From an uncultured SAR86 cluster bacterium (GTDB taxonomy: Bacteria; Pseudomonadota; Gammaproteobacteria; Magnimaribacterales; Magnimaribacteraceae), in the NCBI GenBank assembly GCA_902628375.1, contig CACOMS010000009.1:1-44960 (forward strand): a stretch of 44,960 nt of DNA, written 5' to 3'. The position numbers and the translations under genes were made by a program. The notes beneath the pieces were generated by a model that saw only the letters and a program-made list of their open reading frames with translations, did no database searches and was not told where the DNA came from. How positions within the stretch are numbered: the stretch's first letter is position 1; each line of letters starts with the position of its first letter. This document shows, piece after piece, positions 1 through 44,960 of the stretch.

Positions 1-10
1 ACATAAGATA

Positions 11-40
11 AAAAAATGGGGTCATATGACCCCATTTTTT
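11..40 (-). terminator. Rho-independent terminator of the first TonB receptor gene
   Basis: A perfect 30-base palindrome: six A, TGGGGTCA, its complement, and six T. It lies 17 bases past the stop codon of the minus-strand receptor gene. The G/C-containing stem followed by a T-run on either strand makes it a good bidirectional intrinsic terminator; any gene to the left of the window could share it. Confidence 0.85.
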
Positions 41-57
41 TGTTCTAGATTTTAAAC

Positions 58-2850
58 TTAGAATCGCTGAGTTATTCTCGCGAAGAAAGTTCTTCCATAT
101 AGATCGTATAGGTAAGCATTCCATTCAGAATTACTATCTATAACAGGATCTTTATCTTCAAGATTTCTAATACCTAAAGTAATGTCAGTATTAGTTGGAA
201 GATCTATCGTGAACTGTACGTTATGTATAGTGTGTGAATCTAAGCTTCCAGAAGCTGAGCTAGATAGAGTAGGAACATCAAAAGATGAATTCTCATACAT
301 ACTATCAATATGCTCTATCTGATAATAGCCAGAGAAGTTTCCTCTGTACCAATTAACAGTTAATAGCCCTCTGAACTCAGGCACACCATTTCTGCCTATC
401 TTGTCGACCATTGGTCCACCTAGATAGTCTTCTGTCATGTACTCATCAACCATAGTTAGGTCTAGTTTAGGCACGAAAGTACCAAACCTTTCCGTCTCTA
501 TTGTGTAATCAATAGCTAAATCGATACCGCTAATTTCGATTCCACCGAAGTTAGCCATAGGAGCATTAATTCTATCAAGTGCTCCAACACAAGGTTGCGT
601 ACCAGTTGCATATGCACAGTTACCGTTTCCATCATCAAGTACACTTGTACCTGCTGCATAAGGGAAACGCTGAATGCCTGCAGTTGGAACTTTAGAAGTG
701 ATACCAGGTAAAACACCTGCCCACTCTGCTAATAATAAATCACTAGCAGAAACTAATTGTTCCATGTTTTCTAACTCTAGATTATAAATATCCATAACTA
801 TGCTTAATTCAGGTATAGGGTTGTAAACAATACCTATATTCTGATATTCACCTTCTTCAGGTCCTAAGTTAGGATTCGCTAATCTATAGACTTCTCTTTG
901 TGCAGAACAACCACCAGCAGAAGAAGCTAATCCTCTGTTAGCACACTCAAAATAGTCTGTAGCAGTATCAGCTGAGAATGCCGTAGACATGTTTAATGCA
1001 TCCAATGTAGGAGCAATAAAGCTTTCTGAGTATGAAGTTCTAACAACTAAGTTGTCCATAGCTTGCCATCTAAGAGAAACTTTTGAATTATCAGCAGATC
1101 CGAAATCACTGTAATCATCATGACGATGAGCAAAGTTCAATTCTATGCTATCAGTTATAGGAGCACGGAACTCAGCAAACTGAGCTCTAATGTCTCTGTA
1201 ACCAGCAGATGAATTACCTGCAGATCCCATAACGTTTCCAGACTCACTTTGTGGATCAACTCTAACACTGTAATCAGTGCTCATGTACTCTGTACCGAAT
1301 ACCCAATCAACAACTCCACCTGGAAGTTCTATTGGAAGTTCTCCTGAAAGAGTGAATCCTCCATGACGCATTTTCATATCATCTTCACTAAGAATTGTGT
1401 GTCTAAGTGAAGTTGCTTGTGAATCACTCATGTTAGCAAACTCAAACGTTCCTGCTTCTGCTAGAGCTGAAGCAACAGACGCTAAAGTATAGTTATAACC
1501 ATTTTGGTTATAGTCCATATGAGAATGGTGAGCAAATGCAGCGTAGTTAATGCCTGTATCACCAATTGTTCCTGTGAACTCAAGCATATAATCCTTCATC
1601 ACGTCCATGTTGTAACCAAGTCTTGGTCCAACAGATCTGAAACGATAATAAATTCTTGTAGCATCGCCAGTATAAGAAACGGCTCCAGTATCTGGATCAG
1701 TAACAGCTGAAGCTGTAACTTCCGCTTGATATGGACAGTCTGCCCAAGCTAGACAACTTACTACAAAGTATCCTGCTACAGGAGCATAACGACCTTTACT
1801 TTGTACTCTAGTGTATATACCACGAGCATTAATCGAATGATTATCGTTAATGTCATAGTTGTAGTTTACAAAGATTGTGTCTCTTCCTGTAGAAGCATCT
1901 TCAGCCATAATTTGGTTATATGGATAAAGTAAGATACCTGTACTACGATCATAAGAACCATCAGCAGCATTATGACCATAAGAGAAAAGCTGACCATTAG
2001 CTAAGAAAGCTGAGTTACCAATACAACCTGGAATAGCTTCATACCCATAACCCGACCCATAAGCTGAGTACATGTTACAAGAATAGAAACTTCCGTTTAG
2101 TGTATGACTGAATGCTTGGTTAGCTGTAGTTTCATCGTAGCCTGCTCTGTAGTTTACAGAAGACCACCATCTGTCTTTCATATAAACGATATCTCTATCG
2201 TCATGCTCAAAAGATAGAACTACGTTACCAACATCAGATGAAATACCAGCTGTGAAAGAATAAGCTTCTTGATCACCACCAGCTCTTTCAGGGCTTCCGT
2301 TATAGATGCTTAATTCAGCTCCCTCAAAGTCTTTTTTCATTATGATGTTAACAACACCGGCTAAAGCGTCAGAACCGTAAAGTGCTGATGCACCGTCAGT
2401 TAATATTTCCACTCTCTCTACAGCAGCAAAAGGAATACTATTAATATTCGCAGCAACACCACCATAACTTGGTGACCCTGCCATTCTTTTACCATCTAAA
2501 AGAACTAATGTTCTTCCAGCTCCTGCACCTCTCAAACTAATAGTAGCCTGACTCTGCGCAGAAGAACCTGAACGAGGTTGGAATGAACCGAAACTGTTAA
2601 CAGATTGTTGCCTTAATACTTCAGCTAAAGAGATTTCCCCTGTAGCTTCGATATCAGCAGCATCAATTGTTATTATTGGACTAGCTCCATCTTCTGGACT
2701 TCTAGCAATACGAGAACCTGTAACGATTACTTCTTCTTCTACTTCATCTTCGTCTTCATCAGCGAAAACAGGAGATGCAGTAAAAGCTAAAGTCATTGCA
2801 GTCGCAGCGAATAAAGCTCTTTTCCAATACGAGATATATTTTGTATACAT
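58..2850 (-). CDS. TonB-dependent outer-membrane receptor
   Basis: Outer-membrane 22-strand barrel receptor with an N-terminal plug that takes up large nutrients using TonB energy; the substrate is not readable from the sequence. From the chosen ATG the protein is 930 residues: a signal peptide ending near SPVFA, an acidic stretch, a TonB-box-like EEVIVTGSR, the plug (roughly residues 45-170, with SLRGAGAGRTLVLLDGKR and the conserved DGASALYGSDALAGVVNI), then the barrel ending in an aromatic residue (ITQRF) as required for BAM insertion. I start at the ATG at 2850 rather than the TTG at 2865, because TTGGGGA lies 8 bases before the ATG and the signal peptide follows directly. Eight cysteines fall in close pairs in predicted extracellular loops. 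It diverges from a secreted peptidase, suggesting peptide-derived substrates (inference only). Confidence 0.93.
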   Translation of the reverse strand: MYTKYISYWKRALFAATAMTLAFTASPVFADEDEDEVEEEVIVTGSRIARSPEDGASPIITIDAADIEATGEISLAEVLRQQSVNSFGSFQPRSGSSAQSQATISLRGAGAGRTLVLLDGKRMAGSPSYGGVAANINSIPFAAVERVEILTDGASALYGSDALAGVVNIIMKKDFEGAELSIYNGSPERAGGDQEAYSFTAGISSDVGNVVLSFEHDDRDIVYMKDRWWSSVNYRAGYDETTANQAFSHTLNGSFYSCNMYSAYGSGYGYEAIPGCIGNSAFLANGQLFSYGHNAADGSYDRSTGILLYPYNQIMAEDASTGRDTIFVNYNYDINDNHSINARGIYTRVQSKGRYAPVAGYFVVSCLAWADCPYQAEVTASAVTDPDTGAVSYTGDATRIYYRFRSVGPRLGYNMDVMKDYMLEFTGTIGDTGINYAAFAHHSHMDYNQNGYNYTLASVASALAEAGTFEFANMSDSQATSLRHTILSEDDMKMRHGGFTLSGELPIELPGGVVDWVFGTEYMSTDYSVRVDPQSESGNVMGSAGNSSAGYRDIRAQFAEFRAPITDSIELNFAHRHDDYSDFGSADNSKVSLRWQAMDNLVVRTSYSESFIAPTLDALNMSTAFSADTATDYFECANRGLASSAGGCSAQREVYRLANPNLGPEEGEYQNIGIVYNPIPELSIVMDIYNLELENMEQLVSASDLLLAEWAGVLPGITSKVPTAGIQRFPYAAGTSVLDDGNGNCAYATGTQPCVGALDRINAPMANFGGIEISGIDLAIDYTIETERFGTFVPKLDLTMVDEYMTEDYLGGPMVDKIGRNGVPEFRGLLTVNWYRGNFSGYYQIEHIDSMYENSSFDVPTLSSSASGSLDSHTIHNVQFTIDLPTNTDITLGIRNLEDKDPVIDSNSEWNAYLYDLYGRTFFARITQRF

Positions 2851-2858
2851 AATATAAA

Positions 2859-2882
2859 TCCCCAATTTTTATTAATAAAAAT
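2859..2882 (-). promoter_or_regulatory. Leader hairpin plus Shine-Dalgarno of the first TonB receptor
   Basis: In the 5' leader an 18-base perfect palindrome, ATTTTTATTAATAAAAAT (2865-2882), abuts the ribosome-binding element TTGGGGA (2859-2865, minus strand), 8 bases before the ATG. The second receptor gene has the same arrangement (31393-31419). The hairpin is AT-only, so it would be weak; a regulatory role is inference. Confidence 0.4.
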
Positions 2883-2918
2883 GGCAAAACCACAAGGATT
2901 CCGCCTATTGTTGGCTCG

Positions 2919-2947
2919 ATTGTACGCAAAAAGTCACATTTTTCCAA
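2919..2947 (-). promoter_or_regulatory. Sigma70-type promoter of the first TonB receptor
   Basis: On the minus strand TTGGAA (2942-2947) and TACAAT (2919-2924) are separated by 17 bases, a good housekeeping promoter. Transcription would start near 2912 and give a leader of about 60 bases before the ATG at 2850. Confidence 0.6.
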
Positions 2948-3048
2948 TCTTTTAATCATTTCAAGTACTTTATGTTTCTTTTAACTACAATTAGTTCAGC
3001 GATTATTATAGAATTTGCCTTCCAATTAACTCTAAACGATAAAACATT

Positions 3049-5001
3049 ATGAAAAAACTTACTTTTTTTACCCTTTTACTCTCTTTTTTCACGTTTTCAG
3101 ACATACCCGTTGAGGATTTCTATAAATTTGATGAGTTTTTTGACATATCTATTTCTCCTGAAGGTGGTTATTTTGCTGCTAAACAACGTCTAGTTGGCGA
3201 GAAAAGAAATGGCTTAGTGATAATTAATAGAAAAACAATGAAACCCATTAATATTATCTATTTTGACGAAAATTGGTATGTAAATGACTATTACTGGTTG
3301 AGCGAAGAAAGAATAGCTATTCGTAAAGGTAAGCATTTTGGAGGGTTAAAAGCTCCCTATTCCACAGGGTTTTTCTGGGCAGTAAATATTGATGGATCAA
3401 AAGGAAAGATGATTCAGGGGGATCTTTCTAAAAGCAGAACCTCAAGAGTTATGAGAGATGATGTTGGTTATTCTTACTTTGAGGTTGTAGATCTCCTTGC
3501 CGATGACCCTAAACATATCCTTTTAGCAGTTTATAACAAGGACTTTCCAGATATTTACAGAGTAAATGTATATAACGGGAAAAAGAAGAAGGTTATGACT
3601 AGTCCAGCAGAAAGAGGCTCTGTTTACCTAGACAGTGATGGAGTAATTAGAGCGGCATTTGGTGAAAACAAAAACAATGAAAATGTTTTCTTATATAGAT
3701 TTTCAGAAGAAGATGAATGGGAAAATCATGGTACCTTCCCTTATGGTGAAGGAGTAATCAAACCTATAGCCTTCTTAATTGATTCTAATAAACTATACGT
3801 AGAATGTTCCGTAGAAGATCCTATTCCTGGAATATGCATATATAACCCAGAAACCTACAGTTTAGAGTTGATTTATCGAAATGAGAGAGTTGAACCAGAT
3901 GCGTATGGAATATTTCCATCAAAATTAAATGTTGAAGACGATGAAGTCAAAACAGAATTAGTTGCTGCCAGATTTGAGGATGGGAAACCTCAGGTAGTTT
4001 GGTTTAATAAAAAGAATCCGTTCGGTAAAAAATTAAGAGCACTTCAAAAAGCTTTTCCAGATTATAGGGTCTCGTTTGGTTCCATGACTTCAGATATGAA
4101 GGAAGCCATAGTGTATGTTAGAAGCGATGTTGATCCAGGTGGATACTATTTATTCAACATGGAATCTAATCAACTATCAGAGCTTGGTCTGGATAGAAGG
4201 CCTTGGATTAAATCTTCAGACATGGTTAAAGCCGAACCCATTAGCTTTAAGGCTAGGGATGGTTTAGAAATTCATGGTTACTTGCATAGACCTAAAGGAA
4301 AGAAAGAAAACTTACCTATGGTGGTTTATGTACATGGTGGGCCGCACGGAGTAAGAGATTATTGGACTCACGATTCAGAAGCTCAATATTTAGCAAATAG
4401 AGGATATGCTGTACTCCAAATAAATTACAGAGGGTCTGGTGGTTACGGTCAAGAGTTCTTAAAAAAAGGTTTCTTGCATTGGGGAGATAAAATGCAAGAT
4501 GACCTTACTGATGGCGTTCAGTGGGCAGTTGAAGAAGGAATAGCTGACAAGGAACGACTGTGCATATATGGAGCTAGCTATGGAGGTTATGCTTCCATGA
4601 TGTCTGCTGCTAGATACCCTGACCTTTATAAATGTGCAATTGGTTATGTGGGTGTTTATGACGTAGCTTCATTTACTTCAATAGGAAATATACCTAATTA
4701 CAGAGCAGGAGCATCTTACTTAAGTACAGTTATTCCTGATGATCCTGAAATAAGAAGAGCCTTCTCACCTTCCGAGCAAGCAAGCAAAATTAAAGCAGCT
4801 GTTTTTCTAATTCACGGAAGAGAAGATAGACAGGCTCACTTCAGAAACTATCAAATAATGACCAAAAAATTTGATCAAATAGGCAAACCATACAAAGGAA
4901 TGGTCAAGGATGGAGAAGGTCACGGATTTTATGATAGAGAGAACAAGTATGAGCTTGCGAGAGAAATTGTTACTTTCTTGAATGAACACATAGGAAGCTA
5001 A
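3049..5001 (+). CDS. Secreted S9 family (prolyl oligopeptidase-type) serine peptidase
   Basis: Alpha/beta-hydrolase peptidase of the S9 dipeptidyl/acylaminoacyl-peptidase type, cleaving short peptides or N-terminal units. It is 650 residues long. The start is a hydrophobic segment ([16 protein letters not shown]) that looks like a signal peptide, then a beta-propeller-like region (about 30-400) and the hydrolase domain (about 405-650). The catalytic triad is visible: Ser510 in GASYGGYA, Asp593 in HGREDR, His625 in GEGHGF, and the oxyanion-region VYVHGGPHG lies near residue 430. There is no good Shine-Dalgarno before the ATG. It diverges from a TonB receptor and is followed after a single base by fabI, so the two are probably cotranscribed. 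A periplasmic role in degrading imported peptides is inference from the signal peptide and the neighbour. Confidence 0.92.
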
Positions 5002-5002
5002 A

Positions 5003-5797
5003 ATGTCTTTTCTAACAGGTAAAAATATTTTAATTGTTGGAGTAGCAAATAAACATTCCATTGCTGCTGGCATTGCTGGCGCCATGAAAGAACAAGGGGC
5101 TAATTTAGCTCTTACTTATCAGAACGAAAGGCTAGGCAAGAAAGTTATAGCTTTAAGTGAAGAGTGGAATTGCGATTTATGTCTTCCTTGTGATGTTTCA
5201 AATGATGAAGAAATAGATAAAACTTTCGAAGAGATTTCTAAATCCTGGGATGGAATTGACTGTATTGTGCATGCAGTTGGATTTGCTCCATCCAATGAGT
5301 TAGATGGAAATTTTGCAGACGTGACAACCAGAGAAGGTTTCAAAATTGCTCACGATGTCAGTAGTTATAGCTTTGTAGCTTTAGCTAAAGCAGGAAGAAA
5401 AGCAATGCAAGGCAGGAATGGTTCGCTGATTACTTTATCTTATTTAGGTTCTCAAAGAACCCTGCCAAATTACAATGTGATGGGGCTAGCGAAAGCAAGC
5501 TTAGAAGCCAGTGTAAGGTATCTAGCAGTTTCTCTAGGAGAAGAAGGGACTAGAGTAAATGCCATTTCAGCAGGGCCCATAAAAACTCTTGCAGCACAAG
5601 GTGTTAAGAATTTTAGAAAAATGCTTACTTATAATGAATCAAGAGCACCCCTTAAAAAGAATGTAACTATCAATGAAGTTGGTAACGCTGCTGCCTTTCT
5701 GGCTTCAGACCTAGCTAGTGGGATTACAGGAGAAACTCTTTACGTTGATGCAGGATACAACATCACAGCGATGGGTAGTTTAGAGGAGGTTAATTAG
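5003..5797 (+). CDS. fabI: Enoyl-[acyl-carrier-protein] reductase (NADH) FabI
   Basis: Catalyses the last step of each fatty-acid elongation round, reducing trans-2-enoyl-ACP with NADH in the cytoplasm. At 264 residues it matches the family. The N-terminal cofactor site has the FabI-type [13 protein letters not shown] instead of the usual SDR TGxxxGIG. The catalytic block is diagnostic: Tyr147 (SYLG), Tyr157 and Lys164 in [11 protein letters not shown], and the C-terminal part has GPIKTLAA and the [10 protein letters not shown] end. It begins one base after the S9 peptidase stop, implying translational coupling, and its last 8 bases overlap the end of the convergent ppiD. FabI is the target of triclosan and related inhibitors; nothing in the visible active site suggests an unusual variant. 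Confidence 0.97.
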
Positions 5798-7688
5798 TTA
5801 ATTCCACTTCTTTAGTGGAAATATTCGCTTTACTTCTTAAGGTTGTTTGAAGTTCAGACAGCAAAGACTGAGCTCTTTCTTGAGTCAGGAAATCTCTAAA
5901 AGCTTCATCCCCTTCTTCTGTTCTAGACAAATTAGTCTCAGCTGCATTTATACCATCTAGATAAAAAATAATCTTATCGCCGTTAGAAAGTGATGATGAA
6001 TAAACTTCTTTGCCTATATTAGTCCTTGGTATTTCAAAAATATCATTCATTACAGATCTAGGAAATAGCGAAGAATTTCTTGTGAGACCTTTGTAAGTTT
6101 CAGATTTTAAGCCTTTATCCTCCATGGAATTTACAAACGAATCAGAAGAGTTCAGTGAGTCCAATAACTCTTGCTCCTTTTTTATAAAACTTTCTTCGGC
6201 CATCTCATTTGCAAATAATGTTTCAACTTCTGATCTTACACTTTCAAATTCCTTCAGGTAAGAGTCTTGATATTCATCTAGCCTAAATACAAGTGCCCTA
6301 CTTCCTGATAATTCAATTACATCACTAGTTTGCCCTTGAGTGACTTCTCTATCTAAAAGTAGATCTTCTAATTGAGAATCAGAAAATATATCGTTAAGTT
6401 CAGATAAGGTGGCTGAATTAATTTCCTTTATTTCTAGATTTAATTCCTCTGAAATTAAGTCTAATTCTTCTAACGAAAAGGATAAATCTGAAAGATTTTC
6501 AAATAATTCTGAAAACTTAGTTTCTTTTAAATCTAGTAATAGAGCTGTTTTGATTTTTTCTTTTCTTTCCTCAAAGGACTCAGGTTTAGGTGAGATTAAT
6601 TCAGTTAATTTCAATATATGGTAACTATTGGAGTCTTCTAAAAATATAGGACTTGAAACATCTCCAACATTTAATCCTTTTAATGCCTCCTCAAATTCAA
6701 AAGGGAAAGCTGTCCCGTCTGAAACGCCAAGGTCTCCTCCATTATTCTTGCTACCTTCGTCTTCTGAAAATTCCGCTACTAAATCTGAAAAGTTGTCTTG
6801 GTTAATTTTCTCCTTGATAGACTTTGCTTTCTCCAGTGCTAGTTCCTGAGTTTCAATTACATTAATCATTAAATGTGATGCTTTTCTTCTTACAGAGGAA
6901 TCAAAATCCTCAACATAAGCTTTATATTCAGATTCTAAATCTTCTTCGTTGACGTTTTCTTCAGAAAATTGCTGAGAAGAAATCTCAATATAAGAAATAG
7001 AAAACTTCTCCTCTGAAAGGAATTTATTTTGATTGCTATCAAAATATTCTCTTAAGGATTCATCAGTGAATTTAACGTTATCTTCTTCTTTAGAAAAATC
7101 TAATCTTGTAAAAGTTATATCTCTTGTTTGATTGGCTAGCTCCAAACTTCTATCAAAACGTCTCATGGATAAAAATTCAGACTGACCTACGCCTATGTTC
7201 CAGTATCTAATCATCAAATCTTGCTTAAAGTTTTCTAATAACTTTGTTGGACTTAGGCCGTTCTGAAGAGCAATTAAATCAAACCTTTCTTTGTTGAATA
7301 CTCCAGCATCAACGAAAGCTGGGTCTAAACTTAAAATCTCATAGGCTACTGAATCAGGTATATTTAACTCTTGGCCTTCTAGGTAAGAAGAAATTAAACT
7401 ATCTCTTATTAGAGAATTTATTGCCAGCTGTTTCAATAATTCAGGATCTAATTCTATTTCTTCATTCTCAAATTGCTCACGAATCTGCTGTTGTAAATTT
7501 CCCATTTCACTTTGCAAATCAAAAACATCAACTTTTTTGCCATTAACTGACAAAACATTATTAGCATCACTGCCAGAGAATACTGTCCCCCAGCCAAAGA
7601 AAAGAGCGAAAGTAATTATGATGGCCCATGAAATAACTTTTGCCGTTGGACCACTTAGGTTTTTTCTTATGTTCTGAATTCCTGCCAT
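5790..7688 (-). CDS. ppiD: Periplasmic folding chaperone / peptidyl-prolyl isomerase PpiD
   Basis: Inner-membrane-anchored SurA-like chaperone that meets polypeptides leaving the Sec translocon. It is 632 residues: a short cytoplasmic N-terminus ([14 protein letters not shown]), one membrane segment (about 18-38, [18 protein letters not shown]), a SurA-N-like helical region, one parvulin (PpiC) domain around residues 263-365 ([30 protein letters not shown]), and a long acidic C-terminal region rich in Glu, Ser and Leu. Position after lon and hupB is the classic gammaproteobacterial order. The start codon lies only 12 bases after the T-run of the HU terminator, with no obvious Shine-Dalgarno, so expression probably depends on read-through. 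Its 3' end overlaps convergent fabI by 8 bases. Confidence 0.95.
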
Positions 7689-7700
7689 CTTATTAAAACT

Positions 7701-7727
7701 AAAAAAAGCGCGCCTATGTGACGCGCT
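7701..7727 (-). terminator. Rho-independent terminator after hupB
   Basis: On the minus strand AGCGCG and CGCGCT pair around a 9-base loop, directly followed by seven T (top-strand arms 7707-7712 and 7722-7727, A-run 7701-7707). It sits 20 bases past the hupB stop and just before ppiD, so it may partly attenuate ppiD. Confidence 0.8.
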
Positions 7728-7746
7728 CTTTTATTCTGACCTGTAC

Positions 7747-8016
7747 TTAAAGACTTTCTTTAAGTGCTTTACCAGCTTTAAAACCAACAGATTTTGAAGC
7801 TTGTATTTGTATAGACTCACCAGTTTGAGGGTTACGTCCCATTCTTGCAGCTCTATGTCTAACATTAAAAGTACCGAAACCTACTAATGCTACACTGTCA
7901 CCTGAAGCTAAACTTCCTGCAACTGCAGATAAAGTAGCATCTACTGCTCTTCCTGCATCTGCTTTTGACATATCTGTTGCTGCTGCAACTGAATCTACTA
8001 ATTGGGCTTTATTCAC
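7747..8016 (-). CDS. hupB: Histone-like DNA-binding protein HU
   Basis: Small dimeric nucleoid protein that bends DNA without strong sequence specificity. The 89 residues match HU over the whole length: [21 protein letters not shown] at the N-terminus, [20 protein letters not shown] forming the DNA-binding arm with the conserved RNPQTG, and [11 protein letters not shown] at the end. The start codon is GTG at 8016, preceded six bases upstream by a strong AGGAG; the overlapping ATG is out of frame and runs into TGA at once. It follows lon and precedes ppiD, as in E. coli hupB, and has its own strong promoter and terminator, so it is probably transcribed as a single abundant mRNA. Confidence 0.97.
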
Positions 8017-8046
8017 ATTTATCTCCTAAGAATCATTTTAAGCAAA

Positions 8047-8062
8047 CCTGTATAAAAACAGG
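8047..8062 (-). repeat. Small hairpin in the hupB leader
   Basis: CCTGT and ACAGG pair around a 6-base loop inside the predicted 5' leader of hupB, about 30 bases before the GTG start. No T-run follows it, so it is not a terminator. It could stabilise the mRNA or be chance. Confidence 0.35.
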
Positions 8063-8068
8063 CAATTC

Positions 8069-8087
8069 AGGAGGATTAAAACCTCCT
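8069..8087. repeat. 19-bp dyad (AGGAGG-N7-CCTCCT) over the hupB -10 box
   Basis: A perfect 6-base inverted repeat with a 7-base centre lies between lon and hupB. The centre contains the -10 box of the hupB promoter. It could be an operator, or a hairpin at the 3' end of the lon mRNA (no T-run follows). The sequence alone does not decide. Confidence 0.5.
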
Positions 8088-8103
8088 AGCTTAACCATGT
8101 CAA
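8075..8103 (-). promoter_or_regulatory. Strong sigma70 promoter of hupB
   Basis: Consensus TTGACA (8098-8103) and TTTAAT (8075-8080, five of six) are separated by exactly 17 bases on the minus strand. The start would be near 8068, giving a leader of about 50 bases with AGGAG before the GTG. E. coli hupB likewise has its own promoters downstream of lon. Confidence 0.75.
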
Positions 8104-8120
8104 GCGGAAAATATCTTTAT

Positions 8121-10511
8121 TTAATGGGCTTCTAAGGGGTTTGGAGATTTCTTGTCGTCTCCTTTTTTTGAATCGCTATCTTCTTTTACCCAAGGTACTG
8201 GTTGTCTTGTTAGAACAATATCTAAAACATCATCAATCCATTTTACTGGTTTAATTTCTAGGTCTTCCTTAATATTTTCAGGTATCTCTTTAAGATCTCT
8301 TACATTTCCTTCTGGAATTAATACTGTTTTAATTCCCCCTCGATGAGCTGCTAAAAGCTTTTCTTTTAAGCCACCAATTTTTAAGACCTCACCACTTAAG
8401 GTAATTTCTCCTGTCATTGCTACATCACATCTAACGGGTATGTTTGATAATACAGAAGCTACAGCAGTTGCCATTCCAATCCCTGCACTAGGTCCATCTT
8501 TAGGAGTTGCGCCTTCAGGAACGTGGATATGAATATCTTGACCTTCATAAAACTTAGGATCTATTCCAAGGTTTTCAGCTCTTGATCTAACAACAGACAT
8601 GGCCGCTTGTATAGACTCCTGCATTACCTCTCCTAAAGATCCTGTTTTAATAATTTTTCCTTTTCCTTCAAAACTTGCAGCCTCTAAAGTAAGTAATTCT
8701 CCTCCGACTTGAGTCCAAGCAAGACCAGTAACCTGACCTATTCTGTCTTTTTCAACAGCCTCTCCATATTCAAATTTTCTTACTCCACAATAATCTTCTA
8801 GGAGATCTGGTGTTAATTTAACTTTTTTTGGCCTTTTCTTGTCTGAATTATTTCTAACCAATTTTCTGCAGATTTTAGATATCTCTCTTTCTAATGATCT
8901 AACCCCTGCTTCTCTAGTAAAGAATCTAATTAAATCCTTTAATGAGTCAGTTGTTAGATTAAGTTCTTTTTCTTGCAAGCCATTATTCTTCATTTGTTTA
9001 GGTAGCAAGTATTTCTCAGCAATATTAACTTTCTCATCTTCGGTATAACCTGGAATTCTTATAATTTCCATCCTATCTAGTAAAGGACCTGGGATGTTCA
9101 TGCTATTAGCTGTGCACACAAACATAATGTCAGATAAATCATAATCCACTTCTAAGTAATGGTCGTTGAAGGTATGGTTTTGTTCTGGGTCTAATACCTC
9201 TAGGAGAGCTGACGCCGGATCTCCTCTAAAATCCATACCCATCTTGTCTACTTCATCCAAAAGGAAAAGGGGATTTTTAACTTCTGTTTTAGAAAGTTTT
9301 TGTAAAATCCTTCCTGGCATTGAACCTATATAGGTTCTTCTATGTCCTCTTATTTCAGCTTCATCTCTAACACCACCTAGTGACATTCTTATAAACTTTC
9401 TATTTGTTGCTCGGGCAATCGATTCTCCTAGAGAGGTTTTCCCCACTCCAGGAGGGCCAACTAAACATAGCACAGGACCTTTGAGTTTTTTAACCCTTTT
9501 TTGTACGGCTAAATACTCTAATATTCTTTCTTTGACTTCTTCTAGACCATAATGATCTTCATCTAATATCTTGCTAGCTTTAGTAAGATCTTTAGTGATT
9601 CTACTTTTCTTTTTCCAAGGAATGCTGACTATCCATTCTATATAGCCTCTAACCACAGAAGCTTCTGCTGACATTGGCGACATCATTTTATATTTTTGTA
9701 ATTCACTCATCGCCTTCTTTTCTGCCTCTTTAGACATACCAGCTTCTTTTATTTGCTGTTCTAGAACTTCAGCCTCATCAGACTCATCCATTTCTCCTAA
9801 TTCTTTCTTCAAAGCTTTCATCTGCTCGTTGAGATAATATTCTTTCTGGCTTTTTTCCATTTGCTTCTTAACCCTACCTCTCACTCTCTTTTCTACTTTT
9901 GTTAAATCGAGCTGCTCATCGAGATGAGATAGGATTTTTTTTGATCTTTCTATTAAGGATTTAGTTTCAAGTAATTCTTGTTTTTGATCTAGATTTATAG
10001 ATAAGTGGCCAACTAAAGTATCGGTTAATCTACCTAGCCTATCTATTGAATTAACAGTGTGCAGGACTTCTGGGGTTGTCTTTCTTGTTACCTTTACATA
10101 TTCCTGAAAATCTTTCTTTAGGTTTGCAACTAAAGTAGGAGCTTCATCTGTTTCTTCTTCTTCTTTTATTGGAGTTACATCAACAGCTTTATAGTCCTTG
10201 TAGTCATTAACGCTCTTAATCTTGGCCCTCTTGCTCCCTTCGACCAAAACCTTAACAGTTCCGTCAGGTAGTTTAATCAACTGCAGGATCGAAGAAATAG
10301 TACCTACTTCATATAAATCTTCTTGTTCTGGGTTTTCAGTATTGGAATCTTTTTGAGCAACTAACATTATCTGTTTGTCTGAGGCCATAGAAGCTTGCAG
10401 AGCAACTATAGATTGATCTCTTCCTACAAATAGAGGTGTTACTACAGAAGGAAATATAACCACGTCTCTGAGTGGTAGAAGAGGTAAATCTTTGGTTCTG
10501 CTTTTTGTCAT
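8121..10511 (-). CDS. lon: ATP-dependent protease Lon
   Basis: Cytoplasmic AAA+ serine protease degrading misfolded and regulatory proteins. It is 796 residues with the bacterial LonA layout: N-terminal substrate domain ([13 protein letters not shown] at the start), a coiled-coil middle (about 200-280, [20 protein letters not shown]), the AAA+ module with Walker [10 protein letters not shown] (Lys358) and Walker [10 protein letters not shown], and the protease domain with the dyad Ser675 in [10 protein letters not shown] and Lys718 in [10 protein letters not shown], spaced 43 residues apart as in E. coli. The charged C-terminal tail ([14 protein letters not shown]) is lineage-specific. Only three bases separate it from clpX and I see no promoter of its own, so it appears fused to the clpP-clpX transcription unit. 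No Shine-Dalgarno is evident. Confidence 0.98.
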
Positions 10512-10514
10512 AAC

Positions 10515-11792
10515 TTAACCGCTTTTTCTTTCTTTTTCTTTATCATAAACCATTAAAGGCTCATTTTCTTCCTCAACAACTGCAGCATCCACTACTACCT
10601 TTAATAAGGAATTTTCAGATGGAATTTTGTACATAGTTTCCATTAGGATTTTTTCTAGTATAGATCTTAATCCTCTTGCACCAGTTTTTCTTTCTATGGC
10701 TTTTTTAGCTATTTCTTTCAAAGCATCTTCGCGAATATCTAGTTCAACTTCTTCCATATCAAAGAGTTTATTAAACTGTTTAACTAAAGCATTCTTTGGC
10801 AAGGTTAAAATCTTAATTAGAGCTTCTTCATCTAGTTCATTTAAAGTTGAAGTAACGGGAAGTCTTCCAACAAATTCTGGTATTAAACCGTACTTAATTA
10901 AATCTTCAGGTTGAACTTGTGCGATCAATTCATCTAATTTCTTAGATTGTTTAAGTGATGAAACATTAGCTCCAAATCCAATTCCTGTTTCTTCGCATCT
11001 ATACTTAATTATCTTGTCTAAACCAGAAAACGCCCCTCCACAGATGAATAAAATATTAGAAGTATCTACTTGTACGAATTCTTGTTGTGGATGTTTCCTT
11101 CCTCCCTGAGGGGGCACCGAGGCCACGGTTCCTTCTATTAGTTTAAGTAAAGCCTGTTGAACTCCTTCTCCAGACACGTCTCTTGTTATGGAAGGGTTAT
11201 CGGACTTTCTAGCTATCTTGTCTATTTCATCAATGTAAACTATACCCAGTTGGGCTCTCTCAACATCATAATCACATTTCTGTAATAATTTTTGGATAAT
11301 GTTTTCTACATCCTCTCCAACATAGCCTGCTTCAGTTAGAGTTGTAGCATCAGCTATAGTAAAAGGTACGTCTAAGATTTTTGCTAAAGTTTGAGCCAAT
11401 AAGGTCTTTCCGGAACCAGTGGGTCCTAGCAGAAGGATATTGCTTTTGGATAGCTCTACATCATCCTCATCTTTTGAGAAATCTTTATTAAGTCTCTTGT
11501 AGTGATTATAAACCGCAACAGAAAGATTTTTTTTCGCTTCTTCTTGACCAATTACGTACTCATCGAGAGTGGCCTTTATTTCTTTAGGAACAGGAAATGG
11601 TTCGGCTTCTTTGGTCTCTGAAGACTCGTTTATCTCTTCTTGTATTATGTCGTTGCATAAATCAATGCATTCATTGCATATATAAACAGAAGGGCCTGCT
11701 ATTAGCTTTCTAACTTCATTCTGATTTTTTCCGCAAAATGAACAAAAAAGAAGCTTATCGTCTGAACCGTTGCCTTTATCTTTTTCTGACAT
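10515..11792 (-). CDS. clpX: ATP-dependent Clp protease ATP-binding subunit ClpX
   Basis: AAA+ unfoldase that delivers tagged proteins to ClpP. It is 425 residues. The N-terminal zinc-binding domain has four cysteines (C17, C20, C39, C42; CxxC-x18-CxxC), followed by the ATPase domain with Walker A GPTGSGKT (123-130), Walker B VYIDEIDK, and a conserved GYVGEDVE. The sensor/C-terminal part includes [13 protein letters not shown]. The ATG is preceded by a strong GGAG inside the end of clpP, and only two bases separate the genes, so clpP and clpX are translationally coupled. Length and motifs are standard. Confidence 0.98.
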
Positions 11793-11794
11793 TA

Positions 11795-12406
11795 TTAACT
11801 CCTTTCCTCCATGACTGAATCAATTAACCCATATTCAACTGCTTCTTCGGGTGACAAGAAGTTATCTCTATCGCTGTCTTCAGCAACTTTCTTAACTTTT
11901 TGGCCTGTATGTTTAGATAAAATATTATTCAATTTTTCTTTTATAGAAAGTATTTCTTGTGCATGTATCTCAATGTCACTAGCCTGACCTTGGAATCCTC
12001 CCATCACCTGATGAATAAGCACTCTCGAATTAGGTAAAGCATGCCTCTTTCCTTTAGCGCCTCCAGCTAATAAAACAGCGCCCATACTAGCCGCCTGGCC
12101 TATGCAAAGAGTAGAAACATCGGGTTTGATAAACTGCATAGTGTCATATATAGACAATCCAGCAGTTACCGAGCCACCAGGAGAATTGATATATAGAGAT
12201 ATATCCTTATCAGGATTTTCAGCTTCTAAATAAAGCAATTGAGCAACAACCAAATTAGCCCCTACATCCTCAACAGGTCCAGTTAGGAAGATTACTCTCT
12301 CTTTTAAAAGCATGGAATATATATCGAATGCTCTCTCTCCGCGTGGAGTTTGTTCGACCACCATTGGGACCAATTGATTTAAATTTTTTTCTTTTAAACT
12401 AGTCAT
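11795..12406 (-). CDS. clpP: ATP-dependent Clp protease proteolytic subunit ClpP
   Basis: Barrel-forming serine peptidase partner of ClpX. The 203 residues contain the full triad with canonical spacing: Ser107 in GQAASMGA, His132 in PNSRVLIHQ, Asp181 in [13 protein letters not shown] short N-terminal stretch before [13 protein letters not shown] probably contains the removable propeptide. The ATG at 12406 has only a weak ribosome-binding sequence; 41 bases separate it from the trigger factor stop. Order tig-clpP-clpX-lon is conserved in gammaproteobacteria. Confidence 0.98.
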
Positions 12407-12447
12407 TAGTTCTTATCTTGGGTCAATTTAGACAAATTTCAAGTAAA

Positions 12448-13749
12448 TTAATTCCCAGTTACACATTCTTCGTAAGTTAGAACCTCTTCTTCTGAATTTG
12501 CTTCATCTAAAAGATAGTCCACAACTTGCTCTTCTAAGGATATAGATTCTATATTTTTAAGCTGTTCATCATTTGAATAGAACCAATTCACAACTTGCTC
12601 AGGTTCTTTATACATAGCTGCCCTTTCTTCTATTAATTCCCTTACTCTAGTTCCATCGGGTTTAAATTCCTTTTCTTCAATTATTGTATTTAATAGTATT
12701 CCGATCTTTACTCTCTTCTGAGCTTGCTCTTTAAACGTATCCTCAGGGAACATCTCTTCTGTGATATCTTTTTCTTCCATACCCATCCTTCTAGCCATAT
12801 CAATTCTCATATTCTTAACTTCTGAATCAATCATGGCAGAGGGAATTTTAAATTCATGATTTTCTTCTAATGAATCCAATAAATTTGACTTAGTTTTATT
12901 CTTAACAAGATTCTTTAAATCTTCTTCAAGTCTAGACTTTATTTCCTTTCTAAAGTCTTCTTCATTTTTTGCTTCAACACCAACAGACTGAAATAATTCT
13001 TCATTTAGATTAGGTAATTTACTGGTTAATACCTCGTTTGCTTTGATCTCAAAAGTCACTGGCTTTCCAGCTAATTCTGATTTTCCGTAATCTTCTGGAA
13101 AGGTTAATTCAATAGATTTTTCATCACCAGTCTTCATTCCTATTAAACCTTCCTCAAAGCCTTCTATCATAGATTTAGAGCCAATCTCTACAGGATAATT
13201 TTCTGCTGAATTTCCTTCAAACTCCTCTCCTGCCATAGTCCCCTTAAAATCAATTTTTACTTGATCTCCTTCTTCGGCTGACTTTTCTACCGCTTCCCAA
13301 GTACCTAATCTTTTTTGAATACTTTCTACTGTTTTTTCAACATCAGAATCTTCAACTGAGCTTGAAATCTTTTTATAAGTAATCCTGTTCAAACTATTAA
13401 TTTGTATCTCAGGGTAGACTTCAAAAGTAGCCTTAAATTTTACGTCTTCATTTTCCTTAATTTTTTCAGGGATTAAATTAGGCCTGCCTACAGGCTTAAG
13501 ATCATTCTTTTCAACTAAAGAATAGAACTCTTTTCCTACTGCATCATAAATTACATCTTGCCTAATTTCTGGACCGTACATTTTTGATATGACGTCTAAA
13601 GGAGCTTTTCCTTTTCTAAAGCCTTTTACTTTTGCAGATCTTTGAGCTTCTTTTAGTTTAGAGTTCACTTCATCTTCTATATCCTTAGCAGGTATAGAGA
13701 TATCTAAAGATTTCTCAATTTCGTCTTTTTTTCCAAAAGAAAATTTCAT
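12448..13749 (-). CDS. tig: Trigger factor (ribosome-bound chaperone)
   Basis: Ribosome-associated peptidyl-prolyl isomerase that meets nascent chains at the exit tunnel. From the ATG at 13749 it is 433 residues. The ribosome-binding signature GFRKGKAP lies at residues 43-50, as in E. coli; an FKBP-type domain follows around 155-240 (VKIDFKGTMAGEEFEG, FEEGLIGMKTGDEK, FPEDYG), then the helical C-terminal chaperone arms. The open frame extends 20 codons further upstream to 13809, but that part is tRNA-His sequence; the real ATG has AGGA at a good distance. Only 15 bases separate the tRNA-His CCA end from this ATG, so tRNA processing would define the 5' end of the tig mRNA unless a promoter lies inside the tRNA. 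Confidence 0.97.
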   Translation of the reverse strand: MKFSFGKKDEIEKSLDISIPAKDIEDEVNSKLKEAQRSAKVKGFRKGKAPLDVISKMYGPEIRQDVIYDAVGKEFYSLVEKNDLKPVGRPNLIPEKIKENEDVKFKATFEVYPEIQINSLNRITYKKISSSVEDSDVEKTVESIQKRLGTWEAVEKSAEEGDQVKIDFKGTMAGEEFEGNSAENYPVEIGSKSMIEGFEEGLIGMKTGDEKSIELTFPEDYGKSELAGKPVTFEIKANEVLTSKLPNLNEELFQSVGVEAKNEEDFRKEIKSRLEEDLKNLVKNKTKSNLLDSLEENHEFKIPSAMIDSEVKNMRIDMARRMGMEEKDITEEMFPEDTFKEQAQKRVKIGILLNTIIEEKEFKPDGTRVRELIEERAAMYKEPEQVVNWFYSNDEQLKNIESISLEEQVVDYLLDEANSEEEVLTYEECVTGN

Positions 13750-13764
13750 TTCACTTTCCTTATA

Positions 13765-13841
13765 TGGGGTGGGCGAAGGGGCTCGAACCCTCGACCACTG
13801 GCGCCACAAGCCAGAGCTCTACCAACTGAGCTACGCCCACC
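13765..13841 (-). tRNA. tRNA-His (GTG)
   Basis: Read on the minus strand: acceptor GTGGGCG/CGCCCAC, D-arm AGCTCAGTTGGTAGAGCT, anticodon stem CTGGC/GCCAG with loop TTGTGGC (anticodon GTG), T-arm with GGTTCGAGCC, discriminator C and encoded CCA (13765-13767). Position 13841 supplies the extra G-1 typical of tRNA-His. A -10-like TAGAAT lies at 13860-13865, 18 bases upstream, without a clear -35. The trigger factor ATG follows 15 bases after CCA. The GTG anticodon makes it a queuosine target. Confidence 0.97.
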
Positions 13842-13901
13842 ATAAATTAATAAACGCGTATTCTATCTCAGATAATTAATTTCAATTACTGTTAAATTAA
13901 T

Positions 13902-14186
13902 TTAATGAATTTCAAATAACTCTAAAGATTCATCCACTTGAGAATCTTGGGTTAAGACATCCTCAACATCAGCTAAATTAGGACCCTCCCAAAGACTCGA
14001 AAGCATGTCATTTACATTGTCCTGCGGGCCTTGGATGAAAGCTTCTACAGAACCATCTGATGCATTTCTTACCCATCCAGTTAAAGAAAGCTTTAAAGCA
14101 GATTCATTCATCCACCTTCGAAAACCAACTCCCTGAACGCTACCAAAAATACTTACATGTAATGCAATCACTAACATCCGATCCAT
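13902..14186 (-). CDS. acyP: Acylphosphatase
   Basis: Small cytoplasmic enzyme hydrolysing acyl phosphates such as acetyl phosphate and carbamoyl phosphate. The 94 residues contain both family signatures: SIFGSVQGVGFRRWM with the phosphate-binding Arg23, and GWVRNASDGSVEAFIQG with the catalytic Asn41. Length is normal (family about 90). Another in-frame ATG lies three codons downstream (MLVIALHV), so the exact start is uncertain by three residues. It sits between tRNA-Arg and tRNA-His on the same strand, and a promoter-like sequence lies directly before it. Confidence 0.93.
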   Translation of the reverse strand: MDRMLVIALHVSIFGSVQGVGFRRWMNESALKLSLTGWVRNASDGSVEAFIQGPQDNVNDMLSSLWEGPNLADVEDVLTQDSQVDESLELFEIH

Positions 14187-14204
14187 TTTTATAACTTAAT
14201 TAAA

Positions 14205-14233
14205 AATATAATACTGAAAAAACAATTTTTCAA
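14205..14233 (-). promoter_or_regulatory. Possible promoter of acyP
   Basis: Minus-strand TTGAAA (14228-14233) and TATATT (14205-14210) are 17 bases apart, between tRNA-Arg and acylphosphatase; the leader would be only about 12 bases. In such AT-rich sequence chance matches are common, so this is tentative. Confidence 0.35.
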
Positions 14234-14249
14234 ATTATTTCAAAAGGAG

Positions 14250-14327
14250 TGGCCTCCTCGGCAGGACTCGAACCTGCGACCCGCTGCTTAGAAGGCAGCT
14301 GCTCTAATCCAACTGAGCTACGAGGAG
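14250..14327 (-). tRNA. tRNA-Arg (TCT)
   Basis: Minus strand: acceptor CTCCTCG/CGAGGAG, D-arm AGCTCAGTTGGATTAGAGC, anticodon stem GCTGC/GCAGC with loop CTTCTAA (anticodon TCT, reading AGA/AGG), T-arm with GGTTCGAGTCC, discriminator G, encoded CCA at 14250-14252. AGA is visibly frequent in the genes here, so this should be a major arginine tRNA. Confidence 0.96.
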
Positions 14328-14337
14328 AAAAGAGAGG

Positions 14338-14343
14338 ATTATA
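14338..14343 (-). promoter_or_regulatory. Possible -10 box of tRNA-Arg
   Basis: A perfect TATAAT on the minus strand lies 10 bases upstream of the mature tRNA-Arg 5' end, after a run of A/T tracts (14347-14365) that could act as an UP element or as a weak hairpin at the end of the upstream gene. No convincing -35 is seen at the right spacing. Confidence 0.4.
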
Positions 14344-14372
14344 TAGTATTTTTAAAAATTAAAAATTACTGT

Positions 14373-15641
14373 CTATCTAGTTATTCTGTAAGGATGTGAA
14401 TCAATAGCTGTTTTATTTTCTAAAACAATATCTGAGCATAAATCTGCTGAACCCATAGCTAAAGTCCAACCTAAATGCCCTTGTCCTGTATTTAAATATA
14501 GACCTGAAATTTTAGTTTCACCTATAAAAGGCAGACCATCTGGACTCATTGGCCTAAAACCAAACCATAATTTACCTTCGTCTACATCTAATTGTGTATA
14601 TAAAGAAGGATAAACTGAATTTAACATACGCTTAAGATAAGAAACTCTTTTTTCATGAATCTCCTCATCAAAGCCTGCTAGTTCTGCAGCAGCTGTTACT
14701 CTTATTCTTGAATTACTGAATGGTGTAATTGCTGTATGAATATCTTCATCAACTAATGCAAGTTTAGGCATTGAATTTAAAGGAGGTGTTTCTATTGTCA
14801 GAGAATAGCCTTTTACTGGTCTTACAGGTAACCTTAAGTTGAGCCCTTTCAATAATAAATAAGACCAACTTCCAGCTGAAATAATTACTTTTTCAGAATT
14901 TATTTCGGCCCTATCGGTTTTAACTCCCTTAATTGAATTTTGATCAACCAATAGTTCTTTTATCTCTACGTTAGTCAAAATCCTACCTCCTTTTGATCTC
15001 ACAACGTCTGCAAGCTCTTTACAGAATTTATGAGCATCTCCAACTTCATCATCCTGAAAATAAATGCCACCCTCTAATTGATCTTCTATTTCTGCTAGCT
15101 GAGGTTCCTTTTCAATTAGATGTGTTGTAGTTAAGACTTCTGAATTAATGCCCATTTTTTTTAGTTTTTTGCAATGTTCTATGGCTGCATCGAAAGATTT
15201 TTTGGATCTATAAATTTTTAAAGTTCCAATTTGAGAGCAATCGTATTCAATAGCATTATCTTCTCTAAACTGCTTTGTTAGTTTAAGGCTATGTTGAGCT
15301 AATTTCGTTATTGAATTTGTATTTGCTTCATATTTAGATTTAAATGAATTGAGAATAAATCTAATTCCCCAACCAAAATAATTTCCTAAAGATCCTAATT
15401 TTAAAGACATAGGTGAATCCTTTCTCCCTATCCCTTTAAGTATATTTAGAATGTCTGAAACAGAATTCCAAGGCTGAGAGTGAGACGGGGTTAACTGTCC
15501 TGCATTTGCAAAACTAGTTTTAAGAGCAACGCCCTCTTCTTTTTCTAGAACGAGAACTTTTTCACCTCTATCAAGAAGAGAGTTTGCTGTTGCTAATCCT
15601 TGTAAGCCGCCGCCTACAATTATGATCGGATCTTTATCCAT
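14373..15641 (-). CDS. dadA: D-amino acid dehydrogenase DadA-like FAD oxidoreductase
   Basis: Flavoprotein of the DAO family that oxidatively deaminates D-amino acids, passing electrons to the respiratory chain at the inner membrane. It is 422 residues. The N-terminal Rossmann FAD site is IIIVGGGLQGLATANSLLDR ending in an acidic residue (VLVLEKE); SFANAGQLTPSHSQPW matches the DadA flavin-ribityl region, and the C-terminal FAD motif includes WFGFRPMSPDGLPFIGE and GLYLNTGQGHLGWTLA. Its ATG at 15641 is only 9 bases after the CCA end of tRNA-Pro, with no Shine-Dalgarno between, so after tRNA processing the mRNA would be nearly leaderless. No alanine racemase gene adjoins it, unlike many dadA loci; another amino-acid or sarcosine-like substrate is possible. 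Confidence 0.82.
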   Translation of the reverse strand: MDKDPIIIVGGGLQGLATANSLLDRGEKVLVLEKEEGVALKTSFANAGQLTPSHSQPWNSVSDILNILKGIGRKDSPMSLKLGSLGNYFGWGIRFILNSFKSKYEANTNSITKLAQHSLKLTKQFREDNAIEYDCSQIGTLKIYRSKKSFDAAIEHCKKLKKMGINSEVLTTTHLIEKEPQLAEIEDQLEGGIYFQDDEVGDAHKFCKELADVVRSKGGRILTNVEIKELLVDQNSIKGVKTDRAEINSEKVIISAGSWSYLLLKGLNLRLPVRPVKGYSLTIETPPLNSMPKLALVDEDIHTAITPFSNSRIRVTAAAELAGFDEEIHEKRVSYLKRMLNSVYPSLYTQLDVDEGKLWFGFRPMSPDGLPFIGETKISGLYLNTGQGHLGWTLAMGSADLCSDIVLENKTAIDSHPYRITR

Positions 15642-15650
15642 ATCTAAAAC

Positions 15651-15727
15651 TGGTCGGGGCAGCAGGATTTGAACCTGCGACCACCTGCTCCCAAAGCAGG
15701 TGCGCTACCAGGCTGCGCTATGCCCCG
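15651..15727 (-). tRNA. tRNA-Pro (TGG)
   Basis: Minus strand: acceptor CGGGGCA/TGCCCCG, D-arm with CGCAGCCTGGTAGCGC, anticodon stem CCTGC/GCAGG with loop TTTGGGA (anticodon TGG), T-arm with GGTTCAAATCC, discriminator A, encoded CCA at 15651-15653. It has a very good promoter and lies 9 bases before the DadA-like gene. Confidence 0.97.
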
Positions 15728-15737
15728 AAGGCGATGA

Positions 15738-15766
15738 ATCTTAAGTATCCTTGAGGCTGTCGTCAA
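15738..15766 (-). promoter_or_regulatory. Sigma70 promoter of tRNA-Pro
   Basis: Minus-strand TTGACG (15761-15766) and TAAGAT (15738-15743) are 17 bases apart; transcription would start about 3-5 bases before the mature tRNA 5' end at 15727. The tRNA promoter probably also transcribes the DadA-like gene behind it. Confidence 0.7.
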
Positions 15767-15833
15767 ACAAAAGATTCACTTTGTTAGATATAAATTAAAT
15801 GAGAGAATTAATTTAAAGAAATAGGTAATAAAT

Positions 15834-16667
15834 ATGACAATAGTTTTAGATGGAAAATCTTTAGCCAAATCAACCGAAGAAGACATTGCTAACAGAGTTA
15901 AAAGTCTTAAAGAGAAAAGAGACATAACTCCTGTACTAGCAACAATATTAGTTGGTTCTGATCCGGCTTCAGCAACGTACGTCCAAATGAAAGGTAATGC
16001 ATGTAAAAGAGTTGGAATGGATTCTATAAAAATTGAACTTTCTGAAACAACTACAACGGATGAATTACTTGAAGAAATAAACAAACTTAATGAAAACCCT
16101 AATATTCATGGAATACTCTTACAACACCCTGTTCCTTCACAAATAGATGAGAGGAAGTGTTTTGATGCAATAGATTTATCAAAAGATGTGGATGGAGTGA
16201 CATGTTTAGGATTTGGAAATATGTCTATGGGAGAAAAAGCTTATGGATCATGCACACCTCAAGGGATTATGAGATTGATTAAACATCATCAAATTCAGGT
16301 AGAAGGAAAAAATGCAGTAGTAGTGGGTAGAAGTCCCATCCTAGGAAAGCCCATGGCGATGATGTTGCTTAATGAAAATGCAACAGTAACCATCTGTCAC
16401 TCAAGAACACAAGATCTAGAGTCAATTGTTAAACAAGCCGATATTATTGTAGGTGCAGTTGGAATTCCACAATTTATAAAATCAAGCTGGATAAAAGATG
16501 ATGCAGTGGTTATTGATGCTGGATATCATCCTCAAAAGTGTGGTGATATTGAACTGACTGATATCAAAGATAGATCATTGGCCTACACTCCTGTCCCTGG
16601 AGGGGTTGGACCTATGACCATTAATACACTTATACTGCAGACGCTAGAATCTTGTGAGAATTCATAG
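15834..16667 (+). CDS. folD: Bifunctional methylenetetrahydrofolate dehydrogenase / cyclohydrolase FolD
   Basis: Interconverts 5,10-methylene-, methenyl- and 10-formyl-tetrahydrofolate with NADP, feeding purine and formyl-Met synthesis. The 277 residues match FolD throughout: Tyr49 and catalytic Lys53 in [34 protein letters not shown], the Rossmann NADP site [16 protein letters not shown], and [16 protein letters not shown] near the end. The leader contains a modest AGG. It diverges from tRNA-Pro with a 106-base gap, and a monooxygenase gene follows after 30 bases on the same strand, so they may be cotranscribed although their functions are unrelated. Confidence 0.97.
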
Positions 16668-16697
16668 GATAGAAAACTAAATGGAGTTATTAATAGA

Positions 16698-18152
16698 ATG
16701 AGTAATTATGACGTAGTAGTAGTTGGAGCAGGAATCTCTGGAATTGGAGCTGCTTACAATCTGCAAAAAACATGTCCAACTAAATCCTTTGCTATCTTTG
16801 AGGCTCGAGAAAATATTGGTGGTACTTGGGATTTATTTAAATATCCTGGAATAAGATCAGACTCTGATATGCACACCATGGGTTTTAGGTTTAAGCCATG
16901 GACTGACCCTAAAACGATTGCTGATGGGCCCTCTATCCTTAAATACTTAGATGAAGCAGTAAAAGAGAATGACCTTGAAGAAAAAATACAATTTATGAAA
17001 AAAGTTGTATCAGCAAAATGGTCGTCTACAAATGCAAATTGGAGTTTAACCGTAAGAAATACAAATAATTCTTTAGAAGAAACTGTTACCTGTAAGATTC
17101 TCTATCTTTGTGGAGGGTACTACAATTACGATAATGGCTACCTTCCTGAATTTAAAGGTTACGAAGACTTCGAAGGAGAAATAATCCACCCTCAACACTG
17201 GCCTGAAGACTTAAACTATGAAGGTAAAAAGGTAGTCGTTATAGGAAGTGGTGCTACTGCAGTGACTATAGTTCCTGCAATGGCAGACAAGGTTTCTCAT
17301 ATCACTATGCTGCAGAGATCACCCACTTATTACATGAGCGCTCCAGACGAAAGACCATTCGACTCTGCTATTAAAAGATTTACCTCAGATAAAGTAGGTT
17401 ACTTCTTAATTCGATGGAAGAATATTCTCTTAGGAAGATTTTTTGTAACTCAAATAAAGAAACATCCAGGGAGATATAGGAATTTTCTTATAAATGGTGT
17501 TAGAGAACACTTAGGAAAAGATTACGATATAGATAAACACTTTACTCCTAGATATGACCCTTGGGATCAACGCCTATGTTTTGTACCTAATGGTGATATG
17601 TTTGAATCTATAAATTCGGGCAAAGCAGAGGTAGTAACAAATACTATTGATACTTTTACAAAAAAAGGAATAAAACTTTCTTCAGGAGAAGAACTAGAAG
17701 CAGATATTATTGTTACGGCCACTGGATTAAATATGCAACTCCTAAATGGTATCGACATATCTATTGATAATCAAAAATTAGATATATCAGAAAAGATTCA
17801 ATATAAAACCATGATGTTTAGTGATGTACCAAATTTAATCGCAACTTTTGGATACACCACTGCTTCTTGGACCTTGGGTGCTGATTTAACTAGTGAATAT
17901 GCCTGCAAACTTATAAACCTTATGGACAAAAAAGGTATGGACTATTTCTATCCTCAAGCAGGTGATGATGTTGCAGCAGATGGAGATTTTTTAGATTTAA
18001 ATTCAGGTTATATACAAAGAGTTGCACATCAACTTCCTAAACAAGGCTCTAGAGATCCATGGATTAATACACAAAACTACCTGAAAGATTTATTTCAAGT
18101 TAGATTTAAGAGCTTAGAAGACTCTGACCTTAAATTTAAAAAGGCAGGTTAA
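16698..18152 (+). CDS. EthA-type Baeyer-Villiger flavin monooxygenase
   Basis: Class B flavoprotein monooxygenase using NADPH, FAD and O2 to turn ketones into esters or lactones, or to oxidise sulfur and nitrogen. It is 484 residues, close to mycobacterial EthA, which it resembles by eye (DVVVVGAGISGIGAAYNLQ at the FAD site, CPTKSFAIFEAR, GGTWDLFKYPGIRSDSDMHT). The Baeyer-Villiger fingerprint FxGxxxHxxxWP is intact at residues 158-169 (FEGEIIHPQHWP), and the second Rossmann site for NADPH is VVVIGSGATAVT (about 180-190) followed by LQRSPTY. GGAG lies 11 bases before the ATG. It ends one base before the stop of a convergent gene. The native substrate cannot be read; the neighbouring acyl-CoA synthetase suggests ketone or hydrophobic carbon breakdown (inference). 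Confidence 0.9.
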   Translation: MSNYDVVVVGAGISGIGAAYNLQKTCPTKSFAIFEARENIGGTWDLFKYPGIRSDSDMHTMGFRFKPWTDPKTIADGPSILKYLDEAVKENDLEEKIQFMKKVVSAKWSSTNANWSLTVRNTNNSLEETVTCKILYLCGGYYNYDNGYLPEFKGYEDFEGEIIHPQHWPEDLNYEGKKVVVIGSGATAVTIVPAMADKVSHITMLQRSPTYYMSAPDERPFDSAIKRFTSDKVGYFLIRWKNILLGRFFVTQIKKHPGRYRNFLINGVREHLGKDYDIDKHFTPRYDPWDQRLCFVPNGDMFESINSGKAEVVTNTIDTFTKKGIKLSSGEELEADIIVTATGLNMQLLNGIDISIDNQKLDISEKIQYKTMMFSDVPNLIATFGYTTASWTLGADLTSEYACKLINLMDKKGMDYFYPQAGDDVAADGDFLDLNSGYIQRVAHQLPKQGSRDPWINTQNYLKDLFQVRFKSLEDSDLKFKKAG

Positions 18153-18153
18153 T

Positions 18154-18798
18154 TTATCTTCCAAAATCTCTGTAGTCATAGAAATTAATACCCTGTGACT
18201 TACCAGAATGATCGGAGATAAAATCTGCCAATACCTCAGCCTTAATGCTTTTGTATTTTTTGACAGCTCCCCCTAGAAAAGGATCTATTAGTAGAGGTTG
18301 TATTAATTGTCCAATAAATTCTCCTGGTCTAGCTTCTTCTCTAGAACCTATTAGAAGCCCAGGCCTATATATAGATATAGATTCATAACTAAGTCTTGAA
18401 ATCTCGTATTCAACTAAACCCTTAGTGCTCAAATAAAAGTTCTTGGAATTCTTGTCCGATCCAATAGAGGTAACGAGGGATAGATTTTTTGCTCCTAAAT
18501 TCAAAGACTGATTAGCCACAGATAAGCAATAATCAACATCTATTTTTTTGAAGTTCTCTTTTGATCCTGCTTTTTTTATAGTAGTTCCCAAACAAATGAA
18601 AACATCATCGATAGCTTCTATTTGATCTGAAGATAAATTAAGTGAATCAAAATCTACTTTGATGTGTTTAACTTCATCAGAATCCTTGAATTCTTCTTTT
18701 CTAGTTAAAGCAAAAACTTTATTGCCATTATCTGCTAGTTTCTTTACAAGAAATGATCCTACTAAACCTGTAGATCCTGCAACTAAGCAAGTTGACAT
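18154..18798 (-). CDS. NAD(P)-binding Rossmann protein, TIP30/HTATIP2-like atypical SDR
   Basis: The 214-residue protein has one Rossmann domain with the atypical-SDR nucleotide motif GSTGLVGSFLVKKL (about residues 8-21), a later VFICLGTT segment, and FYLSTKGLVEYE, where Tyr and Lys have the YxxxK spacing of an SDR active site. By layout it resembles HTATIP2/NmrA-type oxidoreductases in bacteria, which are poorly characterised. It begins one base after the upstream acyl-CoA synthetase stop, so the two are probably coupled. It may act as a reductase on the ligase product pathway or as a redox sensor; no function can be assigned firmly. Confidence 0.75.
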   Translation of the reverse strand: MSTCLVAGSTGLVGSFLVKKLADNGNKVFALTRKEEFKDSDEVKHIKVDFDSLNLSSDQIEAIDDVFICLGTTIKKAGSKENFKKIDVDYCLSVANQSLNLGAKNLSLVTSIGSDKNSKNFYLSTKGLVEYEISRLSYESISIYRPGLLIGSREEARPGEFIGQLIQPLLIDPFLGGAVKKYKSIKAEVLADFISDHSGKSQGINFYDYRDFGR

Positions 18799-18799
18799 A

Positions 18800-20338
18800 C
18801 TAAGCCCAGTATTTATCTTTCAAGAGTCTTTTGTAAAGTTTTCCTGTAGGGTGTCTAGGCAGTTCTTTTTCAAAATCTACCGTTTTAGGGCACTTAACAC
18901 TTGAAATTTTTTCTTTGCAGTATGCAATTAACTCTGCTTCTAAATCAGGTCCTGCATCATCCATATTAGCTGGTTGAACGACGGCCTTTACTTCTTCGCC
19001 CATTTCTGGATTTGGGACTCCAAAAACAGCTACATCAGCAACTTTTGGATGCATAATTAATGCATCTTCTGTTTCTTTGGGATATATATTTACGCCACCA
19101 GAAATTATCATGAAAGCTTTTCGATCAGTTAAGTAAAGAAAACCTTCTTCATCAACGTATCCTATATCTCCCAGCGTGCTATATCCTTGCTTTGAAATAG
19201 CTCCTTTAGTTTTTTCTGGATCATTATGGTATTGAAAGGTAGTTGCCGTTTCGCCACCAAAGTAAATACCACCTGCTTCTCCAGCAGGTAATTCATTACC
19301 TTCATCGTCTAATATATGCAGTTCTCCAAAAAGAGGTCTCCCTACTGAACCCTTATGATCAAGCCACTCTTCAGAATTAATAATGGTCATGCCATTAAAC
19401 TCAGTTCCAGCATAATATTCATACAAAATCGGTCCCCACCAACTGATCATTTGATCTTTTACTTCTACCGGACAAGGTGCAGCGGCGTGAATGGCTACTT
19501 TATGAGAAGAAAGGTTATATTGGCTTCTTATTGACTCATCTACTTTTAGGAATCTAACAAACATCGTTGGAACCCATTGCGAGTGAGTAACCGAATAGTC
19601 TTCAATTGCTTTAAGAGCACTTTCTGGATCAAATTTCTCCATAATTACCGACGTAGCACCCAAAGATATAAACCCAGTGTTAAAGCCTAATGGAGCTGAG
19701 TGATAAAGTGGCGCAGGCGAAAGATAGACGGTATCTTCAGATCCTCCATATACTCCTTGTACAACTCTACCTAATCCTAAGTCTTCTTCCTCCATTGTGT
19801 ATGGAAGAGGATTCAGAGTTAATTCTCTACTAACTCCCTTTGGTCTCCCAGTAGTTCCTGATGAGTAAAGCATAGAGCTTCCCTGACATTCATCTTCTAC
19901 CGGTTCTGCTGGCATTGAAGCTATGGCATCCTCATAAGAAGAATAGCTATCTGAAGAACCATCAAGCATAAACTTCTCTACGCCCTCTAGTGAATCTTGC
20001 AAATTATTTGCTGTCTCTTCTAAAAATTTTGAAGTAATAAATACCTTAGCTTCACAATCTTTAACAATGTATTCAACTTCTGAAGGTTGTAACCTCCAGC
20101 TTATAGCTGTATATCTTAAACCGCTTCTCCACGCAGCAAAGATTACTGCAAAGAATAAATAATGATTCTCCAACATAATTGCTACTGAATCTCCTGGTTT
20201 TATACCTAAAGATCTAAAAAGCTGCGCTCCTTGATTTGAGAGATCATTCAACTCTCCATGCGTCATAATTTTTCCGCTGCCAGCCATAACAATTGCAGGC
20301 TTGTCAGGAAATTTTTTTCCATTTACTCCAGGGTGCAT
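18800..20338 (-). CDS. AMP-dependent acyl-CoA synthetase
   Basis: ANL-superfamily ligase that activates a carboxylic acid with ATP to acyl-AMP and then acyl-CoA. It is 512 residues with all core motifs: the P-loop-like SMLYSSGTTGRPKGVS (about 155-170), YYAGTEFNG (A5), YLTDRKAFMIISGGVNIYP (A7-A8 hinge) and the catalytic Lys500 in PTGKLYKR near the end. No signal peptide is seen; it should be cytoplasmic. GAGG lies shortly before the ATG. The acid is unknown; medium-chain, branched or steroid-side-chain acids are all plausible. It precedes a TIP30-like protein in the same unit and diverges from a ketosynthase gene. Confidence 0.9.
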   Translation of the reverse strand: MHPGVNGKKFPDKPAIVMAGSGKIMTHGELNDLSNQGAQLFRSLGIKPGDSVAIMLENHYLFFAVIFAAWRSGLRYTAISWRLQPSEVEYIVKDCEAKVFITSKFLEETANNLQDSLEGVEKFMLDGSSDSYSSYEDAIASMPAEPVEDECQGSSMLYSSGTTGRPKGVSRELTLNPLPYTMEEEDLGLGRVVQGVYGGSEDTVYLSPAPLYHSAPLGFNTGFISLGATSVIMEKFDPESALKAIEDYSVTHSQWVPTMFVRFLKVDESIRSQYNLSSHKVAIHAAAPCPVEVKDQMISWWGPILYEYYAGTEFNGMTIINSEEWLDHKGSVGRPLFGELHILDDEGNELPAGEAGGIYFGGETATTFQYHNDPEKTKGAISKQGYSTLGDIGYVDEEGFLYLTDRKAFMIISGGVNIYPKETEDALIMHPKVADVAVFGVPNPEMGEEVKAVVQPANMDDAGPDLEAELIAYCKEKISSVKCPKTVDFEKELPRHPTGKLYKRLLKDKYWA

Positions 20339-20422
20339 TTTTTCCTCGCTTGTTTATTTAAAATAGATTAATAATATATATGTACAATTAATGCCATACA
20401 ATATGAAGCTCAAGAATTTTTT

Positions 20423-22171
20423 ATGTCTAACAATAAGAATTTAGCGGTCATTACTTCTTTTGGGGGTATTAATGCTTCTGGAAGAAGTTCTGATCACATG
20501 GGTTACGGAAACCAAGTCTTCGATTCTTTAAAACAATCTGATCAAGTTAAGGTATTACAAGACTTAGCTATTCTAGAAGGTGTAATAAAACATACAGATA
20601 AAAAATGGATGACAGATGTCGAAGAAGAAATAGAGTTAAAATCTTTTCTTAATTCCAATCAAGATAAAATTAGACAAGATAGCATGGTCAGAAAAATTGA
20701 TCGGGAGATTTATGACCCAGATGGAATAATTCTAGATCAGATAAAAGCAGGAGCTGCTGGACAATTACCCTCTGGATTTGATCCAGCTAAACTATACCCT
20801 TCTAGACAACACCCTAAAGCACTGCAAATGACTATTTTTGGAATGAGTGATGCTATGGGTCAACTAGGTATAGATTGGTCCGAAATAGAAAAAGAAATTG
20901 ATCCAGATGAACTTGCTGTATTTAGTGGATCAGCAATGAGCAATTTAGATAAGTTTGGTTTTGGGGGCATGATGCAATCAAGACTAAAGGGTTCAAGAGC
21001 TAGTTCTAAAAACCTTGCATTTGGATTAATTGAAATGTCAGCAGATTTTATAAATGCTTACATGTTAGGTAATGTGGGTAGAACAGGTCATTCTGTTGGA
21101 GCTTGCGCTACTTTCCTATACAACCTCCAATTAGCTAAGGAATTGATAGAAAAAGGAGAATGTAAAGTTGCCGTTGTAGGTTCGGCTGAAGCTCCAATAA
21201 CTCCAGAAATATTTGATGGGTTTTATGCAGTAAGTGCCCTGTCAGATAATAAAAAAATGATAGAGCTCCAAAATCAACTTGGAGAAGAATCTAAAGAACC
21301 CAATTACAGAAAAGCTTGTCGTCCATTTGGAGACAATATAGGAATGGTTTTGGGAGAATCAGCTCAATTTATAATTCTAATGAATGAAGAATTGGCTATT
21401 AAATTAGGAGCAGAAATTTATGGCTCTATTGTCAGTGTTCATTCTCATGCAGATGGATATAAAAGCTCCATCAGCGGCCCGGGTATAGGAAATTATATTA
21501 CCCTTGCAAAGTGTGCTTCAGATGCTCACAAATTTATAGGAATAGATGCCCTAAAACAAAGAACTTTTGTTCATGCTCATGGCACTGGAACGCCTGCAAA
21601 TAGGACAACGGAATCCCATATAATTAATAAAATAGCTAAGGCCTTCGACATAGAGTCTTGGCCCGTAACTGGCCTTAAATCTTATTTAGGGCACAGCATG
21701 GCTGTGGCAGCTGGAGACCAGCTCATGAGCGTCTTAGGTACATGGTCTCGAGGTGTTATTCCAGGAATTCATTCAGTTAAAGAGCCTGCCAAAGATGTTT
21801 ATAGAGATAATTTAGATATCCTTACAGAGAATAAAGTTAATGAACCTTCTCACTTTATAGGTGCTTTCTTAAATGCTAAAGGATTTGGTGGAAATAATGC
21901 TTCGGCATTTATAGTAAACAACCCAACGACCTTGGGAGCAATTGAAAATAAGTACTCAAAAGAAGAATTAAAAAGCTATAAAACTAAACTAGAAAATACG
22001 AGATCTAATGCAAAAAAATACAACTCAAAAGTAGCTAAAGGTTCTTATGATTTGACTTACAAATTCAACCATAATGTTTTAACTGGAATTGATGATATAG
22101 AAATTACAAAATCGGAAATAAAACTAAAAGGCTATAGCAGATCTATTCCTTTAAGTAAAAATAAACATTAA
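20423..22171 (+). CDS. fabY: FabY-class beta-ketoacyl-ACP synthase (probable)
   Basis: Thiolase-fold condensing enzyme joining an acyl primer to malonyl-ACP. The Cys-His-His triad is complete: Cys228 in SVGACATFLYN, His386 in HAHGTGTPANRT, His424 in SYLGHSMAVAA. The protein is 582 residues, well above FabB/FabF (about 410), with an N-terminal extension starting ITSFGGINASGRSSDHMGYG. Length and N-terminus recall the FabY class described in Pseudomonas aeruginosa, which starts fatty-acid synthesis from acetyl-CoA and malonyl-ACP. That assignment is from memory of the family, not an alignment; an unusual FabB/F or secondary-metabolite ketosynthase is the alternative. A phosphotransferase gene starts 5 bases after its stop. 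Confidence 0.7.
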   Translation: MSNNKNLAVITSFGGINASGRSSDHMGYGNQVFDSLKQSDQVKVLQDLAILEGVIKHTDKKWMTDVEEEIELKSFLNSNQDKIRQDSMVRKIDREIYDPDGIILDQIKAGAAGQLPSGFDPAKLYPSRQHPKALQMTIFGMSDAMGQLGIDWSEIEKEIDPDELAVFSGSAMSNLDKFGFGGMMQSRLKGSRASSKNLAFGLIEMSADFINAYMLGNVGRTGHSVGACATFLYNLQLAKELIEKGECKVAVVGSAEAPITPEIFDGFYAVSALSDNKKMIELQNQLGEESKEPNYRKACRPFGDNIGMVLGESAQFIILMNEELAIKLGAEIYGSIVSVHSHADGYKSSISGPGIGNYITLAKCASDAHKFIGIDALKQRTFVHAHGTGTPANRTTESHIINKIAKAFDIESWPVTGLKSYLGHSMAVAAGDQLMSVLGTWSRGVIPGIHSVKEPAKDVYRDNLDILTENKVNEPSHFIGAFLNAKGFGGNNASAFIVNNPTTLGAIENKYSKEELKSYKTKLENTRSNAKKYNSKVAKGSYDLTYKFNHNVLTGIDDIEITKSEIKLKGYSRSIPLSKNKH

Positions 22172-22176
22172 TTGAA

Positions 22177-23148
22177 GTGAGCGAAGAATTAAAAGAATCT
22201 ATAAGTGAATTACTGCTTGCTGAGAATATAGATGGAGAAATAACTGAAATAATACCTCTAACAGGAGGCGCTTCAGCAGAAACTTATAAGTTCAAAGTTA
22301 AACAAGATTGGTTTGTTCTCAGGAAAGGGTCTGGTAACACTTCCCCGTTGGCTATTTTAAAAAAAGATGAAGCTTTTATTCAAAACGAAGTATTTAATCA
22401 AGGAGCGCCGGTTGCAGAGATTGTTGCTGTTTCAAATGAAAGTTCTAAGCTTACAGATGCTTACATTATGAAACTGGTTGAAGGGGAATCAATAGCAAGA
22501 AAAGTTCTTAGAGATAAAAAATTTTCCCAAGCACGAAAGGTTTTAGCTTACGAATGCGGACAAGCTCTAGCTAAAATTCATTCAGTTTCTTTGGAATCTC
22601 TAACTAAAGTTCCCAGGAATGATCCCTATCAGTCATTGGAGAATTTATACCTAACTTATCAGCAATTTAAACAACCTCTTCCTGTATTTGAATATACTTT
22701 TAGATGGTTAAAGGAGCAAAAATTTCAGGAGATTGAACCTACTCTGGTACATGGAGATTTTAGACTAGGAAACCTGATAGTGAACGAGGAAGGCCTAGCT
22801 GCAGTTATCGATTGGGAATTGGTTAATATCGGTAATCCTATCCAAGATATTGGATGGATGTGTGTTAACTCTTGGAGATTCGGTATAACCGAAAAAATAG
22901 TTGGTGGTTTCGGCAACTTAGAAGATCTTCTTCAAGGTTACACCTCGGTTAGCAACTTAATAATTGATGAACAGGAAGTTAAGAAGTGGCAAGTTTTTGG
23001 TTCACTGAGATGGGGCGTAATCTGCCTGATCCAAACATATTCACATTTAAATGGACCAACAAACTCAGTAGAAAGAGCGGCTATCGGTAGAAGAGTTTCA
23101 GAAACTGAAATAGATATGATCAACTTAATGTTCTTGGGAGGAAAATAA
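22177..23148 (+). CDS. Phosphotransferase (APH/choline-kinase-like fold), ACAD10/11-N type
   Basis: Kinase-fold protein of the aminoglycoside-phosphotransferase superfamily, 323 residues. The Brenner loop HGDFRLGNL carries catalytic Asp194 and Asn199, and VIDWELVNIGNP carries the metal-binding Asp212; FVLRKG near residue 50 is the ATP-binding lysine region. The start is GTG at 22177; no in-frame ATG occurs before the conserved core. In this subfamily members are often found beside acyl-CoA dehydrogenases and DUF6285 proteins and related to the N-terminal kinase of ACAD10/11, which phosphorylates 4-hydroxyacids for beta-oxidation. Here DUF6285 follows with a one-base overlap (TAATG), but no acyl-CoA dehydrogenase lies in the window. 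The substrate is probably a hydroxyacyl-CoA rather than an antibiotic (inference). Confidence 0.82.
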   Translation: MSEELKESISELLLAENIDGEITEIIPLTGGASAETYKFKVKQDWFVLRKGSGNTSPLAILKKDEAFIQNEVFNQGAPVAEIVAVSNESSKLTDAYIMKLVEGESIARKVLRDKKFSQARKVLAYECGQALAKIHSVSLESLTKVPRNDPYQSLENLYLTYQQFKQPLPVFEYTFRWLKEQKFQEIEPTLVHGDFRLGNLIVNEEGLAAVIDWELVNIGNPIQDIGWMCVNSWRFGITEKIVGGFGNLEDLLQGYTSVSNLIIDEQEVKKWQVFGSLRWGVICLIQTYSHLNGPTNSVERAAIGRRVSETEIDMINLMFLGGK

Positions 23149-23507
23149 TGATCTTTGATAGACCTACTGCATATGAATTATTGGATGCTGTTTCAATATT
23201 CTTAGAAGGAAAAATTAAAAATGAACTTCCTAAACACTTAGGATTTAACCTTCAAATTGCTATAAATGTTATTAATATTGTTAAAAGAGAAATAAAAAGC
23301 GGAAAGGAAATAGATGAGACCTCTTCTAAATTAATATCTGATTTATTGGAAGACGAAGACACCATGAAATCCTTAGCAGACTCAATAAAGAATAAAACCC
23401 TAGATCTCGAAGATAAAAATCTTCAATCTGCTTTATTAGAGATAACTAAAATGAAGTTATCGGTAGATAACCCAAAATATTCTACTTACAAAGAACTAAT
23501 CGAGTGA
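23148..23507 (+). CDS. DUF6285 domain protein
   Basis: A 119-residue helical protein of unknown function. The N-terminus RPTAYELLDAVSIFLEGKI and the following NLQIAINVINIVKREI agree with DUF6285, a family that regularly accompanies the preceding phosphotransferase type. The ATG overlaps the phosphotransferase stop by one base, so translation is coupled and a complex or shared pathway is likely. The last 12 bases overlap the end of the convergent SDR gene. No catalytic motif, signal peptide or membrane segment is visible. Confidence 0.78.
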   Translation: MIFDRPTAYELLDAVSIFLEGKIKNELPKHLGFNLQIAINVINIVKREIKSGKEIDETSSKLISDLLEDEDTMKSLADSIKNKTLDLEDKNLQSALLEITKMKLSVDNPKYSTYKELIE

Positions 23508-24407
23508 TTTAAGGGGTTTTTTATCTCTTAGCAACATTAGAGGAATCATAAAGAAAGGCCAAGCTCTATGATATTTATTTGGAAAGATTCTCTGTGAAAG
23601 TTCGAATAGTTTAGCGTCTAAACCAATAAAGATTCTTCTTTTATTTTTCTTAACACCATTAAGAATAATTTGAGCTGCTTTGCTTGGATGCATTCCTCCT
23701 TCTTTAAAGTTATTTGCCATCTCTTCGAGATTGGCAGGTTGGTTTCTTGTAAAAATGCTTCTTCTGTTCGTTCCCTCTTCCAAAGCTTCCTGATAAGCCT
23801 CTTCATCCATTCTGGAATTTGAAACTATATTTGTTCCAACATGACCTGGATGGACACAATGAACTTGAAGGTTTTCGTTTGTTTCAGCCATTTCTAAAGC
23901 AAGACTTTCTGTAAATCCTCTGACTGCAAATTTAGTTGCGTGATATACCGTTTGTCCTGGTACTGCTACCATGCCAAAAATTGAAGAGGTATTAACAATT
24001 GCTGCTTCTGGTTGATTTTTAAGGTGAGGTATAAAAGCTCTAGTGCTATTAATAACACCGTTTAGATTAATATCCATTACCCAATCCCAGTCTTTTTCTT
24101 CCATATCAGCAAAGTGCTTACCTGTGGTAACTCCTGCATTGTTAAAAACCATATCAACCTTGCCATGATCATCTAATACTTTTTGAGGTAAGGCTTCTAC
24201 AGCTTCCTTGTCTGCTACATCTAAAATTAGAGAAGAGACAGAAACATTGTATTTCCTTAGCATCTCTTTGGTTTCATCGAGAGTTTCTTGATTAACATCG
24301 CAAATAGTTAAATGTGCGCCTTCTTTAGCTAGCAAAACGGCTAAATATCTTCCCATTCCTGAGCCAGCTCCTGTAATAACCGCCACTTTATCTTTAAAAC
24401 TTTTCAT
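23496..24407 (-). CDS. Short-chain dehydrogenase/reductase (tandem copy 1)
   Basis: Classical SDR of 303 residues with cofactor site TGAGSGMG (12-19), an acidic residue after the second strand (ICDVN) favouring NAD, NNAG (89-92), Ser142 in NTSSIFG and the active-site Tyr155/Lys159 in YHATK. The C-terminal extension of about 50 residues (RRIFIGLDAKLFELSQRIFP) is longer than in a simple 250-residue SDR and is shared with the upstream gene, indicating tandem duplication. It starts two bases after that gene's stop. The product is probably an alcohol/ketone dehydrogenase for a bulky or lipophilic substrate; the substrate is unknown. Confidence 0.9.
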   Translation of the reverse strand: MKSFKDKVAVITGAGSGMGRYLAVLLAKEGAHLTICDVNQETLDETKEMLRKYNVSVSSLILDVADKEAVEALPQKVLDDHGKVDMVFNNAGVTTGKHFADMEEKDWDWVMDINLNGVINSTRAFIPHLKNQPEAAIVNTSSIFGMVAVPGQTVYHATKFAVRGFTESLALEMAETNENLQVHCVHPGHVGTNIVSNSRMDEEAYQEALEEGTNRRSIFTRNQPANLEEMANNFKEGGMHPSKAAQIILNGVKKNKRRIFIGLDAKLFELSQRIFPNKYHRAWPFFMIPLMLLRDKKPLKSLD

Positions 24408-24409
24408 AA

Positions 24410-25357
24410 CTACCCTTCCTCTCCTCTCACTGGATACAAAAAATCTTCATCATAAGCTTTTTCTGGAGTACTTCTTACTTTCTGATCTAGCACCTTAGCA
24501 TCCTCGCCAATTAAGATTCTCCATTGATTCTCTTTAACTCCATTTAAGATGACTTCAGCAGCTTGTGAAGCAGAAGTTGGTGCACTATTTTTAAACTCTT
24601 CTCCTCTATCCTTTATTAGTTGCCTTATTTGATCTAAAGAATAGTTGTCGTAAGGTGCTCCCATCGAAATCCATAAATCTTTTGATCTTTGAGCATCCTC
24701 ATCAGACATTTCTAAGGGGTCGACATGTCCTAAAACTTTTCCCGAATTAATTGCTATAGAAGTCCCTATATGACCCGGCATAACCACAGACACTCCAAGA
24801 TGAGGAGCATTGTGCCTAAAATCGTGTATCAATGCTTCTGAGAAACCTTTTACAGCAAATTTTGCTGCTGAATATGAAGTATGTGGCATTCCACCTATAG
24901 CTGCCCAAAACCCATTTACGCTGCTGGTATTGATAACATGGCCTTCATCGCATTTAAGCAATGCTGGCATAAATGCTCGACTGCAGTAATAAACTCCATA
25001 CCAACAAACAGCAAACGTTCTTTCCCAATCACTAATATCACCGGAAACAAAACTACCGCCTCCTCCAATACCAGCGTTATTAAATAATAAATTTATTGAT
25101 TCCGTATCATGATCTTCAAGAACTTGGTTCTTGAATTCTTCTACATCTTTGTTGTTGGAAACGTCACATACATGAGATGTTATTTTTACATCAGGAGACT
25201 CTTTTTTTGCTATAGAAAGAGTTTCTTGCATATTCTCTTCAATGACGTCACACATGGCTACATGGCAATTTTCTTTAGCAAGCTGCCTTACTAATTCTCT
25301 GCCCATACCGGTTCCGCCACCAGTTACCACAGCAATCTTATCCTTAAAATTATCCAT
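24410..25357 (-). CDS. Short-chain dehydrogenase/reductase (tandem copy 2)
   Basis: Classical SDR of 315 residues: TGGGTGMG (12-19), MCDV at the end of strand 2, NNAG (93-96), NTSSVNGF with the catalytic Ser, and Tyr162/Lys166 in YSAAK. A C-terminal extension contains WRILIGEDAKVLDQKVR, matching the corresponding end of the downstream SDR. Compared with that copy it has a Gly-rich insertion after NNAG (IGGGGSF) and a longer segment before the extension, so the two have probably diverged in substrate. It lies in the unit gpsA-DUF4389-SDR-SDR with gaps of 12, 14 and 2 bases. Confidence 0.9.
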   Translation of the reverse strand: MDNFKDKIAVVTGGGTGMGRELVRQLAKENCHVAMCDVIEENMQETLSIAKKESPDVKITSHVCDVSNNKDVEEFKNQVLEDHDTESINLLFNNAGIGGGGSFVSGDISDWERTFAVCWYGVYYCSRAFMPALLKCDEGHVINTSSVNGFWAAIGGMPHTSYSAAKFAVKGFSEALIHDFRHNAPHLGVSVVMPGHIGTSIAINSGKVLGHVDPLEMSDEDAQRSKDLWISMGAPYDNYSLDQIRQLIKDRGEEFKNSAPTSASQAAEVILNGVKENQWRILIGEDAKVLDQKVRSTPEKAYDEDFLYPVRGEEG

Positions 25358-25371
25358 TGTAGGCTCTAGTT

Positions 25372-25707
25372 TTATTCTTCTTTATTTGGAAAAGGACTAA
25401 AAGGAAAAGGTTTTTCAGAAGAAACATAGGTTAAGTAATCTATAACTTGTGACATATACCTTTTAAAGCCCGAAGAAACATTATCTAAATTATTATTCGA
25501 AGAATCTGTTACTAGTACATAAAGAAATTGCACTACCGAAATAAGAATAATTGCATACCAGCTTAAAAAATAGATAAAGATAAACAAGGCTATCCAAATT
25601 ACCCTTAGCCATTTGCCTTGATTAAGTACTTTTTCCTTTAAGTCGTCAGTATCAATAGTTTCTTCGGATTGATTCTCTACTAATTCTTGATTTTTCTCTT
25701 CTGTCAT
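25372..25707 (-). CDS. DUF4389 membrane protein
   Basis: A 111-residue inner-membrane protein. An acidic N-terminus of about 30 residues is followed by a hydrophobic stretch (about 35-70, VIWIALFIFIYFLSWYAII and VVQFLYVLV) that could form two membrane segments, and a C-terminal tail ending EKPFPFSPFPNKEE. The VVQFLYVL and PFPFSPFP parts are typical of DUF4389, whose function is unknown. It sits 12 bases after gpsA and 14 before the SDR pair, in one probable operon. Confidence 0.75.
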   Translation of the reverse strand: MTEEKNQELVENQSEETIDTDDLKEKVLNQGKWLRVIWIALFIFIYFLSWYAIILISVVQFLYVLVTDSSNNNLDNVSSGFKRYMSQVIDYLTYVSSEKPFPFSPFPNKEE

Positions 25708-25719
25708 ATCTATTCTCAG

Positions 25720-26727
25720 TTAATTTAAGAATTCTACATCTTTAGGCTGGTCATTGCCTAAAATTTTCTCTATAGAATCGAAACCAGTACCTTCAAATAT
25801 AACACTATAGAGTGAATCAACTATGGGCATGGTTATACCAACTTCTAAAGATTTTTTCTTTACAGCCTCTAGAGTTTTCAGGCCTTCCACAGCTTGTCCT
25901 ATTTTTGATTTAGCATCTTCTACAGAATGCCCCTGACCTATCAGCTCCCCCATTTTATGATTTCTACTCAAAGGAGATGCACAAGTTGTAATAAGATCTC
26001 CTACACCAGATAGGCCTAGAAATGTCATGGGGTTGGCTCCCATTTTATGAGCCAGTCTACTCATTTCTCCAAGACCTCTTGTCATAATCATTCCTATTGT
26101 ATTTTCACCCGAATTAAGACCAAAGGCTATGCCACAAGCTAAAGCGTATATGTTTTTTAAAGCGCCACCCAGCTCAACCCCATATGGGTCTGAATTTACA
26201 TAAACTTTAAAAAAAGGCGTCTGGTAGGCATCCACTAATGCTGAAGAAAGATCTTCATGTAAGCTAGCTATTACTGTTCCAGTTAAATGCTCTTCTGCAA
26301 TTTCACCTGCTAGATTGGGTCCGCTCAAAACCCCAACTTTATGTTTGTTTTTGGTTATTTCTTCAACTATCTGACTCATTAACAGAAAGCTTCCGAGCTC
26401 TACACCTTTGGTTGCACTAATTAGATAAGAATTAGTCTTAAGGTGTTTTAATGACTCATTGACTACCTGCCTTAAAGAATCACTAGGAATGCAATAAATG
26501 ACTATATCTGAACTTGAGATCTGCTCAATCTCAGTAGTCGCATATAGATTTTCTTCTAAAAGATATTTTGGTAAGTATTTGAAGTTAATTTTTTCTTCAT
26601 TAATTGATTTACAAGTTTCTGAATCCCTCATCCAAAGAAAAACTTCATTATCATTCTTAGCTGCTAAGTTAGCTAGAACAGTTCCCCAGCTACCTCCTCC
26701 AAGGACAGATATTGTTTTTTTAGTCAT
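25720..26727 (-). CDS. gpsA: Glycerol-3-phosphate dehydrogenase [NAD(P)+]
   Basis: Reduces dihydroxyacetone phosphate to sn-glycerol 3-phosphate, the backbone of phospholipids. The 335 residues carry the NAD(P) site ISVLGGGSWGTVLANLAA, SATKGVELG, GPNLAGEIAE, the catalytic Lys in GGALKNIYALACGI, and NTIGMIMTRGLGEM; length is standard. It heads the unit gpsA-DUF4389-SDR-SDR and diverges from the glutamine-synthetase-like gene with a 71-base AT-rich gap. Confidence 0.96.
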   Translation of the reverse strand: MTKKTISVLGGGSWGTVLANLAAKNDNEVFLWMRDSETCKSINEEKINFKYLPKYLLEENLYATTEIEQISSSDIVIYCIPSDSLRQVVNESLKHLKTNSYLISATKGVELGSFLLMSQIVEEITKNKHKVGVLSGPNLAGEIAEEHLTGTVIASLHEDLSSALVDAYQTPFFKVYVNSDPYGVELGGALKNIYALACGIAFGLNSGENTIGMIMTRGLGEMSRLAHKMGANPMTFLGLSGVGDLITTCASPLSRNHKMGELIGQGHSVEDAKSKIGQAVEGLKTLEAVKKKSLEVGITMPIVDSLYSVIFEGTGFDSIEKILGNDQPKDVEFLN

Positions 26728-26798
26728 GTATTTATATATTTATTTTTTATTTTATCAGTCTATACAGGAATATATCTATTTCGGGTTATGATGGAAAA

Positions 26799-28193
26799 AT
26801 GCAAAGCAAAGAAAACCTAGGTTCAATAAGAGAATTTTTTAACCAATCCAATGTTGACTATGTGAAGGTTGCCATTACTGATATAGATGGAGTACTGAGA
26901 GGCAAATACATGCATAAAGATAAATTTCTTAAAGCGTGTGAGTCAGGATTTGGTTTTTGTGATGTTATTTTTGGCTGGGATAGTAACGATGACTTATATG
27001 AACTAGAGAATCTTTGGTATGAACCTCTTACAGGTTGGCATTCTGGATTTCCTGATGCAAAAGTAAAAATTATTTTAGATTCTAAGAGGTCCATTCCTTT
27101 TGAAAATAATGTGCCTTTATTTTTAGCTCAATTAGATCAAGAAGAGGTTTGTCCTAGAGGGTTATTAGAGAAGACACTAAACAGATTGACTCAAAACAAC
27201 CTTAAAGCTAAGGCCTCCTTAGAATATGAATTTTTTCTCTTCAATGAAGATCCTCATACAGTGAGAAAGAAAAAATTTCAAAATCTCTCTTCTTTTACAC
27301 CTGGTATGTTTGGCTATTCAATCCTAAGAAGCTCCGTGCACTCTAAACTTTACGAGGACATACTTAATATGTGTCTAGAGATGGATATGAAGCTTGAAGG
27401 GCTACATACTGAAACAGGCCCTGGAGTTTTAGAGGCAGCTATAGAAGTAGATGAGGCAATGCTTGCGGCTGATAAGGCATCTATTTTTAAAACTTTTATG
27501 AAAGTTCTAGCACAAAGAAATAATCTGATGGCAACCTTTATGGCAAAGTGGTCGAATAAATACCCTGGGCAATCTGGACACATACATTGTTCTCTGGTCA
27601 ATGAATCTAATGAGCCAATCTTTGGATCTAAAGAACAGGGCCCTAGTGAAATAATGAATCATTTCCTTGGTGGTTTACAAAGATACTTACCAGAATTTAC
27701 CTTAATGCTTGCACCGACTATAAACTCCTACAAAAGATTAACACCAGGAGCATGGGCCCCGACAAGTTACACTTGGGGAAAAGAAAATAGGACAACGGGT
27801 ATAAGAGCAATTCTAGGATCTCCTTTTTCTCAAAGAATAGAGAACCGAGTTGGAGGGGCTGACTCAAACCCATATCTAGCTCTAGCTGCAACCTTAGGAG
27901 CAGGTATTCTTGGGATTGAGAATAAAATAATACCTTTAGATGAATTTAAAGGTAATGCGTATGAAGCAAAAATTGATAAAACTCTTCGAACTCCAAAATC
28001 ACTAAGAGAAGCATCAGATGCATTTAAGAGTTCTGAAGCAGCTAAAGAGGTATTTGGAACTCAATTTGTTAATCACTTTTCCATGTCTAGAGATTGGGAA
28101 AATTCACAGTATGAAAACCAAAGGAAATTATTTGAAAAAAATAGTGCAGAAATCTCTCAATGGGAATTAAAAAGGTACTTTGAAATTATATAG
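26799..28193 (+). CDS. Glutamine synthetase-family ligase (gamma-glutamylamide synthetase-like)
   Basis: ATP-dependent ligase of the GS family, 464 residues. The N-terminal beta-grasp has DIDGVLRGKYM; the catalytic barrel has the metal-binding EYEFFLF, ETGPGVLEAAIE, GHIHCSL with the conserved His, NSYKRLTPGAWAP, the Arg-containing ENRTTGIRAI and RIENRVGGADSNPYLALAA. The variant ETGPGVLE, in place of GPGQ-E, and the lack of a recognisable adenylylation loop point away from housekeeping GlnA towards the PuuA-like branch that joins glutamate to amines such as putrescine or ethanolamine. Substrate is not readable. An SDR follows after 8 bases, perhaps oxidising the product; two gamma-glutamyltransferases lie 8 kb downstream. 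PuuA-like function is inference. Confidence 0.85.
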   Translation: MQSKENLGSIREFFNQSNVDYVKVAITDIDGVLRGKYMHKDKFLKACESGFGFCDVIFGWDSNDDLYELENLWYEPLTGWHSGFPDAKVKIILDSKRSIPFENNVPLFLAQLDQEEVCPRGLLEKTLNRLTQNNLKAKASLEYEFFLFNEDPHTVRKKKFQNLSSFTPGMFGYSILRSSVHSKLYEDILNMCLEMDMKLEGLHTETGPGVLEAAIEVDEAMLAADKASIFKTFMKVLAQRNNLMATFMAKWSNKYPGQSGHIHCSLVNESNEPIFGSKEQGPSEIMNHFLGGLQRYLPEFTLMLAPTINSYKRLTPGAWAPTSYTWGKENRTTGIRAILGSPFSQRIENRVGGADSNPYLALAATLGAGILGIENKIIPLDEFKGNAYEAKIDKTLRTPKSLREASDAFKSSEAAKEVFGTQFVNHFSMSRDWENSQYENQRKLFEKNSAEISQWELKRYFEII

Positions 28194-28201
28194 AGTAAAA
28201 A

Positions 28202-28960
28202 ATGAAAAATTTATTTAACTTAGAGGGAAGAACAGCATTAATTACAGGCGCTTCATCTGGCCTGGGTAAACACTTTGCGAAAACACTGCACCAAGCAGGA
28301 GCTTTCGTAATTATTAGTGCTAGAAGAACTGAAAAACTAGAAAAACTAAAGACAGAATTAGGAGACAAATGTGAGTTATTCAAACTTGATGTAACTTCTG
28401 AAGAGAGTGTGAGTGAATTAAAATCAAATATTGAATCTGCAAATCTTCAATTAGACATTCTGATTAATAATGCGGGGACATCTGACCCTCAAAAATTTAA
28501 AGATCTATCAGAAGAAAGTTGGAATTACGTTTTAGAAACAAATTTAAATGGGGCCTTTAGAGTAGCTAAAATGGCGACTGATCTCATGCTAAAAAATAAA
28601 AAAGGAGGAAGTATTATAAATATAGCCTCTATTCTTGGGCAAAGAGTGGGTCTGAATCTGTCCAGCTATGCAACTAGTAAGTCTGCTTTAATTCAACTTA
28701 CTAAAAGCATGGCTCTAGAGCTTGCTAGATCTAACATAAGAGTAAATGCATTGGCTCCAGGCTATATTCTTACGGAAATAAATGATGATTTTTTTGCAAC
28801 TGAAGAAGGTCAAAATTACATAAAAAAAATTCCCATGAACAGGTTAGGTCTTGAAGAAGATCTAGACGGCGCCCTTCTCCTTCTCTCAAGTGACGCATCT
28901 TCGTTTATGACGGGATCCGTTATAAACATAGATGGGGGTCATCTTATTAACCCTCTTTAA
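28202..28960 (+). CDS. Short-chain dehydrogenase/reductase (FabG-like)
   Basis: Classical SDR of 252 residues: TGASSGLG (15-22), an SARR sequence at the end of strand 2 favouring NADP, NNAG (89-92), Ser143 in NIASILG and Tyr156/Lys160 in YATSK. The end GSVINIDGGH is typical of FabG/gluconate dehydrogenase relatives. It starts 8 bases after the GS-like gene on the same strand, so the two are probably cotranscribed; its last 4 bases overlap the end of the convergent metalloprotease. The substrate is unknown. Confidence 0.9.
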   Translation: MKNLFNLEGRTALITGASSGLGKHFAKTLHQAGAFVIISARRTEKLEKLKTELGDKCELFKLDVTSEESVSELKSNIESANLQLDILINNAGTSDPQKFKDLSEESWNYVLETNLNGAFRVAKMATDLMLKNKKGGSIINIASILGQRVGLNLSSYATSKSALIQLTKSMALELARSNIRVNALAPGYILTEINDDFFATEEGQNYIKKIPMNRLGLEEDLDGALLLLSSDASSFMTGSVINIDGGHLINPL

Positions 28961-30375
28961 TCAACAATTTTTATTAATCTCCCAGGTAAAAGCTTGCCAT
29001 CTGGGTAATCTCCATTAAGTAATCTAAGTTTAGACTCAGGATCATATGAAATTGGACTTTTATCAGACAAGGAAGAGTATGTGTCTCCTTTTTTGACTTT
29101 ATAGATCTTTATCTTAAGAGATTCTGCTAGTTTTAACTCATTCCTCTTTAAATCTCTAAAACTTGAAATGATTGAATTGAATTCATTAACAAAATTAGAA
29201 ATTTGTAAATCTTCTGATCTAGAGGTAAATAGAAAAATTTCCTTTTTTCTGAATATTACCGCTACCAAAGCATCTTTTCCTCTGAACTTAACAGTAGCAG
29301 AATAGCCTTCATAACCTGAAGAAGAGATTGTCTTTCCGTTTTGAATTTTTTGATTAGTTATTCGTTGTAAATATTGCTTAGGAGTTTCTACCCTTGATTG
29401 ATCGTCCATAGAAACTTTTACTTGAGCTTTTCCATTTGGAGAAATGAATAAAAGGTTATTCTTATTATTTATCATCTCCCACTTTCTAGGGGCTGAAAGA
29501 AATATCCCTAGATCTGCATGATAAAAATTATTCCCCCTCCTTACTCCCTCTCTTGAAGAGTCTCCATAAACCAAACCATTCAAAAAACTAAATAGTCTGT
29601 CTTCTTTTGAAGCTTCATTTGTGAATATCTCATTTTGTTTAACTACCTCTTTTAATCGTTTATCGTTTTCGGGATGGGTAGCAAAAACTCCATGATAAGT
29701 TTGGGTAGAAACCCCTCTTCTTTTAGACACCTCAACAGAATACTCTTCTTGGGCTTTCAAAACCCGTAAGGCGTTCATCATTCCATTGCCGGAATAACCT
29801 GAAATAGATGAGTATTGAACAGCTAGACCATCAGCTTCTAACTCCATGTCCCTTCCATAACCTGATATTAAAGCCCCACCCATCAAATAGGATAGATCAG
29901 CTGCTGTGCTTCCATATTCTTGACCGATAATGGTGGTGAGTATTTGAGTTGCTTGAGATTGTGAATACTGCCTAACACTATGTCTCGCCGTTACATGACC
30001 TATTTCATGTGCAAGAACAGCTGCGAGCTCTTCCTCAGAATTAAAATGAGCCAGTAGACCTCTGTAAATAAATATATGTCCACCTGGTAAAGCAAAGGCA
30101 TTTACAGCAGGGTTATCTAAAACTATAAATCTATATATTAGATTGGGTCTATGGCTTCTCTTAGTTAAATCATCTCCTAGCTCTTGAATGTATCTCTGTA
30201 AAGATTCATCTTCATACTTTCTTTCCTGTTGTAGGACTTGTTTAGCTACATTTCGACCCAAGCTAATTTCTTGTTCTTCCGAGATTAAAACAAAGTCAGG
30301 GTTGCCTGTTACCGGGTTTATGGAACAACTAGATAAGAATAAGAATAGAACTAATAAAGATAAAATCTTAGTCAT
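28957..30375 (-). CDS. M48 family zinc metalloprotease lipoprotein (BepA-like), LysM-like C-terminus
   Basis: Periplasmic zinc protease probably concerned with outer-membrane quality control. From the ATG at 30375 it is 472 residues: lipoprotein signal with lipobox LSSC (Cys17), M48 domain with HEIGH (123-127) and third zinc ligand Glu178 in ELEAD, a middle domain of uncertain fold, and a C-terminal YKVKKGDTYSSL...GRLIKIVD segment resembling a LysM peptidoglycan-binding unit. The open frame extends ten codons upstream of this ATG, but the lipoprotein signal begins here. The ATG lies inside the patatin stop region (8-base overlap), so both are translationally coupled. No TPR repeats of E. coli BepA are evident. 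Its end overlaps a convergent SDR by 4 bases. Confidence 0.88.
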   Translation of the reverse strand: MTKILSLLVLFLFLSSCSINPVTGNPDFVLISEEQEISLGRNVAKQVLQQERKYEDESLQRYIQELGDDLTKRSHRPNLIYRFIVLDNPAVNAFALPGGHIFIYRGLLAHFNSEEELAAVLAHEIGHVTARHSVRQYSQSQATQILTTIIGQEYGSTAADLSYLMGGALISGYGRDMELEADGLAVQYSSISGYSGNGMMNALRVLKAQEEYSVEVSKRRGVSTQTYHGVFATHPENDKRLKEVVKQNEIFTNEASKEDRLFSFLNGLVYGDSSREGVRRGNNFYHADLGIFLSAPRKWEMINNKNNLLFISPNGKAQVKVSMDDQSRVETPKQYLQRITNQKIQNGKTISSSGYEGYSATVKFRGKDALVAVIFRKKEIFLFTSRSEDLQISNFVNEFNSIISSFRDLKRNELKLAESLKIKIYKVKKGDTYSSLSDKSPISYDPESKLRLLNGDYPDGKLLPGRLIKIVD

Positions 30376-31279
30376 TAGACAATAAACGTAAAGTTCTATC
30401 TTCAAAAATATTCCACCATGAATTGCCCATATCTATAATTCTTTCAATATTTTCTTCTGAATTATCGTCCAGTTCTGGATTTACATCTCCAAGTTCAGAA
30501 TTTATACGAAGATAATTTTCACCCAAAATACCTTCGGCTAGCTCATGATCTAAGCTACTTTCTGCCATCAATCCAAATAAATTATTTCTTAACCAACCTA
30601 TTGTTCCCCAAGACTGGGACTCCTCTCCAGGTATAGGTTTTCTGTCTAAACCAGTACCAACACTCAATACTTTAAAATTCGTATCAGGATAGACCTTTTT
30701 AGCTTCAATAAATCCATGCAAAGATGGGTGATTAGCTACTATAGCTCCATCGATAAGATATCTATTTCCTACTTTAGCAGTTGGATAAAATGTCGGCGCT
30801 GCAGAGGTTGCGCTTGCTACTTCTATTACCGAAAGATGTTTGTCCTTAAAACTGCTTAGAATAACTGGTTTTCTAGATTGAACGTCATAGCAAACTGCGC
30901 ACACGGGCTTATAGGAATCACCCATCTTTTTCTCTTTAAAGTAATCTGTAAGTAGATCGATTTTTCCTTTGTCCTTGTATTTGGAGCCTTGAAGAAGACC
31001 CAGGGTGCTTCTCAGTGTATTTGCTCTTTTGTCCCAGATAGAATCAGAAAGTATTTGATTTAAGTTTTCTTGTGACCAAAACTCTATTAATTCAGAAGAA
31101 TTCATCTTATTGACAGCCATAGCAAGGCAACTTACCGCTCCTGCTGAGGTGCCGATAAAGAAATCAAATTTTTCATAAATAGGAGTTTCTAAGGCTTTTT
31201 CCAAAGAATTTAGAAAAGTTACAGTAGCTAAAGCTCTAACTCCACCTCCGTCCAAGGAAAGAATGTACTTTGTTTTCAT
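30368..31279 (-). CDS. Patatin-like phospholipase
   Basis: Serine lipase of the patatin family, 303 residues, with the complete Ser-Asp dyad: oxyanion loop DGGGVRA (10-16), nucleophile Ser45 in GTSAG, and Asp177 in the DGA motif (YLIDGAIVANHPS). There is no signal peptide, so it should be cytoplasmic or membrane-associated and act on phospholipid or acyl-lipid substrates. It overlaps the M48 lipoprotein gene by 8 bases, suggesting joint envelope maintenance. Cytoplasmic patatins are also effectors of CBASS defence, but no nucleotide cyclase or accompanying gene is present, so a defence role is unlikely. Confidence 0.9.
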   Translation of the reverse strand: MKTKYILSLDGGGVRALATVTFLNSLEKALETPIYEKFDFFIGTSAGAVSCLAMAVNKMNSSELIEFWSQENLNQILSDSIWDKRANTLRSTLGLLQGSKYKDKGKIDLLTDYFKEKKMGDSYKPVCAVCYDVQSRKPVILSSFKDKHLSVIEVASATSAAPTFYPTAKVGNRYLIDGAIVANHPSLHGFIEAKKVYPDTNFKVLSVGTGLDRKPIPGEESQSWGTIGWLRNNLFGLMAESSLDHELAEGILGENYLRINSELGDVNPELDDNSEENIERIIDMGNSWWNIFEDRTLRLLSND

Positions 31280-31392
31280 TCGGTTGTACTAGTTTAGAGA
31301 TATATTTTACTTCTTTAATGTTCTTAATAAAGGCTTATTCTATATAGCTTTTCTAGACAAAATAATGTCATTTGATACAGTAACTAAGGTGT

Positions 31393-31419
31393 TTTTGTTT
31401 TTATACAAAATATTGGGGA
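31393..31419 (+). promoter_or_regulatory. Leader hairpin plus Shine-Dalgarno of the second TonB receptor
   Basis: TTTTGT (31393-31398) and ACAAAA (31405-31410) can pair around a 6-base loop, directly followed by TTGGGGA (31413-31419), 5 bases before the ATG at 31425. The first receptor gene has the same order of hairpin, TTGGGGA and ATG. The stem is weak; a role in controlling ribosome access is inference. Confidence 0.4.
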
Positions 31420-31424
31420 AATAT

Positions 31425-34382
31425 ATGAAAAATTTATTTAAATCTTTATTGATTTTACCTCTTCTATTTTCTTTCTTTGTACTAGGTGATGAAGAAGAAA
31501 CTGTAGAAGAAGTTGTTGTTGTAGGATCTCAAATCAAAGGTGCTAGCATTTCAGGAGCCCTTCCTGTTACCGTCTTAGACTTTGGAGATATTGAAGCAAT
31601 AGGCGCTGATGGTGGAGATGAGTTATTGGAAAGCGTAGCTGAACAAGGACTTAATTTCTTTAATGAAACTGAGAATGCTTCTGGTGGTGTCAACTCTGCT
31701 AGAGGTGATATGGGAGCTTATAACTTACGACATATGGGTGTAGGAAACACTCTGGTTTTAATGAATGGCAGAAGGCTAGTTAATTCACCAGGATATCAGA
31801 CGGAACTTCTGGGTGGAGACTATGTACCTACGGTAACTGTAAATTCAACTTTAGTTCCAACTTATGGTCTTGACAGGTTAGAGATTCTTAGAGATGGAGC
31901 TTCTGCTATCTATGGATCAGAAGCGATTGCTGGAGTTGTTAATAACGTTATGCAAGATGACTATGAAGGTTTTGTAATGAGAATAAAAAGAGGTTTTTAT
32001 GATCATTTTGCAGCAGATGATGTAACTATTTCAGGAAAATATGGAGCTGATTTCAATGGAGGTGCTACGAATGTGAGTATTTTCTTTGATATTTATAACA
32101 GAGATAGAATCAGAGCTGCTGAAGATCCTAGATGGGGAAATTCTGATCATAGACAATGGATACCAGCAGACTCGCCTTGGTCAGGAAGCACATCGTTCAG
32201 AAATACAAGTACCAACTCTCTTTATGGTCAGTTTGATATGGTAAGTTCTTCAGAACATGGTGGAGAGACTTACAATCATGTTTGGACAGACTCCAATGGT
32301 GAGTTTGAAATTTTTCCTCTAGGTGATGAAAGATGTACAAATAGAGGAAACCCTTTATTTGATACGGGCTTTGGAACATGTATTGCACCAGACGGAAATG
32401 GAGTAGAAAGATTTAATCTTTGGGGTGGAACTGACTATAGGTCTGACCTAGAAAGAAAAAATATTTTTGTTTTCATAAATCATGAAATGGAAAATGGAAT
32501 GGAGTCATTCACCGAACTAGGATGGTATGAATCTGACTCAAATCTAACAAGACATCCTTCTTACGCGTTTAGTTCATCTAAGCATAGAGTTGGACCAGAT
32601 AATTACTGGCTAAACCAACTGACAGTAGATGTTGATGGTGTTGCCACTCCTATATTTGCAGGAAAAGAGCTATATATAGACAACTATCGTTATGCTGAGG
32701 TTCCTAGAATTGTAGACGTACACAAAACCACTTATAGATTCCTTCAAGGATTTAGAGGAACTAGAGGAGATTGGGATTGGGAAACTGCTTTTGTTAGGTC
32801 AAAAGCTAAGGCGGATGACGTCACACATAACAGAGTCTCAAATACTTTGTTAAAAGAAGCTCTATATGACAACACTTCTGCTGCTTATAACCCATTCAGT
32901 GCAGGTGTTGATTCAAATATTGAAAGAGCCCTTGTGGACGTATATAGAAAAGGATTTAGTACTCTCACCATGGTAGATTTTAAAACTACAAATAGTAATT
33001 TATTTGAGTTGTCTTCAGGCCCTGTTGGCTTCCTAGCGGGTGCTGAATTTAGACAAGAAGAAATTCAAGATGATAGAGATCCTAGATTAGATGGAACAAT
33101 AGATTATTGTGACTATGAAAATGATTGCTATCCTCTAGTGAGTGATGTTCTTAATTCTAGTCCAACTGGAGATGTTGGAGGAAAGAGAGATGTTACTTCA
33201 ATCTTTGCTGAATTACAGATACCTCTTGCCGATAATGTGGATATGCAAATAGCACTTAGAAGTGAAGATACTAGTGATGCAGATGGTTCAACTGTAGGAA
33301 AGGTTGCGTTGGGTTGGGATGTTACTGATTGGATGTTGTTAAGAGGTTCATTTTCTACTGCATTTAGAGCACCTAATATAGTTCAAATAAATGAAACTAT
33401 AGTTGTTAGGTCAGGTAGTAGACATGATTATACAATCGAGAGAGTTCAACAACTTCTAGGCCTTGATGATGGTGATATAGACTCTTATTACACAATACAA
33501 AGACAAGCCACTGGAGCAGAAAACTTAGAGCCAGAGGAATCTGATAATACATCTTTTGGTTTAGTACTTAATCCTGTAGACGGATTAACTATAACCGCTG
33601 ATAAATGGTCTATAGATAAGGAGAAAACTATTGGGTTGTTTGGAAGAAATAATCACACAGTTCTAGACATGATGCTTAGATTCCAAGCAGGTACTTCTGA
33701 TTGTGCCAACACAGTAGGTAATCCAGCTGTTGTAAGGGAGGCTCCAGACGATGGAGATCTTCAATACTTTGCAGATGCTGGAATATGTCCTATAGGAGTT
33801 ATCAAGTACGTAGCTGATAACTACGTTAATTTAGCCGACAGAACCATTGAAGGTTATGACATTGGTGTTTACTACAATGTAGAAACTGATTTTGGGGAAT
33901 TTGACGTAAGATATATTGGTAGTCATATAGATAAATTTGAACAGAAGCCAGGCGGTGATTTTTCTGCCCTTCAAGCTGCTCAGGATAGTGGAGAGATACC
34001 TCTTTCAATTCCGATTGATGGTTTTGGAGATCTTCTAGGTCAAAATGGAAATTACGACAACAAGCACTACGCAAGAGTCTCTTGGAAAAAGGGCAATTGG
34101 GGAGCTACCCTTTCAGGCATTAAGAAAGGTGAGTTCTATCAAAGTTCTTTAACTCTTAGTGACGGAACAAGATATGTAATACCTGAAATGACAACCTACA
34201 ACTTATTGGTTGATTACAGATTTACAACTCCAAGATTTGATAAAAGCGCAAGAATTAGGTTTGCAGTTAAGAATCTAGATGACGAAAGAGCTCCATTAGC
34301 TGATCGTTATTATGGATACTTTGCTGATGCGCACCAAGACTTGGGAAGGAACTACTATATTGATTTGAGAATAAATCTTTAA
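31425..34382 (+). CDS. TonB-dependent outer-membrane receptor
   Basis: Second TonB-dependent receptor, 985 residues from the ATG at 31425. A signal peptide (KNLFKSLLILPLLFSFFVLG) is followed by acidic residues, a TonB-box-like EEVVVVGSQI, the plug (about 45-185, with NLRHMGVGNTLVLMNGRRLV and LEILRDGASAIYGSEAIAGV), and the barrel (RTSF/AFRAPN-type strand near the middle, LEPEESDN, ending YYIDLRINL). The last residue is Leu, not the usual Phe, though the penultimate pattern still suits BAM. Six cysteines form three close pairs in loop regions. An in-frame ATG 20 codons upstream would put 20 residues before the signal peptide and is rejected. A terminator follows, then a DASS transporter gene. 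Substrate unknown. Confidence 0.93.
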   Translation: MKNLFKSLLILPLLFSFFVLGDEEETVEEVVVVGSQIKGASISGALPVTVLDFGDIEAIGADGGDELLESVAEQGLNFFNETENASGGVNSARGDMGAYNLRHMGVGNTLVLMNGRRLVNSPGYQTELLGGDYVPTVTVNSTLVPTYGLDRLEILRDGASAIYGSEAIAGVVNNVMQDDYEGFVMRIKRGFYDHFAADDVTISGKYGADFNGGATNVSIFFDIYNRDRIRAAEDPRWGNSDHRQWIPADSPWSGSTSFRNTSTNSLYGQFDMVSSSEHGGETYNHVWTDSNGEFEIFPLGDERCTNRGNPLFDTGFGTCIAPDGNGVERFNLWGGTDYRSDLERKNIFVFINHEMENGMESFTELGWYESDSNLTRHPSYAFSSSKHRVGPDNYWLNQLTVDVDGVATPIFAGKELYIDNYRYAEVPRIVDVHKTTYRFLQGFRGTRGDWDWETAFVRSKAKADDVTHNRVSNTLLKEALYDNTSAAYNPFSAGVDSNIERALVDVYRKGFSTLTMVDFKTTNSNLFELSSGPVGFLAGAEFRQEEIQDDRDPRLDGTIDYCDYENDCYPLVSDVLNSSPTGDVGGKRDVTSIFAELQIPLADNVDMQIALRSEDTSDADGSTVGKVALGWDVTDWMLLRGSFSTAFRAPNIVQINETIVVRSGSRHDYTIERVQQLLGLDDGDIDSYYTIQRQATGAENLEPEESDNTSFGLVLNPVDGLTITADKWSIDKEKTIGLFGRNNHTVLDMMLRFQAGTSDCANTVGNPAVVREAPDDGDLQYFADAGICPIGVIKYVADNYVNLADRTIEGYDIGVYYNVETDFGEFDVRYIGSHIDKFEQKPGGDFSALQAAQDSGEIPLSIPIDGFGDLLGQNGNYDNKHYARVSWKKGNWGATLSGIKKGEFYQSSLTLSDGTRYVIPEMTTYNLLVDYRFTTPRFDKSARIRFAVKNLDDERAPLADRYYGYFADAHQDLGRNYYIDLRINL

Positions 34383-34393
34383 ATTAATTCCTT

Positions 34394-34424
34394 AAAAAAA
34401 GGGAGCATTAGCTCCCTTTTTTTT
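34394..34424 (+). terminator. Rho-independent terminator after the second TonB receptor
   Basis: Seven A, GGGAGC, loop ATTA, GCTCCC and eight T: a textbook intrinsic terminator, starting 12 bases after the receptor stop. It separates the receptor from the DASS transporter gene. Confidence 0.9.
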
Positions 34425-34443
34425 ACATAATACTCCTTGAGTT

Positions 34444-35889
34444 ATGAATCTTATTAAAAACAATCCAGGATTTATATTAGGTCTCGTAGCCTTTTTAATT
34501 ATTCTATTTCTTCCGGCTTCTGAAGGGTTAAACCCACAAGCTCAAAGAACTCTTGCCCTATTTGTATTAATGGGAACCTGGTGGGCTACAGAAGCCGTAC
34601 CTGTTGCCATAACAGCATTAGTTCCTTTAGCTCTTTTTCCTTTGTTTGGAATATCAAGTATTCAAGAAACGGCTGCTCCTTATGCCAACAAGATCATCTA
34701 TCTCTTTTTAGGCGGGTTCCTTATAGCTACAGCGATTCAGAAATGGAACTTGCATAAGAGAATAGCATTGTTTGTGCTCCAATATGCTGGATCAAGTGGA
34801 AGGACTATGATTTGGGGCTTTATGCTATCTGCAGCTCTTATCAGCATGTGGGTTATGAATACTTCAACTACGATCATGTTGCTTCCTATAGGTTTAGCTG
34901 TAGTGAGTGTTGTTAAAGAAACCGTTAAAGATCTAACTGAGGATGAAGCAGATAATTTTCAGCTAGCCCTTCTTCTTGGAATTGCATATGGCGCAACCAT
35001 AGGTGGAATGTCAACTCTAATAGGAACTGGCCCCAATGGTATCTTAGCTGCCTTTATGGAAGACAATTACAATCTACAAATCAGTTTTTCTGACTGGATG
35101 AAAGTTGGTGTCCCTTTAAGCTTTACGATGCTGCCTTTAAGTTGGATGATTCTTACCAAATTTGTATTTCCAATTTCATTTAAGACTTCTGTTGAAACAA
35201 AAAACTTACTTAATGAAATGAAAGAAGACATAGGTCCATTTCAAGGGGCAGAATTAAAAATATTTATAATTTTCTTTTTAACTGCCATGGGTTGGATGTT
35301 TAGAACTTTATTAGACGATATAAGTTTCCTAAATGGCCTTTCAGATTCTGGAATAGCTATGATTGCTGCTTTAGCGTTATTTCTTGTTCCTAACGGAAAT
35401 AAGGAAAATCCTGGACCTTTACTTGAATGGAAGGATGCAGAACAAAATGTACCTTGGGGTCTTTTAGTATTATTTGGAGGAGGCTTAAGTCTAGCTGCAG
35501 CAGTCCAAAGTACTGGTTTAGCCATCTGGATAGGAAATTTAATTCCTACAGGAATTAGTCTAGTTATTATTGTTGTGATGGTGGTAACTCTTATCCTGTT
35601 TCTTACTGAGCTAACTTCAAATATGGCAACTACTGCAACTTTCTTACCTGTAGTAGCTGCTATTGCTATTCAATCTGACTTTAACCCTTTGCTAGTAACA
35701 GCTGCAGTAGCTCTCTCATCCAGTTGTGCCTTTATGCTACCGGTAGCTACACCACCTAATGCAATAGTATTCGGTTCTGGGTTAATTAGAGTTCCGCAAA
35801 TGGCGAGAGCTGGCTTTTCTCTAAATATTTTGGGAATAATTGTTGTGTCTTTAGTCTCAATCTTTTTAATACCAGCATTCTTGCTCTAA
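34444..35889 (+). CDS. DASS (SLC13) family sodium:dicarboxylate/anion symporter
   Basis: Inner-membrane transporter of the divalent anion:sodium symporter family, 481 residues with about 11-12 hydrophobic segments. The two family signature regions are visible: WVMNTSTTIMLLP (Ser-Asn-Thr-type substrate loop, first repeat) and LTELTSNMATTATFLPV (second repeat), along with GGFLIATAIQKWNLH. Known members import succinate, citrate or sulfate; which one applies here is not clear. Its ATG comes 20 bases after the receptor terminator, and no strong Shine-Dalgarno or promoter is seen, so read-through from the receptor may contribute. Its last 4 bases overlap the convergent gamma-glutamyltransferase gene. 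Confidence 0.9.
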   Translation: MNLIKNNPGFILGLVAFLIILFLPASEGLNPQAQRTLALFVLMGTWWATEAVPVAITALVPLALFPLFGISSIQETAAPYANKIIYLFLGGFLIATAIQKWNLHKRIALFVLQYAGSSGRTMIWGFMLSAALISMWVMNTSTTIMLLPIGLAVVSVVKETVKDLTEDEADNFQLALLLGIAYGATIGGMSTLIGTGPNGILAAFMEDNYNLQISFSDWMKVGVPLSFTMLPLSWMILTKFVFPISFKTSVETKNLLNEMKEDIGPFQGAELKIFIIFFLTAMGWMFRTLLDDISFLNGLSDSGIAMIAALALFLVPNGNKENPGPLLEWKDAEQNVPWGLLVLFGGGLSLAAAVQSTGLAIWIGNLIPTGISLVIIVVMVVTLILFLTELTSNMATTATFLPVVAAIAIQSDFNPLLVTAAVALSSSCAFMLPVATPPNAIVFGSGLIRVPQMARAGFSLNILGIIVVSLVSIFLIPAFLL

Positions 35890-37565
35890 TTGCTTTCGCT
35901 TAATGCACTAGCTCCAGGTCTTCTGGTATCCGGAACTCCATACAAGTTCCCATCTTCAATAAATATAGCTTGTACGCTACCCATTGCTAAATTTGAATCT
36001 TTTATTGTATGACCCAATCTCTTTAATATATTTGTGGTATCTCTACTGAAACCAGTTTCAAGTTCTAATTCTTTGGCATATCTTTGATTTATTCTTGGTG
36101 CGATAAGCGCTTCTGAGTAGCCTAATTTATGATCTATTACATTAGATATAACTTGTGAGATGACATTTGGTATCCTACCTCCTCCTGGAGAGCCTAAAAC
36201 CATAGTTAAATCTCCTTCTTTATTAAATACTAATGTTGGCGTCTGAGTGCTGATCATTCTTTTCCCAGGTTCTAACTTATTAGCTTTTGCTTCTGGTCTT
36301 CTTGAAAAGTTTCTCATTTGGTTATTCAGTAAGAAACCGCCTTTTTCTACGGTAACTCCTGAACCAAAAGAAGACCCTAAAGTGTAGGTATTCGATACAG
36401 CGTTACCATAAGAATCTACTACAGAGTAATGAGTGGTGTCTGGACTCTCATCCATATTGATAAATATTCCATGACTTAAATCTTTATAATCATTAGCTTT
36501 CCTACTATCTATCATCTTAGCTCTCTTTTTTGCATATTCTTTGCTTAAAAGATTTTTTACTGGAACTTCTACATAGTCTGGATCTCCATGATATTTATCT
36601 CTATCAGCCCAGGCTAGCTTCATGCTCTCTGCCATATAATGAATAGACCTAGAAGAATTATGTCCAAATCTCGAAACTGGAAAGCGCTCTAAAATATTGA
36701 GGGTTTGGAGCATTACCAGCCCTCCACTTGCTGCGGGTGGCATAGATACAACTATTGATCCTCTATAGTTGATCATTAAAGGAGTTCTTTCTTTAGCCTG
36801 GTAAGATGCTAAATCTGATTTTCTAATGAAACCTCCATTTTTCTTTGAAGACTCTACTATCCAATCAGCTATCGTTCCTTCATAAAACTCTTTGGCACCT
36901 CCTGTACTTATAAGTCTTAACGTTTTTGCTAAATGAGGTTGCTTAAAAATACTTTTAACTGGAAGAGCTTCGCCATCTATAAAATATTTATTTTTACTTT
37001 CTGAATTCAGTAAAAGTGAAGACTCTCCAAACTTCAAGGCCTGATTTAAATCATAAGTGACCTCAATCCCCTCTTCCGCTAACCTTATAGCAGGTTCCAT
37101 AACTTCTTTTAAACTTAGAGTTCCTCTTTCAGAGTGTGCCTTTAGAAGGCCGGCGACAGAGCCGGGAACTGCTGTTACTTTATGGCCATATCTTATGGTT
37201 TTTCCATTGTTACCTACGACGTCTGAACTTTTAGCTATTGCTGGGGCTGCAGACCTATAGTCGATAGAAGAAATTTCACCTTTATTCTTATCGTAAATCA
37301 ACATGAATCCACCGCCACCTAAATTCCCAGCTCTAGGCAAAGTAACTGCTAGTGCGAAACCAATTGCAGTGGAAGCATCAACAGCATTCCCTCCTTTTTT
37401 GAGTATTTCATAACCAACACGTGTCGCATGAAAATTTTGGGTAACTACCATGAATTCCTTTCCTATTTCAGGATGGATTCTTTCATCGTACCTAAGGATA
37501 GACTCTGCTGAAGATAGTGCCCCTATAAATAGAAGTATTAGAGTATTTATGAGCTTTTTCTTCAT
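35886..37565 (-). CDS. Gamma-glutamyltransferase, lid-loop-less divergent copy
   Basis: Periplasmic Ntn hydrolase made as a precursor that cuts itself before a threonine. It is 559 residues: a signal peptide (KKLINTLILLFIGALSSAE), the large-subunit region with GGNAVDASTAIGFAL and PRAGNLGGGGFMLIY, and the small subunit starting at predicted nucleophile Thr377 in DTTHYSVVD. Compared with its neighbour and E. coli Ggt (by eye), the E. coli Asp433 position is Asn (QMRNFS instead of EMDDFS), the lid loop is about nine residues shorter, the Ser-Ser pair reads Ser-Thr (ISTQTPT), and DYRE reads DYRS. Autoprocessing looks intact, but the preferred substrate may not be a free gamma-glutamyl group. It starts 3 bases after the neighbour's stop and overlaps the DASS gene by 4 bases at its end. 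Confidence 0.87.
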   Translation of the reverse strand: MKKKLINTLILLFIGALSSAESILRYDERIHPEIGKEFMVVTQNFHATRVGYEILKKGGNAVDASTAIGFALAVTLPRAGNLGGGGFMLIYDKNKGEISSIDYRSAAPAIAKSSDVVGNNGKTIRYGHKVTAVPGSVAGLLKAHSERGTLSLKEVMEPAIRLAEEGIEVTYDLNQALKFGESSLLLNSESKNKYFIDGEALPVKSIFKQPHLAKTLRLISTGGAKEFYEGTIADWIVESSKKNGGFIRKSDLASYQAKERTPLMINYRGSIVVSMPPAASGGLVMLQTLNILERFPVSRFGHNSSRSIHYMAESMKLAWADRDKYHGDPDYVEVPVKNLLSKEYAKKRAKMIDSRKANDYKDLSHGIFINMDESPDTTHYSVVDSYGNAVSNTYTLGSSFGSGVTVEKGGFLLNNQMRNFSRRPEAKANKLEPGKRMISTQTPTLVFNKEGDLTMVLGSPGGGRIPNVISQVISNVIDHKLGYSEALIAPRINQRYAKELELETGFSRDTTNILKRLGHTIKDSNLAMGSVQAIFIEDGNLYGVPDTRRPGASALSESN

Positions 37566-37568
37566 CTT

Positions 37569-39308
37569 TTAATCTACAGGTATGGCACCAGAATTGGGCC
37601 TTCTAGTGTCTGCAGTTCCATAATAATAGTCTTCATCTTTGATAATTGCATGAACACTTCCCATCGTTCCTGAAGACCTAATTGCATGACCCTTTTGTTC
37701 TAGTATTTTAAGTGTGTCTGGACTATATCCTTTTTCCATAAATAAAACATCTGGAAGCCACTGATGATGAATTCTTGGGCTATTAACAGCTTCAGCTATA
37801 TTCATATCATGGACCAGAACATTGATAATCACCTGAAGAACGGTAGAAATAATTCTAGATCCACCGGGACTTCCTAAAACCATATAAGGTTCGTTATTCT
37901 TTAAAATTATAGTTGGAGTCATTGAACTAAGAGGTCTTTTTGATGGTTCTATAGCATTGGCTTCAGCACCAATAAGTCCATAAGCATTAGGCACACCAGG
38001 CTTTGATGAGAAATCATCCATTTCATTATTCATCAAAATACCAGTTCCAGGTATGGTAATTCCTGACCCAAATGAAAAATTAAGGGTGTAAGTGTTCGAT
38101 ACTGTATTTCCATTTGAATCCATAACAGAGAAATGAGTTGTGTCTGGACTTTCAAAAGGAATTGGATTTCCCGGTAAGATTTCTTGTGACGGAGTGACTT
38201 TATCTTGTGAAATCTCAGCTAATAGATTTTTGGCATATTTCTTATTAGTTAAGCCTTCTATAGGAACGTCTACAAAATCATTATCTCCTAGATATTTACT
38301 TCTATCCGCATAAGCTCTTTTCATAACCTCAGAAAGCAAATGAATGGAATCTGCTGAACCAAAACCCATTTCCTTGATTGAAGTGTTTTCTAGCATATTA
38401 AGCATTTGAATTATATGGATACCTCCTGAGCTACTTGGAGGCATTGAAACTATTTTGTAATCGTTGAATGAACCTATAACCGGATTTCTAAGAGACACTT
38501 CATAAGAAGATAAATCTTGCATAGAAATGATGCCACCATTCCGATTCATTTCATCTACTATTTTTCTAGCTATATCTCCTTTATAAAAGGCAGATGGACC
38601 TTCATCTCTTATCTTCTTTAAACTCCAAGCTAAATCAGGAAGTCGCATGATTTCCCCAGGAAGATATGCATCTCCTGATTTTTTGTAATACGCCTTTTTA
38701 GTGGCCGAGTTTCTTTGTAATCTAGCTTTATAGCTATTAGTTACAGATGATAGATCATGAGGTACGACAAATCCTTCAGCTAGATCTATAGCAGGTTGAA
38801 TTACTTCCTCCCAAGACATTGATCCATAGTTATCTAGTGCAAATTTCATACCAGCTACGGTTCCAGGAACTCCAGCTGAAAGTAAGGAAAATCTAGCTTT
38901 AGTTTTATCGTAGTTGCCATTGGAGTCTAAAAACATATCTCTAGAAGCACTTAAAGGAGCTCTTTCTCTATAATCTATAGCAACTGTTTTTCCTTCCTGC
39001 TCAAGGTGAATGAGCATAAAGCCTCCTCCTCCTAAATTTCCAGCTCTAGGTAAAACTACAGCTAAAGCAAAAGAAGTTGCTACTGCTGCATCTACTGCAT
39101 TTCCACCTTTAGATAGTATGTCTGCACCAACCCTACTGGCTATCTCTCTTTGACTCACCACCATACCCTTTGATCCTATCACTGGATGAGAGATGGATTT
39201 GTAATCAATAATAGGAGGTTTCTTGTCTGCAATTGCTAGAGTGCTAAGGAACAAAAAACTTAGGATAAGGATTTTCTGAAATATTTTATGCAAAGAGTTA
39301 AGAATCAC
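37569..39308 (-). CDS. ggt: Gamma-glutamyltransferase, canonical copy
   Basis: Periplasmic enzyme cleaving gamma-glutamyl bonds in glutathione and gamma-glutamyl amides. It is 579 residues with a signal peptide (ILILSFLFLSTLAIA), GGNAVDAAVATSFAL, IDYRERAP containing the substrate-binding Arg, and the predicted autoprocessing and nucleophilic Thr390 in DTTHFSVMD (E. coli Thr391). The small subunit carries EMDDFS, the full lid-loop region (GVPNAYGLIGAEANA) and RPLSSMTPT with the oxyanion Ser-Ser pair, then LGSPGGSRI. The start is probably GTG at 39308, inside the end of a 41-codon ORF, which overlaps it by 11 bases; no separate Shine-Dalgarno is visible, so translation is likely coupled. The neighbouring copy downstream is divergent at exactly these substrate residues. 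Confidence 0.92.
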   Translation of the reverse strand: MILNSLHKIFQKILILSFLFLSTLAIADKKPPIIDYKSISHPVIGSKGMVVSQREIASRVGADILSKGGNAVDAAVATSFALAVVLPRAGNLGGGGFMLIHLEQEGKTVAIDYRERAPLSASRDMFLDSNGNYDKTKARFSLLSAGVPGTVAGMKFALDNYGSMSWEEVIQPAIDLAEGFVVPHDLSSVTNSYKARLQRNSATKKAYYKKSGDAYLPGEIMRLPDLAWSLKKIRDEGPSAFYKGDIARKIVDEMNRNGGIISMQDLSSYEVSLRNPVIGSFNDYKIVSMPPSSSGGIHIIQMLNMLENTSIKEMGFGSADSIHLLSEVMKRAYADRSKYLGDNDFVDVPIEGLTNKKYAKNLLAEISQDKVTPSQEILPGNPIPFESPDTTHFSVMDSNGNTVSNTYTLNFSFGSGITIPGTGILMNNEMDDFSSKPGVPNAYGLIGAEANAIEPSKRPLSSMTPTIILKNNEPYMVLGSPGGSRIISTVLQVIINVLVHDMNIAEAVNSPRIHHQWLPDVLFMEKGYSPDTLKILEQKGHAIRSSGTMGSVHAIIKDEDYYYGTADTRRPNSGAIPVD

Positions 39309-39423
39309 TGTTTAATAATTTAATTAATTCATCTTTCCTTTTTTCTAGGTCTTCAATAGCAAACTCATGCTTTTCATCATTAATTGTTAAAACTAATTTT
39401 CCTTCTGTATATTGCCAACGCAT
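39298..39423 (-). CDS. Small 41-residue protein upstream of ggt
   Basis: A short ORF starting with ATG at 39423, preceded by GGGAG (10 bases before), encodes 41 residues beginning MRWQYTEGKLVLTINDEKHE and ending in a Lys/Glu-rich helix-like tail. It has no signal peptide, membrane segment or motif I recognise. Its last 11 bases overlap the GTG start of the gamma-glutamyltransferase gene in another frame, a layout typical of translational coupling. A good ribosome-binding site, a promoter-like sequence upstream and coding-like composition argue for a real gene. It could be a small cytoplasmic protein or a leader peptide that controls entry of ribosomes into ggt. Confidence 0.6.
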   Translation of the reverse strand: MRWQYTEGKLVLTINDEKHEFAIEDLEKRKDELIKLLNSDS

Positions 39424-39449
39424 TTATATTTACTCCCTAGTCCGTAACT

Positions 39450-39478
39450 AATTTATCCCCTTTAATCCCTTATTACAA
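39450..39478 (-). promoter_or_regulatory. Possible promoter of the small ORF and ggt pair
   Basis: Minus-strand TTGTAA (39473-39478) and TAAATT (39450-39455) are 17 bases apart, four of six matches each. It lies between tRNA-Asp and the 41-codon ORF. Weak evidence; read-through from tRNA-Asp is the alternative. Confidence 0.3.
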
Positions 39479-39509
39479 CCAGAAGGAAAGATATTTTGAA
39501 GAGTTAAAG

Positions 39510-39587
39510 TGGCGGACCGGACGAGACTCGAACTCGCGACCTCCGCCGTGACAGGGCGGCGTTCTAACCAAACTGAACTACCGGTCC
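39510..39587 (-). tRNA. tRNA-Asp (GTC)
   Basis: Minus strand: acceptor GGACCGG/CCGGTCC, D-arm GTTCAGTTTGGTTAGAAC, anticodon stem GCCGC/GCGGC-type pairing around loop CTGTCAC (anticodon GTC), T-arm with AGTTCGAGTCT, discriminator G, encoded CCA at 39510-39512. A GTC anticodon is a queuosine target; queH lies 0.75 kb upstream on the same strand. Confidence 0.96.
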
Positions 39588-39602
39588 AAAAGATAGGAAA
39601 GC

Positions 39603-39630
39603 ATTCTAACAGTTGTTATTTATTTTTCAT
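39603..39630 (-). promoter_or_regulatory. Possible promoter of tRNA-Asp
   Basis: Minus-strand TAGAAT (39603-39608) with ATGAAA (39625-39630) 16 bases upstream. The start would lie about 9 bases before the mature tRNA. A TAGAAT also stands before tRNA-His. Confidence 0.4.
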
Positions 39631-39646
39631 TTAATAAATTTATGCT

Positions 39647-40345
39647 TTAACCATTTATATCGATGCGTGGCAATTCCTTCTCTACAACTTTATCGTTTGC
39701 AACATTAGTTAAATAAGAATTTCTTTTCTTAGCAAATGAGACTGAATTGAAGACCTCTTCATTTACGAAATGAAGTGCATTACCTCCCTCTATGCAAAAA
39801 CAATCATTAATATCTTTATTTTCTAGAAAAGATTTAACAGAAGGTCTTCGCTGTGGTTCTTCATCGTAATGAGGACAGCAGTTGCCTTTAATAAAACCCA
39901 TACATTCCATTATCTTTAGTTCTTCTGACCATGAATCTGTAATGCCTTTCTCAAACCAGCAAATGGCTCCTGCACTTACTCCACTCATTACTACTCCATT
40001 TTTATAAGCTTCATGCAAAATCTTATCTAATCCCCAGTCTCTCCAAACGGCCAGCATGCTTTTTGTATTACCTCCTCCTACAAAAATTACATCTTGGTCA
40101 TTAATAAGTTGTTGTAAATCTGGGGTTCTCTTAAAAAAATCTAGATGAGACGGATTGCAGTCTAGTTTAGTAAAAGTAGAGTAGTAATTATTTTTATAGG
40201 CTTCATTATCACCAGTTGCTGTAGGAATAAAGCAAATTCTTGGAGTACTTCTATTAGCCTGCTGAAGGATATAATTTTCTATCACACCTTCTCCGGGATT
40301 CCTTCCAAAGCCCCCTCCTCCTATAGCTATGATTTGTCTATTCAT
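39647..40345 (-). CDS. Peptidase E-like S51 serine peptidase
   Basis: Cytoplasmic class I glutamine-amidotransferase-fold peptidase; S51 members split Asp-X dipeptides (PepE) or handle cyanophycin-derived dipeptides. It is 232 residues: [10 protein letters not shown] at the start, [23 protein letters not shown] (oxyanion region) and the nucleophile Ser124 in [11 protein letters not shown]; a later [13 protein letters not shown] strand carries the conserved Glu-Gly-Gly. The ATG overlaps the queH stop as ATGA, giving a coupled pair. With gamma-glutamyltransferases nearby it may help recover amino acids from small peptides (inference). Confidence 0.88.
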
Positions 40346-41007
40346 ATGTTATAAAACTTAATTCCCCTCTTTATTCGTGGTCTGTTGTTTTCTTTTCGCC
40401 ATTTATTTGTATCTCTTAAACTATAAACACAACCGCAATATTCCTGTTGATAGAACTCTTCGCGTTTAGATATTTCAATCATTCTTGATGAACCGCCCTT
40501 CTTCCTCCAATTAAAATCCCAATAGGTTACATTTTCATATCTCTCAGCAGCTCTAGCACCGGATTCATTAATCTGGTTCATGTCTTTCCATCTTGAGATT
40601 CCTAATGTTGTTGCATAGACGGCATAGTTATTTTCATTGGCATACAAAGCAGACCTTTCAAATCTCATGTCAAAGCACTTTGTGCATCTTTTTCCTCTTT
40701 CAGGCTCATTTTCTAGACCTTTAACTCTTTCAAACCAATTATCTTTATCGTAATCAACATCTATAAAGCTAAAACCTAATTTTTCACAAAATCTTTTATT
40801 TTCTTCCTTTCTAATTTCATACTCTTCAATTGGATGGATATTAGGGTTATAGAAGTAGACTGTTGTGTCTATATTAGAAGCTGCCACTGCTTCCATTATT
40901 TCTCCAGCGCAAGGAGCACAGCAGCTATGCAATAAAAGCTTTGAGTCTTTAACTGGCATTTCCAATTTTGGTCTCGAAAAGTTTTCAAGTGAGTAATTTC
41001 TATCCAT
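40342..41007 (-). CDS. queH: Epoxyqueuosine reductase QueH
   Basis: Reduces epoxyqueuosine to queuosine at position 34 of tRNAs with GUN anticodons, as a non-homologous substitute for QueG. From the ATG at 41007 it is 221 residues; the frame can be extended two codons to a TTG. The conserved cysteine motifs are all present: HSCCAPC near the N-terminus, RCTKCFDMR in the middle and EYCGCVYS near the C-terminus, which bind an iron-sulfur cluster and a second metal. [15 protein letters not shown] and [11 protein letters not shown] are typical for the family. No Shine-Dalgarno is obvious. It is coupled to the S51 peptidase gene, with tRNA-Asp, one of its own substrates, downstream. Confidence 0.93.
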
Positions 41008-41033
41008 GAACAATAGGTTATAAATCTAATTTA

Positions 41034-41055
41034 AGTATAATTTAGTAATTATACT
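41034..41055. promoter_or_regulatory. Palindromic bidirectional -10 element between queH and a secreted-protein gene
   Basis: A 22-bp dyad with arms AGTATAAT (41034-41041) and ATTATACT (41048-41055) around TTAGTA. Each arm contains a perfect TATAAT in the outward sense: plus strand 41036-41041, minus strand 41048-41053. The divergent genes start at 41070 and 41007. No good -35 is seen on either side. It may be one bidirectional promoter or an operator. Confidence 0.55.
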
Positions 41056-41069
41056 CTAGGAGAAAAGAT

Positions 41070-41504
41070 ATGAACTTCAAAAGCATTTTTATTTTAATAG
41101 CATTTTTATTCGCACTAAATGCTTCAGCAATGCATCATGAAAAATCTTATAAATTTTCTGATTGTGATGGAAAAGTAGCGAATTATTATGTCTCAAAGCT
41201 AATTTCTGGTGGAACTATTGAGGGCTTCTTAGAAGCGATAAAGATGCACCAAGATTATTATTCGTCTAGAGGGTCAGAAGCAAAAGTTGTTCCTTTAATT
41301 CAATATAAGAGATCTGAAACTGATGATGAAGAAATATTTAGAGTGTCTTCTATGGTTATTTACCCTAATTTAAAGGAAAGAACAGACTGGATTAGCAGAG
41401 ATGATTTTACAGAAAAGGACACTGAAGAGTTCTCTGCTTTTATAGATATTTATAATAAAAATACTGAAATAACAGCTAGAAGATTAGTTTGTATTCCAGA
41501 ATGA
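41070..41504 (+). CDS. Small secreted protein of unknown function
   Basis: A 144-residue protein with a clear signal peptide (KSIFILIAFLFALNASA, cut before MHHEKS) and AGGAG ideally placed before the ATG. The mature part begins with a short Met/His-rich stretch, contains two cysteines (CDGKV and the C-terminal RRLVCIPE) that could form one disulfide, and is otherwise rich in Asp, Glu and Lys without a motif I recognise. The mature protein should be periplasmic. It diverges from queH over a symmetric -10 dyad. Nothing nearby suggests its role. Confidence 0.8.
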   Translation: MNFKSIFILIAFLFALNASAMHHEKSYKFSDCDGKVANYYVSKLISGGTIEGFLEAIKMHQDYYSSRGSEAKVVPLIQYKRSETDDEEIFRVSSMVIYPNLKERTDWISRDDFTEKDTEEFSAFIDIYNKNTEITARRLVCIPE

Positions 41505-41569
41505 TTGCTATTGACTAAAATACAATCATAATCATACTGATTTGTTTAATGAACTATTAGATTTTTTAT

Positions 41570-42361
41570 ATGGATTTATCAATAAAAGGTAAAAACGCTA
41601 TTGTCTGTGCTTCAAGTCAAGGTTTGGGCAAGCAGGCTGCAGTAGATTTAGCAAAGGAAGGTGTCAATCTTGCTATATGCTCTAGAAATAAGAATAAGAT
41701 TGAGTTAGTTAAAGATGAAATAGAGAAAATTTCTGATGTAAAGGTAGTAGCCATAAATGCAGATCTAAGTTCAGAAAAAGATATAACTGCTTTATATCAA
41801 GAAGCAAAGAAAGAATTAAATTCCATTGATATATTAGTTAATAATAACGGCGGACCTCCTCCAAGTACTTTTGTAGAACTTACTGACGAAGATTGGCAAA
41901 AAACTTTTAACTCAACAATGATGTCTGCCATAAGACTATCTAAACTCGTATTGCCTGATATGAAAAAGAATAAATGGGGCAGAATCATAAACATTTCTTC
42001 AGTCTCAGTTAAGACGCCTGTAAATGGTTTATTCCTTTCAAATAGCATAAGAATGGGAGTGCTGGGGTGGGCAAAAGCTCTATCTGATGAGGTTGCACCA
42101 CATGGAATAACGGTTAATACGGTTTGTCCTGGGACTACAAAAACAGAAAGAATAGAACAAATACTAAATGCTCAATCAGAATCATCTGGTAAAAATAAAA
42201 CAGAGCTTGAAGAAGCAATGGCCAATAGCATTCCTATGTTAAGAATAGGAGAAGCGAGTGACCTGTCAGCATTGATTACATTTCTAGCTTCGGAAAAAGC
42301 AAGTTATATGACTGGTCTTGCAGTACAAGTTGATGGTGGCAGCGCAAGAACCTTTTATTAA
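41570..42361 (+). CDS. Divergent short-chain dehydrogenase lacking the catalytic Tyr/Lys
   Basis: An SDR-fold protein of 263 residues with an unusual active site. The cofactor motif reads CASSQGLG (13-20) instead of TGASSGIG, and NNAG is NNNGGPPP (91-98). After the catalytic Ser144 (NISSVS) the positions of Tyr and Lys (13 and 17 residues on) are Ser157 and Arg161 in FLSNSIRMG. The rest (VLGWAKALSDEVAPHGITVN, SYMTGLAVQVDGG) is typical SDR. This fits a recognisable SDR branch with SNxxR in place of YxxxK, so it is not a pseudogene: the frame is intact. The reaction is unknown; a cofactor-binding or isomerase-like role is possible. No Shine-Dalgarno stands before the ATG. Confidence 0.85.
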   Translation: MDLSIKGKNAIVCASSQGLGKQAAVDLAKEGVNLAICSRNKNKIELVKDEIEKISDVKVVAINADLSSEKDITALYQEAKKELNSIDILVNNNGGPPPSTFVELTDEDWQKTFNSTMMSAIRLSKLVLPDMKKNKWGRIINISSVSVKTPVNGLFLSNSIRMGVLGWAKALSDEVAPHGITVNTVCPGTTKTERIEQILNAQSESSGKNKTELEEAMANSIPMLRIGEASDLSALITFLASEKASYMTGLAVQVDGGSARTFY

Positions 42362-42376
42362 TCTTTATCTTTGTAA

Positions 42377-43684
42377 CTAGGCTAAAACCCTTTTCGAAGA
42401 TTCCCTATATCTTGGTAAAGAAATTTTAAACATCAAAGCTGATATAGGAAGAACAATTAAACCAGATAAAGAAATTGAATTAATTAATAGATTGGGGTTA
42501 GCAAAAATATAATCTGTAAAAAAGGCTGTTAATTGAGGCCCGAGACTTAAACCAAAAGCCATCATAAGAAAAGCGTGTATGGCAGCTGCTTGTCCCTTAA
42601 CGTTTCCTGTACTTACCCCGCTTATTGCTAAAAGACCCAAAGGAGCAAATGAACTTATAAATAGTAGATATAGAGCTATGCATATCCAGGCCCCTAATTC
42701 GGTATTAACGAATGAGAGTAAAACGATTGGAGGCAAAGCTAGCATCACAGCAATCATTGCTGCTCTTACAGGTGCATCAGCATAATTTTTATTACGTAGA
42801 TAATCCACCGCTGTACCAGCAAGAATTGTTCCAATTATGGAGCTAACTATTGTTATTACACCAAGTATTAGACCTACTTCAGATAAGGAAATATCAAATG
42901 CCCTTATCATCATAGTTGGTGCCCAAAAACTAAAGGAATAAAAAATAAGGGCCATAAAAATTAAACCACCGAACATTGGGATTAAAGTTCTTTTATGCTC
43001 TTTAAGATGAAGAAATATGTTCTTTCTTTCAATAGCTTTATCAAGATTCACTTGCTCATCTATTCTTTTTGGTTCTTTTAAAAGAAAAGCCGCTAAAGCT
43101 AAAATCAAACCGGGTATGCCTACTATCATAAAAGTTGCTTGCCACGGTTTTAAATAACCTATCAAAGGAAGGTTTATGCCACCTATTTGGGTTAGGTAAT
43201 CAATTAAGAAACCTCCTCCAAGTAGAGTGATACCTATACCTATGTATACTCCTGAGGTAATAATTCCCATGGGTTTACCTTGTTTATTCTCAGGAAAAGA
43301 ATCACTGATTAGTGAGACGCTTGTGGGTGCCATAACAGCTTCTCCTACTGCAACACCTATTCTGGCACCAAAGAGTTTACCGAAAGAATTTGCCAATCCA
43401 GCTAATGCTGTCATTAAAGACCATAAAAAAATTCCGGTACCCAAAACTTTAGTTCTTTGATATCGATCTACTGCGTATCCTATTGGAAGAGCCATGACTG
43501 CATAAAAAATTGAAAATGCGGCTCCTCCCAATAAAGCTATCTGAGAATCTGTTAGACCAAAATCCTGCTTGATGGGCTCAACAAGCATGGAAGGTATTTG
43601 TCTATCTATGAAGGCAAAAACTTGAGCTAGAGTAAGAATTGCAACCGCAGAATAGCTGTGTTTCTTTTCTGGATAATTCCTCAT
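42377..43684 (-). CDS. MFS transporter, Spinster-like
   Basis: A 435-residue major facilitator with 12 predicted membrane segments. The first helix FAFIDRQIPSMLVEPI, the loop GYAVDRYQRTKVLG (MFS motif A variant between helices 2 and 3) and GARIGVAVGEAVMAPTS in helix 4 are typical of the bacterial Spinster-like group, thought to move small organic acids, sugars or lipid-like compounds. The amidohydrolase gene lies 24 bases upstream on the same strand, so uptake and hydrolysis of one substrate is a fair guess. It ends 15 bases from a convergent SDR gene. Confidence 0.88.
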   Translation of the reverse strand: MRNYPEKKHSYSAVAILTLAQVFAFIDRQIPSMLVEPIKQDFGLTDSQIALLGGAAFSIFYAVMALPIGYAVDRYQRTKVLGTGIFLWSLMTALAGLANSFGKLFGARIGVAVGEAVMAPTSVSLISDSFPENKQGKPMGIITSGVYIGIGITLLGGGFLIDYLTQIGGINLPLIGYLKPWQATFMIVGIPGLILALAAFLLKEPKRIDEQVNLDKAIERKNIFLHLKEHKRTLIPMFGGLIFMALIFYSFSFWAPTMMIRAFDISLSEVGLILGVITIVSSIIGTILAGTAVDYLRNKNYADAPVRAAMIAVMLALPPIVLLSFVNTELGAWICIALYLLFISSFAPLGLLAISGVSTGNVKGQAAAIHAFLMMAFGLSLGPQLTAFFTDYIFANPNLLINSISLSGLIVLPISALMFKISLPRYRESSKRVLA

Positions 43685-43708
43685 TTCAAGAAATCTTTGA
43701 TAGATTGT

Positions 43709-44960
43709 TTAAGATTTATTTTTTTTAAGTATCTTGCCTGAGTAAGAAGAAATGCGCCATCCATCAGGATCCTTTATTCTTTCTGGAGCAGGAGTCAAGT
43801 CCACTTCTTTTCCATCTAATATGACATACTTAATCAATTCTTTTTTTCCTAAGATACTTACATCTTTTGAAGGATCACCATCTATTACTAATAAGTCAGC
43901 TTTAAATCCCGGGGAAATTAAACCTAATGTATCTTCTTTTCTCATGGCTTTTGCTGCGTTTTTAGTAGCACAAGTTATAGCTTCTAATGGTGTCATCTTG
44001 AGCTTATCAACAAAAACTTCTAGTTCTTTGTAATGCCAATCTCCATATGGCGTTACAGAAAATCCACTTTCGCTTCCACAAATAAAAGGAACTCCAGCAT
44101 CAAATGCTTTTCTAAATATTTCTATATTGTCATCAATCTCTTTCTCAAAAATAGCCTTATAGTCTTTTGATGCATTCATTTCTTCTGCGTAATCAATTAA
44201 ATTGGCTTGAAATGTAAAAGTGGGTACTAAAGGGACATTTTTCTCTAGCATTAATTCCAGTCCTTCTTCATCCATGTAGGTTCCGTGAAGGATCATATCC
44301 ATTCCAGCTAACATAGCGTCTTTTAGACTTGGGCCACCTCTACAATGTCCTACAACTGGTATTCCTAATTCATGAGCTGTATCGCAAGCTAATTTCAGTT
44401 CATCTCGACTCCAAGCTTGCAACTCGCCTTCATATTCTTGTCTAGGCACCATTCCTGTCACATGAATTTTTATCCAATCAACACCCATTTTGATCTGCCT
44501 TCTTATTTCAAGAACAATTTCGTCTCTGCTTGTTACGACTGCGCCATATCCCCTCTTTCCTTCATCAGGGATTAATCTTCCAGCTGTACCTCCTGCAGAA
44601 GTTATTAAAGCGTTACCCCCAACAGCCATTCTAGGTCCAGGAATAATTCCACTTTCTATTGCATCCCTTAAATCAACTCCGACGCTATATAGACTATCTG
44701 CGTCAAAAAAACTGGTAACACCTGACTGAAGAACTTTTAAGGCATTCGTTCCTGCGATAATTGAAGCAAGACCTTCTCTTCTGTGAAAAAAGAGTTCGTC
44801 ATTTGAAACTGGTTCATCGAAGCTTATATGACAATGCGCATCAATTAAGCCAGGCATGACTGTCTGACCCTTAAGATCTATAGTTTCTACCTTATTTTTT
44901 GGAAGCTCGGAGCTATCTTTGTGAACAGCCTTAATTTCACCATCCACAATATGAATATGC
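43709..44960 (-). CDS. Amidohydrolase family metal-dependent hydrolase (5' end outside window)
   Basis: Cytoplasmic metal-dependent hydrolase of the imidazolonepropionase/prolidase-like group, acting on amide, cyclic amide or dipeptide bonds. The frame is open to the window edge (HIHIV before the GTG at 44947), and family proteins begin with a short strand before DGEIKAV, so some N-terminal residues lie outside; at least 417 codons are inside. Metal ligands visible: HxH in GLIDAHCHI, Lys in WIKIHVTG, His in VVGHCRGG, His in LHGTYMD. In the last motif GSESGF replaces the usual GTDxGF, i.e. Glu for Asp (about residue 293 counted from the GTG). It leads an MFS transporter gene, gap 24 bases. Confidence 0.87.
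   Translation of the reverse strand, partial: HIHIVDGEIKAVHKDSSELPKNKVETIDLKGQTVMPGLIDAHCHISFDEPVSNDELFFHRREGLASIIAGTNALKVLQSGVTSFFDADSLYSVGVDLRDAIESGIIPGPRMAVGGNALITSAGGTAGRLIPDEGKRGYGAVVTSRDEIVLEIRRQIKMGVDWIKIHVTGMVPRQEYEGELQAWSRDELKLACDTAHELGIPVVGHCRGGPSLKDAMLAGMDMILHGTYMDEEGLELMLEKNVPLVPTFTFQANLIDYAEEMNASKDYKAIFEKEIDDNIEIFRKAFDAGVPFICGSESGFSVTPYGDWHYKELEVFVDKLKMTPLEAITCATKNAAKAMRKEDTLGLISPGFKADLLVIDGDPSKDVSILGKKELIKYVILDGKEVDLTPAPERIKDPDGWRISSYSGKILKKNKS

Follow-up and report, generated by a model that had tools for sequence, protein, structure and literature searches.

A TonB receptor-linked clade of gamma-glutamyltransferase-family enzymes with a changed donor site in SAR86 bacteria

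We describe here a clade of enzymes of the gamma-glutamyltransferase (GGT) family that is linked to a TonB-dependent receptor and carries Asn in place of Asp433 of Escherichia coli GGT (EcGGT); the family and its fold were already known. The clade is represented by the second of two adjacent GGT genes on a contig of an uncultured SAR86 cluster bacterium (GCA_902628375.1, CACOMS010000009.1), analysed over its 44,960 nucleotides and hereafter called the window. We assign a probability of roughly 0.55 to the reading that this second protein (copy 2) works in the periplasm as an active hydrolase and cuts gamma-linked amides that lack a free alpha-amino group. The members tested score as plain gamma-glutamyltransferase, and SAR86 ggt has been read as a glutathione-to-cysteine step (accessible text of PMC11582366). 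Should the N433 clade act on other donors, the ggt annotation would be partly incorrect in bacteria that rank among the commonest in the ocean, and the TonB receptor would acquire a testable enzyme partner.

Gene pair and donor-site residues

The two GGT genes lie on the reverse strand with a spacing of 3 bases. Copy 1 (37569..39308, 579 aa, containing NNEMDDFSSKPGVPNAYGLIGAEANAIEPSKRPLSSMTPT) is an ordinary D433-type gamma-glutamyltransferase, and copy 2 (35886..37565, 559 aa, containing NNQMRNFSRRPEAKANKLEPGKRMISTQTPT and DTTHYSVVD) is an N433-type enzyme of the same family. A previous inspection of the letters (the sequence-only reading) had described a conserved copy beside an altered one that retains DTTHYSVVD, and we confirmed the letters of this description. 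Copy 2 is a member of the gamma-glutamyltransferase family TIGR00066 / PF01019: both profiles cover the whole protein, with 493 bits for TIGR00066 (cut-off 357.85; copy 1 reaches 620 bits) and a score of 512 for PF01019 (cut-off 27). Against EcGGT (2e0w) the E value was 4.8e-183 for copy 1 and 1.1e-124 for copy 2, and the predicted model of copy 2 (pTM 0.89) matched 2e0w with Z 52.7 and rmsd 1.8 over 488 aligned residues. By eye, a Sec signal peptide is apparent on both copies. The promoter and terminator scan gave 5 promoter-like matches against 12.3 expected from shuffles, with no excess.

In E. coli numbering (substrate ligands of EcGGT as given in the accessible text of PMC6769717), copy 2 is unchanged at R114, T391, S462, G483, and G484, and reads G411, Q430, N433, T463, and Q464. 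The nucleophile and self-cleavage site Thr391 is kept as Thr377 of copy 2 (36435..36437, reverse strand, as for all residues given here), and the alpha-carboxylate ligand Arg114 as Arg104 (37254..37256). Judged from its sequence, copy 2 would thus carry Thr391 as N-terminal nucleophile after a cleavable linker, and the GG oxyanion hole. Conversely, Asn411, an alpha-amino contact and the partner of the lid tyrosine Tyr444, is lost, with Gly397 at its place (36375..36377); that N411G takes away the partner of the lid tyrosine had been missed before. EcGGT 430-433 correspond to Gln416-Met-Arg-Asn419 (36309..36320), where Q430 is the same as in E. coli and the changes are D432R and D433N. By alignment, Ser462-Ser463 correspond to Ser439-Thr440 (36246..36251): a change at this serine pair had been claimed, and Ser463 is indeed replaced by Thr, but the pair is not lost, since Ser462 is kept (89/90 N433 rows) and the change is conservative. 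All three alpha-amino contacts of copy 2 are unlike those of neighbouring GGTs, and the hold of Asn411 and Asp433 on the donor alpha-amino group is missing (G411, N433); the alpha-carboxylate and catalytic residues are retained.

Among the 90 N433 rows, T391 and the GG at 483/484 are invariant, R114 occurs in 89 (K in one), Q430 in 89, and position 411 is G in 82 and S in 8. For comparison, the D433 rows have N411 in 105/109 and E430 in 104/109. Asp433 had been reported as missing in copy 2; Asn stands there, and N433, G411, T463, and Q464 are all present in 27/27 copy-2 orthologues of the SAR86 family, which rules out chance for the residue pattern.

Clade and genomic neighbours

The tree places copy 2 in an old clade spanning Alpha- and Gammaproteobacteria. 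The N433 clade forms one branch with support 99/96 (32 rows, trait columns 411 and 428-466 excluded), and a single change was obtained in 100% of 200 bootstrap trees. Copies 1 and 2 fall into separate old clades; thus, they are no diverged duplicate pair, as their side-by-side position had suggested, and their adjacency is secondary. A local tandem duplication was rejected on the same ground. A third SAR86 GGT type (loci L069 and L070), with RGxxF at 430-434, lies outside the N433 clade. A DNA search restricted to motifs encoding NNQM(x)NF, which is blind to the Cellvibrionaceae form NNQINNF, gave matches in 4/398 Pseudomonadota genomes, the window genome among them. The N433 clade is under purifying selection, with a median omega of 0.085 (23 pairs; 0.069 for copy 1, 25 pairs), and the pseudogene reading of copy 2 was rejected on this value.

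In the window, a TonB-dependent receptor (31365..34382, forward strand), orthologous to the partner linked to N433-type GGTs, neighbours copy 2. A DASS-family anion symporter (34444..35889, forward strand; TIGR00785 299.8 bits, cut-off 198.6) is convergent with copy 2, and the stop codons of the two genes share 4 bases. Among the 59 N433 loci with adequate flanks, which belong to one clade and are phylogenetically non-independent, the orthologous receptor stands beside the GGT in all 59 and a DASS transporter in 40; one further N433 locus with DASS (L117) was overlooked by the overlap rule behind this count. In the control, consisting of ordinary GGTs standing alone (n = 63), the corresponding values were 1/63 and 0/63. 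Furthermore, the best match of the receptor adjoins an N433 GGT in 10/10 SAR86 genomes, and the within-genome control gave 0/14, which was counted in favour of the N433 GGT as the best explanation. One receptor without an N433 GGT (genome G041) is no real exception, since the contig stops 72 bases beyond it. The PDB relatives of the receptor matched the plug domain only.

The N433 GGT and the TonB receptor are jointly absent from 9/9 genomes of a sister family, and all nine carry DASS at 475-524 bits, adjoining a patatin gene in the four loci read. This control weakens DASS as an obligate partner, and DASS was not found at the alphaproteobacterial and Cellvibrionaceae N433 loci. Overall, the N433 GGT is tied only loosely to DASS and more tightly to the receptor. 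In the open-licence literature on SAR86 or on TonB receptors with GGT, none of the matches listed was a paper on a cassette of N433 GGT and TonB receptor.

Proposed function and related enzymes

Copy 2 would be an exported, self-processing GGT-fold hydrolase of the distinct N433 clade. The gamma-acyl group and the free alpha-carboxylate of the substrate would still be held by R114, S462, and T463, and cleavage would proceed via Thr391, with G483/G484 as oxyanion hole. The charged alpha-amino group would no longer be gripped, Asn411/Glu430/Asp433 of neighbouring GGTs being Gly411/Gln430/Asn433, and the Asn411-Tyr444 gate is missing on both sides. With this grip gone, the predicted donors are gamma-linked amides with a missing or substituted alpha-amino group, putatively of glutaryl type, N-acyl-gamma-glutamyl, or with internal gamma-glutamyl bonds; they would be cleaved to water, with scarce transfer. 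The partner receptor may import the conjugate to the periplasm, DASS may take up the released acid in most cassette-bearing SAR86 lineages, and the adjacent copy 1 would act as an ordinary GGT. The loss of the amino-group grip, together with one constant receptor partner, suggests that a different nutrient is probably cut by copy 2. The new specificity proposed by the sequence-only reading is in this respect upheld, as a substrate-position change in a catalytically intact, selected enzyme would point to another donor, but the lid is not part of the change.

More tentatively, the N433 GGT and the TonB receptor could be an unrecognised uptake cassette for gamma-amide conjugates without a free alpha-amino group, one that is abundant in SAR86 and common to Alphaproteobacteria and Gammaproteobacteria. 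Its cargo is a matter of speculation: folyl-poly-gamma-glutamates, phytochelatin-like peptides, and N-acyl-gamma-glutamyl or glutaryl amides are candidates. If the cassette reading is true, it would give a natural role to the "cephalosporin acylase" side activity found through engineering of the same three positions.

Copy 2 shares with EcGGT (PDB 2e0w/2dbx) and ordinary gammaproteobacterial GGTs the whole fold, Thr391, Arg114, Ser462, and Gly483/Gly484; unlike them, it has N411G, D433N, S463T, M464Q, and S485G, lacks the lid tyrosine, and is linked to a TonB receptor. The members of the N433 clade are natural enzymes varying where glutaryl-cephalosporin acylase was hand-engineered. Indeed, according to the accessible text of the review PMC8062742, EcGGT D433N lost transpeptidation, kept 82% of hydrolysis, and gained glutaryl-7-ACA acylase activity, and Bacillus subtilis GGT (BsGGT) E423Y/E442Q/D445N had its acylase activity raised 963-fold. 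BsGGT 423/442/445 equal EcGGT 411/430/433 by a constant offset of 12, so that natural variation in the clade falls on the three engineered positions, with Gly or Ser at 411 versus Tyr in the engineered BsGGT. The class IV cephalosporin acylase Acy I of Pseudomonas SE83 (P15557), compared by residue position, has Asn at 433 in common with copy 2. The Bacillus halodurans "cephalosporin acylase" (2nlz) and YwrD-like proteins share the fold (Z 49.7), but their RGxxF at 430-434 is that of the third SAR86 type and not of the N433 clade. LmbA and Ant6 (lincomycin, anthramycin; 6j3i, Z 44.5) are, in the accessible sources, GGT-family enzymes turned to non-gamma-glutamyl chemistry; they differ in cleaving a C-C bond in antibiotic synthesis and have 25% identity with copy 2 in the structural alignment.

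As EcGGT D433N retains most gamma-glutamyl hydrolysis, an ordinary donor is possible for copy 2. The protein could still be a gamma-glutamyl hydrolase (glutathione, gamma-glutamyl peptides), specialised in hydrolysis and acting on a larger receptor-delivered substrate, with copy 1 serving transpeptidation or housekeeping. We consider this reading doubtful. It is consistent with the 82% of hydrolysis kept by that variant, with the TIGR00066 cut-off being exceeded by all copies tested, and with the sulfur economy of SAR86, which is without sulfite reduction and for which ggt was proposed to serve glutathione sulfur (PMC11582366, accessible text). However, the alpha-amino contacts are all changed with respect to neighbouring GGTs and fixed clade-wide, such a loss has no evident benefit for free gamma-glutamyl donors, and BsGGT D445N is down 90% in activity (PMC8062742, accessible text).

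Helicobacter bilis Bgh1, the one natural D433N paralogue with test results in the sources used, is like copy 2 a second GGT that combines D433N and S463T with loss of the lid tyrosine, and the accessible text of PMC3279353 reports for it no maturation and no GGT or cephalosporin-acylase activity. That copy 2 is a dead paralogue of this kind, retained for binding or by chance, is very improbable: Bgh1, which lacks a signal peptide, additionally carries Gly473Ser (Hp numbering), taken for an oxyanion glycine, whereas in 90/90 N433 rows the two glycines and T391 are conserved and position 114 is R or K, and omega is as low as reported above.

Shortened loop of copy 2

At the place of the EcGGT lid loop, copy 2 has the short loop SRRPEAKANKLEPG (36264..36305, reverse strand). 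The segment corresponding to EcGGT 435-457 counts 14 residues versus 23 in copy 1, in agreement with the roughly nine-residue difference noted earlier. The short form occurs in 1/27 family orthologues; the other 26 have 21-23 residues of different sequence, and a loop of 21-23 residues is present in 87/88 clade members (N433 with T463). The shortening is therefore private to the copy 2 sequence, and the B. subtilis analogy is unfit for the group: the N433 clade is not lid-loop-negative (Bacillus-type), and lid loss was rejected both as a group trait and as part of the substrate-position change.

The shortening may itself stem from misassembly of this metagenome-derived contig, which we regard as unlikely. 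It is confined to one genome, and no other member of the genus was found among the relatives searched; on the other hand, it is in frame, the ORF and the flanking motifs are intact, and true length changes usually fall in loops. Least credible is the proposal, in line with the sequence-only reading, that copy 2 lacks a lid as B. subtilis GGT does and is thereby open to large or polymeric gamma-glutamyl substrates, e.g., poly-gamma-glutamate: its loop is shorter than that of copy 1 and lidless Bacillus GGTs accept large substrates (accessible text of PMC8062742), but the loop is of 21-23 residues in nearly all relatives, and the Bacillus example BlGGT keeps an acidic residue at 433.

The two GGT genes of the window and their lid loop

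Copy 1 (37569-39308, minus strand, GTG start) and copy 2 (35886-37565, minus strand, 3 bases after copy 1) are the only GGTs found in the window's genome, which is of the SAR86 type and incomplete (67%). Both score above the TIGR00066 cut-off of 357.85 (620 and 493, respectively), and by eye their N-termini look like Sec signal peptides. When aligned to E. coli Ggt (EcGGT, whose numbering is used throughout), copy 1 presents all the donor-binding residues except for a Glu at 430, also found in most of its neighbours. Copy 2 reads G411, Q430, R432, N433, S462, T463, Q464, G483, G484, and G485. The predicted structure of copy 2 (pLDDT 87.5, pTM 0.89) superposes on the precursor form of E. coli Ggt with an rmsd of 1.8 Å for 488 aligned residues, a fold-level fit in line with the sequence alignment.

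The sequence-only reading had described copy 2 as devoid of both the lid loop and the glutamyl-binding Asp. The shortening of the lid is real in the window (14 residues in the segment at EcGGT 435-457 vs 23), but it does not extend to the orthologues: 26 of the 27 copy-2 orthologues of the window's family have a loop of 21-23 residues, in which the likeness to the E. coli lid is gone. What marks the clade is thus a rewritten loop, and not a deletion. The deletion is either private to the window's sequence or an artefact of assembly; the relatives searched included no other genome of the window's genus.

Elsewhere in the window, an amidohydrolase gene (43709-44947, minus strand) resembles the model for the Xaa-Pro dipeptidase of Caulobacter, although its 221 bits are below the cut-off of 500.

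Phylogeny and substrate site of the N433 clade

A GTDB contig search, using the alignment of copy 2 and its relatives as query, gave 210 relatives; the best 80, which were retained, belong to SAR86, Cellvibrionaceae, Woeseia, Sphingomonadales, Hyphomonadaceae, and Caulobacteraceae. After the addition of family, order, and class loci, residue 433 was Asp in 109, Asn in 90, and another residue in 10 of 209 distinct GGT ORFs, a set partly selected by similarity to copy 2, whose proportions carry no abundance information. In the class sample (60 loci taken from 89 matches), N433 occurred in 1/61 ORFs.

A careful tree was computed from 57 rows, hand-picked from 103, without columns 411 and 428-466. 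All its 32 N433 rows together make up one side of a branch (support 99/96, 100% of 200 bootstrap trees), and the same branch is present in a quick tree of all 103 rows (support 91). The two copies of the window fall in separate clades: in-place duplication was therefore rejected, and the pair was brought together. Considering pairs with dS < 1.5, copy 2 has a median omega of 0.085 over 23 pairs and is thus strongly constrained; the value for copy 1, over 25 pairs, is 0.069.

In EcGGT, Arg114, Ser462, and Ser463 contact the donor alpha-carboxylate, Asn411, Gln430, and Asp433 the alpha-amino group, and Gly483/484 form the oxyanion contacts (PMC6769717). Among the 90 N433 rows, Thr391 and Gly483/484 are present in all 90, Arg114 in 89 (Lys in one), Ser462 in 89, and Thr463 in 88. 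At the amino site, these rows have Gly (82) or Ser (8) at 411, Gln at 430 (89), and Asn at 433 (90), while the 109 D433 rows have Asn (105) or Glu (4) at 411 and Glu at 430 (104). These counts indicate a clade with the carboxylate clamp and the catalytic residues retained, and an amino-group site deprived of its charges and of Asn411.

Genomic partners of the N433 genes

In the window, a TonB-dependent receptor gene (31365-34382, plus strand) is followed by a DASS transporter gene (34444-35889, plus strand), convergent with copy 2. Copy 1 is present in 25 of the 27 copy-2 loci of the family, always on the same strand (25/25); the other two run into a contig end.

We compared the N433/T463 ORFs flanked by 4 kb or more on each side (59 of 88) to the equally flanked D433 ORFs from loci devoid of N433 genes (63 of 77). 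Within 6 kb, a TonB receptor was found beside 59/59 of the former vs 1/63 of the latter, and a DASS beside 40/59 vs 0/63 (Fisher p 5e-18 for DASS, on one clade and with kinship ignored). The linkage persists across several gene orders: both partners upstream and on the strand of the GGT (27 loci), convergent as in the window (23), receptor downstream on the same strand (7), divergent DASS (3), and others.

When the receptors beside the N433 GGTs of Pseudoteredinibacter (locus L101) and of one Hyphomonadaceae genome (L124) were used as queries, the best match in 10/10 SAR86 genomes was the receptor beside the N433 GGT, with 381-501 bits for the first query (runner-up no higher than 113) and 290-464 bits for the second (no higher than 96). 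Thus, the receptor is orthologous, and not just any TonB receptor. Neither receptor nor DASS was found beside the ordinary GGTs of two other families, f2 and f4 (0/14, 12 with full flanks), both of which carry the cassette elsewhere. In the sister family, f3, all nine genomes (91-97% complete) have a single GGT, of the D433 type, and a DASS (475-524 bits), and none of the nine has a cassette-type receptor (57-89 bits vs 589-1032). Therefore, the receptor and the N433 GGT are present or absent as a pair, while DASS is more loosely associated.

By sequence, the window DASS is closest to NaCT, NaDC1, NaDC3, and VcINDY. Its first substrate motif is MNT instead of SNT. A pattern recognised this motif in 52 of 63 related DASS ORFs, and 51 of the 52 likewise read MNT.

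A patatin-like phospholipase gene (30368-31279, minus strand; CBASS lipase model 173.6, below the cut-off of 200) adjoins the window receptor. In the four f3 loci read, the DASS gene adjoins a patatin gene, the likely counterpart of the window's, with no receptor.

The N433/D433 pairing was also found far from SAR86: in Pseudoteredinibacter, L101 (5848-12753), L098-L100, and L106 carry an N433 GGT, a TonB receptor, and an ordinary GGT, all oriented alike; immediately upstream of them, L101 also has a phytase-domain gene and another TonB receptor.

Proposed role and known D433N enzymes

We propose that the receptor probably imports a substrate, that the N433 GGT probably hydrolyses, in the periplasm, a gamma-amide with a donor lacking a free alpha-amine, and that the products are probably taken up, via DASS where present. 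This donor class is suggested by the logic of the residues and by mutants of other GGTs. The main rival explanation is that the N433 GGT is still a hydrolase of gamma-glutamyl donors. In EcGGT, D433N abolished transpeptidation, left 82% of hydrolysis, and conferred glutaryl-7-ACA acylase activity; class IV cephalosporin acylases have Asn at this position, and the BsGGT triple mutant E423Y/E442Q/D445N improved acylase activity 963-fold (PMC8062742). With an offset of 12, taken from the D445/D433 pair of that review and in agreement with the BlGGT alignment, the three BsGGT positions correspond to 411, 430, and 433; the N433 clade therefore varies where the engineering changed the enzyme, although residue 411 is Tyr in the mutant and Gly/Ser in the clade.

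Reading our proposal from engineered D433N mutants is countered by H. bilis Bgh1, which has D433N, S463T, and an altered lid tyrosine and was inert; Bgh1, however, has lost one glycine of its GXXGG motif (PMC3279353), whereas the N433 rows keep Gly483/484 (90/90).

D433N GGTs were already known, as class IV acylases and as Bgh1. In the open-licence literature searched, we did not encounter a conserved N433 clade with linkage to an orthologous TonB receptor; in the part available of a SAR86 comparison, ggt is given a role for glutathione only (PMC11582366). Further related literature includes PMC11421214, PMC4568574, PMC3751524, and the LmbA papers.

A third GGT type, with RGxxF and Tyr411, is present in SAR86 and other gammaproteobacteria (loci L069:7711-9402 and L070:8101-9801; also L229, L232, L237, L256, and L257), and its closest sequence is the B. 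halodurans 'cephalosporin acylase' 2nlz.
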